This document shows, in pieces, positions 1 to 64,000 of a DNA stretch of 64,000 nt. The stretch's first letter is position 1. Every line of letters begins with the position of its first letter. The notes beneath the pieces were generated by a model, which saw only the letters and a list, made by a program, of their open reading frames with translations, made no database searches and was not told where the DNA came from. Position numbers and translations under genes: made by a program. Source of the stretch: Zoroaster sp. YZ-2022 (taxonomy: Eukaryota; Echinodermata; Asteroidea; Forcipulatida; Zoroasteridae); NCBI GenBank assembly GCA_029582265.1, contig CM055837.1:10119926-10183925 (forward strand). Direction: 5' to 3'.

Positions 1-727
1 CAGCTACTAGATACTTTTATTGTTTGGCCTAAGCCCTATTCTATATTTAAAAAGGTGTTGAATTCTGTTTTTTTAAATCATTCCTATCCATAGCTTGCCT
101 TTGAGTCTTTAGCAATGATCAGCAATGCACTGACGTGGTTGGAGGCCGGAGAGCTAGCAGTTTGCAGGTGAGAATTGTTCCTTTCAGGGATGCCAGTTTT
201 CCGGCGTTTTCATATTTTTCCCAAAGAAATCCGGCACTCCGTCTTTTGTTCGGCCGGGGAAAAAAATTCACCTTTGTTGTGTGTGGGACCATGTGTGTTG
301 TGTGTTGTATACATGGTGATCGCAACGTGATCATAAAGATTACGTTTCGCGGCCCTCATTTTCTGAAATTTTTGACTGATTTTACTCAACTTGGTCACCA
401 TAATGGAGGTCGGAAGAGGTGTGGATCTGAAGAAAAAAAATCAATGCTAGTATAAAGAACAGATTCAATTGGCGTTGGCTTGAATCAAAAGACAAGGGAT
501 ATTTTCTTTCCGTGCGCTCTTCCTTTGCGGGAATTTTTTTTTTCCCGGCTCTGGAGCAAAGAGCTACTGGCATCCCTGTCCTTCTGAGTTTGAAAGTGTT
601 GTCTGGATTCCTGGAATGCTTCTGATATCCCATCCTTTAACATGTTGCCCTATCTCCTTTTGGTAGACCAAAAGCGATCATATCAGCTAGCGATCACATC
701 CACATAGGTATGTTACTGTGTAGATTG
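1..727. other. Intronic DNA upstream of the visible MDN1 exons
   Basis: No exon or known repeat is recognised here. The midasin residues that should precede the exon at 1671 are not found between 1 and 1670, so the window begins inside an MDN1 intron. The short open frames have no family resemblance. Confidence 0.5.
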
Positions 728-1235
728 TGGGGTGCCGTGGCCGAGCGGTTTAGTACATCAGACTTGTGTTCTGATGGCCGAGTCGTCAGAATGTGGGTTC
801 GAATCCTGGCCGCGAACGTGGTGCTTGTGTCCCTGAGCAAGAAACTTGACGATCAGAGCATACTGATCGAAACGTTGAGTTGTAACCTCCAGTTCTTTTC
901 AGAACTAATTACTACTCAATTGAGAATTTCACATGGTGTCACCGCAATTAGTCTTACTTATCCTCTTCACCATGCAAAGCTACAAGTTTTACCTATAATG
1001 GCTTCTCTTCACCCAGGAGTATAAATGGGGACCTTTATGAGGGCAGAGATGGTAATTGTGTTTGGTTGCGCTACACATTTGGCAGCATGGGCTGCATACT
1101 CCCCAGGGAGTTGAGATGGTTCTTGGAATGATATAACTGGCCCGACGACAGGGGTAATAATGTTCATGCGCCATGAGTGTCAAACTTGGCGGATACCGGC
1201 GCAATATAAGTGTCCATTATTATTATTTATAATCA
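728..1235 (+). mobile_element. tRNA-derived SINE with L2-like tail, interrupted
   Basis: The head has an A-box-like TGGCCGAGCGG and a B-box GGTTCGAATCC, as in Leu/Ser tRNAs. The body reads CCTTGAGCAAGACAC (here variant), CACCCAGGAGTATAAATGGG and CTCCCCAGGGAGTTGAGATGG. The 3' end has GCGC-ATATAAGTG followed by ATTATTATT. An unrelated segment (about 845-1000, with GATCGAAACGTTGAG) interrupts the body; a reverse-complement relative lies at 12535-12715. Confidence 0.8.
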
Positions 1236-1670
1236 TATAATCTACATAGTTGCGTTATTGAAGTGAACACGTATCAACAGAGAAAAGCATGGTTAACTGT
1301 TCAGTTTGGTTGTAACATTGATAGACAATATATCTAGGGAGGTTAGGTCAGTTTGGCAATATTTGGATCATAGGTGCGACCTGCATGAAAGACAGGGGGG
1401 ATTTGGAAACTTTAATATCTCGTAACATCATTGCCCGAGGACGCCACTCGACGTAGAAGAACATGCATTACGTAAATCTTCTTGCGCATTGTGGTGTTTG
1501 TGAAGAAGTCTGTGATTGTCGGATTCCCTGAACATAAAAAGGTCAAGTCCTCCTTTATTGTTGAATTTATTTATTCTTGTATAAATAAGAAAATATGGCT
1601 GAAACTGCCAATGTACAGTACAAATTTAAAAATTTTAAAAATTGCTTTTTTTATTTGTCAACTCTTGCAG

Positions 1671-4600
1671 TTTTGGCGAGTCGGTCCAGCTTCTGCACCC
1701 GTTCCATGAGCAGTTCACGGACCAGTCTGGTGCCAAGATTCTCCGGCAGTTCACCTTCTCTCAGACCAAGACTAAGATTGGGCAGGTTAGTACTGATCAA
1801 AGAGAGTAGATGTTATAGATGCAGTGATATGTATGCATACGTATTACTCTCGATGCTGAATGACACAAGGCTTACAATTGTTCATAATTTGACCATTTGA
1901 TTATACTTGCTTTTGGCAACAAGTTAAATTTTTAATAAACTAGAAATAATAATAATAAAAATATTTAGCAATTCTGTAACTCACACTGGTCTACAGCTAA
2001 AATGCTTCCGAAACAAATGAAGTCAAACTTGACTAATTACGGGTCACTGAGAATGGAAATGATGCTTAAAATTGTTGATTGGCTCTAGTTTTCAAGATCT
2101 ACATGTACATATGTACACGTATGGGAATAGCGTATGATAATTCATGATTAAAAATCTGCTATGTACACCATATACACCATATACATAGTACGTAAAATGT
2201 AAATATCTTGGAAACAGTAGCCAATCAGCAATTTTAATTGTCATATTTGAATTCAGCACATCAAAATCCATAATAAATAGCACATTTTATCTCCGAAGCA
2301 GACAACTTTTAAAAAAATTGTTGACCAGTGTTATCTTCAAATCTAGGAAATTAAAATTTAATATTTTTCTTGAATTGAATGAACATGAAAAACCAGAATG
2401 CCATTTTACCGTTTTTCTTGATCATTATCTTGATTCAAAGAGAATGTTGTGCAATCCCTTTATAACACACTGTTGCTGTTATCACATGATTTGGGGCAAG
2501 CTTTTGCATAGTGACCTCTAGAATAAAGACGGGTTACTGGTGTGCCATTTAAGGGATCTCATTGGATACGTCATGCTTCGAGGCTCGCTACCAACCAAGG
2601 TCAAAGTTGAATCTCCCTCGAAACTTTGAGGCCAGTAACTCACAAGCCTCAAAGCGTGACGTTAGATCGTCGGGCTAAAAGTAACCTTCAGCTCGGGAAA
2701 AGTCTGGTATTTTTGTGCCATTCACATTCATTGTAAACTGTGTATGGGTGCTGGACTTCTCTAAGGTTACTGTATAAGAACTTTCCCTGAATCACATGGT
2801 ATGGCAACAGTGTTGTCAAGTCTGGGAAAATTCACGTTAAATACGTACACTTTCACTGTCGTAAGTCAGTGAACCAGGCATTACTCAAGTGAAATTCTTA
2901 AACCGGCTAATTGCAGGCCTGGAATTTCAATCTTGTAGGGTAAAGGGGTGATATGGCCGAGCAGTCTAGTGTTCTGATGGCTGACTCGTCAGAATGTGGG
3001 TTTGAATCCTGACCGTGACCCTTGTGTCCTTGAGCAAGACACTTCACTGTACAGAGCTCCTCTTCACCCAGGAGTATAAATGGGTACCTGTCAGGGTGGA
3101 GGTTGATATTGTGGTTGAAAAAGCTTCTGATGTGCTACGGTAGCTCGGGGCTGTATACTCCCCAGGGAGCTGAGAAAGTTTAAGGATTGATATTGGCCCA
3201 ATGACCAGGGATAATAATGTAAAAGCGCCTTGTGTCCTTTGGCACTCTATAAATCCAGTTATTATTATTTTCCATTAGAACATCAGAATGGCTATGGGAA
3301 AAATTTGTAAGGGGCACCAAGGAAATGGAGGCAGTAACCGCCATGGCCACTGTGAAATTCCAGACATGTTATTGTGTATCTTTCTCCTCCAATCAAAGTT
3401 GCTGAACTACGCCACTGCCAGCATGCTTTCTGCCCGTACCCGTCTGCAGACCGGCAGCAGTCATATTGAGACATCTCAGCTACTCCTGGTCGTCTCGGAC
3501 GGGCGGGGCTTGTTCCTTGAGGGGATGGAGAAGGTGAAAGCTGCCGTCAGACGGGCCAGGGATGCCAATGTCTTCCTGGTGTTTGTTGCACTGGATAATC
3601 CTGAAAATAAGGTTGGTTATTTTTGGGAGGAGGGGTGGGGGTGTGTTCAATTTAAAAAGCTGGTATATCATTTTCATTAAACGTCATTACACATGCATAG
3701 GTCAAAATGTCTATGACAAGAAACCATCAAATCGGGTATTTTGAGATATCAGGAGAAAAATTCTTAATTTGATTTTTTTTTTTTGAATAACCCTCCTACT
3801 ACTACAAGGGTCAAAATTTCAAAGTTCATATCTACAGCACTTACTGGTCAAACACTGTCAAACCTAATGTGTAGCAAGTACATCAATCAGTCAAAAACAG
3901 TCGACTGTGGTAAAAGCATTATCATGCAATGTTGAAGGTGGTCAATATGAGTCGACCATTTTCGACTGGTAAAGGCACTTTGGACAAAATGAGGTGACTG
4001 TTTTTAATTGGTACATGTAATGTGGATGGTCGTCAAAATGAGTCAACGTTTTGGACTGATATAAGCACTTTGGTCAAAAGAAATTAATTTATCAGTCAAA
4101 ACAAGTCATTGACTCCTAGCCTAAGTGTCCCTGCATTGATTTATCAGTCAACAACTGTCAGCCTCCAGCACCCTATCATTGTTTGTTCAGTCAAAACAAG
4201 TCAGTGATCCCCAGAAGCTGATAATGATCTTATCAGTCATAGCACAGTGTGTGGCAGTTACCTAAATGGTCAAAACAAGTCACCAGTGCCCATGTGTGCA
4301 CAGTTGATTCAACAGTCAAAAACGGTCAATTGACTGGTTTTGACCACTATAGTAACTGCCCACTAAAGTGCACCTAGAGTAGGAGGGATAATGAACTAAT
4401 ATTATTTTGCAAATCTTATTCATCTGAAAATTAAAAAACATTCTTGATGTTATGTGGAGAAGTACAAAATGTATAACTCTTTTGCCTGGCGGGAAATCAC
4501 CCTGGTACTGTAAAGTACCAGGGTGTGATTTGTCCGGATTTAAAAAATTTAAGCAATAAAGGAAAGCAAAGCAAACGCTCAGAACTGTAGATTTCACCCC

Positions 4601-4897
4601 AATACCCCTGTTTATACAATGCCAAACAAATGGTGACTACCAACATCTGAACTAAATAACTGTTCACTATGTTCCCAACAAACCTACACTCTTGATCTAT
4701 TCTTACAGGATTCCATCTTAGACATCAAGGTGCCGATCTTCGGCGAGGCCGGGGAGCTTCCCCAGATCACCACCTACATGGAGCATTTTCCGTTCCCGTT
4801 TTACATCATCCTGAAGGACATCAACTCCATGCCGGAGATCCTTAGCGACGCCCTGAGACAGTGGTTTGAGCTGGTCACGGCCGGGGACGTTAAGTAG
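1671..4897 (+). CDS. MDN1: Midasin (AAA ATPase of ribosome assembly), last three coding exons
   Basis: Midasin is the giant nuclear AAA+ ATPase that strips assembly factors (Ytm1/Bop1 and Rsa4/NLE1) from pre-60S ribosomes; its C-terminal VWA/MIDAS domain grips their UBL domains. Exons are 1671-1785, 3399-3611 and 4709-4897, each bounded by AG/GT and in compatible phase. The translation includes FGESVQLLHPFHEQF, then LLLVVSDGRGLFLEGMEKV and VFLVFVALDNPENK, then DSILDIKVPIFGEAGELP and LSDALRQWFELVTAGDVK before the stop. These follow the C-terminal VWA end of animal midasins closely, and the stop falls where human MDN1 ends (RQWFELVTA plus a few residues). The acceptor of the middle exon (CAAAG before 3399) is weak but keeps frame. 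Earlier exons, including the AAA ring and the DxSxS MIDAS segment, lie outside the window. The gene converges on DNAJC8, 2.7 kb away. Confidence 0.93.
2944..3270 (+). mobile_element. tRNA-derived SINE copy in MDN1 intron
   Basis: Same family as the copy at 728: ATGGCCGAGCAG head, GGTTTGAATCC B box, CACCCAGGAGTATAAATGGG, CTCCCCAGGGAGCTGAGA, and a TATAAATCCAGTTATTATT tail. It ends shortly before the middle MDN1 exon. Confidence 0.75.
3787..4391. repeat. TTAA-type MITE with CCCTCCTAC ends and GGTCAAAA internal repeats
   Basis: It starts TAACCCTCCTACTACTAC and ends GAGTAGGAGGGATAA, an imperfect inverted repeat. The interior is rich in short TCAGTCAAAA/GGTCAAAA units in both orientations. Related copies lie near 12.0, 19.15, 20.2 and 22.6 kb. 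The TTAA target with CCC termini resembles piggyBac-type non-autonomous elements; that assignment is inferred. Confidence 0.65.
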
Positions 4898-5036
4898 AGC
4901 GACAGGGCGGACGAAATCAGGGAGAAGGTGTGTGTGTTCCGAGGCTTATTCCATCGAGAGGTTATGCAGCCAAATTTATTCATACACAACATGCTTACTA
5001 CAGTCACTGTTTGTTTAGAATCAGGTGGGAAATCGA

Positions 5037-5268
5037 CCATCAACTCCATGCCGGAGATCCTTAGCGACGCCCCTGAAACAGTGGTTTGAGCTGGTCACGG
5101 CCGGGGACGTTAAGTAGAGCATCAGTTTGAAGGTGTGTGTTCCGAGGCTTATTCCATAGAGATGTTTATGCAGCCAAATTTATTCATACACAACATTTTT
5201 CCATTTTATTAACCGTAAGCAATATGCTTACTCCAGTCACTGTTTGTTTAGAATCAGGTGGGAAATCG
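5037..5268 (+). pseudogene. Tandem partial duplicate of the last MDN1 exon
   Basis: Bases 5037-5120 repeat 4818-4900, the end of the terminal MDN1 exon including its stop, almost exactly. An extra C (GCCCCTGAAACAG versus GCCCTGAGACAG) shifts the frame. The following 3' flank (to 5268, ending GGTGGGAAATCGA) is duplicated too. The duplicate lacks the exon's start and acceptor, so it is non-functional sequence in the MDN1 3' UTR or flank. Confidence 0.85.
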
Positions 5269-5280
5269 ATTTTTGTCAAT

Positions 5281-5528
5281 TTGAGAAGAAAGTCTCCGGT
5301 TTCGTCTGCATTTTTGCTATGAAACGATGTCGAATTGCTGGATCGATTGGAATTCTGCCGTGCTGTGCTTTAAACAACTTTTTCACATATAGCGGTATGA
5401 ACGTCTGCCCAATTTGTGAGGCCTCTCTTAGCCACCTAACTTTGTATATGGGAAATTTGGTCCCCCGTATTTCCCTGTTGACAAAAAAAAAAAAACTGGC
5501 CAGAAACCAGAGACTCTTTTTTTTGCCT
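5281..5528 (+). mobile_element. TIR element, CCAGAAACCAGAGA family, copy 1
   Basis: It contains GCTATGAAACGATGTC, ATTCTGCCGTGCTGTGC, TTTGTGAGGCCTCTCTTAGC and GGGAAATTTGGTCCCC, then a poly-A-like run and CCAGAAACCAGAGAC near the end. The same order occurs at 8241, 32561, 35891 (inverted) and 63271 (inverted). No coding capacity is seen. Confidence 0.6.
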
Positions 5529-6680
5529 TATTCATGAATTCTCTGTGAAATTAATTTGCTATAAAGTAATAGGTAATCAGTTATCTAATGGCTTCTTAAT
5601 TTTTTCAGCAAAAATTTGAGTTTTTAAATACAAGATTACCAATTGGGTGTTTTGGTGACACAAACATTTTATTTGGACATGCTTTCATTATAAAGAAGCA
5701 CGCCTGTTGAGTGCAACAAGATCTATCAGCTAGAACAAAAGATCTTTTATTCTATGGTCACTTCAACGAGATCCAACATTCTGTTGCATTCAGTATGGTT
5801 AGGGTTGGATACAAAGGGGGAATACTCAATTATTTTTAACAAAACTTTAAACACAGCATGATTTCATTTTTGTATAATATATATAAAAACCTTTTAATAA
5901 CATGAACCATTTCTGATTTACTTAAAATAATAACTCAAGTACTTGTATTATGTAATATATGTACCAAGAAACATTAAAGGAGCATGTCTTTATTTTTGAA
6001 TCACAAATAAATAGAGAAATTGAATTAAACTTGGAGACTTGATCGAAAAAAAATTTGTTGAGCAGTTAACTTGTTTAATTTTTGGAAGGAAGTGTATCTG
6101 AGGGTTTGTATCTCTCAAGTGACTTACCATGCAAGAACATCAAACATCCGGTCAGTTGCTGCACAGAAAATGTCTTTTGTGACATGAATAACGACAAGCG
6201 CCACGGTTCGAATTTCAACATCATTTTATTGAAAGAAAATCCAGATTTAACGTTGAAGAAATCCTCCGGTTTGTCATTTCATATACGTCACCGTAGTACA
6301 CGAAGGTGAAAGTTCCAACCTGGGCTGTAACATTTTCATGAAATTAAAGGCACACAAGGCAGTCGTTTGGTGGGATATACATAAAGATGTCTGTAAATTA
6401 TCGGTTCGCTCTGCAGAATTACCTTGAGCAAGATTGTGATTCTGATATTACTTTTCAGGCAAGGGGGCGGGGTAAATTTACTAATATATTACTTTAATTA
6501 CCAAAGGACATAAAAAAAAATTGAGGCCAGTTTGGGACAATTTTTTTGAAATTGTCAATGCACCTCTGGGACATTAACTAACCCTAACCTTGCTAAAGTG
6601 AAGGATTTTGGCATACTTGCCTTTCCATGGTACATGTACATCCATGTTTGTTGTAGTGATTGCAAGGAGGGTCCCTGGCC

Positions 6681-6909
6681 ATAATAATGTGGACTTATCC
6701 ACCAAAGAACATATTATTACCCCTGCTCATATAGGGCTAATCAAACACAACAACCAACTCTGCCCTCACAGGTACCCATTTACCCCTGGGTGGAGAGAAG
6801 CAATTATGGTAAAGTGTCTTGTTCAAGGACACAAGCACCATGGTCGCGGCTGGGATTGAAACCCACATTCTGACGACTCAGCCATCAGAACACAAATCCG
6901 ATGCATTCC
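6681..6909 (-). mobile_element. tRNA-derived SINE, internally deleted copy
   Basis: On the plus strand it reads ATAATGTGGACTTATCC, ATTATTACCCCTGCTCAT, CAACCAACTCTGCCCTCACA, TACCCATTTACCCCTGGGTG, then the reverse complement of the B box and head (CCATCAGAACACAAATCCGA). The 3' part lacks about 100 bp relative to full copies. Confidence 0.7.
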
Positions 6910-7625
6910 ATACATGTGTATGCACACATGGGGGGTCATATTTGTGTACCTTTCTCACATTATTTGCTACACGTCTCAAAAATTTATTTTGGCCAACACT
7001 TTAAGTGGTATAACTTCTTTGCCTTGATAGATCTACACATTTCATACAAAAACAAACTAAATCAATTATTACTAAAACACATTTTGCTATTAAATAAACA
7101 TCATGTATAGAGACAGATGCTTCCTGTCGGTTTTGCTTGCCACAGAATGAACAACAAAGTTTTAATGTTGCTTTCGTGAGCCTTAAAATATAACATAGTA
7201 ATGTGACCACACACATAAGCACAATCATCATTGTTGCACCTGAACTGACTGTCGGGTCGGGTGTGCCAATGATGATTACGCGCAAGCGTCGTTTCACATC
7301 AGGTCCAAACATTGGTTTATGTATCAAAGTGATCATAAAGCTCACGTAAAGTAAATAAAAATCATGGCTTTTCCTGCAGTTTTCAATATATGCCACTGCA
7401 TATTTTCTCGAACAAAGAGAAAAATCTTTCAGTGCGTTGATACAGCATTTTTTTTTACGTAAACGGATCAGAAAGCAAAGATCCCCAGCCAACATTACAT
7501 ATCTTCCTTTACTCAAATAGTACAACACTTGAGACGGGCAGTGGCTACATCTCAATATTCCCCCATTTTTTTTCCTCCTTTTTTTAAAGTTAATATTTAC
7601 AGTTGTTGTCTCGGTTCTGTCGCTA

Positions 7626-10600
7626 TCATCTTTGCTCTAGCTTGGGCTTCGGTGGTTTGAAGGCCATCCTGTTTTTCGTCTTCTTCTTCTTGCCTCCCTG
7701 TTTGAAATCTCTCCAGCTCTCCACGCGGTCATTTCGGCTTTTCTGTATTGACGAAGAAGGAAATACTTGTTTCTTGTTGTGTTATGTTTTTATGTGCAAG
7801 CAGAGATCATTTTTGAAAAGCAATTTTCCATCTTAAGTGTGATTTGCATATTAAAACCCTCCTACAATCAGTGCAATTTTTGAAACAACCCATTCAGGCC
7901 ATTAGCCTCCTATGGTTACCCTGTCACACCAGTGAGATTGCAGGCCATACTATTATGTTCAAACATTTACAGTGGCCTTGGGTGGCTGGCACAGTTGATT
8001 TTGTAAAATTACTTGGAAAGGACAGCAGGCTTGTACTGAAGGTTGCTCAAAAACAGCATTTTGTGGATCGGAGTGGCCTCCATGTGTAGGAGGGTTAAAA
8101 GAAAGATTACGTTTACATGTAACACCATGTATAATAATCTCTTCTTAGAAGAAGTGTGTTTCTGTAAAGAACTATCACGATGTGATACTCTAAGCGCTTT
8201 ACATCATTACCTCTGATTATTTGGCCAATATCAATTCTTAAGGCCAAAAAAATAAATAAAAACGTCTCTGGTTTCTGGTCTCCACGCGCGTCGGCATTTT
8301 TAATTTTCTTTTTGCTATGAAACAATGTCCAATTGCTGGATCGATGCCGTGCTGTACTTTAAACGACTTTTTTCACATAGGGGTATGAACGTTTGCCCGA
8401 TTTGTGAGGCCTCTCTTAGCCACCGTACTTTGTGTATGGGAAATTTGGTCCCCACGTATTTCCCTGTTGGCGAAAAAAAAAAAAAGCACTGCACCGATTG
8501 GCTACAATAGCGCTTTGGAAACTTATTCAAACACAATGTCGACCCTACTACTCTCACAGTAAGTGTTCTTGCTCAAGGACACAAGTACCATGGTCGTGAC
8601 CAGGATTATAACCCATGTTCAGAACACAAGTCTGATGTGCAACACTACTCGGCCATGGCAGCTCCAGTTGGAACATGTGGTCGCACCCCTAACACCTACC
8701 TCCCATTCCTTCTCCCATTCCTTCTGCTTCTTGACTTTCTCCTCCTGAACAATCTCCTCCTCCCGCTCTCTTTTCCTCAGCACGGCGTCCCGCTCTGCCA
8801 ACTCTCTCCGTCTGATCTCGTAGTCGGCGAACAGCTTCACCGTCGTCTTGTATAGTGTTTCTTTGAACTGAAATGACACCAAACACAATTTTTTATTTCT
8901 TTTAACTCTTATGGTCAATGGGGACTTCGATAGTCTTCTCTCACAGGTTACCCATTTATACTGTTGGGTAGCGAGTAGAAATTATGGTAAAGTGTCTTGC
9001 TCAAGGACAGACACACAAGGGTCGCGGCCAGGATTCTTTGAACTGAAATGACACCAAGCAAGTTTGAAACTTTTCATTGCCATCGGGGACTTGAATAATC
9101 TACCCTCGCAGAACCCAGTCATACTCCTGGTTTGAGAGAAGCAATTATGGTCAAGTGTCTTGCTAAAGCACCAGGGTCGCGGCCAGGATTCAAACCCACT
9201 TGGCCTGTGTATAATGTCTGCAGTCGTCTACAACCTGCTGTAATCCGTACCATGGCATTGTACTCCAAATGCGCACATGGACAACGAGCAGAAATTATGG
9301 TAAAGTGTCTTGCTCGCGGCCAGGATTCGAACCCACATTATGACAACCCGGCCATCAGAACGCAAATCTGATGCACTAAACCTATATATGTGTATATCGT
9401 CTGCAGTCTCCCCATACTAAATTGCATCAGTAGTCTATTACCAACCTGCTGTAATCCATACCACGGCAATGGATAACAAGCTTGGTTATGAGTTTCGCTA
9501 CCCTACCCGGCCGTAGTGCATCACGGGATTAGGCGAAGCTAGTTCCTAGATGCAGAGGAACAATTCTGTGTGGCGAATGCACTTAACGCTAAGGTGAGTG
9601 CGCAAGATCCAGATGTTACACGCCGTCTCCCAGACTGCACTGCTTCCTGTTGAGACCTTGCACGTCTGTCTGTGCAACAATACGTCATCACTGGCCCTCA
9701 TCCATTGTTCTTGGAGTACGATACCATGGACTAGGAATAGTACACGAGTGGCACGCTTCATATAGATAATAGTCTTCTGCTGTAATACCGTTACTGTGTA
9801 CAAGATGGAATCACTCACCTTCTCTGGATCATCTTCGTCGATCTCCGTTGACAGACCTTCCTTCTTCCTCTTTTTCCTCTTCTCCTGAAGCTAAAAAACA
9901 GACGAATCGAAAGGATAAATTGATGTTAACCACGACCTAGCACAAGATGTTTATTACCTACACACAGTGTGCCAGCCTTCTACAAACTTAAATATTCCTG
10001 AAGTTTCTCTTGTTTTATTCGAGGCGCAATAAATGTGGACTTACTGTAATAATTTCCCTCTCTGTTTATTAAAAAAAAAAACGACTTGTAGCATCCCCAT
10101 TCTTCACACGTGATACTGGCACACAGGCAAGTCAACTCAAAACAAACTAGCTACATCAAACAAAAGCCGGAAAGGCTTTATCCGAGGTTTCTTCCATTTG
10201 TGTGGTTTAAATGTTAATTTTAAAAAGTCGTTTACGGGTAATTTGAACCGAACAATCAAACCGGGTAATGACAGTTTCGGTCGGGTATCCGGTTACACAG
10301 ATACCCGGCACAGCTTTACTAAAAACCCAGTCCACAGAATAGTACTATAAATGTTAACCATCGTTCTTTGAAATATAGGCCTACCCCAAAGGTCAATGCA
10401 ACAAGGTCGTATCTTTTTTTTTACAAAGTTCCAGGATGAACACACAAAACCTATGGAAGAAGATACGATGTTGTTGCACTCTTGTATTGATGTGACAAAC
10501 AGTTCTCTTCTGCTACAATGATAGCCAACCATGCATATATTTGTGCCTTTTGAAACCGAAGTTGGAGTGTGATCAAACTTGATTTAAATGAAGAATTTTA

Positions 10601-13600
10601 GGCTCTTGATCGAGACGTTTCGGAAATTTTAATCAAAAATGGATGGCTCATCCGTGGCTGGTGGGGCTATCAACAGGGTATCAAAATCCCAAATCTTAAC
10701 ATCCATGGCGCGGCGATCGCCATGCTTCAGTGTTGTTCCGCTTTTTGACTGTTGCGGTGTGCCCGTACGAATTAAAAACAAACCCGTCTCAGATGAAATT
10801 TTTTTAAATTGGAGTTACATTTGTTCAAGTTATCACACTATAATACCCTTGCACTCGTCAGTTTTTAAAATAACAGTTATTTCTGCGCTACTATGACCCT
10901 ACTGTAAAATGTCTTTATATTCACTGAAAACCGTATGGCTGGAACCTTCATTAACCCTAACTCCCTAAGCATTGTTACTGAACAATAAAAATCCTTCAAA
11001 ATCCTCCAACTGCCTTTGTTGTCTAGGGAGTTAGGGTTAAAGTTCAACACGGAAAGTCAACGTTAGTATGTGTACACATAGTCGTTCGATATTTACGTGT
11101 GACGTCATTACTTCGGGTTTCACAGAAGCAAGCTCCGCGCTGTAAACCAGCTATATGTGTATATTTTCGTTAAGGGGCGATATTACAACCTCGTGCCAAT
11201 GGTGATCGCTACCGCACTAAACGTATTTTGCGTCCTAATTAAGATCCATATGTCATCTTCTGGGGGACGATATACAATACTTCATGTAGCTGCAACAGCG
11301 TGCGACATTATTAATTTTATTAGAATCTTTTTATAAAATCTTTTTATTTTATTAAAACAGTTTGTTTCAGCAAGGTACAACAAAATGTATGTATGTGCTA
11401 ACACCATTATTGGCGAAAAGATGCACCACCATAAGGTTTTATTGTCTTGCCGTAATGCCGTAAGTTGCTAGTAAAAATCGGGAGGGTTGGCATCTTTGCC
11501 CCAGGGACCAGTTTGAGGGACCAGTTTTCATCTCACCATATAGAGCATTTTCTCTAGATATTGATGGAAAAGAAAAATCCTGAAATTTTGTTGGGAACAT
11601 TGTTAATTTTCACGATAAATTTGGGAGGTCACTTTTGAAAGTTGGGTTCCAAGTTTAGGGTTTTGCCAGAGCCAGTCACATATTCCCCCAACTGAGAGTG
11701 CCCTCTTGTGGTTGAATATAATAAGTTTTTACCAGGAAATCGTTCTTCTCTTTGGCTTCTGAGATGATAAGTAGCATGCTTTTTCTCTTCTCCTCGTCTT
11801 CAATGGTCTTCATGGCGTTACTCAAAACTACAAGGAAACAAGAATGATAACGGATGGTTTGAGCTCAAGAGAAGATTCAAACGAGCGTACCAATTCGTAC
11901 ACACTGCCTGATGTGAAATTTCCCCCGGTTAAGACTTCACACGAAGGCGAATGCGAAGCGAAGGTTCGCAAAAGTTGAACACATTTCAACTGTTCAAACC
12001 TTACGTGTAGTAAGTACATGTACAGGTCAAAATGAGTCAACTGTTTTTGACTGGTAAAAGCATTGTCTGGTATTGTTCAGGGTGGTCAAAATGACAGTCA
12101 AAACCAGTTAAAAATGCCCATGTGTGCACATTTGGGTCAACGGTCATAAGGCTTTGACCTCTATCGCTACTTCCCACTAAAGTACAGCTATAGTAGGAGG
12201 GTCAAAGAGGATATACATGTAAGGTTTGGTTACAGACAAACTTGTTGTCCGACAAGATTTTTTGGTTGTCCTGGGACGTTGGACAACCCATTTCGCAGGC
12301 CCTGATGTACAAGTCTGCAGGCAACTCATCTTGGAATCAAACCCAGGGCCTCGTACTGATATAGCCATTAGTACTAAAGCAAATGTTCTTAGGTTCAGTT
12401 CCACAACCGATTTGCCTGTGGGTCGTTTCCCGCACCTACTTACTTTCAAAAGCTTTTTGGGCTCGCTCCTTGTCGTTGACATTTTTGTCCGGATGTACAA
12501 GAATAGACAGCTGGAATAGCATAAAAGAAACGAAAAGTTAAAGAGGCTGTAAGATTTGTAGCTTTGCGTGGTGAAAAGGATAAGTAAAGCCTGTTTTGCG
12601 GTGACTCTTTTGAGTAGTAATTGGTGAGTCGAGAACTGGTTGGTTGCAACTCGACGTTTCGATCAGTATGCTCTGATCGTCTTCACGAGAAGAGACTGGT
12701 TTGTAAGAACTCATTGTCATGACACGGGGCACAGTTGTACATCTTTGTTATAACCCATTCGGGGGAGGGGGAAGAAGGTCCACTTCAAATTATTTTTCTG
12801 AAGTCCCGTGAATTATGCATGCATGTGCTTTACTCATCACACATACTTAATGATTTTTGTTTTCCCTCATTCCAACAACTTTGCTCTGGGTACAATCATG
12901 TCTGCAGACCCCGACCAAATCAGTGGTGAATATGGGAAGGAGATATGTGACGGGTACTGAGCAATTATACTTTTTTTTCAATTTATTGGACCAATATTTG
13001 AAGAAATACAACAAATCTTATTCAACGGGCAATATCGTCACAATCAGAGCAGACTTTTGACAGGGTACAGAATCGATGCCTAATTTAAGATTAACACAGT
13101 GACTGAAAATTAACGGCTCTTATATGTGGGATATTATGGTAGTCATTCAGTTAATCTAAAACTAGCATATTCGATTCCATGCCCTGTTGATTGTGACGAC
13201 ACTGCCCGTTTAAGTTGATAGGGCGAGGACGATTTTTCATTTTGACAAGTTATCTTACCCGTCGGTATTTCTTTTTGATTTCATCTGGAGGCATATCAGG
13301 TGGAATTTGTATAACCTGTACAAAATACAAATCTGAATCTATAAAAAATTTCATAATTTTCTCAATTACTTTAACATTTTCAAGTAAATTGCAACAAACA
13401 CAATATTTTGATATTTTGACTTTTTCTACTATGTCGGTTTATGTTACTTTTGAAATTAAGTTACTTTTGAAATTAAGTCACTTTTCAATGGCGACTGTGT
13501 TTCAACGAGCGTTCTCTAGTCATCGTCATTATTTTGCCTAATAGTCCAAGACACAGACTTAAAGTGTGAGTCATTGAACATGGTGACTAGGGTCCGAGTC

Positions 13601-15600
13601 ACTAGGAATGGGACTTGAGTCCGACTCAAAACAAGTCTAGCAAATGTTTATTGTGTTTTTTGAGGGTTTTTTTTACCTCAAACGGGTTCAAGTTGAAATA
13701 TGTGCTTCCTGGTCGGAGTAATCTATCAATTTGTTGTTTTGGTGTCAGCACTGCATCACGTTCTTCAATGGCCTTCACCTGATGTCAAAAGTAAAATATT
13801 GGTATTTATAAGGAAAAAGCGGAGAATGCAAATTACAAATTATTAGTGTTGACCGAAACTGCACTAACTGTTGATAACTGGAGTGTGGAGTGTCGTGGCC
13901 GAGGTGTCGTGGCCGAGCGAGCGGTCTAGCTTACCGGACTCAAGTTCTGGTGTTAGCAGCAGAATGTGGGTTCGAATCCCGGATGTGATACTTGTGTCCT
14001 TGAGCAAGACACTTAACCATAATTGCTTATAGGGGCAGAGGCAGTTTAACAACTGCCTTGTTCTGGACTAGTTACCCCTCCCAGTCCTATTCGCACCATG
14101 AAGAGGCTGGTTATTAACTTGTCTTGTTTCGGTGTGAGGGGCTGGTTTCTTCAGTGTGGAGTCGTTGTAACAACTCAATGACTTAGTAACCCCCACCTTG
14201 GGATTGGCCATTGGCCTTGTGTGGGGCGATATGCGTAAAAAAAAAACTTTGCTAACCGGCTAACCAAAAATAATATTTAAAATATAAGACCAAACATTTT
14301 GCAAGAATTTGCCGCTCATTTTGTTGTTCTAGACTTTCTTTTTTGACACATTGGTTTATATTAACCCTCCTACTTTTGGTACCTTTTTCATACAAGTTGA
14401 TGCACCATTTGAAACCATTTGCTTTTGTGGTTTTGAATGGTGAAATAACTGTGTACAGTATTGATTCCCCCAAATGGTTTTGAATGGTAGTACAGCTAAT
14501 ACAAAACCTTGTTTGGATACTTCTAAGTGGTGAATCAATGGACCCTCTATGTATTTGAATGGATTTGAATGGTAGTAAAGCTTGCTACCAACAACACTGT
14601 TCAAATGGTATCACCATGTGTGTACAAAACCAATGGCCATTTTTGAAAGTGGAAATTTTGAATGGTTTCAAATGGTCTATCAGTAGAAGGGTTAAACAAT
14701 CATTGCGGGATGTTTATTGATGCTTCATCTTAAACTGGGACGCCGATTCTATTTCCATGCCCTGTTGAAAGTCTGCTCTGATCATGACGGTATTGTCCCT
14801 TTATGTGCGTTGATATTAGGTGTGCGATACAGGATTGAACAAATCATAAGTTTGTGTTTGTGTACAGCTAGGTATCCGCTATAATTTTGAGAAATTTAGG
14901 AGCGAATGTTTTTTAAACAGAAAAAAAAAATCTTTTGTGCACAAATGAACAAGACTAGTTCCAGCACATAGGCCTACATTCTTGTGGATGTGATCGACAA
15001 GTACATTAAGAAATGGGAAACCGTTTGGGATTTATTGCAAAATGAGGAGGGACATGCGCATTCACGCCTTGTTGCCTATCATTTTGCACTCGATCCTACA
15101 TGGTTTACCATTGTTATTGACTTGCTTTACGTAACATGTGTCGATCACATCCCTAAAAATGTACCGTTAAATCCTGGAATAAGGCTCATTTAAATAAAGA
15201 TTTGCATATTGGGGACTCCATTTTCCATAATTAAATGTCAATTAAATTAACATTGCCAGTGCTAAACTGGGTAGGGATGAGGGGATGTTCTATTCTGTCC
15301 TCTAGGCTCTATTGTGTCTCTGCATGTGCACGGAAGGGCATCATGCATTAAGTAAATGACGAAACAATGACCATCAATCATGTCTGTTCATTGAAAATTC
15401 CCGGGCCTCGGCTGTTGTAACTTTAATGTTGGAAGCATTGTTACGTTACCGCTGGTATCAACTTAAAAAAATAACATATGAATCAAAATCGAACCAAGCT
15501 GTCTACCACAAAAATATATACTAACCTCCTGCATAAAAGTGTTAAAATGGGCCTCATTTGGGGTCGCTCCGTCCATTTTCGCAGACGAGTTGGCCGCCAT
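7626..15600 (-). CDS. DNAJC8: DnaJ homolog subfamily C member 8 (J-domain splicing-associated protein)
   Basis: DNAJC8 (SPF31) is a nuclear J-domain protein associated with spliceosomes. Eight exons on the minus strand: 15526-15600, 13677-13778, 13259-13315, 12444-12510, 11733-11827, 9819-9890, 8700-8867 and 7626-7742. They join in frame to 250 residues, against about 253 in human. Visible motifs are DAVLTPKQQIDRLLRPGSTY and FNLNPFE before the J domain, the J-domain helix PPDEIKKKYRR, and LSILVHPDKN with the essential HPD at residues 84-86. A charged coiled-coil follows (YKTTVKLFADYEIRRRE), then DRVESWRDFKQGGKKKKTK and the basic end PPKPKLEQR. The ATG at 15600 has a strong context (AACATGG) and fits the family start; an in-frame ATG at 15654 has a poor context. 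The exon 6 acceptor could be six bases further in (tandem AG). Introns are full of SINE and MITE fragments. Confidence 0.93.
7851..8098 (-). repeat. TTAA MITE (CCCTCCTAC family, second internal type), uninterrupted
   Basis: It is bounded by TTAAAACCCTCCTACAATC and GTGTAGGAGGGTTAA. It lies in the last DNAJC8 intron plus start of exon-flanking sequence. Its reverse complement matches the MITE at 48624-49134 nearly throughout, but lacks the 216-bp insertion present there, so it represents the empty site. Confidence 0.75.
8241..8487 (+). mobile_element. TIR element, CCAGAAACCAGAGA family, copy 2
   Basis: It begins AGGCCAAAAAAATAAATAAA, CTCTGGTTTCTGGTC, then repeats the order GCTATGAAACAATGTCC, GCCGTGCTGTACTTTAAACG, TTTGTGAGGCCTCTCTTAGC, GGGAAATTTGGTCCCC. 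It lies in the last DNAJC8 intron. Confidence 0.6.
8560..9380 (-). mobile_element. Cluster of SINE fragments in DNAJC8 introns
   Basis: Four partial copies of the tRNA-SINE head (reverse complement) occur around 8567-8660, 8940-9040, 9100-9200 and 9285-9380. Each contains variants of AAGTGTCTTGCTCAAGGACA and GGCCAGGATTCGAACCCAC. DNAJC8 exon 7 lies between the first and second fragments. Confidence 0.6.
10951..11040. repeat. Short TTAA MITE, CCCTAACTCCCTA ends
   Basis: A 90-bp palindromic element from TTAACCCTAACTCCCTAAG to GTCTAGGGAGTTAGGGTTAA, containing AAATCCTTCAAAATCCTCC. It is a minimal member of the family seen at 20706, 23475, 50434 and 58038. Confidence 0.7.
11990..12200. repeat. Truncated GGTCAAAA MITE
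   Basis: It matches the interior and right end of the element at 19151: CCTTACGTGTAGTAAGTAC, CAGGTCAAAATGAGTC, then ACTATAGTAGGAGGGTC-type end (CTATAGTAGGAGGGTCAAAG). The left TTAA end is missing. Confidence 0.6.
12535..12715 (-). repeat. Dispersed repeat with GATCAGAGCATACTGATCG hairpin
   Basis: Reverse complement of the segment that interrupts the SINE at 728 (TTGCAACTCGACGTTTCGAT here; GAAACGTTGAGTTG there). It contains a short hairpin, GATCAG-CATA-CTGATC. Related pieces occur near 31870-31990 and at 63540. The family is not identified. Confidence 0.55.
13025..13213. repeat. MITE, AAAGGGACA family, decayed ends
   Basis: Palindromic order ATCGTCACAATCAGAGCAGA, TAACACAGTGACTGAAAATT, then the mirrored CATGCCCTGTTGATTGTGAC and ACTGCCCGTTTAAG. 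It overlaps the intron beside DNAJC8 exon 3. Better-preserved copies are at 35202-35441 and 49873-50102; fragments lie at 14730-14806 and 25598-25736. Confidence 0.65.
13888..14060 (+). mobile_element. tRNA-derived SINE with duplicated A box
   Basis: The head motif GTGTCGTGGCCGAG occurs twice in tandem, followed by a B box (GGTTCGAATCCCGG) and CTTGTGTCCTTGAGCAAGAC. The tail is lost or diverged. It sits in DNAJC8 intron 1. Confidence 0.7.
14361..14695. repeat. TTAA MITE, CCCTCCTAC family with GAATGGT repeats
   Basis: It is bounded by TTAACCCTCCTACTTTTGG and AGTAGAAGGGTTAA. The interior repeats TTTTGAATGG/CCATTTGAA in both orientations, so the ends are shared with the GGTCAAAA elements while the interior is different. 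Confidence 0.65.
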
Positions 15601-15949
15601 GTTTGTTGAAGTTTTCTTGTGACGGCTGATGACCCATAGAGGGCGCACTACCATATAGCTTCTCGTCGAGTTTCACCGTGTTGTGATTTTCTTCAGCGCC
15701 AATGTTTGTATTCATTTCATTAATTCTTATATCATTCTTTTATTTTCTCCACATTATTTTCGAGGGAATGTCAATAGCGTAAACTTTAAAAAATAATAAT
15801 ATTAATGGGTCATAATATAATTCGCCGCCAGTCCGTGTCGCCTATTGTCGTGGGCATTCCAATTCCAACGACGGGGTCGACGTGCGTGCATGCACTGCCT
15901 GCAGTCACTGTCATTGTGTCAAGTACTGCCTACTGTGACTGACTGGTTA

Positions 15950-16474
15950 GGCCAAGAGAATGAAAGTCATAGATTTGCGTCCGGGAAATTTTGAAAACAC
16001 ATGAGGCTTTTTTTCATTATTCATTATTTCCATTGATCATTAATAACAGCGCAATCACAGGATGTTTCTTCTAATCTGTGTACGTACATGCATCATTATA
16101 CATGCGGGCCGCACACACAGGCATACTAGTACTACTCACTAGCTAGGCTCAACAGCGAACGTGTTGTGCATAAGGCGGTACAGTTGCAGGTGCGGATCGG
16201 ACGGAGTTTACCATACAGTTTTAGCGCGATGCGACCTTTTTTGTGAACGACGTACGCGGGACTAAGACTGTAAGAGAACATGTGCTAATGATTATTTTAT
16301 AGCGCACATACTGGTGGAAATTTGGTAAAAACTTCATTTTACTGATGTGGATGATTTGGAACTAAATTTGTTTGGTGAAAATACCTTTTTTGTGCAAATA
16401 ATGAAAAATTTAGGCGGTAGCTTTCGGGACATGCGGGTGGTGGACGCAAATCTATGACTTTCATTCTCATGGCC
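15950..16474. mobile_element. TIR element about 525 bp with TTA flanks
   Basis: Inverted ends of about 34 bp: GGCCAAGAGAATGAAAGTCA... at the left and the complement ...TGACTTTCATTCTCATGGCC at the right, each continuing into ATAGATTTGCGTCC. TTA borders both sides and may be a 3-bp target duplication. No coding sequence is seen. Confidence 0.75.
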
Positions 16475-16479
16475 TTAGG

Positions 16480-16518
16480 CCATGGAGGTAGAATTAGAGT
16501 CTAATTCTACCTCCATGG
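16480..16518. repeat. Perfect 39-bp hairpin palindrome
   Basis: The arms 16480-16498 and 16500-16518 are exact reverse complements (CCATGGAGGTAGAATTAGA), with one base between them. It abuts the right end of the 15950 TIR element. Confidence 0.9.
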
Positions 16519-16667
16519 TTAGTTCATGTAGGAAGGCCAAGGGCAAGTGAAATACATTTTTCATATTTTTTTTGGCAGATTCTCTCTGATATTTTATGGA
16601 ACTGAGCTGTTGTACTCCTACCAAAACTATATCTGTTTAAATTTTAATAGATAACATTAACAAGGAA

Positions 16668-17099
16668 AGAATGTCGTATCCGACCGCCACTTTTTAAGGG
16701 TTTTGGCGGGATTCTTTTGCAACCATAATTCAATTTTTGGGGCTACAGAAAGCGAAAACTATCTTTAAAATCCACTTTTATGATGGTTTCGGACTTTATT
16801 TCCCTTCTAAAAAAAATCCTCCTTCAGAAAATAGAAGGATCCTATTGTTGCCACTGCGCATGTACAATGGCCGTGTTGTTCACTTATGGGGGAGTTGACA
16901 AGATCAGACTGACATGACTGAGGAAGTTATTGTATACCAAAAATGCCTGATTTTTCATGAAATAAATATCCTGGAATAATTTGAAGTATATAAACTATAT
17001 GTCCATTATCATCCATATGTTCTCCACCTTACTAGGTAGGCAAGATTACATTATTGGTTATATTTAATGAAAAAAAGTGGCGGTCGGATACGACATTCT
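16668..17099. mobile_element. TIR element with GTCGTATCCGACCGCC ends
   Basis: The inverted termini AGAATGTCGTATCCGACC and GGTCGGATACGACATTCT extend to 28 bp through CCACTTTTT. The interior is AT-rich and non-coding. A single terminus-like relic lies near 49198-49228. Confidence 0.8.
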
Positions 17100-17393
17100 A
17101 CCCTTATTATTTTTTTAATTTCAAAAATGTTTCGAAAATTTCATGAAAATTTATGCCAGAATAACAGATTTAATGCCAAAATTGTCTGCTTGGGCAAGGT
17201 TACTTAATCACTAAGATTTAGGTTGTAATAATTAGCAGATCAAAAGTTGAACAAAGGCAAAATCGCCCCTTTTTTGTAGATGTGGGGCTAGGGCCAAGGA
17301 TACGGAGAGAGAGTCCCGTGTATTGGCCCTAGAATGGGGCTAGGTATTACTAACAGTAACTGTACGTAGTGTTAGTTTGTGAACAAGAATAAA

Positions 17394-17601
17394 CCCTGTC
17401 ACGGTAATATATGCCATGTTTTTGATGGGGCAAAATTCTTTATTTTGAACACTCGTTGCTGTCTGCGATCCGGCGTTTGAAATTCACGCACGCGTCTGGA
17501 GGGAGCGTGAAGTTCGAGTGCCTGGTCGCAGAGAGGGCAACGGGTGGTCGGAATAAACAATTTTCCCCGTCAAAAACATGGCGCATATTACCGTGAAAGG
17601 G
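17394..17601. mobile_element. Long-TIR palindromic MITE (208 bp)
   Basis: The ends CCCTGTCACGGTAATATATG and CATATTACCGTGAAAGGG continue inward (GCCATGTTTTTGATGGGG / CCCCGTCAAAAACATGG) as long imperfect inverted repeats. AATAAA and TTTATT flank the two sides. Confidence 0.8.
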
Positions 17602-18247
17602 TTTATTGTATAATGTCATGTAATCTGATTGTGGTTGATTTATTTATTTATTTTACAGATATCCTACAATACACATACTTCATAGGTAACATCTTATTTG
17701 TTAAACTGTGTTAACAAAAATGAGTAAATTTTGGATGAGTTGACTCCCTACACGTGAGTAGGCAGATTCACGCAAACCGCCGATGGTGGCGCTATTTTTC
17801 ATATCCTTTTTTTCAGTCGAAGTTGTGACCCGCCGAACTTTCATGGTAAAATTCTAATATAAAGGGTAGTCTATGGATGTAGTCACTTCTAGTGTCGATA
17901 AATGGATACTACACATCGTGGTTATCTTAATTGATCAGTCCATGCCAACTGTAACGTTGGCACAAAAACAGTGCAACTTGCGCAAAATAGACTTTGTTAG
18001 TACTACAAGGATACATTGCAGGCAAATTCGGTCACAACTTTTCAAATGAAACTGGATCTTAAAAATTACCAAATATTTAAATCAACAAAAATTCGTAACT
18101 TTGCATAGGGTTAACCTATCATGACCATTGACCCCTCATTTTCTGTTCTATCCAGTGATATGACATTTAAAAGCATTGAAGCAACTTCAAATTTTCATGA
18201 AACTGCCTAACGTGAGCTCTTGACTGACGTAGCCAAACTTGAACACA

Positions 18248-21200
18248 ATGACATTTGCACAAGTAGTTATTGGCCCGCCGGGAGCCGGTAAGACCACCTA
18301 CTGCATGGGAATGAAAGAATTCTTAACCGGCCTCGGCCGCAAGGTTGCCGTTGTCAATCTCGATCCGGCCAATGACATCCTGCCGTACGATGCCGCAGTG
18401 GACATTTCTGACCTGATCACCGTCTCCGACGTGATGGACAAGTTGAAGCTCGGACCGAACGGCAGCCTCGTGTACTGCATGGAGTACTTGGAGAAAAACG
18501 TGGACTGGTTGCAGGCACAGCTGAAATCTCTCGAGGACCAGTACATTCTGTTTGATTGCCCCGGCCAGGTGGAACTGTTCACTCATCACAACTCCATGAG
18601 GAACATTGTGGCTCTACTTCAGAAGTGGAATTATAATGTGAGATGTTAAAAATTGTTTTGATCCATCATGACTTAAGGCCTGTATATACTCCACATAAAT
18701 GCGAAGTGAAATGTGACCCTCAAAAGGCGAGATTTGTGAGAATGACATATGCAAAAGTTGAACATATTTATGAATTTGTGACAAATAATTTCGAATGTAT
18801 GATGGCAAACAACTACAAATATAATGAACAATTCAAAAATATAAAAATTGCAATATTGGGCATAGAAACTGTACCTTTCAAAACCGCCAGAGGGTTTTGA
18901 AAGGTTATGTAATTGCTTCACGTTTGAGCAGTGCCAACAGAAATCTGTGACTCTCGAATAATGTAATGTTTACACTTTTACAATTTTATTTCATCAAGAA
19001 GAGATTCAAGAGAGTACACTAGTATTTTACGGACAGTTTCCACACACTTTCCTCCAACTGATTCAGTGTGATACAATGTTTGCCTATTGTTTGCAGTTAT
19101 TGGATTAGTGCATGCTTTATGTCTGCACTGGGAGTGTGTGCCATGAGCTGTTAACCCTCCTACTACTACAAGGGTCAAAATCAGTCAAAATTTTGGTATA
19201 CTTGCCAAGGTATATCTAGTGCACTTAAAAGTCGAACACTGTCAAACCTTACGTGTAGTAAGTACATTTACAGGTCAAAATGAGTCGACCGTTTTTGACT
19301 GGTAAAAGCATTGTCTGGTATTGTTCAGGATGGTCAAAATGACAGTAAACACCAGTCAACAATGCCCATTTAGGTCAACAGTCAAAACAGTCAGTTGACT
19401 ATTTTTGACCTCTATAGCTACTTGGAGGGTTAATAAAAAAAAAGTGTTGTTGAAATTGAAAATTAAACCGGATATCAGGTATCCGGTTCCAAAAATATCC
19501 GAAAACACACAGCCCTACTCTCAGGAGCAGTTAAAAACAAACAGAAACGGATTCTCCCTTACTCTTTTTGTGACGTTTTACTTTTCTCTTCAGCTTGTCG
19601 CAGTTCACCTGGTTGACTCGCACTACTGCAGTGAGCCGTCTAAGTTCATCTCTGTCCTACTCACCTCCCTGTCCACAATGCTTCAGATGGAGCTACCCCA
19701 TGTCAATGTCCTCTCCAAGATAGACCTCCTCGAGAAATACGGACAGCTTGGTGAGTATCTGGGGGAGGATCCGGGATTTTTGAAAGGAGGAGGGGCCCAA
19801 AAGTTTGGAATTGTTTGTGTCACAATGAAAAAAATTAGCCACGACTTGTAATCAGCCCCACCATTTGTTCTCGACGTTTAGACTACTCCATATTGTGTTA
19901 TTTAAGTAAAATTGTGTTGGGAACTGTTTGTGTCAGATGAAATAGTATGCAAAACTAGCCAGACTCGTAATCAATCCCACCATTTGTTCCCGACCTGTAC
20001 GGGGTGCCATGGCTGAGCAGTTTAGTGCATCGGACTTGTGTTCCGATGGCAGAGTCGTCAGAATGTGGGTTCGAATCCTGGCCGCGACCGTGGTACTTGT
20101 GTCCTTGAGCAAGACAATTCACTGTACAGTGCTCCTCTTCACCCAGGAGTATAAATGGGTACCTGTGAGGGTAAATGTGCATACAGGGGCATTTTTGACT
20201 GGTTTTGACTGTCATTTTGACCACCCTCAACAATACCAGACAATGCTTTTACCAGTCAAAAACAGTCGACTCATTTTGACCTGTAAATGTACTTTACTAC
20301 ACGTAAGGTTTGGCAGTGTTGGACTTTTAAGTGCACTAGATATACCTTGGGAAGTATATCAACATTTTGACTGATTTTGACCCTTGTAGTAGTCGGAGGG
20401 TTAATGCCGATCTCCCTCTCTTTGTAGCTTTCAACCTTGACTTCTACACCGAGGTTCTGGATCTGCAGTATCTCCTTCAGTACATGGAAGGCGATCAGTT
20501 CTTGAAGAAGTTTAAGAAGCTGAACGAGGCGTTGATCGGCCTGGTCCAAGACTACAGTCTGGTCTCGTTCGTTACTCTCAACATACAGGTGGGTGTACTC
20601 TAAAGCCTTCAGACACCATTGGCAATTCCCAAACAACCAATTTGTCATCGATTTTTACCTGGTAGCATATACTTGTTATTGTTATTGTGCATGAGGTACT
20701 CTCAATAACCCTAACCCCCTAGGTATTCTGGCTAGGAACCTTCCTGAATCCTCCAAAATCCATCAGTGCACTTTTGGAAATGCACCATGCATTTTCGTTG
20801 ACCTTTCATATTCAGCACTTATGGCATGCACTTCTTGCCAGGTAGTAATTTTGCCCCATTTGATGAGGTGAAAGTACCGGTGTTGATTTTTTTTTTCCAA
20901 AAAAAGTGCCCCTTGGAGGATTTTGCAGGATTTGGGGTGGTTAGGATTAAAGACAAGAAACATAATAATAATAATAATGTGGACTTATATAGCGCACGTA
21001 TCCACCAAACTGGTGCTCAAGGCGCATCATATTATTACCCCTGCTCATCAGGCTCATAAATCATTCCTGAAACCATCTCAGCTCCCTGGGGAGTATACAG
21101 CTCAATTGCTGCCATTACAGCGCATATAGGGGCTAATCAAACACAACAACCAACTCTGCCCTCACAGGTACCCATTTACCCCTGGGTGGAGAGAAGCAAT

Positions 21201-24008
21201 TATGGTAAAGTGTCTTGCTCAAGGACACAAGCACCCCGGTCGTGGCTGGGATTCGAACCCACATTCTGACGACTCGGCCATCAGAACACAAATCCGATGC
21301 TCTAAACCGCTCGACCATGGCACTCCATAACTAAGATTCATAGGACAACACATATGCAACATCACAACAAATTTTTGAAGTTTGTTTTTGTACATTTCTC
21401 AGAGTCCAGGGGAAGTTCTTTGATTGTAGTGATTTTGGAGATCCCACATATGGTTCAGAGTGCAATAGTTGATTTGATTTTGCCGTTAGCGGGTTCTGCG
21501 ATATTTATAGATTGATGAAATCCTTGCATCATTCTATAAAAATCGCAGAACCCTCTGCTATGTAGGATTCTAGCAATCTTCATCGGGTAAGCTCGGTGGT
21601 TGAGAGGTTAATGAGACGTCTGCACTGGTAAGCAGGAGGTTGTGGGGTCCGAATCCCGTCCGAGTCGCCTGTGGAGTTTTATAAATCGTGGAACTCCCTG
21701 CTATATAGGATTCTAGCCGGCCAATCGTCATCGGGCAAGCTCAGTGGTCGAGAGGTTAAGACGTCTCCACTAGTAAGCAGGAGGTCGTGGGTTCAAATCC
21801 CGCCTGAGTCGCCTATGGCGTTTTATTTCACAGACACTCGGAAAGCACTGAGCAAGCAGTGCATAAGTCGCTGTAAGGGCAAAAATCTAATCAATTATTT
21901 ATCACCCGACGCAAATATTTCATCAGAGTACAAATAGTTATTTTAAAAGAAATGAACTGCAGTCGTTGCCCCTCCTGGGTTTTTTTTTTTAACACTGGCC
22001 AAAAAGGGTTTGTTTACACCCTCAAGCAAACCACACCCCTTTTTTTCAGAAAGGTTTCTTTGAATATGGTCCATTGGGGTAAGAACACTGCCCTCTATTG
22101 ACTAGTGTGACAACATCTGGGGGTGGTTTTCTTTTTCAAGCTTGATTTTTGGTGGACATTTTTTTTTCTCCTCCAGGCAGGGAGGAGTTGGCTCGAAGCT
22201 TTCTTGATCTACCACTGGACACATGCACTTCCTTGTTGTAAATCATTGCTATATCAGTGTAACGTTTTGTCACTTATAGGGCTATTATGAAAAAAAAATA
22301 ACATTGTCATTTCATGTGTTGGTTTTCACAGGACAGAGAAAGCACACTGGATGTTCTTAAGGTCATTGATAAAGCTAACGGCTACGTCTTCGGGGACATA
22401 GAAGAACGTAACATGCAGACGCTTATGTCATGCGCGGTGGGGGCTGATTTTGAGTACTTCAAATATCCTTTGTGTATATCAGAAACTTAGGAAGTGGGAG
22501 GAGTTGTTCGTCGATGCGTTTTATTTATAAATATAGATTGACACCTTCTCATTCCCAATCCCATCTCCGTTATGTGAGAGCAAGTCACATACAAGTATTA
22601 ATCCTCCTACTACAGCTGCACTTCAGTGGCAAGTAGCTATAGGGGTCAAAATCGGTCAACTGACTGTTTTTGACTGTTGACCCAAATGTGCACACAGGGG
22701 CATTTTTGACTGGTTTTGACTGTCATTTTGACCACCCTGAACCATACCAGACAATGCTTTTTACCAGTCAAAAACGGCCGACTCATTTTAACCTGTAAAT
22801 GTACTAACTACAGGTAAGGTTTGACAGTGTTTGACTTTTTAAGTGCACTAGATATACCTTGGCAAGTATGTCAACATTTGGACTGATTTTGACCCTTGCA
22901 GTAGTAGGAGGGTTAATGTACTTACTACACGCAAGGTTTGACAGTGTTTGACTTTTAAGTGCACTAGATACACCTTGGCAAGTATATCAACATTTGGACT
23001 GATTTTGACCCTTGCAGTAGTAGGAGGGTTAATGTACTTACTACACGCAAGGTTTGACAGTGTTTGACTTTTTAAGTGCACTAGATACACCTTGGCAAGT
23101 ATATCAACATTTGGACTGATTTTGACCCTTGCAGTCACAGAAGGATTAAAGGGAAGGTTACAATATTGGTATTTGGTAGCGTACATTAGTTTCAGCTCTT
23201 GTTGTTTTCAAGAAATATGTCATAAAACTAACCTGTGAAAGTTTCCTCACAATAAGTGCTCACGTTTTTCAGGAAATGATTTTAAAAAACCTGATACATG
23301 TGATTTATGTATGTTTTAGCATAACAATTCCTGCTTTCTCTGAAGATGAAAGCACTTTAGATTATATAATTTCTCAGGATGGTTGATACAAATACTCACT
23401 TTATATCAAGTAGCCTTGTAGATAATAATTGTTTAGTTTGATAATTTGGTAATTACCAATGTTGTATCTTCCCTTTAACCCTAACCCCCCTAGCTGTTTT
23501 GGCTAAGAACATTCCTCAATCCGCCAAAATCCAACACCATGCAACAAACACTACCACCCAACTGTTTGGACTTAGCTGGAATTGGGACACCCAGCCCCAT
23601 GCAAAGTATCCCTGTCTGGGCTATACAGTACTGAGTCAATCAAAATCCAACACCATGCAGTAACACTACCACCCAACTGTTGGCCTTAACTGGAATTGGG
23701 ACACCCGGTCCCATGCAAAGTATCCCTGTCTGGGCTATACAGTACCGAGTCCATCAAAATCCAACAAACCCTGTTGTTGGTGTTTGAATGGTTTGGGGTG
23801 GTTTAGGGTTCAAGAAAAATGAGAAAAATTAAGTGGAAAGGATTTCTAAAGAGAGAATTGTCAAGTGAAGTGGAACGATTTTGGGATACCATTTTGCCTT
23901 AACCATCAGATTACGACAGCTTCAGCACAGGAGCAATATATGAAAGAGGACAAACGTGTGCCGAATGTGACAGAGCATTGCGACAGCATTGACGAAGATG
24001 ATAGCTGA
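18248..24008 (+). CDS. GPN2: GPN-loop GTPase 2
   Basis: GPN2 is a small GPN-loop GTPase that helps assemble and import RNA polymerases. Five exons: 18248-18637, 19594-19750, 20428-20588, 22332-22462 and 23915-24008. They total 933 bp, giving 310 residues, the same as human GPN2. Visible motifs: P-loop [10 protein letters not shown] (9-18), NLDPAND (37-43), the family GPN loop in [13 protein letters not shown] (68-80), the switch DCPGQVE (103-109), VHLVDSHYC (134-142), SKID (171-174), [26 protein letters not shown] and KANGY. The start is the ATG at 18248; no ATG precedes it in frame nearby. Introns 1-3 are GT-AG. Intron 4 (22463-23914) is AT-AC with U12 signals, and splicing it restores the family tail ([11 protein letters not shown]...). 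Unspliced, the frame would run into a TAG at 22488. Acidic end: SIDEDDS. Confidence 0.95.
19151..19433. repeat. TTAA MITE, CCCTCCTAC / GGTCAAAA family
   Basis: It runs from TTAACCCTCCTACTACTAC to TACTTGGAGGGTTAA in GPN2 intron 1, with the internal order TATACTTGCCAAGGTATATC, CTTACGTGTAGTAAGTAC, GAGTCGACCGTTTTTGAC. Confidence 0.75.
20001..20172 (+). mobile_element. tRNA-derived SINE, 3' truncated by a MITE
   Basis: Well-kept head (GGGGTGCCATGGCTGAGCAG, B box GGTTCGAATCC) and body to CACCCAGGAGTATAAATGGG. It stops where the GGTCAAAA MITE begins (about 20185). In GPN2 intron 2. Confidence 0.75.
20185..20404. repeat. GGTCAAAA MITE, inverted and truncated
   Basis: Reverse complement of the 19151 element: GGGGCATTTTTGACTGG ... 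CTACACGTAAGGTTTGG ... TAGTCGGAGGGTTAA. It ends 23 bp before GPN2 exon 3. Confidence 0.7.
20706..20950. repeat. CCCTAACCCCCTAGG-type MITE
   Basis: It begins ATAACCCTAACCCCCTAGG and ends GGATTTGGGGTGGTTAGGATTAA, with AATCCTCCAAAATCC and its complement inside. In GPN2 intron 3. Confidence 0.6.
20962..21325 (-). mobile_element. Full-length tRNA-derived SINE
   Basis: It contains all parts in reverse: (AAT)n, GTGGACTTATATAGCGCACG, CTGGTGCTCAAGGCGCA, CTCCCTGGGGAGTATACAGC, CTGCCATTACAGCGCATATA, TACCCATTTACCCCTGGGTG, then the complement of the tRNA-like head ending CGCTCGACCATGGCACTCC. At about 364 bp it is a good family reference. Confidence 0.85.
21583..21822 (+). repeat. Tandem pair of tRNA-like units (Thr-like)
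   Basis: Two units of about 140 bp each carry a tRNA-like segment: GGTTGAGAGGTTAATGAGAC...GGGTCCGAATCCCG and CAGTGGTCGAGAGGTTAAGAC...GTGGGTTCAAATCCCGC. The T-arm and part of the acceptor stem (CTCAG/CTGAG) pair. The anticodon arm is irregular (8-nt loop in one, unpaired in the other). Both are flanked by CTGCTATRTAGGATTCTAGC. They look like SINE heads, not working tRNA genes. Confidence 0.55.
22598..23148. repeat. TTAA MITE with three tandem 116-bp 3' halves
   Basis: It opens TTAATCCTCCTACTAC. The half starting near GTACTTACTACACGCAAGG and ending AGTAGTAGGAGGGTTAA is repeated, with TTAA recurring at 22913, 23029 and 23145. The last unit ends in a decayed AGAAGGATTAA. It lies inside the AT-AC intron. 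Confidence 0.8.
23475..23812. repeat. CCCTAACCCCCCTAG MITE with a 120-bp internal duplication
   Basis: It runs from TTTAACCCTAACCCCCCTAG to TGGTTTAGGGTTCA. Inside, a block of about 120 bp (AAATCCAACACCATGCA...GGGCTATACAGTAC) is duplicated in tandem at 23527-23765. Confidence 0.65.
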
Positions 24009-24044
24009 CAGTAGAATGTGATCTTTGTATTACAATATATAAGA

Positions 24045-24330
24045 TATCTGGGTTCGAATCCGGCCTGGCCAGTCACGGCACTTGTGTCCCTAAGCAAAAC
24101 ACTTAACCATAATTGCTTCATCCTTCGGATGGTACGTTAAGCCGTAGGTCCTATGTACTACAAACATCAGTACACATCAAAGAACCCATAATGACACTTA
24201 TCGTACAAGGGTAGGGGGTTTACCCCGGTGTTGCTGGTAGCAAATTGATGGCCCATTGAAAATCATCTAGGCTATAGGTCACATGGTTACCATCACTAAA
24301 TAAAGCTTTATTATTATTATTATTATTGTT
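24045..24330 (+). mobile_element. Second SINE type, in or after the GPN2 3' end
   Basis: It starts near a B box (GGTTCGAATCCGGCC), continues CACTTGTGTCCCTAAGCAAA, then an unrelated body (CATCCTTCGGATGGTACG, GGGGGTTTACCCCGGTG) and ends AATAAAGC(TTATTA)n. It starts 37 bp after the GPN2 stop, so its AATAAA might serve the transcript. A partner is at 52302-52492. Confidence 0.65.
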
Positions 24331-24748
24331 ATATCCAGATGATGTGACACATGATGTCACTTGTTACAAAAGACAGTGCCCTCTGTCACACTGTAGTAAT
24401 CAAAAGCTCTATTTGTGGAAGGCTCTGAAACAGGGTTTTGAGAAAGGGGTGGGCCTATTGGCAAAGAGGGGGGAACACAAAAAACAAATGGTAATTCTAC
24501 ATGGATGATGATTACTACTAGTCTTGATTCAGAGACGTTATTTTTCCTGTATATCGTTTGCGCCGCAGTTCGTATGAGCTGCCGGTAGAGGGCGCGCACC
24601 ACACAACTATCAAAATTAACGTCTTGACGCTTCTGGCAGAGAGACCCATTACATTCCGAGCATGCCAATACCACACTCAAATTCTTGCTCTGGGAAGAAA
24701 AAAAACGTTGGTGGTCCCTCTGCCAGAAATTCCGCGGCCAGTGTCTGG

Positions 24749-24846
24749 CGTCAGATCTTGGCCAGCGTGACGTCAGATCTTGGCCAGCGTGACGTCAGAT
24801 CTTGGCCAGCGTGACGTCAGATCTTGGCCAGCGTGACGGCAGATCT
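24749..24846. repeat. 22-bp tandem repeat, about 4.5 copies
   Basis: The unit GTCAGATCTTGGCCAGCGTG plus AC repeats nearly perfectly; the last copy reads GACGGCAGATCTTC. Confidence 0.9.
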
Positions 24847-25597
24847 TCAGGCTATCTAGCCCTATGTTGGCAGTCTACCTATTTTTACCTCTGTTGGTAG
24901 CGAGCGTTATGAGAACATTGTTCAAGTTTTTGTACAACTTCCAAATAGTGCTCAGCAATCTTACTTTTTTGAAGTAAACGTTTGAAATTACGTTTACAAA
25001 TTAGAAATTCAAACAGAAAGACTTGTAAAGACTGCAAAAAAAAGGTAATTTGTGTCCCAACTACCTTTCCGAAAAAAATTTATAATTGTAGTTTGGGGTT
25101 TTATCCTTATGAATAAAACAATATTACTGGTCATTATGATCGGGAAGGAAAATGTTAAAGCCAGTCTTAAGAGCGAATTCATTTTTGTAAGTTTATGTTT
25201 TCTCCCCATTTTTTCGCTACTCTCGGTATATGAATCCCCATTGCCAGCCCTTTCCCCTGCAGAAAACCATGCGTCCATTGCAGGCTCGTGAATTATAACT
25301 TAAGCCCTAAAATGTTTTCGCTCCGTCTCTTAAAGATATTCAAAAATAAATGTTTGTGTCAAACTTTCTTTGTGTAAATCTCTGGACGGTATCAGTCTTC
25401 CATGGAAATAACTTGATCTGAGGTGCTGTCAGTTTTGAAGAAATGAGAAATTATAAGTTTATCGAAAAAAATACCCGTATATCTACATTCCATATCAGAA
25501 TGAACTACGAAAAATACGAATGTATTTTCACTGCCCTCGCGTGAAATACACTAATCTTAAACTTTTAAAGGTTGCCTTTAGGTTTAATGTAGAAAGC

Positions 25598-25736
25598 ATA
25601 CTCCTAGAATCGATGTCCTAGTTCAAGATAAACACAGTGACTGCAAATTACTGGCTCATTTATGCAGCAGCAACGGTAATAATATCCTGTGGGCAATTAT
25701 TTTCAGTCACTGTGTTAATTTAAAACAAGCACTCTG
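25598..25736. repeat. MITE fragment, AAAGGGACA family
   Basis: It has AACACAGTGACTGCAAATTA, TTATGCAGCAGCAACGGTAA and TTTTCAGTCACTGTGTTAAT, as in the full copies at 35202 and 49873. It ends directly at the GAA repeat. Confidence 0.6.
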
Positions 25737-25737
25737 A

Positions 25738-26060
25738 TTGAAGAAGAAGAAGAAGAAGAAGAAGAAGAAGAAGAAGAAGAAGAAGAAGAAGAAGAAGAAG
25801 AAGAAGAAGAAGAAGAAGAAGAAGAAGAAGAAGAAGAAGAAGAAGAAGAAGAAGAAGAAGAAGAAGAAGAAGAAGAAGAAGAAGAAGAAGAAGAAGAAGA
25901 AGAAGAAGAAGAAGAAGAAGAAGAAGAAGAAGAAGAAGAAGAAGAAGAAGAAGAAGAAGAAGAAGAAGAAGAAGAAGAAGAAGAAGAAGAAGAAGAAGAA
26001 GAAGAAGAAGAAGAAGAAGAAGAAGAAGAAGAAGAAGAAGAAGAAGAAGAAGAAGAAGAA
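25738..26060. repeat. (GAA)n microsatellite, about 320 bp
   Basis: An almost perfect run of more than 100 GAA units, followed by three AATTGGAAGAAGAAG variants to 26105. The long Lys, Glu/Ser, Phe and Leu open frames across it are artefacts of the repeat. Confidence 0.98.
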
Positions 26061-26104
26061 TTGGAAGAAGAAGAAGAATTGGAAGAAGAAGAAGAATTGG
26101 AAGA

Positions 26105-26165
26105 ATGGGAATTTGGAGCGCGCACATATCCACCCTGCTGGGCGCTCAAGGTGCGGGATACAGAA
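26105..26165 (-). mobile_element. L2-like 3' tail fragment
   Basis: Read in reverse it contains GCGCCCAGCAGGGTGGATAT and GTGCGCGC, matching the LINE/SINE tail at 32300. The (GAA)n lies where the (ATT)n tail would be. A close relative is at 51531-51602. Confidence 0.6.
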
Positions 26166-26544
26166 CAAGTAGGCCTACGATGCATGTGTTACAGTTATTT
26201 GATAATGAAGTTGTATGTACGATTATAGAAAAGGAGGTTAATCCTTTACGTGATTATGGTGACTGGTAAACATTTTTTCCTACATGACTGTTTATGTGTT
26301 TTGTTTTGGCAGGGGCGAGACAATCACCCTCAATCTGACGTCGTCTGGTTGGGTTTATAATATATCACGGCATAGTTATTGTTTAACTCTAATAAACAGA
26401 CACAGACTACCAGCAAAAAAAGGAACAAGACATTAAAAAAAAACTTTTTCAAGAAGTGCTTCGATGATTTTTATTTCCTTGCGTAAATTAATGGGTCTGC
26501 TGCTGTGCTCTGCACTGTATGTTTTATTTGTAGGTCACGGGCCA

Positions 26545-26772
26545 TTGGCGGATCCAGGGGGGGCTGTAGCCCCCCCTAAAATCGTTTTTTTTTAAATTAA
26601 AAAGGGAGAGAAAAAGAGAGCGAGGGGGAGGGGAGAGGAGAACGCACTCCCATTCCCACAGTGTGCTTTGTTTTTCTCTCCCTTTAATTATTTCATTGTA
26701 ATTTTTGTAGTACTGAAAAATAATTGTTTTTGATTCTCAGCCCCCCCCCCTAAAAATGTTCTGGATCCGCCC
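26545..26772. mobile_element. TIR element with GGCGGATCC ends, uninterrupted copy
   Basis: The ends TTGGCGGATCCAGGGGGG and TTCTGGATCCGCCC are inverted; the subterminal GTAGCCCCCCCTAAAA is mirrored by CCCCCCCCCCTAAAAATG. It is a 228-bp version of the element at 29649-30442, which carries an extra insertion. Confidence 0.8.
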
Positions 26773-27336
26773 ATGCAGGCGGGAAATAAACCCTAGATCT
26801 GACGACTTTCGTGTGGTCGGTATTTATCAAAAGCGGCATGATTATTGTTACAGTAAAGTAAATATAAAGGCACAAACTGCCAGTATAAGAAAATATACAT
26901 CACAAGATATGCTTTGTTGATTTTTAGTTTCTTAAAATAACATGGGTCAGTTGAATATGCTCTGCACTTGATGTGTTAATAAATGACGGTATGCCATGAC
27001 AACATTGCAATGTGGATAACTAAATATCGGGAAGTGTTGTAGATGTAAACGACAACAGTTCGATCCGTCAAAACGGCGCTTTTGTTTTCAGCTTTCGTGG
27101 TAACATACGAGTGTAAAATTAAAGTCTTATACTGTCTCCACACTCGTAATTATGGCGATTTTGTGAAAGGAGCCATTTTAACTCTAAACTTGAGGTTGAA
27201 ATGAAGAACACGATTCCAGATTGTGCAGTGTCCAGGACGCGTTAATAAGTCAGTGTGAAGCTGCGGCTGTCCGTGGATTTTGTCGAGTAGGTACAAAGGA
27301 ATATGATCAGAAACAAAACGTGAAAATCGTGTGGTG

Positions 27337-27450
27337 TCTGTCTGTCTGTCTGTCTGTCTGTGTTTGTTTGTTTGTTTGTTTGATGGGGTGTTTATTTGTC
27401 TGTTTGCTTGTTTGTTGGGGTGTTTGTTTGTTTGTTAGTTTGTTAGTCTA
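27337..27450. repeat. TGTC/TTTG microsatellite
   Basis: Runs of CTGT then GTTT units with degenerate continuation (GTTTGTTTGTTAGTTTGTTAG). Confidence 0.9.
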
Positions 27451-28480
27451 GCTGGTTTGACTCCACTATATAAGGAAGGCCTCTTCATCAATCTTAAACC
27501 TCTCTCTATCCTGTGCTCTCTGCTCCCATGTAACGCTGTCATATTCTCTGATGTCATCTCTCCATCTTCTGTTCTTTCCTGTCCTGATGGACTTTTCCAC
27601 AGCTTTAGACGATTACAGAATTCTGTTTGATCTCCCCGTGTTCTTTCAAAAAAAACTCAAACAAATCCTCTATTATTGGGTCAGTTTTGGTCATTTTGAG
27701 GCGCCGATAAGAAGGGGTTTTTGATGGTCACATGCTGACTTTAATTCCCTGCGTTGTGTATAGGTCGTAATTTCATCTGAAATGAATCAACAAATCGGAT
27801 AAATTCGATAAACGTACGGCCAGTTAGTCCATGGTGGCGCGAACCCGTTTGACATTTACAGTGAGAATCCCCGAAGGATCTGACGTGAGACTGTTGCTAG
27901 GTAACACATCCTTTTCTAATTGCTCTGGGCAACCGCACAGATCAGGCCGACCGTACTCACGACAAAGCCCCTCATACGTCGTCCCCATCTGGGAAGATCA
28001 TATAACGGCAACCACCGCCTCATTATAATTGGATGGTCTTGGAGGAGAGATTGTAGTCTGTAGGTTCCGCAGCGCGCGTTGTTATTAAGCCACGTCTGGT
28101 AGCCCGATCTCATGAATAATTAACAGTGGGACTTCGACGCTATCGATTGAATCTATCTTCCTGGCGTTAAATTATTCCTTGTCCGTGTAGTCAGCGATTC
28201 GTTAACCTACAGAGGAGGCAAATTATGAGTATTGTTTTGTCTGTGTATAGAACGTTAACTCTGCGGGAATATTTAATTGGCATATAGAGCTATTTAACAT
28301 CTCCATTCTTTTGACGTCATCAGCATCTTGGAGTGAACCACCGGCGAGGCACAGTCATCTTCATCATCATCATCATCATTCCCGTCGTCACACTCTCCCG
28401 TGCATGGTGCTGGCAGGATTCCTTTGGTAAGACGTGAACGTCTTTGCCTCCTCGTTTGTGACCACGTCCACCACTGCATC

Positions 28481-31400
28481 ATGGACGCCGTAAATTACTC
28501 CTTTCAGACGCCCGAGTGGAAGGGAAAAGTGATGGATGGATGGCGCTTCGCTGTGGGACTCTATGAGGCAATACAAGATTACATTGTGCCGAAATATTAT
28601 CACGACAGATCGTACAGGTAATTAGGTCATGTGTTTTGACATTTTTTATTAACACTATAGTGTAAACAGGATTTTTTCAGAGGGCGGGGGAACTGATGTG
28701 TTCATAAGGATTTCGTAGGGGGCGCTAAAGCGGCACTAATAATTGAGAAAGGCCTTTTTGCTTTATTACTAATGTTGGCTTCTGCTATACGTGTATGCTT
28801 GCTCCCTTTAAATCAAGATGTACATTGAACAACTGGGATAATTTAAGCTTATTTCGTTGTGTCATTCACGTAGAAACAATGAAAATGCATTAAGGTGTTT
28901 TGTGTTCATTCCAATGTGGAATTCAATACAAGAGTATTTTCTGTAAATTCGAACTGGAAGTTATGTTATACTTATCTTAAAATTACACAGACAAAATTAT
29001 TTATAGGAGAGATTAAAATACCATCATCGTCACTATATGTGTGGCGGTCCAGGAAAACCCAACACATGGTCAAATGTTTACAATTCTTGTTGAGCATTTA
29101 ATCAAGTAATACACCCTTTACTGATCTCATAACAGTTTTATTGAGTTCAATATTCAAACCGCAACTAAAGTTATGACCTTTCAAAAACGGTTCTAAAACC
29201 CACAAACGGAGAAATTAGGCTTCAAAGTTGGCTATGCAGTAAACGTAAATCCCTTGAATTGAGGTGAAATTGACATTATAGTAAAAAATAGTGTAAAAGT
29301 GTTTTTCATTTCTTTCAAACTAAGATTTTTCACATGGTCAATTTTTACGTAAATCGGTCCATAATTACAAAATGTGCGTGGCGACTTCCGACGGGTTTTC
29401 CCCGACTGCCACACATATTGTTTTTTACATTCAAATTAGACCAGTTTTAATTACTGACCCTTTGTCTTACATTTAATGAACAGAGACGTCGTTATAACTG
29501 AGTCTGAATCCAAACCTGAAAAAAAGAAATGATCAGTAACTAGCTGTACCCTGCAAAAACTGAGGTGTTAAAATAACACTAGTGGTGTCAACTTTATTCT
29601 TCCATGGTGTTTATATTGTGCGAGTTGCCTAATATAAACACCAATGCATTGGCGGATCCAGGGGGGAGGGGGCTAAGGGGGCTGTAGCCCCCCCCCTAAA
29701 ATCGTTTTTAAAACAAATTAAAAAAGAGAGAGAGAGGGAGGGGAGGGGAGAACGCACTCCCATTCCCCTCACTGTGCTTTGTTTTTCTCTCCCTTTGATT
29801 ATTTCAGTGCAACAGGCCATAAACACTCCAAATGCACATTTTTGGTTTTTAGGCTGTAATTCAAAATGGGTTATTCCGGTGAACTTGGAACTTTCACAGT
29901 ATATGCACATAGGTTAGGCCCACCTTTCCCCAATATATTTAAGAAATATCTCATTTGCATCTAATTTGCATATCATTCAAAGTTTAAATCTCAAAATATG
30001 ATGAAAAGCCTATGATTTCCTCATCTTAACAGTTTTTACCCCATTTCTTTTCTAGAAATGGGGCTAAATATATGACGTGCATTTTGTACAGAATCAAATT
30101 CAGAATTTGTACTTGTTTGTACTGATTTTAAGGCAAAATATGCAAATTTGATGACTGATGTTGAAGGCCCATGATATCTTTATTTCAAATACAAAATAAA
30201 CAGTCATTACACTGAATCAAAGTAGACAAGACAAGGCATAAAATCTACAAAACAGAAATTTAATATGTATTTTCTATTTCCTATTGGACAAACTGTGAAA
30301 ATCCTTGCTATGTAGCTTGCATGCATCAGGAGTTATGGGAATGGGTAGCATGGAGTGTTTATTGGCCTGTTGCACTGTACTGAAAAATAATTGTTTTTGA
30401 TTCTCAGCCCCCCCCCCCTAAAAAAATGTTCTGGATCCGCCCATGCAATGGTGTAGTTATTAACACCACGGTTTTTGCAGTGTAGAATGCACACTAGCGT
30501 CAATCACGCAACGAAGAGCCACTGTCTGGTTCAGAATTTAGTACTGAAAAAACATTCACCGTTATAGCCAACACACGAATCATCGCCAGGGTGCACCCCA
30601 TTAAATAAACTCCCATAGCAACCAATGCTAAATACAAAATATTCAAAAATCATTTTTAAAAAACACTTAGAAGTCCTACCATTTTTAAAACCAAAAGAAA
30701 AATATTGATTGATGTCTAATATGTTATTTTGTTCTCAATTTAATGTGGATAGTACAGACGCCCGTCGAGTTATTCTCATCCCAATGGAAACCACCCTCTA
30801 CACTAGTGAAAATGCCCACACTGAAAAGCAACCATTTTGGGAAAAGGCCTTATGCTTAAAATTGAATTAGAACCACTTTTTCGGGGCCTAGTGTATCCAA
30901 AATACTCGAAGGTGGAAGTCAAGGACCCCAGGTCATGATATTGGACCATTTTTACACAATCCTTCAAATGTATGGGCCTCAAATCTTTGTTTTTCAGAGA
31001 GAAAAAAATAGGACATGCAAATTATGATAAACAGCGCGGTGCATGAATTTCTCACTATTTAGTAGGATGCAGCACCCATCAGTATCCTGGGGTGTAGGCC
31101 AAAGGGAGCACGTTTCTCCTTTTTTTATCGCCGTGCATGTCAAATTTGTGTCACAATTTTTTGTTGTCAGTGTTCTCCCTTTTTTCTGTGTTCCCCCTTT
31201 TTTTCGAGACACTGGATCCGCCCCTTAAATGGGCACTTGCTCTCCAGCCCTGCTATAGAATGCATATCCAATCGATTATAAAGGCTCAGAAAATGTTAAG
31301 AGTGGATTAAACCCGAGAAGAAGCAAACATACAAGAGCCGTAGAAATCGAAGCTAGAAGGAATTGTATGTCATGAGTAAAATATATAATATAGACACAAA

Positions 31401-34400
31401 TGCATCCATTCTTCATGAGAATGAAGAGATATGTTATATAAAAGGCCAACGTTTGAAAGTTTCAGGTCTTTTCTCTCTCTCTTATTTTTTTAAAATTGTA
31501 AATAGAGAATTAGCTGTTGTAAACTGCTTACCAACCTAAAGGACATGTAGTGTATATAAATATTGTTGAGTTCTTACGGGTACATCTGGTGCTTGTGTCC
31601 TTGAGCAAGACACTTTACCATAATTGCTTCTCTCCACCCAGGGGTAAATGGGTACCTGTGAGGGCAGAGTTGGTCGTTGTGTTTGATTAGCCCTATATGC
31701 GCTGTAATGGCAGCAATTGAGCTGTATACTCCCCAGGGAGCTGAGATGGTTTCAGGAATGATTTATGTGCCTGATGAGCAGGGGTAATAATGTAATGCGC
31801 CTTGAGCACCAGTTTGGTGGATACGTGCGCTATATAAGTCCACATCATCATTATTATTATTATTATTACTAGTCGAAACGTTGAGAACAAACCAACCGGC
31901 TCGTCTCAGAGCCACCACTTCTTCCAAGAAGAGATGATTACATGATGTACCCAAAATAACTCAATAACATCTCTCTCCACCATGCAAAGCCTCAAATGCA
32001 AAATAGTAGTTATTGACCTTATGTTTCGAACCTAGCAGATTCTTTCTATTATGCCCATCTCGCAAGTTACGTTCCAGTGCAAAATGTTTGCTGGCTGAAC
32101 AAAAGTCAAAACATTCTTGGGGTGACAGATCTTTTGAAGTTGTGGCTCCACGCCTTTGGAATGATTTACTTCTGTACATTCGTGAATCTCAATCTGTTGA
32201 CTCCTTCAAGAAAAACTTAAAAACTCATCTTATGTGTATTGCCTATAAGGACTACTAACATTCATTTATGCATTTTCAATCTTTTGTTTAGTATTATATT
32301 GTAAAGCGCCTTCTTGGTGGATATGTGCGCATTATAAATATTTTGTATTATTATTATTATTATTATTTCTCAAAGGCAAAATAGACGATGTACAAACATG
32401 CACACATACTGTAAATAAACACAAGAGTGAGCAGAAGATAGCCAGGTGTGAAGTGAACACAAAAAAGAACGTACACAATACAGAGTGTGATTTTAAAGCC
32501 AAAACATACACTATTGGTAGAGACTCGATAAACAAATGATCACAGTTTTATAGTTTTAAGTCTCTGGTTTCTGCGCCCGTCGCCTCAGACCCGCGCGCTT
32601 GCCTTTTTTTATTTTAATTTTTTTTATTTTTTTATATATATATATATATTTTTGTGTGTGCTATGAAACGATGTCCAATTGCAGCCAAAATTGCTGGATC
32701 GATTGGAATTCTGCCGTGCTGTGCTTTAAACGACTTTTTTTCACATAGGGGAACGTTTTTCCCGATTTGTGAGGCCTCTTTTAGCCACCATACTTTGTAT
32801 ATGGGAAATTTGGTCCCCGCGTATACAATAATAATAATGTAGACTTATATAGCGCACGTTTCCACCAAACTGGTGCTCAAGGCGCATGACATTATTACCC
32901 CTGCTCATCAGGCTCATAAATCATTCCTGAAACCATCTCAGCTCCCTGGGGAGTATACAGCTCAATTGCTGCCATTTCAGCGCATATGGGCTCATCAAAC
33001 ACAACAACCAACTCTGCCATCACATTTACCCCTGGGTGGAGAGAAGCAATTATGGTAAAGTGTCTTGCTCAAGGACACAAGCACTCCGGTCGCGGCTGGG
33101 ATTCGAACGCACATTCTGACGACTCGGCCATCAGAACACAAATCCGATACACTAAACCACTCGACCATGGCACTCGACAATGTTTCACGTATTTCCCTGT
33201 TGGCAAAAAAAAAAAAAAAAAAAAAGCTGAAAAAAACCGCGTCACCGTACCGATTTTGAAGCCGACCGGTGACCAGAAACCAGAGATGTTTTTTTTAGCC
33301 TAAAACTTATACTTGGTGAAAATGGTTGATGATTGCATTAAATATCCGTAGGATTATTTCTGTCTCATATTCAATCGCGTTTTAAGTAAAATTAGTATAA
33401 AATTATTTCCAAAATGAACTTATGTCATCCGAATGGACAGAAATTCCACGTTCAATTCAATTCAATTCAATTTAATAATGGTTTATTAAAAATATTTACA
33501 AATCTGCCGAATTACAGGTAAATTTACTAATCAAATGTTTAAGAAAGTACCATTAAAAACAAAAAAGGAAAAGAACAAAAAATACAGACAGAACAACTCA
33601 AATTGCACATGGAAATTAAAAAACAGACAACCAGAAAAACAGTTTTTGGAGAATTTAAATGTATATTTATATATATAGTTAAAAATGGAGGGTATTATCA
33701 GCTATCAGTAAAAAAAAAATTTAAAAAAAAAATAAAAAACGGCAAAGGTACTGTACAATTATACAAATTAGTTAAAGATCATAAAGGAGGGTCTATTCAA
33801 CTAATATTTAAATTACGAACAAGGTATGGCAATGCACTGTTTCTCATTCTATCAGTTTTACAAAGAAACTCAGGAATTTTGACTGTCCGCCTATAGAGTT
33901 CTTGTGTTTTGGGGTGCTGGCAATCTTCATGCGAACAATCTTCATGCATTCTCACTATTTTCTCGTAACGACACAATGAACAAAAATATATATACTGTTT
34001 ACATTATCTTGACTCGTATACAATATTGATTCATTTACAGCAGACATTTTTTTACGAAAAGTGTAGTAATAATACTATGAAGAATCGGTGTAAATAATCT
34101 CCTTTATAGAAAACAATGTGATACATTTTCTTGAAATGGGGGTAAATTGTGAGTTTCCTGAACACTCCTATTTTGAGATGTACTTAATGTGGCAATCTCA
34201 CGAAAATGAACATATATTAATCAGTTTATGTCCAGGCCTACATGATATACAAATTCTCGATATTACGGCTGCATGTTTCTACTGTGGACATCACCTGCCC
34301 GGTAACATAATTATTACGGCCTACTATAAATATAGGTTTGCCGGTAATGAAACAATTTTAATAATCAACTCGGAGCAAATAATGCACCCGTAGGGGAGGT

Positions 34401-35945
34401 ACACATCCAGGGGGTGCCAAGTCTGCACCCACAGGGGTGCTGCTATTGTATCAACGATATGGGTGCAGATTTGAACCATTATTTCTTAGTGTGTAGTGTT
34501 CGATGAAAACAAACACAGGGGTTTCGGCTACAATGATTATTGCACTTTCACAAGACTAACATCTTCGTTCGTTTCTCCTATAAGAAACATGTCCATTTTG
34601 AGGATAAGTATTTCTTTAAAAAAATCATTGCAAATGCAAAGCATTCATATGTTTTGGTTTCCACAGATATAATTTCCTATAGTAGGTCGGTACGCTACCA
34701 AAAACAGGTGCGTTAAAAACAACATCAGTGATTTTCATAATTGGGCAATGAACTTTCCTAATATTAAATACCACGGGGGAAAAACGTGTTGACACCGATG
34801 GTGTTATTATCTCTCCAATGGGGTGTCGTGGCCGAGCGGTCTAGCTTACCGGATTCAAGTTCTGGTGTTAGCAACATAATGTGGGTTCGAATCACGTCCG
34901 TGACACTTGTGTCCTTGAGCAAGACACTTAATCATAATTGCTTCTCTCCACCCAGGGGTTAAATGGGTACCTGTGAAGGCAGAGTTGGTTTGCTCTATAT
35001 GCGCTAGAAATGGCAGCAATTGAGCTGTATACTCCCCAGGGAGCTGAGATGGTTTCAGGAATGATTTATGAGCCTTATGAGCCTTATGAGCAGGGATAAT
35101 AATATAATGCGCCTTGAGCACCACTTAGTTGGTGGATACGTGCGCTATATAAATCCACACATTATTATTATTATTATTATTAGCTAGGAAATACACTCTT
35201 GTTAAAGGGACAATATCGTCACGATCAACCGTTAGGGCATTGAATCAGAGTGCTAGTTTTAGATTAACTCAGTGACTGAAATTAATGACCCCCACAAGGT
35301 AAGGTCATAATCAACCGTTGCTGCAGCATAAACGAGCCAGTAATTCTCAGTCACTGTGTTCATCTTAAACTAGGACAACGATTCCATGCCCTGTTGAAAG
35401 TCTGCTCTGATCGTGACGATGAGGGAGATAATGTCCCTTAAATTCCCCAGTGGCCAGGCAGCCGCCTCTTATAGATCTTAACGAGTCTCCTTGAATTCAT
35501 AACGCGTGAGCAACCCAGCAGATCTTCCTCAAGTTAAGGACTCTAATTCCAAGCCAGTGTCTTTATTTTGCGCAATGGCGCCCCAGTCATTTTGATGTAG
35601 TATATATTTCAGTGACATGACAGATTTACCTAATACCCCGCTTTGAACTTTTGACTGATATAGCCAATGCTTCAGGAAATATAAAATGTTTGTTTTATAT
35701 TTCCTAAAACATTGTTACAACACTAGGCCCTCATTTGTTGTTCAGAATTAAACAAATTGAAAAAAAATAGGGGCTCTGTATACAGCAAATATCAATAATA
35801 ATTGATGACCTTTTCCCATTTTTAGAGATATTACGTATCGTCATACGGAAACTAAACATCATCATAAGTTTTATTATCTGAAGCCCATCAGGCCAAAAAA
35901 AAGGTTTCCGGTTTCCGTGGTCGGTAACGCACTTTTTTCGGCTTT

Positions 35946-35977
<32 letters not shown>

Positions 35978-38900
35978 TTAGGGAAATAGGGAAATACGTG
36001 ATACATTGTATATGCGGGGACCAAATTTCCCATAGGCCTATACAAAGTATGGTGGCTAAAAAAGTCATTTTCTTAGCAAAAAAATAAATAAATAAATAAA
36101 AATGCCGACGAGTGGTTTTTTTTTTTTGGGGGGGGGCCCTAAAAAGTATTTTAAGAAGTTTTTGTCCGTAAACCTAATTGCACGCAATTTCTCGAATTCA
36201 AAAACGTCACAGGTCCACGTGTGTGTACAAACAATAGCCTCTGTAAGCCAACTCATTCTTGGTGTTATTTACAAGAACTTAAGTGAAATAGGGGATCTTA
36301 TAAAATGTATATTATGCAATCGGTAATAACGCTTTCACCAAGCATGCAGTCAACTTAATCCTGCTCAATTTGCTTAGTGTCTGTTCAGTGAAAACAATTG
36401 ACCATAGAGGGCAGTAAGCTTGGGCGATGTCACAATAATATCGAATATCGCGATATCGCAATAGTTATCGAGATATCGGCAAATCGCGACTAAAAAAATA
36501 TATCGCCATTAAAAAAAATCGCCATTGTGAGTCAAGTCAGAAATTCCATTGAAACAAAATTATGACAGTCTTTTCAGCTTTTGAAAGTGAGAAACAAAAG
36601 TGAACTACTTCAGAAGTACACACACGCTATGCAAACGAATTTGTGATTTATTGTGACGCTTGTAGAGGGGTACATACCTGTGGTTGTCGGCTCTAAAGCA
36701 ATCCTGCATGAATAAAACATAATAATCGCGATACTATCGAAAATCGCGATATATGTTTGCCGATATATCGTGGATGAAAAAAATCGATATCGCCCAAGCT
36801 TAGAGGGCAGTATTCTTCCCATCCCATCGCGCCGGCAATAAGTTATTTTTTCCTTCTGACAATAGTCATGGTTGATTTACAAGTTCTAATACAATTTGTA
36901 CCCCTATTGGTAATACCTTCGACAGAAAATAATTTACAATGAATATTTTATTTTTGGATCAGAAACAAACCATTTGTGTTTATGCTATTAATACTACAGG
37001 CCTATCAACAACTGGAACTTGTAATTTTGTTCCGCGGTTTCCAAGGTAATAGAGATGGTTTTTGTTGTCCATGACCAGAGGCTCCACGTATGAGAAATAT
37101 AAATAATTATGACATAGTTACTCCAGGGCTTGTTTCAAAAGTGTTAACAATCATGTCGGAGGGAATTTGACAGACTGACAGTGTGCTATAATTTTTGATT
37201 GAGGATTAAATGTTAGGCCTATATTGTTGAAAATGTTAGCATGTCGGATGGAATCGATAGAAATTATATTTTCCACAAATTTGAAGAATACATTTTAATT
37301 TTATTTAGTGAAAAAGTTAAAGGTTCAACACTAAGAGTAACAATAATTCTTCATGTTAATTTTGGGTATAAGCTTTGAATATCATTACTTTTGGGGGACT
37401 TTCCACTTTTGAAACATGCCCTCTAATGCCTTGTTAAATATCCCCCCCCCCCATATCTCCATCACAACCATCCCACTAGCGTTTTTTTTTTTTTTTTTAC
37501 ACCGCAGCGACGGGTTTTGTGCGCATTTCGCCCTTGTGTCAAGACTATGAACCCATTCAGCACGCATGCGCGCGGAGAGGGAATGGCTCCATGAGTTCCA
37601 CTGCAGAGCGCCATGCAGTGGCGTATCTGGCTATGTTCGCCAGGGGGGGGCAATCGGATCCCAGGGGGCCCACCAAAAAAATGACTGTACAGATTTTTAG
37701 GGCCCCCTCTTTACCTGGAGCCGTGGGCAACTACCCTTTTGCCCTTATGTAAAAGCGGCCCTGTATACAGGGCCGGATTTATAAGGGGGAAATTGCCCCG
37801 GGCCCCCCTGCCAGAGGGCCCCAGACTAAGGACTTCCTTTATAAAAAAAAAATGTAATAATTATAAAATTAGTTTTATATTTTTTTTCGAAGAAATGCGG
37901 TTTATCATTCATTTTAGTTCATTTTTTATTTGTCATGTAATTTAATTTCTATGTCGAGGGACCCCCGAACCTGAAGTGCCCCGGGCCCCTCATGGTCTAA
38001 ATCCGGCCCTGCCTGTATAGTCCTGCCTGCTGGTGGGCCCGTCAGTCAGTCCCATAAGCATGTGAAAAAAATTCGCATGTGTTAGGGGCGGCCCACTTAT
38101 TCTGGAACTGGAGCCAGGGGGGCGGCTGCCCTCCCGCTAGCTACGCCACTGGCGCCATGGTCGACTGCAGCTTGGAGTTTTCTAGGGTTTCGTAGTCTCT
38201 CTCTCAAGACTGGAATTGGCACTTTTACTGCATAAAACCCGTCGCTGCGGTGTAAAAAAAAAAACGCATGCCACTACCAGCACCTGACCTCTCCCCTGTT
38301 AAATCCAGAGGTCCGTGGTTAGTCTCTTATACAAGCTCCATGTTCAATTTTATTCCGCTTGACTCTGTGATGATTTTGTCATGAAAGGAGACTACTATCT
38401 ATAGTGGCTGCGCTGGTAGTCAAACCACTTTTTAATTAAATTATGTGGAACTGAAGGTTGCAGTTTACCAGCAGCGATAAACTGTACACGTACGTAAACG
38501 AAAATAACATACTGCATGTATGCAACAGATAGTTAGCTTTCGTGAAATAAAGTCAAAACTGTGTAGGCCTAAATATCATTAACGATTTATTTGTTTAGTA
38601 AACATGAGGGTTTAAAAGAAACACAAATCGTCTGTGAGGTTTCTTACAGTTTCATGAATCCAGGCTCGGTTTGAAACGAGATGGGGAAAGAAATAGAACC
38701 GTAAGTATTTCGTACGCCCATTACTGTACTGAGTGTACAGTCCGGGAAAACTCCAAATACAGCAACGTTGCTGTATACGGCAACCAGTTGCCGAATAATG
38801 CAACTTCCGGTGTGTAACTAACTGTAAACGCGAAATACAGCCAAGGGGCTTAAATTTATAGAAAACTAGAATAACCGATGTTTTTATTGTTTTGTGTCTT

Positions 38901-41900
38901 TAATTAAACATCTTAATCATTGTTCAAATCAATGTGGATAGGGTAGGTATGTGAAGATACGCATCGATCGCGGCCGATATTTTCTGCCCGATTTCTGTTC
39001 CGCATCGCGTCATGCACGCTGGGGAAATCCCCATAAATTCGCATTCTGATTGGCTGTAGACGATGATGACGTAGTGGAAAATCCCCTCTTACATCCGCCA
39101 TGTTTGATTTTTTTATTTTTGGAATGTTTTGACCTTCGCTGGAAAAGTTTAAGAAATCACTGTTTTGACGGCACAAATACCACTCTAAGGCCCAATCCTA
39201 CATTATTGAAAGGTTAGTCTACATTATTGTTGTTATTTCATCTTTAAAATCCCAAAGTTTCATTGTATTTTATGGGTCCCCAAAAAAATTGACTTACCCG
39301 GAGTCTGACGCGGCCGGGTCGACGCGACCCGGTCGCAGCTGATTAACGAAGGAATCACAAGCGTTTTTGTTCAAACCACAATCGTTTTTATTCAAAAAAG
39401 TCGCGTTTTCGGTCACAAAATTCTAATCAAGTACCTGTCAGAGAAATGACGCTAATAATGAGCTCCAAATGCGTGTAATTTCCTTATCAATTAAGATATC
39501 TCAATAACTTTGGTACCACTGTGTAGGATTTTTCAAACTCTTTCCAGTGGTACTAATTGCATTGGTATTGGTTCACTTTGAATATTTTCTTCACATACCT
39601 AGATAGGGTCATTTGGAATGTGTGGTATAACTAGTGTAGTGGGGTGGGGTGGGGATTGCTTGGGGATAAGCCTTATCGCAATTTAGCACTGTCAGTGTCA
39701 CTGAAGCAACTGCCGCAAAGCATACAGGGATACAAAAAGGGGCATCTGTTTGGCACAGCTTTTGTGACGTCAATAATATTGTGTTTGTCCGCGCAGCACG
39801 CAGTGGCGCTGTTGCGCCCACAGACATCCCACAATTCCTTGCAGCTGCTATAGTATTAGCGATAAGGCGTATGGGTGGGGATTGGGGCGGGGTGTGACCA
39901 GTAGGGTGCGGCAGTAGAAATATGTGTGTAATTGGTGGATTGGGGAGAGGGGCTGGTGACTTGATTGCTTGGTTACCAGCAGTGTTTACAAGCAATCTAC
40001 TTGGCAGAAGAGCTTGGTCTTATAAATTGAACAACTGTATTAATGAAAATATGGACCTCTTTTCCCACACAAACACGTTTTTGTTTGCGTGAATTTGTTT
40101 TGGTTATGTCAATGAAACTGAAACGGGACACCCACATTTAGCTTGTAAACTAGCATATAAATTGGCGAGGTTCCCTTGGGAATTATAGCCAGGAGGGCGT
40201 ATTTTGTGTTGCGTCTTTAGAAGTCCACCGAGCCCTCTAAAGAATTATTCATTGTATTTACACGTCATCCGAGCATGGAGGAAGGATTCCTTCCTCCATT
40301 ATCCGAGTGGCATGGTACCAAGTAACAATGGGACAATGGTGCACGGAAATTGGTCTATAGAAATCTTAGTATACCACACAGCTTTACAGATTTCAATGGA
40401 GACAAAGAAAAAGGTGTGGAACAGGTTTACGAGTGCCCAAACCCCCCAACCACCAATGCGAGCGTGTTTACACGGCCCCCACTATCGTGCCGAACAATAA
40501 CACGTCGACCGAAGCACGAGCACTGCCAAAATGGCGTGTTTTCACGTCACCCGAAAGGACAATGGAAGCTTCCACAGCGTGTGGCCACGTCTTCCGAGCA
40601 TGGCACTTTACGCACGTGGCTCATTATCACGTCAACCGAGCATGCATACAAATATTCCCGAGTTTCCTATGGCGTGTTTAGACGCTCTCCGATCCGCGGT
40701 GCCAAAAAAAATTGCGTGTATACACGGCCTCCGACGCGAACTGGTTGATAAAAAATACGAGATCATTTATTTATTTGTTTTTGTCCATTGGTTCAAATCA
40801 AGTTAGAATAAAAATCAACACATATATATACAGGCAAGATTGTCAATCATTGAATTTCAGAAAAATTTTCAATTATTCCAGTAATTTGTTCACATGCTAA
40901 TTATACAAACAATTTTTATAAGTAAGGTATTTACAGAGCAAATGTTTTGTAGTTTATTTAGGCGGATTGTAAAAACAAGGACTAGTAATTTTTGTATAAT
41001 CACAAAGATCTGCTGTAAAATTTTAAATAATTTCTCCATTTTAATAAATATTGCTTTTGAATTTGATTCATTTACTAAATTGTGATTGCAATCACGTACT
41101 TAGTAAAATAAATATTTAGTAAAATTAACAATTTAAATAAATATAAATATTTATAAAAATAAATATTGCTTTTGAATTTGACTCATTATTTACCAAACTG
41201 TGATTGCAATCAAGTACTTATTAAAAATAAATATTTAGTAAATTATAAATTTGTTGTCATTACAAAGAAAGATTTAAATAAATCAAATTAAGAAAAATAT
41301 CATTTGTTAATGTTGTTTAACCCTCCTATAGGTTTAAGAATCAAAGACACTAAAAATTTGTATGTCACTCCTAACCCATTGACTTTGTGCAGTGCACTCA
41401 AATAAATGCAAGGACATGTGGCTTTGGTAGGAGGTCAAACCAAAACCACTCAAGTGTATATGAGTCTGCTGCTAACTTATGCAGTACATACACAGCTCTG
41501 TGTGACTCTGCATATAACTTATGTAGGACATACACAAGTGTGTTTGACTTTGCCACTAACTCCAGCACTCTTAGAGAAAAATACACATGTGTGAACAATT
41601 GGCAATGCAACCAAAAATACTCAAGTGACTGTCTGTGGGTGCGGTGCTTACTGGGCCAAATTTCAGCCTGGGCATACGAGGGTTAATTACTGTGTATTTT
41701 GTTAATGAAAGTTATAACTTATAACTGTTAAAACTGAAACCAACTTTAAAATGTATCCAACAGGGCTGGAACACAATCTTTGTCTTTGATAAAGGGAAGG
41801 TACAACTTTGATAAAAATGAAATATTGTTTTTAAATTTGCACTGCCATCATTGTCTGCTGATATGGATAAATGGAGAAGTGTACTATTGTACTTGTCTCG

Positions 41901-44900
41901 CTTGAAGTGAACTGACAATGGAATTTGCAGAATTCAACTCGGGAAATAATATTTTGGTGGATGACTTTCGGAATGTTCAATTAGATTCTTTGTAAAGTTA
42001 CTGGTGTTTTTGTACCTTCCCTTTATTGAATTTTGAAAGTGGTGCTGCCAACAGGAAAAAAAGAAAAGAAAGCAACAATGTCTTCAGCCTAATATAATGA
42101 TCGGGTCACTAGGACGGGCCAAGTGAGGAGTGATGTGATTCACCAGGTCTTCGGCCAAAGCCTTTCTCACCACTTCCATGTAGGTTCGATACTTAGTGTC
42201 ACTTTACATCTCGTCTGAATTTCAAGCTCCTTTGCTCTCGTATTTCAAAGGTTTAAAACTTTAATTATAACTATATATACAGTATATACCATTTTTAATT
42301 GGCTTTATCCGACAGCCTCCATCACATAAAAAAATATTAAAAAGCCCAAACGCACATGAAATTACATTATCGGACATAGGCCTAGGGATTTATACCCTAT
42401 TAAGTCCTTACGGTACAAGTTTTTAAACAGCCAGAACAATGCTGCGGCTTCGTTTGTGGTAACAAGAACGGCGATGGTGAGGTTTCTCAATATATTTCTT
42501 GGTACATGTCTTGTGTTTTCGCTGTCCTTCAAGGCTATTTATCATTGTCAAAAGTTGCTGGCTTTAATCACAAATGTATAAATGCAAAAAATGTCTTCTT
42601 TTACTTCTATTTTTATCCACTAATTGAGTTTTGTTTGTGTAAATGTTGTCGTCGATTTGAGTTTCCCGCGCTTCCAGAGCTTTTCCCGCGAAGAGAGACA
42701 TTGATAATTTCCAATGTAGTATATATTTAAAATACAATTTAAAAAAAAGGTGTTTACTCATATTAACATAAATAATGTTATTTGTTTAATTTTAATTATT
42801 ATATTGTAGTGAACAACAACAATGTTTAAAGTTTTGTTTCATGAGCCATGAGTAAAATAATAATTTTGATTGAGGATGGGTTCTTGCACGTCAAAAATGG
42901 AGTCACACATTAATCGTCGGATGGGCTAGTGTTGGTTTTAAACGGTCATTTGCAAGAAAATGCACAGATAACTTTTTGATGTGCGCAGATAGGAATTTGG
43001 GTAAGGAACCAAAGAACATATTTTTATGATTTTCACTAATCCAATTTTGCATATTTCGTTTCCCTTTTTGCGTTTGAATGAAAGAGTTGCCGTATACGGC
43101 AACCCTAACGTTGCCGTATAATGAAACGTTGCCGTATTCACCAACTCAAGGTTGCTGTATCTAGTAAATAATGATGGTGCAAACCCATTCAGTGACACCA
43201 CATCTTCGTTGACTTTTGTTTTTGTTTTCCAAGATGTATTTGTCATACAAATTGAAATACAGTGAATCCGTATTTGACTATTTCCAAAATTTGTCAATTT
43301 GACAATGAGTTTTGTGGGAATAGTAGGGTTTTTGTATGAACGTACCAATAATGACCGATTAGTCAAATTGGGGGAATGTGTAAAAGAGACAGGATATTTT
43401 TTCAGATCCTTTAGTAGCAATAGCTAAGCTTTCATGCCTTACTCGGCAATCATCAGTTGCATGTAATGGTTCAAATTAATGAGCCTGGTGGTCTCCTGTC
43501 TTATTTTTAGATAAGACATTGAATTGATGTTCTTTCCAAACAATTGTAATGTGTCCGTTTTGTTTTGTTTGAGTGAGAGAGTTCGTTGTTTTTATGTGAT
43601 TTGTTCCTCTAATAAGGAAAGTAAAACATTTAGGCCTTTCTGAACGCAACAAAGGGTTGTTTCGGAAATATTTCCGAGGGTTGTTGGTTTTGTTGTCTCA
43701 GCGGCCAGTGTTTGTTTATTGCTTGATTCACATCGTTGTGGTTAACGAACGGATTGTATGTGGTTGAGAAAACCAGTGGTACTTCCATGTTATTGTTTAC
43801 CTTTTGAATGGGTTTGGCTAGGTTTGCCAGTGGGTTTTTGGAAGTATTGTTAAGCATTGGTTATGCAATTCTCATTCTTCTTTGGAAGATATTTATATCA
43901 CTCAGGAGAGTAGAACGGGTTGGTTTAGCAGGGGTTGGAACGAAGTTTAAACCTTTACTCAGAGCAATTTTCTCAATTTGAGATAGCTTCGCTGTGGATA
44001 GGTTTGTGATAAATTGTTCACTTTGTTCTGCTAAAATAGTCATTTGACTAATATGGTTTTGTTTTGTTTTATTTGAGCATTCCAATGAAAATCGTTTCAA
44101 TTTTCGTTTTGATTGTGAATGTTTTGCTACTTTCGTAAATTTCCTTTTTGCCATAGTTGGGAGTTTTGAATCCAATAATATATACTTTTATATTTGTATT
44201 ATATTAATTAGATAGTAATAAGGTAGACAAATCGCATGAAATATCTCTTTTGAGAAGATGTGGTGGTCCTGAAAAGGACCGGTGGAAATTGGTCTTTAAA
44301 AAGACCGGTGGGTTTCGAAAGAGCTTTTTAAACTCCCTCTCTTGGCCGCTTTTTCCCCCGTTTCGGGGGTGCTTGTGGTCTTGTGAAGAAATCGTACAAA
44401 TGTTGTGCCGTGTGTAGTTCTCTCTTGTCTTGAAATGGTCCCGTATCTCTCTTTGCGCCGACTTGGTTGCCTTCAGTAGCCGTTGTTCTGCCTCTTCCGC
44501 TTGGTGGTTGTACTCCTCCAACGTTAGTTTGGTGAACGCAATCGCGGCCCTTTTGCCGAGTCTGTCCCAATTGTCCTGGAAGGACTTTCGGAAGGTCAGA
44601 CTACGGTGTGGATGAGGGGGGCCGCGATGCGTTCTGGATGTATGGTGGTGGAGTGTCCCGTTGGATGGCCCTTGACAGTGTTTCGATTTGTCTGGTGATG
44701 TGGACTTTGGCAGTGGTCAGATTTCTGACTGTATTTGCCAAAGTTTTCACCCGTTTAAAATCGATCTCTGTCAGTTGGGGTTTCTTCTCTGGGGTTGAGT
44801 TTTGTTGTTATTGTAAGTCGAACGAGGTCAGCAGGGTTTCTTCCAGTTGATCAATTAGAGGGCGTTGTCCGCAAGTAAACTGGCTTGATCCCGAGGAAGC

Positions 44901-47900
44901 TTGTGTGTCGGCTACTGAGGTTATATTATCCATGGTTATATCCGAGGTTCTTGGTGGAGATGGTGTCGGTGAACGCAACTTGAGAGATCGCCGTTTGAAA
45001 GAGTTACTGAGCTTGGTAGACATGTTGGCAGAATGATTGGGTACGGTTTTCGTTGGCGTTTATGCCGAGGTATTGCGGACTAGAGATGAGTCACAATCAA
45101 AAGCCTTTGTGTGTTTGGCTCGGGTGCATCATGAATTTGTAGCGTTCCCATTGGTTGTTCGTGAACAAAGGCACTTTGCGTCCTAGGTGGTGGTTCCGTA
45201 TTAGAGCAAGTCAGAGAAAACGCGGGAAGTTGGTTTAATTTGCAAGTAGCAAAAGGATGTTGAAACCAACGCATTTTCTTGTGTGGTTGTGTTTTTTTCA
45301 AAACATTAGAAAGGTTTAATTTCTATTTCCTGTGTGTGGAAATGTAAGAAAAGATCAAGAGATCTGTCCCTTTCTTCGGTATGTTATAGGGAGCTCCGTT
45401 TGGAGCTGGAATGATTTTGCTCAGGGTTGATTTTTCCTTCCGAATGCGGAAATTGGAAATAAAATATTGAACTTGGCCAAGTAGTTTTGGCTAGGTGTAT
45501 CCACTTATAGGTTTGTTGTTAGAGAAGCGGTATTTGTTTCCTTCCCGGTTTCGGGAGTGTGGAAAAGGGTGGGTATACCTCCATGCGTATTGCAAACTTC
45601 TTTGATATTGTAATAAGTGTCCTGGTGGGACCGCTGTGTACCGTCAGTGGCTTTCTCTTTCTATCTGTCCCTATTTTGGGTGGGTGTTGTGTTCAATATT
45701 TGAGTTTGACCATTTGGTCGGATTTATATGTTAAAAGCATTTTTATTGTTTATTTTAGGATTATATGCCAAATCTTACCCCTCCGAGTGCGGAAGTTGGG
45801 GGAAGGGTTTGGTTTTTGTTAATGCTTTTGGTCGGTTGGAACTCCACAATGGTGTAGTTAGGCGACTGTGCGATTGCAATGGCCTGTATGTGTGATACGG
45901 ATTGGGTTGTTAAGTCGTGGGTGGTATTTCATACCGGTTTTTGACAAAGATGCAGCTACCTGAAGATACCAAATCCTACGAGTTAGGGGGTATTCTCGGG
46001 TAGCTTAGGTAACCATCGAACCACAATACCCCCAAGGGGAGGGGCAAGGATTATATAAGTCAAAGTAGTAAATAATGATGGTGCAAACCCATTCAGTGAC
46101 ACCACATCTTCGTTGACTTTTGTTTTTGTTTTCCAAGATGTATTTGTCATACAAATTGAAATACAGTGAATCTGTATTTGACTATTTCCAAAATTTGTCA
46201 ATTTGACAATGAGTTTTGTGGGAATAGTAGGCTTTTTTGTATGAACGTACCAATAATGACCGATTGGTCAAATTGGGGGAATGTGTAAAAGAGACAGGAT
46301 ATTTTTTCAGATCCTTTAGTAGCAATAGCTAAGCTTTCATGCCTTACTCGGCAATCATCAGTTGCATGTAATGGTTCAAATTAATGAGCCTGGTGGTCTC
46401 CTGTCTTATTTTTAGATAAGACATTGAATTGATGTTCTTTCCAAACAATTGTAATGTGTCCGTTTTGTTTTGTTTGAGTGAGAGAGTTCGTTGTTTTTAT
46501 GTGATTTGTTCCTCTAATAAGGAAAGTAAAACATTTAGGCCTTTGTGAATGCAACAAAGGGTTGTTTCGGAAATATTTCCGAGGGTTGTTGGTTTTGTTG
46601 TCTCAGCGGCCAGTGTTTGTTTATTGCTTGATTCACATCGTTGTGGTTAACGAACGGATTATATGTGGTTGAGAAAACCAGTGGTACTTCCATGTTATTG
46701 TTTACCTTTTGAATGGGTTTGGCTAGGTTTGCCAGTGGGTTTTTGGAAGTATTGTTAAGCATTGGTTATGCAATTCTCATTCTTCTTTGGAAGATATTTA
46801 TATCACTCAGGAGAGTAGAACGGGTTGGTTTAGCAGGGGTTGGAGCAGTTTAAACCTTTACCCAGAGCAATTTTCTCAATTTGAGATAGCTTCGCTGTGG
46901 ATAGGTTTGTGATAAATTGTTCACTTTGTTCTGCTAAAATAGTCATTTGACTAATATGGTTTTGTTTGGTTTTATTTGAGCATTCCAATGAAAATCGTTT
47001 CAATTTTCGTTTTGATTGTGAATGTTTTGCTACTTTCGTAAATTTCCTTTTTGCCATAGTTGGGAGTTTTGAATCCAATAATATATACTTTTATATTTGT
47101 ATTATATTAATTAGATAGTAATAAGGTAGACAAATGGCATGAAATATCTCTTTTGAGAAGATGTGGTGGTCCTGAAAAGGACCGGTGGAAATTGGTAATA
47201 AAATTTGCACTGCCATCATTGTCTGCTGATATGGATAAATGGAGAAGTGTACTATTGTACTTGTCTCGCTTGAAGTGAACTGACAATGGAATTTGCAGAA
47301 TTCAACTCGGGAAATAATATTTTGGTGGATGACTTTCGGAATGTTCAATTAGATTCTTTGTAAAGTTACTGGTGTTTTTGTACCTTCCCTTTATTGAATT
47401 TTGAAAGTGGTGCTGCCAACAGGAAACAAAGAAAAGAAAGGCAACAACGTCTTCAGCCTAATATAATGATCGGGTCACTAGGACGGGCCAAGTGAGGAGT
47501 GATTTGATTCACCAGGTCTTCGGCCAAAGCCTTTCTCACCACTTCCATGTAGGTTCGATACTTAGTGTCACTTTACATCTCGTCTGAATTTCAAGCTCCT
47601 TTGCTCTCGTATTTCAAAGGTTTAAAACTTTAATTATAACTATATATACAGTATATACCATTTTTAATTGGCTTTATCCGACAGCCTCCATCACATAAAA
47701 AAGCATTAAAAAGCCCAAACGCACATGAAATTACATTATCGGACATAGGCCTAGGGATTTATACCCTATTAAGTCCTTACGGTACAAGTTTTTAAACAGC
47801 CAGAACAATGCTGCGGCTTCGTTTGTGGTAACAAGAACGGCGATGGTGAGGTTTCTCAATATATTTCTTGGTACATGTCTTGTGTTTTCGCCCTCCTTTC

Positions 47901-50900
47901 TCACTTTCAACGTCTAGCTTCAAGGCTATTTATCATTGTCAAAAGTTGCTGGCTTTAATCACAAATGTATAAATGCAAAAAATGTCTTCTTTTACTTCTA
48001 TTTTTATCCACTAATTGAGTTTTGTTTGTGTAAATGTTGTCGTCGATTTGAGTTTCCCGCGCTTCCAGAGCTTTTCCCGCGCTTCCAGAGCTTTTCCCGC
48101 GAAGAGAGACGTTGATAATTTCCAATGTAGTATATATTTAAAATACAATTTTTAAAAAAGGTGTTTACTCATATTAACATAAATGTTATTTGTTTAATTT
48201 TAATTATTATATTGTAGTGAACAACAACAATGTTTAAAGTTTTGTTTCATGAGCCATGAGTAAAATAATAATTTTGATTGAGGATGGGTTCTTGCACGTC
48301 AAAAATGGAGTCACACATTAATCGTCGGATGGGCTAGAGTGTTGGTTTTAAACGGTCATTTGCAAGAAAATGCACAGATAACTTTTTGATGTGCGCAGAT
48401 AGGAATTTGGGTAAGGAACCAAAGAACATATTTTTATGATTTTCACTAATCCAATTTTGCATATTTCGTTTCCCTTTTTGCGTTTGAATGAAAGAGTTGC
48501 CGTATACGGCAACCCTAACGTTGCCGTATAATGAAACGTTGCCGTATTCACCAACTCAAGGTTGCTGTATCTAGCAACGTTGCCGTATTTGGAGTTTTCC
48601 CGGACTGAGGCCTACCACTAACATTAACCTTCCTACACATGGGGGCCAGTCCGATCCACAAAATTCTGCTCTTGAGCAACCTTCAGTACATACATGTACA
48701 AGCCTGCTGTCCTTTCCAAGTAATCTTACAAAATCAACTGTGTGTCACCCAAAGTCACTGTAAATGTTTGAACATATTAGTATGGCCTGCAATAAGGCTT
48801 ATCGCAAATAGCAGCTGCAAGGAATTGTGGGATGTCTGTGGGCGCAACAGCGCCACTGTGTGCCGCTCGGACAAACAAAATATTATTGACGTCACAAAAG
48901 CTGCGCCAAACAGATGCCCTAAATTGTATCCCAGTATGCTTTGCGGCAGTTGCTTCAGTGCTATTTGCGATAAACCTTATGTAGGCCTATCAATGGGAGA
49001 CCACCTTACCCTGCAATTTCAGTGGTGTGACAGTGCACAGAAGGGTAACCATAGGAGGCCACTGGCAACAGCTAATGGCTTGGAGTGGCCTGAATGTGTT
49101 GTTACAAAAATTGCACTGATTGTAGGAGGGTTAAGAATAACTTTACCCATTACCACTAACTTATGCACTGAGATTTATACCAGAGTTATAATTAACGAGA
49201 AAAAGTGGCGGTTGGATGCGACATTCTTCCCCATCTCCCTTAGTGGATCCCATGTATTTGTGCACCACTGGAGGCATGTTTTCAACAAAAATGAAAACGG
49301 GTATCCGAAGTTTCCTGATTTCGGGTATCCGCTTCCAAAAATATCCGAAAATGCACAACCCTAGTTTGAGACTAAAATTATGCTGGGCCCAATCATTAAT
49401 ATTACATTTTTTGCACTAATTATTTGACAAATGTTTCATTGTCAAAGGTATGTCTCTCTATGTGCCATGTCCTTATTGGTACATTGCTATTTTACTTATG
49501 CTTAAAAATGACACATTTCAACAAGCCTCGAAAAAAAAAAAAAATTGTCACTTATCCACCCTTTATCCACCCTTTATCCACCCTTTATCCACCCTTTATC
49601 CACCCTTTATCCACCCTTGTATTTTCACTTACCCATTTCCAAAAGTCACTTACCTGATTTCAGTGTCTGGCCATGTTGTTATGGGACATGACATAAAAAC
49701 ATGGATAGATCCACTTACCCAGCAACTTACCTGCTTTTTAAAATCACTTACCGCCTAAAAAATCCACTTCCCTCCGGTAAATGGAAATTTTGAGGCTTGC
49801 ATTTCAAAATAATTATGAGTAGCATATTCTTACGGTAAATATATCCCAAAATAATTAATGGTGGATCCCGCCTTAAAGGGACAGTTTAATCACGATCAGA
49901 GCAGACTTTCAACAGGGCATGGAATCGGTGTCCCAGTTTAAGATGAACACAGTGACTGAAAATTAATGGCTCACTTATGCAGCAGCAACGGTAATATGAC
50001 CTTATCATGTGGGATATTATTTTCAGTCACTGAGTTAATCTAAAACTACATGTAGCACTCTGATTCCATGCCCTGTTGATTGTGATGATACTGTCCCTTT
50101 AAAAACATTTTGGCTCTTAATATTGATTTATGTTATTGTATTACGATAAATAGACTAGTGTTAAATAGACTAATCCTATTGAAGGTCAAATATAGATTTA
50201 ATTAATAATTAATACTGTAGTTAATTACCTGTACCCTGTATTGTTTACAGATGACTGTGTATTTTAACAATCTGGTCCACATCTGTTGAGGCTTGTGCGC
50301 AACTGTGCATGTACACACACACACATTCGTGTATTGAATAATTATATCCAATGGTACCCCCCATGTTTACAATGTACATTAGGTTGAATATGCACAAAGC
50401 ACTTAGCTGCTGCTGTGCACAGACCTGTATGCATTAACCTTGACTCCCTAGGCCCATTTGCTTACACATAACCTGAATCCTTCCTAACTCCCTAGGCCCA
50501 TTTGCTTACACATAACCTGAATCCTTCCTAACTCCCTAGGCCCATTTGCTTACACATAACCTGAATCCTTCCTAACTCCCTAGGCCCATTTGCTTACACA
50601 TAACCTGAATCCTTCCTAACTCCCTAGGCCCATTTGCTTACACATAACCTGAATCCTTCCTAACTCCCTAGGCCATTTGCTTACACATAACCTGAATCCT
50701 CCAAAATCCTTCAGTAGTAAAGCAAGAACATGATATGTATGCACAGTTTCTAATCTGTGATATATGTACATGGCCAGGGAACCTCCCTGCATGCATGGAG
50801 CAATAAACAGTGTCCACTGACCCAAAGCACTGACCTTGCAATCACTACAACAAACATGGATTTACATGTACCATGGAAAGGCAAGTATGCCTAATAACCT

Positions 50901-51358
50901 CAATCCTCCAAAATCCTTCACTTTAGCAAAGAGAATGTAGCATGTAACCTCAATCCTTTAAAATCCTTCACTTTAGCAAAGAGCATGTACATGTAGCATG
51001 TAACCTCAATCCTTCAAAATCCTTCTTTAGCAAAGAGCGCATGTAGCATGTAACCTCAATCCTTCAAAATCCTTCACTTTAGCAAAGAGTATGTAGCATG
51101 TAACCTCAATCCTTCAAAATCCTTCACTTTAATAGCAAAGAGTATGTAGCATGTAACCTCAATCCTTCAAAATCCTTCACTTTAGCAAAGAGCATGTAGC
51201 ATGTAACATCAATCCTTCAAAATCCTCCACAAAGAGGATTTTGGAGGATTTGGGAAGGTTAGGGTTAACACATACGTGTTTAGCTGCTTGTAAAAGATAC
51301 ATGTAATAGAAGGGAAATTTGTATAATTTAATTCAATTAGCCTTCATACATGTATATA

Positions 51359-51400
<42 letters not shown>

Positions 51401-52758
51401 ATTTGCTTACAGGTACATGTACATAGTTCTAGTCAGTACTACTCACATTTTATTCAGGGAGTAGCTGTTTGTCGCGCGGACTTTACCGCAGGTTAACGAC
51501 CAGTTTTTGGGTGTAGTCACAGGCGATGAGGACTAATAATAATAATAATAATAAAGATTTTTAGCGCGCACATATCCACCCTGCTGGGCGCTCAAGGCGC
51601 GGAAACAAAGAAAAAACATTAATACAAACGATATACAATGATAGCATAGGGAAAACAAATTATGTACCGAGATACATGTACCGTTTTGAAGTTGGTTCCT
51701 TGAGGAGTGACATGTTGCTGGAGCGCAAATTGCGTGATGGAGTGTAGACTTTAAGTAGTTCAGAAATATAAATTGGAGCAATGTTATTAAAAGATTTGTC
51801 GAGGCCCATATCGCCCGTTGTTAACCTGCGGTAAAGTCCAAGCGTCAAACTGTTATTCCCATTCATAAATGCCCATATCGATTTTTTTTTTTTTTTTTAA
51901 ATGTAATTTTTGTTGAATAAAGCCAAATAGAAATGAGTCGGGCGCGCACATGAGTCGGGCGCGCACATGAGTCGGGCGCGTACATGAGTCGGGCACGTGA
52001 TGCCAGTCTTCGTCACTCTGATTGGTTGAAATCCGCCCTTGTATTTTCACTTAGCCATTTCCAAAAGTCACAATACCCAATTTCAGTGTCTGGCCATGTT
52101 GTTATGGGACATGACTTAAAAAACATGGATAGATCCACTTACCCAGCAACTTACCCGCTTTTTAAAATCACTTAATGCCTGAAAAATCGAGTAATTTTTG
52201 TCCCATTTGAAGAGGTGAAAGTACCAGTTTCCAACAGTGCTGAATTTTTGCCAGAAAGTGCCCCTTGGATGATTTTGCAGGATATGGGGTGGTTAGAGTT
52301 AATAACCTAGTACACGGGACCTATGGCTTAACGTCCCATCTGAAGGATGAAGCAACTACACTGTATATGGTTAAGTGTCTTGCTCAAGGACACAAGCGCC
52401 GCGACTGGCCAGGCCGGGATTCGAACCCACATTCTGACAACACTCGGCACTTGAGTCCGATACACCTAGACCACTCGGCCACAACACCCTACTCCAGTTT
52501 AAACACGTTTCACGTGTTAAACGGAAAATGCCAAGCCTAGTTGGTTGGTATAATTCTAATAGAGGAAGCATACTCGTAAGTAACGGTTTAGCCAACGTTG
52601 CCAATGGTATACCTTTTCTGTACGTTTAATATTATATTGTTGGTTTCTTTCCAGGTCCGTCCAGATGCGGCTCTACACCTTGACGAAGCGACACTTTGTC
52701 CTGGTCTTCGTCTCCTTCTTCGCTGCATTCACCCTCTCTGTGGTATTAGGAATCGCAG
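28481..52758 (+). CDS. Unidentified single-pass membrane protein, first two exons
   Basis: Exon 1 is 28481-28617 and exon 2 is 52655-52758. The donor ACAG/GTAATT and acceptor TTTCTTTCCAG agree in phase (2 bases plus 1), giving one frame through the junction (HDRSYR, then SVQMRLYTLTKRH). The protein starts MDAVNYSFQTPEWKGKVMDG. After about 45 polar residues comes TLTKRHF and a hydrophobic segment (VLVFVSFFAAFTLSVVLGIA), a signal-anchor as in type II membrane enzymes. Exon 2 ends at GTACAG in phase 1, so the protein continues, but I found no later exon before 64000. The ATG at 28481 is the first in its open frame. The intron would be 24,037 bp and full of repeats; a further small exon inside is possible. 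I do not recognise the family. A Golgi glycosyltransferase-like layout is only a guess from topology. Confidence 0.6.
29649..30442. mobile_element. Middle TIR element of triple nest 1 (GGCGGATCC type)
   Basis: It starts TTGGCGGATCCAGGGGGG and ends TTCTGGATCCGCCC, and is flanked by ATGCA on both sides (29644-29648 and 30443-30447), a likely target duplication. It matches the 228-bp copy at 26545 apart from the inner insertion. Confidence 0.8.
29805..30377. mobile_element. Inner TIR element of triple nest 1 (573 bp)
   Basis: It has 26-bp inverted ends starting CAGTGCAACAGGCC and continuing ATAAACACTCC. The interior is AT-rich with several ATTTGCAT motifs and no coding frame. It is absent from the sister element at 26545. 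Confidence 0.85.
31587..31868 (+). mobile_element. tRNA-derived SINE, 5' truncated
   Basis: It begins at the post-tRNA region (GGTGCTTGTGTCCTTGAGCA) and runs to ATACGTGCGCTATATAAGTC and (ATT)n. Confidence 0.8.
31964..32362 (+). mobile_element. L2-like LINE remnant, 3' end
   Basis: Bases 32013-32258 encode the typical C-terminal tail of a LINE reverse transcriptase ORF: RSFEVVAPRLWNDLLLYIRE, then DSFKKNLKTHL. A short 3' UTR follows with TGTAAAGCGCC, GGTGGATATGTGCGC, TATAAAT and (ATT)n, the form known for L2-clade LINEs. The rest of the element (endonuclease and catalytic RT) is absent, as in 5'-truncated insertions. It could be the partner whose tail the local SINEs share. Confidence 0.75.
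32561..33301 (+). mobile_element. TIR element, CCAGAAACCAGAGA family, interrupted by a SINE
   Basis: It begins TCTCTGGTTTCTG and ends GACCAGAAACCAGAGATG...GCC. The internal order of the other copies is preserved, but a SINE at 32830-33176 splits it between GGTCCCCGCGTATACAAT and ACAATGTTTCACGTATTTCC. Confidence 0.75.
32830..33176 (-). mobile_element. Full-length tRNA-derived SINE with ACAAT duplication
   Basis: Antisense copy of 347 bp. ACAAT flanks it on both sides (32825-32829 and 33177-33181). The unoccupied version of the target is visible at 35970-36025 (reverse complement), which reads through as ATACAATGTATCACG. Confidence 0.9.
34819..35181 (+). mobile_element. Full-length tRNA-derived SINE
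   Basis: Head GGGGTGTCGTGGCCGAGCGG, B box GGTTCGAATCAC, body and tail to TATATAAATCCACAC and (ATT)n. Confidence 0.85.
35202..35441. repeat. TTAA MITE, AAAGGGACA family
   Basis: It starts TTAAAGGGACAATATCGTC and ends ATAATGTCCCTTAA. ATCAGAGTGCTAGTTTTAG is mirrored by CATCTTAAACTAGGAC and both halves carry CAGTGACTG or CAGTCACTG. Confidence 0.75.
35891..36080 (-). mobile_element. TIR element, CCAGAAACCAGAGA family, truncated inverted copy
   Basis: Reverse of the family's right part: GGCCAAAAAAAAGGTTTCC, a T-rich run, GGGGACCAAATTTCCCAT and ACAAAGTATGGTGGCTA. It preserves the empty site for the SINE at 32830. Confidence 0.6.
36417..36800. mobile_element. TIR element rich in ATCGCGAT with a perfect 12-bp target duplication
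   Basis: The ends AGCTTGGGCGATGTC and GATATCGCCCAAGCT are inverted. TAGAGGGCAGTA flanks it exactly on both sides (36405-36416 and 36801-36812). The interior repeats TATCGCGATA-like motifs near both ends. 384 bp, non-coding. Confidence 0.9.
37616..38151. mobile_element. hAT-like element of nest 2, 8-bp TSD GCGCCATG
   Basis: The termini CAGTGGCGTA and TACGCCACTG are hAT-like, and GCGCCATG is duplicated exactly at 37608-37615 and 38152-38159. No transposase is seen. Confidence 0.9.
37768..38011. mobile_element. Inner hAT-like element of nest 2, 8-bp TSD CCTGTATA
   Basis: The termini CAGGGCCGGATTTA and TAAATCCGGCCCTG, with CCTGTATA duplicated exactly at 37760-37767 and 38012-38019. 244 bp, non-coding, and inserted in the 37616 element. 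Confidence 0.95.
39660..39872. repeat. MITE with TTATCGCAA ends, copy 1
   Basis: Reverse-complement relative of 48793-49008: CTTATCGCAATTTAGCAC, GTCACTGAAGCAACTGCCGC, TTTGTGACGTCAATAATATT and AATTCCTTGCAGCTGCTATA. The minus-strand frame across it (39609-39995) is not a gene. Confidence 0.7.
40460..40746. repeat. Degenerate array of about 43-bp units with CACGTCNNCCGA motif
   Basis: CACGTC-NN-CCGA or close variants occur at 40501, 40543, 40586, 40628, 40681 and 40723, mostly 42-43 bp apart and often preceded by GCGTGT. It ends CGACGCGAACTGGTTGA. An inverted relative is the MITE at 52810-53090. Overlapping open frames are side effects of the period. Confidence 0.65.
41317..41686. repeat. TTAA MITE, CCCTCCTA ends, with CAAGTGTATATG repeats
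   Basis: Bounded by TTAACCCTCCTATAGG and CATACGAGGGTTAA. Several 53-bp-like units inside share ACTCTG or CACTCAAG followed by GTGTGAC and AACTTATG. Confidence 0.6.
41833..43164. repeat. Duplicated segment A (left copy)
   Basis: It matches 47201-48574 in the same orientation with few substitutions and small indels. It ends GGTTGCTGTATCTAG, exactly where the PLE begins. Its last 80 bp hold GTTGCCGTAT-type repeats, the subterminal part of the CAGTCCGGG element; the last 33 bp of that end are missing here. Confidence 0.9.
43387..43501 (-). ncRNA. Type I hammerhead ribozyme in PLE repeat B
   Basis: Minus strand core: CUGAUGA (43456-43450), stem II UGCC/GGCA with loop GAGUAA, GAAA (43433-43430), stem III AGC/GCU with loop UUA, and cleavage triplet CUA with predicted cleavage between 43421 and 43420. 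Stem I: inner GCAA (43460-43457) with UUGC (43420-43417), an internal loop, and outer 8 bp AGACAGGA/UCCUGUCU (43501-43494 with 43394-43387). All invariant core bases are present. The pair next to the core in stem II (10.1-11.1) is U-U instead of the usual G-C, which could weaken activity. Confidence 0.87.
43627..44175 (-). pseudogene. PLE protein remnant in B (N- and C-terminal motifs, no RT)
   Basis: From ATG at 44175 the frame encodes a Lys/Arg-rich start (MAKRKFTKVAKHSQSKRK), then LSTAKLSQIEKIALSKGLNF and VPTP, as in the conserved segment before the RT of PLEs. A TAA at 43863-43861 is followed in the same frame by MLNNTSKNPLANL, VPLVFSTTYNPF, NKHWPLRQQ and EIFPKQPFVAFRKA, which normally follow the RT. 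About 300 or more RT residues are absent. Assignment rests on motif memory and should be checked by profile search. Confidence 0.65.
44204..45023 (-). pseudogene. PLE N-terminal coiled-coil region, broken
   Basis: From ATG at 45023 the frame begins MSTKLSNSFKRRSLKLRSPT and is Ser/Pro rich, continuing to a TAA at about 44808. Past the stop the same frame goes on (KKPQLTEIDFKRVKTLANTV) to about 44600. A frameshift then leads to LTLEEYNHQAEEAEQRLLKA and SAQREIRDHFKTRENYTRH. Heptad-like charged repeats suggest a coiled coil. It is unique to C and upstream of the KGLNF segment. Confidence 0.5.
46292..46406 (-). ncRNA. Type I hammerhead ribozyme in PLE repeat B'
   Basis: It is base-for-base the same as the B copy: CUGAUGA at 46361-46355, inner stem I GCAA/UUGC, outer stem 46406-46399 with 46299-46292. 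Predicted cleavage falls between 46326 and 46325. The two predicted cleavage sites are 2905 nt apart, defining a unit-length RNA. Confidence 0.87.
46532..47078 (-). pseudogene. PLE protein remnant in B'
   Basis: Second copy of the 43627-44175 remnant. A short deletion near 46845 changes the frame inside the KGLNF segment (KGLNCSNPC), while the downstream HWP...EIFPKQPFVAF segment is intact. The same RT-less junction is present. Confidence 0.65.
47201..48574. repeat. Duplicated segment A' (right copy)
   Basis: Direct repeat of 41833-43164. It starts 4 bp after B' and, unlike A, continues past CTAG to the complete CAGTCCGGG-type terminus at 48607. It differs by an insertion near 47892-47920 and a 19-bp tandem duplication (CGCGCTTCCAGAGCTTTTCC) near 48077. 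Confidence 0.9.
48624..49134. repeat. TTAA MITE (same type as 7851-8098), with insertion
   Basis: Bounded by TTAACCTTCCTACACATGG and TGTAGGAGGGTTAA, and co-linear with the reverse complement of 7851-8098 apart from 48793-49008. The 241-residue frame that crosses it is not a gene. Confidence 0.85.
48793..49008. mobile_element. 216-bp TIR element inserted in a MITE
   Basis: It begins TAAGGCTTATCGCAAATAGC and ends CACCTTA, with a stronger inverted match at GCTATTTGCGATAAACC. It is flanked by GCCTGCAA (48785-48792) and CCCTGCAA (49009-49016), an 8-bp duplication with one change. The empty site at 7851-8098 has a single copy. Confidence 0.85.
49509..49795. repeat. Element with CAAGCCTC ends and 11-bp tandem repeat
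   Basis: CAAGCCTCGAAAAA at the left and TTTTGAGGCTTG at the right are inverted. Inside, CACCCTTTATC repeats about five times (49556-49612). A partial copy of the rest (TATTTTCACTTACCCATTTCC, GTGTCTGGCCATGTTGTTAT) is at 52035-52190. Confidence 0.7.
49873..50102. repeat. TTAA MITE, AAAGGGACA family, best copy
   Basis: TTAAAGGGACAGTTTAATCA to TGATACTGTCCCTTTAA, a 230-bp element with mirrored halves (AACACAGTGACTGAAAATTA / TTTTCAGTCACTGAGTTAAT). Confidence 0.85.
50434..51268. repeat. TTAA MITE with two expanded tandem arrays
   Basis: Bounded by TTAACCTTGACTCCCTAGG and GGGAAGGTTAGGGTTAA. The first array (50446-50700) has six units of about 44 bp (TAACTCCCTAGGCCCATTTG...). The second (50896-51225) has about six units of 50-60 bp (GTAACCTCAATCCTTCAAAA...TTTAGCAAAGAG). 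Confidence 0.85.
51361..51398. repeat. (CA)n microsatellite
   Basis: A perfect CA run of 19 units. Confidence 0.98.
51478..51840. mobile_element. TIR element with GGACTTTACCGCAGG ends enclosing an L2-like tail
   Basis: GGACTTTACCGCAGGTTAAC and GTTAACCTGCGGTAAAGTCC bound the segment. Inside, 51531-51602 is (AAT)n plus GCGCGCACATATCCACCCTG and CTCAAGGCGC, an inverted L2-like 3' end. Confidence 0.65.
51932..51998. repeat. 17-bp tandem repeat, four copies
   Basis: The unit ATGAGTCGGGCGCGCAC is repeated, with changes (GCGCGTAC, GCACGTG) in the later copies. Confidence 0.9.
52302..52492 (-). mobile_element. Second SINE type, inverted partial copy
   Basis: ACGTCCCATCTGAAGGATGA, AAGTGTCTTGCTCAAGGACA, GGCCAGGCCGGGATTCGAAC and a head complement ending CCACTCGGCCACAACACCC. 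It pairs with the SINE at 24045 and supplies the tRNA-like head missing there. It lies about 160 bp upstream of the exon at 52655. Confidence 0.65.
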
Positions 52759-52809
52759 GTACAGTACATACATGTAGTTCCCCATGTATTTGTTGATGTC
52801 ACCTGTCAG

Positions 52810-53090
52810 TTAACCAGTTCGCGTCGGAGGCCGTGTATTATATACATGCAAATTTTTTTTGGGACAGCGGATCGGAGAGCGTCTAAACACGCCACAGGAT
52901 TCTCGGGAATATTTGTATAGATTCCCGGTCGACGTGGCAACGAGCCATAAGCATACGGTGGAAGACGCGGTCTCCCCGGTCACGCTCTGGTCACGCTCTG
53001 GTGAGCACCATTGTTCGTGTTTGTGCGGTAAAATTAAACCTGCCACGGGGGTTCGGAAAAACTTTTTTATTCCCGGTGCGAACTGGTTAA
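52810..53090. repeat. TTAA MITE with CCAGTTCGC ends
   Basis: TTAACCAGTTCGC at the left and GCGAACTGGTTAA at the right. It contains reverse-complement versions of the periodic array at 40460-40746 (GCGGATCGGAGAGCGTCTAA, CCGGTCGACGTGG). Confidence 0.8.
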
Positions 53091-53165
53091 AGGGGGAAGG
53101 TCCATATACTACATTGGTAATTACCAGATGATCAAATTGTTATCTTGGGCCGTGTCCGAATTAAG

Positions 53166-53650
53166 GGTTTTTGGCTATGGCTATTGGCTGCAGCGGCAAT
53201 GCTAAATGAAGTATAGGAAGAGACAGTGATCTAGCCATAGCCGTATAAATAGCCGTCATTTTGGATACAGCCGTACTGTCTGTAGCACTCTCAGTTTTTG
53301 GCTATGGCTATTGGCTGCAGCGGCAATGCTGAATGAAGTATAGGAAGAGACAGTGATATAGCCGTAGCCATAGCCGTCATTTTGGATACAGCCGTACTGT
53401 CTGTAGTACTCTCAGTTTTTGGCTGCGGCTATGGCTATTGGCTGCAGCGGCAATGCTGAATTATAGGAAGAGACAGTGATCTAGCCATAGCCATAGCCGT
53501 AGCCATAGCTCTCATTTTGGATACAGCCATACTGTCTGTAGTACTCTCAGTTTTTGGCTGCGGCGATGGCTATTGGCTGCAGCGGCAATGCTGAAGTATA
53601 GGAAGAGACAGTGATCTAGCTATAGCCAAAACCGTAGCCAAAGCGGTCAT
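53166..53650. repeat. Tandem repeat of about 120 bp with GGCTAT/ATAGCC palindromic ends
   Basis: Four units: TTTTTGGCTATGGCTATTGG, CTGCAGCGGCAATGCTGAA, TATAGGAAGAGACAGTGATC, TAGCCATAGCC, CATTTTGGATACAGCCGTAC and TGTCTGTAGTACTCTCAG. Each unit can fold through its GGCTATGGC and GCCATAGCC runs. Confidence 0.85.
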
Positions 53651-55004
53651 TTGTAGATGAGTACGAGTACAGACACATGTTCTTGAGTACGAGTAGACTG
53701 GTCCCCTGTCTTTATCCTATATCAAGGATACAGACAGGCTCCAGGCGTACCACTCAAGGGGTTTCATTGGGTACGTTGTGCTGAAGAGCTGACGTCACAC
53801 TTAGAGGCTCGCGCGCTAGCTACCAACCAAGTTGAACATCGGGGAAAAATATGGCAGCTGTATGAGTATAAGGCCTGTGATGGATCCCTTGATTCGCAGC
53901 CAACCGTCAAACTCGATACTCGGATCCTTTTCACCGATTCGGGTACCTGAAACCCACATTTTTTTAAAATCTGATGTATCATTTCAGAAACTGAATGCCA
54001 GTCTTTGATGAACAATTACATCCATGTTCATAAATACGGTCTCATGTACTTTTCCTAAAATTGACACCGCTCACATGTGAAGAACTTTTACCGGATTTCG
54101 TGCAGAAAAGATAAGGTGCTCTGTGGAACGGCCAGAAGGACGCACATGACCCTATACTAATGAGTGCACATAGCACGGATGTTTATTGAAAACAGTAGGT
54201 CAGTGGACTAGACCATTTCATATAATGGGGATGGCGGTGGATGTGAGAAAGTATTGGTACGAACAATATAATTAATAAGTACATGTACATGCACATCAAT
54301 ACAAAATACAACTCAAGATTTCAGAGTTTTAAAATGTTCAACTTCAGCAACTTTAGTTATTCACATTTTTCCACAAAATCAAAGTAAAGATGGCCCAAAA
54401 AAGTAATGGTGTGATCCGAACAGCAAGTACATCAAACTTGTTTTTTTTAACCGAAGTTGGCTGAATTTTCTTTAAAAGAGGGGATTTTAATGTGGACTTA
54501 AGAAAACCTACCTATAAATAAATTATATTCTACAACTATTTTTCCTTTGTTGATGTGAAAAATCGTTGTCAAAATCTAATGATTGTGGACTTCAGAGAAA
54601 CGAGTCTCCTACGTTTCTTGTGGCACAGTCTAGTACCCACTGCAACCATCACACTTTACGTGCATAAGTGAGTGCATGTGAAACCAGATGATGGAGATCC
54701 TTGCATAAATTATCAAGGTCACTACTCGAAGAAGAGAGACGTTCAATGATTGGACATGAAAAAGCCCCTCTTTCCTCTTGGCTAATCAAAATTCTTCTTA
54801 CATGAATGGAAAGAGAATTTTCTACGGATTCTTCTGCCGTGCGAGGTAAATCTGTAACGTTACGCAATCTGCTTTGACATTCCATTTATTGAGCAAACCA
54901 TCGGGAAAAACAATCAAATTCGTGTTGACCTTCATAGGAAATGCAGATTTTTAGCATTTACTCCCCTTTTTAAAAACAAAAAAGCCCTATTTTCCCAAGT
55001 GTAA

Positions 55005-56036
55005 TTAACCCATATCCGCCGATCTACGTGATAACCCGTAGATATGTAAAATGCTACAAACGTTGACCTACGTGATTTTCCGTACCGTTTTTTTTGTCCA
55101 ATTCCAATTTACTACGTTTTTCCGATGACTGTATTTCATGATTATACATATGAAATTAGACAAGTCTGACATCATAATAAAGTGCATGTTCTCCTCTTTC
55201 CATCAGTATATAATGTGTCTGTGTCAGTGATTGTAATATTCTCTAAATAAGGAATCTTTCTGATTGTGTGCATAAACAATGTATCTCTGTGCGGGGGCTT
55301 AGGCACATACAGTCTTTTGTGTGTTTACATGGTTAGGCGGATATGGGTTAAGATTTAATAAATCCACTATTAAGCAATGTATCTCTGTGCGGGGGCTTAG
55401 GCACATACAGTCTTTTGTGTGTTTACATGGTTTAGGTGGATATGGGTTAAGATTTAATAAATCCACTATTAAGCAATGTATCTCTGTGCGGGGGCTTAGG
55501 CACATACAGTCTTTTGTGTGTTTACATGGTTAGGCGGATATGGGTTAAGATTTAATAAATCCACTATTAAGCAATGTATCTCTGTGCGGGGGCTTAGGCA
55601 CATACAGTCTTTTGTGTGTTTACATGGTTAGGCGGATATGGGTTAAGATTTAATAAATCCACTATTAAGCAATGTACCTCTGTGCGGGGGCTTAGGCACA
55701 TACAGTCTTTTGTGTGTTTACATGGTTAGGTGGATATGGATTAAGATTTAATAAATCCACTATTAAGCAATGTATCTCTGTGCGGGGGCTTAGGCACATA
55801 CAGTCTTTTGTGTGTTTACATGGTTAGGTGGATATGGGTTAAGATTTAATAAATCCACTATTAAGCAATGTATCTCTGTGCGGGGGCTTAGGCACATAGT
55901 CTTTTGTGTGTTTACATGGTTAGGTGGATATGGGTTAAGATTTAATAAATCCACTATTAAGCAATGTATCTCTGTGCGGGGGCTTAGGCACATACAGTCT
56001 TTTGTGTGTTTACATGGTTAGGTGGATATGGGTTAA
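55005..56036. repeat. TTAA element containing a 98-bp satellite array
   Basis: TTAACCCATATCCGCC at the left and GGTGGATATGGGTTAA at the right bound it. From 55277 to 56036 there are about 7.7 nearly identical 98-bp units (CAATGTATCTCTGTGCGGGG, TTTTGTGTGTTTACATGG, GATTTAATAAATCCACTATT). The unit itself contains GGCGGATATGGGTTAA, the element's right terminus, so the array looks like repeated copies of its right end. Confidence 0.85.
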
Positions 56037-56741
56037 GTTTGAAAAGATAATCATTCTGAGGGGAAAATGTTACACTTTAAAATGCCGGGCGAGGGGGGTT
56101 AGAAACAGTCAACTACATTTCAAATACAAAGGAAAGTTTGTTCATGTTGCATCATTTAGTGGCACATTTCCCGTGTTGTAGGCTGCGTTGCGAGCAAATG
56201 CGCGCAAGTTGTTCATATGATGTTAAGACCAAATTTTTAAAAGTCGTTTACGGGTAATTGGAACCGAAAAAATGGAACCGGGTAATGATGGTATCGGTCG
56301 GTTATCCGGATACCCGGAACACCCATAGTACACATGTACCTTCCATTTAAAGATATACCCTCATAATGCTTTTCTTGAGCATACTTATGTATTAATACAT
56401 TTCAGTGAATGATCTCATATCGCATAGCAAAATGCTCAGTAGAATTCCCAATTCACAAAACACCCTCCTGCGCTATGGTCTGATGATCAGAAAAGGATCG
56501 TGCTGGTTGGATGCACCAGTGCTTATTGCACACACATGCTCCAGTACTGTTTCAGATCAAGGTTAGATATCAATTATACTGAAATGCAATTATTTAGCCC
56601 ACGCAATCCACTGGCCATTCAGCATTCCCCTTCATGGCCCAATTTAATGGTGCTGCTAAGCTCGAAATTCCATGTACCAACATAACCATGTAACCTTGCT
56701 GTATGTAAGATAAATGTTTGTTCAGTACATGTGTACATATA

Positions 56742-57449
56742 AGGCCAAAAAAAAAAGATGTTGAGTTGCCCTCCACCGACCGACCCAAAAGTGCTGAAAT
56801 CTTGGGTCGGGTGTTTTTTTTTTTTTTTTTTTTTCCCCCCCCAATCATTCATAGGCATATTTATTAATGAAACTTACCAATTTTCTTTGTATAAAACATA
56901 ATACGTTTGATTTGTGAAATTTTCCACTTTTTTTTACCGGTAAATTTACCGCTACCCAAGACTCAATCTACATGTTTTCAAATCGAATAGCCCCGGCCCT
57001 CACATGGTGCACTGCCTTCGCACAACACTGTGTGCCAACGATTGCGACTCAATCTACACGCCAAATCAAATGGCCTCGCACGTTGTGCACTGGCTCCCCG
57101 CACTGTACGTGTGTCAACGATTGCGACTCGATCTACACGTTTTCAAATCGAATGGCCACTCACATGTTGCATGTTGAGCATTGCACGCAATATGGATGAA
57201 TTTGCTGTGTCAATCACAGCGAAAAGTACAACAAAAATGCATGGGATACTTTTATTCCGAAGCAAAATTCCTTGCTGATAGGTATACAAATGAAAAACAT
57301 GGTATGTGGTTTCAGTTCCAATGCATTTCAATCTTAAAATGACAGTCAAGAAGAAAGCATAAATAAATTAAAAAAATAAAAAATCCCGACCGACCGACCC
57401 TTTCAAATATTTTCACTGGAGGGCAACTCAACAATTTTTTTTTTGGCCT
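56742..57449. mobile_element. TIR element with TTGAGTTGCCCTCCA ends
   Basis: AGGCC(A)n then TGTTGAGTTGCCCTCCA, mirrored by TGGAGGGCAACTCAACA and (T)nGGCCT. The interior has about three diverged units of some 90 bp (GATTGCGACTC, ATCTACACG, TTCAAATCGAATGGCC). Confidence 0.75.
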
Positions 57450-57509
57450 AATTATAGTTGTATAGGGCCAATCTTTATTAGCTCAAGTGCTTTGTACTTT
57501 ACAATAGGG

Positions 57510-57620
57510 AATGTACAGCATTGGTAATGCACATGTACAGCATTGGTAATGCACATGTACAGCATTGGTATTGCACATGTACAGCATTGGTAATGCACAT
57601 GTACAGCATCGGTAGTGTAC
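57510..57620. repeat. 25-bp tandem repeat
   Basis: Five copies of ATGTACAGCATTGGTAATGC plus AC or AT. Confidence 0.9.
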
Positions 57621-57658
57621 ATATGTTAAACATTGGTAATATTGACGAAACTGCTTCG

Positions 57659-57999
57659 ACACTATGAATAACTTTACCCTGAAAATGCCCTGAAAATCTG
57701 TTTAACCGTGAAATAAATAGTTCACAGCAATTTCATGATGACACAACACTGTGAAAACGCCATGAAATACTTCTTGGGATTCCTTCGCCATGAAAACACC
57801 ATGAACTCCTTGTGGCAGTTTTGGGGCAGCTCATTAATTCTCAAGAGCGCCGTAAATTTGCCCTGAATTCACTGTCAACATTATTGCCAATATCTGAGAG
57901 GAAGAGCCACCATGAAATTGCTGTGAAATTACGGTGAACTGTTATTTCATGGCAAAACGGATTTTCAGTGCATTTTCAGGGTAAAGTTATTCATAGTGT
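57659..57999. mobile_element. Long-TIR palindromic element
   Basis: ACACTATGAATAACTTTACC at the left and GGTAAAGTTATTCATAGTGT at the right are exact inverses, continuing CTGAAAATGC / GCATTTTCAG with one or two changes. The interior has many CATGAAAT or ATTTCATG copies. Confidence 0.85.
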
Positions 58000-58037
58000 T
58001 CTATGAGTATATATGAACATGCTTGCTCTCACATACA

Positions 58038-58355
58038 TTAACCCTAACCATCCTGAATCCTTCAAAATCCACCGGAGGATTTGAATGATTTCGTAGGGTT
58101 GAGGCAGGTTTGAAATTAAATTATTGGATGATTTTGGAGGATTGAGGGCTTACATGTATTTAATTGTGGATGATTATGGACGATTGAGCTACAATGGCTG
58201 AATGAGACGCTGGAGGATTTTGGAGGATTGAGGATGCTGTAAGCTGTTAATGATGAAGGCTTGAGGCAGTAGGGATTCTCCATAAAACTCATATTGGATG
58301 ATTTTGAAGGATTGAGGCCCTTACCCACAAAGAATATCAAGGGGGTTAGGGTTAA
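58038..58355. repeat. TTAA MITE, CCCTAACC family
   Basis: TTAACCCTAACCATCCTGAA to GGGGGTTAGGGTTAA, filled with GGATGATTTTGGAGGATTGA-like units. Confidence 0.8.
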
Positions 58356-61300
58356 CCTTAACCATCCTAAATGATTTTGTAGGGTTGAGGTAGGATTTGA
58401 AATTCCATTGACTCAGCCTACCAAAAACCAATCTACTAATATACATACATGTACATGTAGTGTATCAGTTGATTTTAAAGTATTGGAAATAGTATGGATC
58501 CTGCATAAAATCATATCGGTTGATTTTGAAGGATTGAGGTAGTAGTTAGTAATCCTCAATAAAGTTCATCCAACTGTCAAAACCTTTCAGAAGGTGCCTT
58601 AGCTACCCTGTACATAAACAGTAATCCCTAAGATATACACATCTATCAGTCTATTACTTGCCAAAGGGATTTGAAATGTGCAGTGACTAACAGTAAACAG
58701 TTATGTACACAAACTATGTACAGTACATGGTAGTACTACACCACCTTTCAAAACCTGCCAGTGCACAGTGGTTTAAAACCCTACATGACCCAGACATCAG
58801 TACACTTCAGTACAAAAAACGGTCAAAACATTTATAAAAATTACCAAGAATTTGCACATACCTCTTCTGGACTAAGAAAATGTATTTTAACGTCAGCAGA
58901 AACTTCATTCATAAAATTTTGCCGATAATTTTGTATAAAAATAAGTTCACTTTCAAGAGAGGGCGCAATTCAATTGAAAATTGTAGTGCGCCCTCTCGCT
59001 ACGATGAATTACATTTCACAGAAACCCGTCACAGAAACAACGCTTTTGTTGAAAACAGCGTCCTGAAAAATCGTATTTTGGGGTGTAAAATTTCATTTGC
59101 GCTAATTTGCCGTAAATTTCTAGTCACAACGGATAGTTACTCTATCAATATATAACAAAGTTATGGCATTCCATCCAGGCCTTTTCTGGCTTATTTTGAA
59201 AATGTGTGACCCTAAATTTGTAAAATAATAACATTTTTGGGCCATTTTAGTTAAAGATTTCAAAGCATAATTGCACTATCATACAATTATCGGTCCGCAT
59301 TATACTTTTACAGTTCGAAAGACTATTTAATAAGCAAAATTAACAAGCAGTATTTTTTTCTCAAACCATTTGAAATATGCCTTAGCAGATGCTTTTTAAA
59401 ATATTAGGATGTGTGTTTTTTGTCTGTTTAACTCATGTCATTCTATACAAGCTAACTAAAATTTCTTAAAAACAGGGTAATAAATTTCAAAAAAGCAATT
59501 TTGGTTCTTAAAACTGGATCTTCATAATCAAGTAAACAATTATTTTAATTTATCTCAGAAAAAAAAATCGGACACGATGTCTGGGTCTTAAACCACTGTG
59601 CAGTGTAGTGCACATTGAAGCAACTACGTAACCTTTCAAAACCCTCCGGCTGACAGGTTTAGAAAGGTGCAGTTTCTCGGCCCAAAACTGCAATTTTTAT
59701 AGGAGGGTTTATAATCAACTTCACATCATGTTAGCTTTCAGATACGTAGTTATTTGAAAATCTTGTAATGTTATGTCTACAGGTCATTTGTAATGTTGTA
59801 CTGGTTCCCTTTGAGAGACCACCCACATACTGCACACAGTAATCCATCATGGTTAACTTCATTCATTTAATATTTGTAATGATACCAAGGAGACACATAC
59901 ATACTGCATGTACCTATAATAAAACTGAACAACAGGATGGATACGTTACCGTGTCCATTATAATGAAAAAAAAATCATTCAAGTATGATGCATGCATGCA
60001 TTGTACAATTGCACTGAAGCTTATTACCAGCTCTAGCACAATGAAAATATAGGATGGTGCATACGTACGCTTCATGCGAATGCGAAGCGGAATGTGACTG
60101 TCAAAAACTGAGGGTTTTTTATTTTTTTAATTTTTTTTTTATATATATAAAAGCAACTGTGAACAATAGCCACATCAGTAAATGACTAAAGAGGTCATCT
60201 GATAGGCCAATCAAATGGTTCACTGCAGATTACAGTGAAAAAAAGGAGAAAGAGAAAAGAAAAATAATTTATGTGTATAAACATATTATGCAAAGGTGAC
60301 ATACATGAATACATGAATGAACTCAATTGAACTAAACTAATTAGAGAAATGATTTGCAAAAGTTGAGCACGTTTCACCTTGAAAGTGCAATTCGCCAAGA
60401 AAGTAATTGATGTCAAAATATGCTTCGGGTTTCGCCTGACGAATTGGCCTTGGCTTTATGAAAATGTGTAGTATGTTGAGGGGGATGGGGAACCATCATC
60501 AAATATTGATGAATTTCTTGTAATTTTAACCCTCCTATTATGCGTGTAGCTTAACTTTTGTGGCAAGTAGCTGTGGCAGTTCTAGGAGTTAGCAGTTAGT
60601 TCGCTAACCGTTTAAACAAAACTTTCAATGTCAGTTGGCCAGTTTTAAAAAGCGAAAGTTAGCACCTGGCAGCGACACAAACTAGATCGCCGGTAAATAG
60701 CACACTGCGCACATACGTTTTCGATCAAAAAAGCATCAATAAACTTCCCGCAATGATTGTTTGATAAACTGTGGAGCAAAAAAAAAAAAGTCTAGAACAA
60801 GAAAATGGGTGGCAAATTCTTCCTACTAAATTGTTGGTCGCATTTTTTAAATATTGCCGGTACATAGGTGTAAATTGTTTCGGTTCACTACATCGTGTAT
60901 ATCTCGGTTGAAAATAGGGCTGTGCATTTTCGGATATTTTTGGAACCGGATACCCGAAATCAGGAAAGTTCGGATACCCGGATACCCGTTTTCATTTTTG
61001 TTGAAAACATGCCTCCTTTGGTGTACAAATACATGTAAACGTTAACCTTTATAAAACAGAGGATACCATATTTAATTCGATCTTTATTAAAGTATAACAT
61101 CTTGGTGACAAAATATTGTATTTACGGAAAGTTATTTCTGAAATAAAACCGTAAAAATTGCTACAGAAGTGTCTTTAATAACCCAATTTACAAAAAGAAA
61201 GCGCAAATGATCGCGCACGCATGGCCGGTGCATCACACAGCTACAGCGGCCTCACACGTGAATGTGTACAGTCGAGTCAGGGAGTGACTACCATCATCAG

Positions 61301-63270
61301 AAGGACGCTATGCGTGATCAGAGCGCGCATGCGTATAGCAAGTTGACTTTGATGTTCATGTCACAAAACACGTGTTGAATAATGTCATTTGTCAAAGGCG
61401 ATGTGGGCGGAACTAACCCGTTGTAGGAAAACAATTCATGTGTTTGCGCCTTGCCGCACCCCTGCCTTATAAATAAGGATATCCCGTACACCATGTTGGC
61501 ATTGGATAAGGACATGATTTTGCGTACTAAAATAATATTTAATATTATGAAACTAACAAACTGCAAAATATTAACTAATCTAAAATCAGGACTTGAATAT
61601 TAATGTTTCTATCACAATGAACTTTAGTTAAATGTCAATAAACCTGTCAATAAACCTTGTTTCTTGAAAGAATGAATTTTACCAATTTGGGCCCCTTTTT
61701 CTCAAAATGGGACCAAACTTGACTATTCCCTGTTGAACGTGGCTTCGTGTTGATCGGTCAGTCAAGAAATGAGTCTAAAATTTAGGATGCGCACTCATCA
61801 AAAAATAACTTAACAGAACGTATCGGTGTAACTTTTGTCTACTTTTTAATTACTATTCAGCCAATTTGTCCCTTCCATCAATGTTTGACGATCCATAATT
61901 CGCAGCTCATCATAAGCAACCGCATTTTGTCCCTCATAAACGTCTTTTCAACTGATAGGAGATTAGGTGATTGTAAAAATAAGCTGCCCAATTGAAAGGA
62001 TCAAACCTGCAACCAATAATACCTTTCAAATCCGACTGATTATGGATCCTACTGTTGGTTTCAAAGACAATGACCGACTTAACACCTCCCTTTTTATGTT
62101 TTTCTTTTGAAACAAATTGTCACCTTGTCGGCAAATGTAATACATGTACACAAGAGAGCTCGGTATTGGTGGGTAAATAAATAGAAAAGTTGATGATATG
62201 CTGAGGGATGGTCGGTGGCATATCAAAATAATTACACAACAAAACCACGGGGCATTGCTTTTCGGTGGGGGGGGCCCAGGGGGTATGGGCTTTTTCCCAG
62301 TTTTCTTTTTGTTTTCTTTTTCTTTTCTTTTTTGGGGCACTATCTAGATTTTTCGTGGGGGGGGCACCTGGGGGGCACTGGAAATTTGTGGGGGGTGGAA
62401 CGTGTCCTCCCCCCCATGATTTGGGTTTGAGTCATTGACATGCCAAGATTGATCTGAGTAGGGGTGGACGATATCACGATAATACGATACAATAATAACG
62501 ATACGATTTTCAAAAAATTATCGGCTAAATCGGTTATGGTTTTGAAGATATCGAAATATCGCCATATTGACAATTTAAAAAAAAATATCACCGATATTAA
62601 ATTTGTATCGCTCTTTTTAGTTAAAATATCACTGGAGTGATAAATTGTCTCCAAATTTCATGTCATTATACAGTGATGTCAACGAAGTTACGGTACCGTG
62701 AAGAGCTGAAAAACAGTTCGAAATTACAACGCGGCGCCGCTCATGTTTCCACTGCTTGCGTGCGTAGTCTTTTTTCGTGAGTTAACACGTGGGCCGTAAA
62801 TTAACTCCCAGGATCACATGGTACACTCTCCTGGAATAACCGCGCTGGTGTTCACATTCAGCAGATGTCGGATACCAGGATGATGACCACTGGACTGTGC
62901 ATGCGCGATCGATCATTGGCCCGTTCATTCTCAGCTCTGGGATGGGGGGCTGTAGGCATTTATAAACCACGGGTTTGTTTATGGACATCACAGCAAATTC
63001 TTTTTTATGAAATGTTTGTCGCACTGAGCGGCAAAAATTGAAGAACTCGGCTCGTTTTTGAGCGACTGTTTGGAGTAACTGTTTATTACCTATGCAACTT
63101 CCCTGTAGAACTTGCATGTAAAAGTAGTTATTTCAGTGTCCAATGTTGTTATTAGAGAGGTTTCACAAGTCTACAGATATTGCTACGGACACATCAGTTT
63201 CATCATTTATATTCGGTGCGGTGACTTATTTAATTTATTTTTTTGCCAACCAGTGAAATAAGTGATACAC

Positions 63271-63527
63271 GGTAATTGGAACCAGACCAAATTTCCCATA
63301 CACAAAGTATGGTGGCTATGAGAGGCCTCAAAAATTGGGCAAACGTTCATACCACTTTATGTAAAAGTCGTTTAAAACACAGCACGGCAGAATTCCAATC
63401 GATACAGCAATTTTGGCTGCAGTTGGACATTGTTTCATAGCAACAACAAAAAAGAAAAGAAAGAAAACTGACACGCAGGTCTGAGACGATGCATACGTAG
63501 ACCAGAAACCGTAGACTTTTTTGGGCC
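63271..63527 (-). mobile_element. TIR element, CCAGAAACCAGAGA family, inverted copy
   Basis: GACCAAATTTCCCATACACA, GCTATGAGAGGCCTC, AAAACACAGCACGGCAGAAT and ACCAGAAACCGTAGAC...GGGCC. The poly-A-like run of the other copies is missing. Confidence 0.6.
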
Positions 63528-63591
63528 TCATTATACAGTAACTACAACCAACCGGCTCTTCTCAGAGCCATCACTTTTTCCAAAAAGAGAT

Positions 63592-63948
63592 AATAATAAT
63601 GTAGACTTATATAGCGCACGTATCCACCAAACTGGTGCTCAAGGCGCTTTACATTATTACTCCTGCTCATCAGATGCATAAATCATTCCTGAAACCATCT
63701 CAGCTCCCTGGGGAGTAGACAGCTCAATTGCTGCCATTACAGCGCATATAGGGGCTAATCAAACACAACAACCAACTCTGCCCTCACAGGTACCCATTTA
63801 CCCCTGGGTGGAGCGAAAGCAATTATAGTGAAGTGTCTTGCTCAAGGACACAAGTACCCCGGTCGCAGTCGGGATTCGAACCCACATTCTGACGACTCAG
63901 CCATCAGATACACAAATCCGATGCACTAAACCGCTCGACTATGGTGTA
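63592..63948 (-). mobile_element. Full-length tRNA-derived SINE
   Basis: AATAATAATGTAGACTTATA, AGCGCACGTATCC, CTGGTGCTCAAGGCGC, CTCCCTGGGGAGTAGACAGC, then GGGATTCGAACCCACATTC and CCGCTCGACTATGG. Closest in layout to the copies at 20962 and 32830. Confidence 0.85.
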
Positions 63949-64000
63949 CCCGAAAGAACTCGATTATATCCATCTCCACCATGCAATTAGCCTCAAATCC

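Follow-up and report, generated by a model that had tools for sequence, protein, structure and literature searches.

A Penelope-like element (PLE) that has lost its reverse transcriptase (RT) appears to have spread through an animal genome, probably an echinoderm's, with the borrowed enzyme of sister elements. These have the same ribozyme and, unexpectedly, the signal at which histone messages normally end. The copy analysed here lies in a 64-kb window (the whole stretch of DNA studied), where it forms a partial tandem of one 5'-truncated copy and one full RT-deleted Penelope-like unit. Judged by its sequence, it is an RT-deleted derivative of a two-ORF Penelope-like family without a GIY-YIG endonuclease. 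Its features are as follows.

41833..43164, minus strand: duplicated target, 3' copy (A), with 10 substitutions in 1329 aligned bases relative to A', plus five gaps
43163..46065, minus strand: full RT-less unit of ~2.9 kb, from 46065 down to its 3' end ...ATTTACT at about 43163
43387..43501, minus strand: hammerhead-type ribozyme, downstream copy; predicted cut between 43421 and 43420
43607..43832, minus strand: C-terminal RT remnant, split by the second deletion at 43634/43633
43833..44154, minus strand: start of the RT frame (MAKRKFTK...RRMRIA), ending at the first deletion junction 43833/43832
44239..44285, minus strand: histone 3' UTR stem-loop (GGUCCU UUUC AGGACC ACC) and downstream element; RF00032
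44331..45035, minus strand: remnant of ORF1, a coiled-coil-type protein; tblastn 67.6% to the ORF1 of L014
46051..46057, minus strand: TATATAA box-like sequence, just inside the 5' end of the unit
46066..47195, minus strand: 5'-truncated upstream copy, forming the upstream pseudo-LTR
46292..46406, minus strand: hammerhead-type ribozyme, upstream copy; predicted cut between 46326 and 46325
47142..47188, minus strand: histone 3' stem-loop, second copy, at the 5' edge of the truncated upstream copy; RF00032
47201..48574, minus strand: duplicated target, 5' copy (A')

The histone 3' stem-loop, the family's lack of an endonuclease and the 1.33-kb target duplication were absent from an earlier, sequence-only reading of this DNA. 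Its description of an RT-less Penelope is borne out, as N- and C-terminal pieces of the RT frame remain and the RT core is gone from the window copy: relative to the L014 sister, about 1.35 kb of the core is absent at the first deletion, and the second removes about 0.12 kb of the RT remnant. ORF1 is broken by two stops within the tblastn match. The truncated copy ends 5' at about 47195, where a short filler adjoins the duplicated target; the direct repeats bearing the two ribozyme sites lie 2905 bp apart, and the pseudo-LTR/tandem structure with a 5'-truncated copy is present. The TATATAA sequence, a putative promoter, falls within a 31-nt run identical to a copy of the F2 family (q2-32).

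RT-bearing sister families, F1 and F2, occur in the same 1-Gb genome. The L014 sister carries ORF1, an RF00032 match, an RT frame with PF00078 (one frameshift) and a ribozyme identical to that of the window at 115/115 positions; Penelope-type RT frames are marked by PF00078 matches in L014/L015, and the family has 139 protein relatives. Among the 66 of 4601 candidates scored, no RT-bearing copy of the family has a complete open RT frame: full-length RT matches have stops, and stop-free ones are partial. ORF1 is stop-free in two of the three RT-less units of the C11 array. The F1 RT frame ends DETLNVLLSLLEEQIT with no PF01541, a domain found in 0/81 rows of the RT clade (precomputed Pfam column) and in four of 120 listed relatives, all four outside that clade; a GIY-YIG regular expression is uninformative because it fails to match even these four proteins, and the other 'GIY-end' labels in the RT tree were assigned by hand from C-terminal ends. 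These profiles point to a family lacking the GIY-YIG endonuclease. At eight more distant PLE loci, the stretches fetched contain neither hammerhead nor histone stem-loop.

The two minus-strand hammerhead folds proposed in the sequence-only reading are present with the coordinates and sequence claimed, and are identical over 115/115 nt. As read from the sequence, stem I pairs GCAA/UUGC (inner) and GACAGGA/UCCUGUC (outer), the core comprises CUGAUGA, GAAA and the triplet CUA, stem II begins with a U-U opposition followed by U-A, G-C, C-G and C-G, and stem III is AGC/GCU with loop UUA. Both sites thus have the type I features (CUGANGA, GAAA, NUH, three stems, stem I open), and both are predicted to self-cleave; cutting after CUA at each would, by arithmetic from the predicted cuts, free 2905 nt (46325 to 43421). 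A type-I descriptor, drafted after the motif was seen and allowing any first stem II pair, matches exactly these two sites on both window strands and has no match in 3.84 Mb of simulated sequence (60 first-order Markov windows). The earlier reading had also staked its ribozymes on a covariance-model hit above threshold, and on this literal point it failed: Rfam reports no hammerhead in the window at the gathering threshold, and at a relaxed threshold (43300-43600 only) RF02275 (Hammerhead_HH9) scores 23.7 bits against a gathering value of 52 (E 8.6e-4, computed for the 301 bases searched). In the minimum-free-energy structure of the 115-mer, the outer stem and stem II form, but the complete hammerhead does not. 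We nevertheless uphold the fold because its 56-nt core is identical in a sister family (F2) that is 75% identical over the unit.

The first stem II pair, which we take to be the G10.1-C11.1 position in hammerhead numbering, departs from the canonical G-C. The oddity had been remarked upon before and proves real and widespread: a search for further copies returned 214 core matches across the genome, and U-U is present in all 100 listed, the pattern having fixed the second U (U11.1) of the pair. The genome pattern search gave 0 canonical G-C versions that keep the same stem III and stem I. The replaced pair adjoins the metal site A9/G10.1 (PMC6257768, PMC7151607), and U-U may leave the ribozyme slow or dead. 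Other changes include one in stem III of a single RT-less unit (L030) and a 3-nt insertion in stem I of the C19 copy. The RT-bearing sisters L014 and L029 share the ribozyme core, and the earlier placement of the hammerhead within Penelope-like pseudo-LTRs is supported.

RT-less and RT-bearing units stand head to tail within one array (L014), and the RT-less block sits on the backbones of two RT-bearing families, both deletions being common to RT-less lineages D1 and D2. In a four-lineage test (D1 and D2 versus RT-bearing F1 and F2, site patterns counted by segment), segments outside the deleted block give counts for D1F1/D2F2 of 159 (ORF1), 15, 25, 11, 9 and 29, against 0, 0, 0, 1, 0 and 0 for D1D2/F1F2. 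Across the block (q2195-2432), D1D2/F1F2 is counted seven times, D1F1/D2F2 never and the third pattern twice, a small signal in which D2 is a single unit; the block looks to be of single origin. In both settings the accompanying ORF1, ribozyme and 3' end are those of the surrounding RT-bearing family, and there is for this reason good support for trans-mobilisation with template switching. The earlier suggestion of a passenger moved by another PLE is strengthened both by these two backbones and by the ribozyme core shared with RT-bearing sisters.

Distances between hammerheads form two groups, one at 2.87-2.93 kb, the length of an RT-less unit, and one at 4.36-4.38 kb, that of an RT-bearing unit. 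The term 'retrozyme-like', used in the sequence-only reading, is loose, because animal retrozymes are described in PMC7229834 as linear and circular RNAs of 170-400 nt, whereas the unit here is 2.9 kb and comes from an ORF1-bearing element. Membership of the retrozyme class, with its small non-coding unit, was rejected; ORF1 is open in some sister units. A retrozyme cycle, with dual cleavage, a 2.9-kb circle and rolling-circle reverse transcription initiated inside the tail by the RT of a sister PLE, strikes us as unlikely. Each insertion does have two ribozymes, head-to-tail arrays hold up to eight regularly spaced ribozymes (RT-less content being sequence-confirmed in L009/L010 and L030 only), the window's two element copies were nearly identical at insertion (0.89% vs 0.75% for the target duplication), and internal initiation by a PLE RT has been documented (PMC11167929). 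However, similarity among units is not clearly higher inside an array than from one array to another, linear multi-unit transcripts would yield the same structure, the size of the unit and its ORF1 are unlike animal retrozymes, and ribozyme mutations had no effect on insertion in vitro (PMC11167929).

The motif ATTTACT closes 50 listed 3' ends (46 distinct places, in the fetched loci and the window), and more than ten different 3' flanks adjoin this one fixed end. Since the copies examined continue 258 nt beyond the cleavage site, RNA cut at the last ribozyme was not their direct template, although copies ending at the cut would escape notice, as the query or end motif that retrieved most of them extended beyond it. 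The window insertion is flanked by a 1.33-kb target duplication, of which uninterrupted paralogous sites were found, and the target copies (10/1329) and element copies (10/1123) have diverged as expected if made together. We think it rather doubtful that the flanking repeat is instead an older tandem pair of A, or a haplotype assembly artefact. The A sequence recurs as a dispersed repeat, occurring besides A itself at 39 places at 89-93% (40 scored of 270 candidates, an incomplete list from which A' is absent), and no direct flank repeat >16 nt occurs within 2.6 kb at L018, L019, L022, L023 and L027 (the 5' edges of L022 and L027 being approximate). Yet identity over aligned bases is 99.25% between A and A', in contrast to about 92% for the three family members compared, and each holds only that part of the roughly 1.5-kb repeat which lies between the two junctions, their opposite-side missing ends agreeing with the prediction of a single duplicated target.

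Histone mRNA 3' ends have a purine-rich downstream element behind the stem-loop, and so does the stem-loop behind ORF1, where the element reads CAAAAGAGAU. Both window copies score 39.3 bits with RF00032, above the gathering value of 34, and the fold has a z of -3.0. Copies of F1, F2, C9 and C19 retain the stem-loop, as do read-through homologues of ORF1; it also lies behind ORF1 in P0123 and P0125, and partly in P0122. Between the window unit and the F2 copy, the only identical runs of at least 41 nt are the hammerhead core (56 nt) and the stem-loop with its downstream element (41 nt), block shuffles giving an identical run of at least 41 in 247/2000. The downstream element has one substitution in one F2 copy and a 1-nt gap in three RT-less rows. 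We found no report in the literature of a histone 3' stem-loop in Penelope-like elements, and SLBP/U7-type processing at this site is predicted. At somewhat less than even probability, an endonuclease-less Penelope lineage may have borrowed the histone 3'-end system, expressing ORF1 from an SLBP-bound S-phase message, with the hammerhead trimming tandems and the RT-less units, a long-lived passenger lineage, repeatedly exchanging their own ends for the helper's.

We think it improbable that the stem-loop derives from a single chance capture of a host 3' UTR and has been retained without function. It does lie between the ORFs, away from the element's 3' end; RF00032 also matches at 63549 in the window, where no neighbouring histone ORF was seen; and RF00032 scores are 3-5 bits over gathering, with two of nine copies at L009, L013, L014 and L023 below it and seven above. 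Set against this, the 41 nt are identical in the compared copies of F1 and F2, with adjoining segments at 73-86% identity, the C9 copy has a changed loop and an intact stem, and read-through peptides reveal the same sequence behind ORF1 in an ORF1 lineage 62-69% identical.

As a whole, we consider it probable that a helper-copied passenger, template switching, two RNA processing devices and endonuclease-less priming together explain this family. Anatomy, relatives, mosaicism, conservation and duplication are read directly in the DNA; trans-mobilisation, priming, self-cleavage and histone-type processing are inferred. RNA of the non-autonomous passenger would be copied by the RT of RT-bearing sisters, the copies recombining, most likely through template switching during reverse transcription, so that the passenger comes to carry the ORF1, ribozyme and 3' tail of its helper. 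Near the 3' end, the hammerhead would reduce tandem transcripts to unit-length pieces, its cutting probably slow or protein-assisted because of the U-U pair, and the histone-type stem-loop and downstream element would give ORF1 an SLBP/U7-type, non-polyadenylated 3' end. Without an endonuclease, the element would prime on pre-existing DNA 3' ends, often ending ...AGT, and such priming would have left the 1.33-kb duplication in the window. That the element is instead a dead relic, a decayed Penelope with fossil ribozymes and stem-loop that gained copies by segmental duplication and a hitch-hiking DNA element, is improbable: the window copy has a broken ORF1, the matches scored include no complete open RT frame of this family, and the hammerhead is a fragment within a long-inverted-repeat element at 8/20 loci, so part of the spread is not retrotransposition, but the hammerhead core and stem-loop are the only fully identical 41-nt windows at 75% overall identity, the many 3' flanks share one end, target and element copies diverged equally little, and the RT-less block occupies two helper backbones.

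As ribozyme mutants still inserted in vitro (PMC11167929), the role of the hammerhead in Penelope elements is a matter for study, and so is the way in which endonuclease-less elements enter internal sites. The present family lends itself to tests: RT-bearing helpers accompany a defined passenger without RT, the 3' end is fixed, the unusual ribozyme core stays constant from family to family, and a further RNA signal, the stem-loop, is conserved. Should the stem-loop function, the histone mRNA machinery would couple retrotransposition to S phase, when DNA ends and gaps for priming exist.

Like replication-dependent histone mRNA 3' ends (RF00032), the stem-loop has a six-pair GG...CC stem, a four-base loop and an ACC tail; unlike them, it is part of a retroelement, placed between ORF1 and ORF2, and its processing is putative. 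The endonuclease-deficient Athena/Terminon PLEs of rotifers, compared by their description in PMC6431247, resemble the present family in having two ORFs without an endonuclease, a coiled-coil-type extra ORF, a hammerhead near the 3' end, 5' truncation and head-to-tail arrays. The present family differs in the histone stem-loop and downstream element between its ORFs and in its echinoderm-type relatives. No telomeric repeats occur in the 14 nt behind the 50 listed ATTTACT ends, so the family is classed only with the wider endonuclease-deficient PLE type, and not as Terminon. Poseidon/Penelope elements with a hammerhead in the pLTR, represented by PAc of Anolis (PMC11167929), share the pLTR/tandem architecture, the hammerhead in the repeat and a fixed 3' end, which points to a fixed start of the RT. 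The single ORF of PAc includes GIY-YIG, and its start is overlapped by the ribozyme, whereas the present element has two ORFs, no endonuclease and a ribozyme 3' of ORF2. Metazoan retrozymes, for which PLEs have been proposed as the mover (PMC7229834), are likewise non-autonomous, with type I hammerheads and tandem copies, but are described there as 170-400-nt RNAs, in contrast to a 2.9-kb recognisable deletion derivative of its helper that keeps remnants of ORF1. Finally, the NRPS host gene in Adineta, as described in PMC3846280, is also a pLTR-bounded cargo moved in trans by a PLE, with target duplications of 8-10 bp where seen; here, by contrast, the duplication is 1.33 kb, and the cargo is the RT-deleted element itself.

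The insertion in the window, part of a 1.0 Gb assembly, is made up of two adjoining copies of one element:

about 47195-46066, minus strand: 5'-truncated copy, upstream of the full unit
46065-43163, minus strand: full RT-less unit, directly after the truncated copy

Each copy contains one hammerhead, identical over 115 nt by sequence comparison, and a structural descriptor (composed with the window motif already in view) picks out both, has no further hit in the window and none across 60 simulated ones, bearing out the two identical hammerheads proposed in the sequence-only reading. The U·U opposition opening stem II is likewise real, being present in both ribozymes. The suggested covariance check had a mixed outcome: at the gathering threshold Rfam finds no hammerhead in the window, and below it the HH9 model (RF02275) matches with 23.7 bits (E 8.6e-4, scope 301 bases). 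The element was also correctly recognized as an RT-less Penelope-like element, since relative to the RT-bearing unit at locus L014 it lacks 1.35 kb of the RT core and 0.12 kb further along. Splicing as the origin of this loss is ruled out by a deletion junction without GT-AG. We consider the motif real and of ribozyme type, residing in an RT-less Penelope passenger with identified helper families; its activity is predicted from sequence.

Pfam searches of seven ORFs within the element or next to it returned nothing above cut-off, and the predicted ORF1 structure (P0121 plus five relatives) consists of long helices only, with a mean pLDDT of 63. Elsewhere in the window, an 11-bp unit (TTATCCACCCT) is repeated in a short tandem array (49552-49628, plus strand), and there is an exon-like GTPase ORF (18233-18649, plus strand; PF03029, 172.6 bits), which we take to be a GPN-loop type GTPase.

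Searching the genome with the 115-nt query yielded 677 candidates, the best 40 of which are all identical over 115 nt, a figure biased upward in such a top-scoring set. A ribozyme pattern that fixed U11.1 but let the two opening stem II positions and one of their partners vary gave 214 matches in the genome (112 plus, 102 minus), as against 0 for the reversed-pattern control. U10.1 and U11.1 occur, with the same sequence, in all 100 matches listed of the 214, and a version with a canonical G...C first pair (the sole alternative pair searched) and unchanged stems III and I has 0 matches in the genome. Regular spacing of ribozymes indicates tandem arrays:

contig C1, near 67.6 Mb: 8 ribozymes, 2876-2899 bp apart
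contig C1, near 69.8 Mb: 5 ribozymes, spacing 2929-2934 bp
contig C1, near 59.3 Mb: 4 ribozymes, spacing 2871-2884 bp
contig C3, near 7.4 Mb: two intervals, 4361-4384 bp
contig C2, near 49.36 Mb: two intervals, 4369-4379 bp

RT-less units were confirmed by sequence at loci L009/L010 and L030, and RT-bearing units at L029 and L031; for the remaining arrays, we infer RT content from spacing alone. The RT-less arrays may be products of one rolling circle. At 8 of 20 loci a longer inverted repeat with common flanks encloses the ribozyme fragment in head-to-head arrangement, so copy number alone is no evidence of retrotransposition. This long-inverted-repeat element, with the head-to-head Penelope fragment and ribozyme at its centre (L016:4064-5948, L011, L017, L021, L024, L025, L026, L028), has nearly the same breakpoints across its 8 loci, and 21-bp subterminal tandem repeats adjoin the fragment in L016, the one copy read for this feature. 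At L013:2830, the 5' ends of two Penelope arrays are joined head to head and their 3' ends point outward, as though a break had been extended from both of its sides.

The window unit is 75% identical (including gaps, over 3019 columns) to one copy of the RT-bearing sister family F2, and only two stretches include fully identical 41-column windows (q, position along the RT-less unit):

q1783, 41 nt: histone stem-loop and downstream element
q2605, 56 nt: hammerhead core

Block shuffles of non-coding columns gave a run of at least 56 in 20 of 2000 cases and of at least 41 in 247 of 2000, making the 41-nt length weak by itself; the argument for conservation is that both runs coincide with motifs defined beforehand. 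The downstream element behind the ORF1 stem-loop (CAAAAGAGAU) has one change in another F2 copy and a 1-nt gap in three RT-less rows, while ribozyme variants comprise a stem III change in one RT-less unit (L030), a stem II loop change in the C3 copy and a 3-nt stem I insertion in the C19 copy.

The most surprising part of the finding is this predicted histone 3'-end signal. The Rfam histone 3' stem-loop model (RF00032) scores 39.3 bits in each of the two window copies, exceeds gathering in 7/9 copies (L009, L013, L014, L023), and scores 37.9 and 37.2 bits in the RT-bearing copies on contigs C9 and C19; at a third RT-bearing locus, on C3, the sequence at stem-loop distance upstream is non-element. 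Six ORF1 relatives were found (P0121-P0126, 62-69% identical): P0123 and P0125 read through the ORF1 stop with peptides that fit translations of the stem-loop frame (NFHRSFSG; ISTGPSQDHH), P0122 terminates in HRSF, and P0121, P0124 and P0126 end earlier and are uninformative. Eight more distant PLE loci (RT 33-39% identical to the query P0012), sampled as 14 stretches of 0.9-1.4 kb, show neither RF00032 nor a hammerhead (by Rfam or regular expression), motifs beyond these stretches escaping the search. At the level of titles and abstract openings of the papers listed, and outside Cervera and De la Pena 2014 and Gladyshev and Arkhipova 2007, we found no description of a histone stem-loop in retroelements, and PMC6431247 has 0 occurrences of the word 'histone'. 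A third RF00032 stem-loop in the window (63549-63594, plus strand, 37.9 bits) likewise has a purine-rich downstream element and is followed by TTATATAGCGC-type sequence, with no histone ORF seen next to it.

Two RT-bearing sister families, F1 (L014) and F2 (L029), are 86% identical over aligned parts and 73% in ORF1. The L014 unit, 5'-truncated near the ORF1 start, is ordered ORF1 (244 aa), RF00032 stem-loop, RT frame and identical ribozyme; its RT frame (PF00078) has one frameshift and ends without a GIY-YIG domain. Named RT relatives include the sea star Patiria (54%), the sea cucumber Apostichopus (49%), the acorn worm Saccoglossus (45%), the brittle star Amphiura (41%) and the coral Porites (37%). 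In a 102-row RT tree, the element RT groups with Patiria in a five-member clade; these affinities point to an echinoderm host. No protein in the 81-row clade containing F1 and F2 carries PF01541 (GIY-YIG), the four PF01541 proteins all lying outside it. A GIY-YIG regular expression missed its own positive controls.

The insertion as a whole is best explained as an RT-less Penelope passenger copied by a sister RT and equipped with two RNA processing devices, which we consider probable. That it is instead a dead relic, a decayed Penelope element with fossil ribozymes and stem-loop, appears unlikely. Among the 66 of 4601 candidates scored with a relative's RT, full-length family copies carry stops, stop-free copies of the F1/F2 type are all partial and no complete open helper RT frame was seen, which shifted our assessment slightly from the passenger towards the relic.

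An RT-less unit with the same two deletions (D2) sits within an F2 array at L031. Compared at informative sites with F1, F2 and the other RT-less units (D1: window, L009, L030 and the L014 derivative), it groups with F2, and D1 with F1, as against D1 with D2, by 159 to 0 in ORF1, 15 to 0 in the stem-loop region, 25 to 0 in N-terminal RT, 11 to 1 3' of the second deletion, 9 to 0 in the ribozyme segment and 29 to 0 at the 3' end. Across the deleted block (q2195-2432) the grouping flips (D1+D2 7, D1+F1 0, third pattern 2). This test omits the 5' region, the F1 unit starting inside the element; in that region D2 shares 97-98% identity with F2 and 77-80% with D1. Independent RT loss in F1 and F2 is rejected, given the two common deletions and the 7 to 0 count across the block (third pattern 2). 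The simplest reading, from one D2 unit, is a single origin of the RT-less block, whose surroundings would later have been exchanged with the local helper.

TATATAA is found at the unit's 5' end, within a 31-nt run common to F2. The transcript would likely be ordered ORF1, stem-loop, ORF2 (deleted in the window), ribozyme and tail; ORF1 messages are predicted to receive histone-type ends, and the ribozyme to trim tandem read-through transcripts.

The 50 listed 3' ends, found in the fetched loci through an end motif that cannot reveal ends elsewhere, represent 46 distinct places (L009/L010 and L013/L014 overlap), some of them being tandem junctions or part of the inverted-repeat element; they lie 258 nt beyond the ribozyme cut, and the next base is A in 50/50, with ACT in 38/50. 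Every ribozyme-spanning copy in the 20 loci extends to q2899-2903, these loci having been picked by a query extending beyond the cut. The same flank (ACTTTAATACCT...) lies behind the 3' end at L012, L022 and L027, which may represent a single insertion multiplied by a different process.

The insertion target is a dispersed repeat of about 1.5 kb (window 41683-48608), with 39 other places 89-93% identical among the best 40 of 270 candidates. A 1.33-kb stretch of it flanks the element on both sides, and three further fetched copies run uninterrupted through both junctions. The flanking copies differ at 10/1329 positions (plus five gaps) and the element copies at 10/1123 (plus three small gaps and an edge), and thus look equally old. 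We read the flanking repeat as an apparent, very long target-site duplication; this is not the rule, as no direct flank repeat >16 nt occurs within 2.6 kb at L018, L019, L022, L023 and L027, where some 5' edges are approximate.

A Penelope ribozyme studied elsewhere cleaved only upon addition of its element's protein, and ribozyme mutants retained insertion in vitro (PMC11167929); by analogy, the U·U core in the window would be compatible with help from a protein. In rotifer Penelope, target duplications, where present, are 8-10 bp (PMC3846280), in contrast to 1.33 kb at the window insertion.
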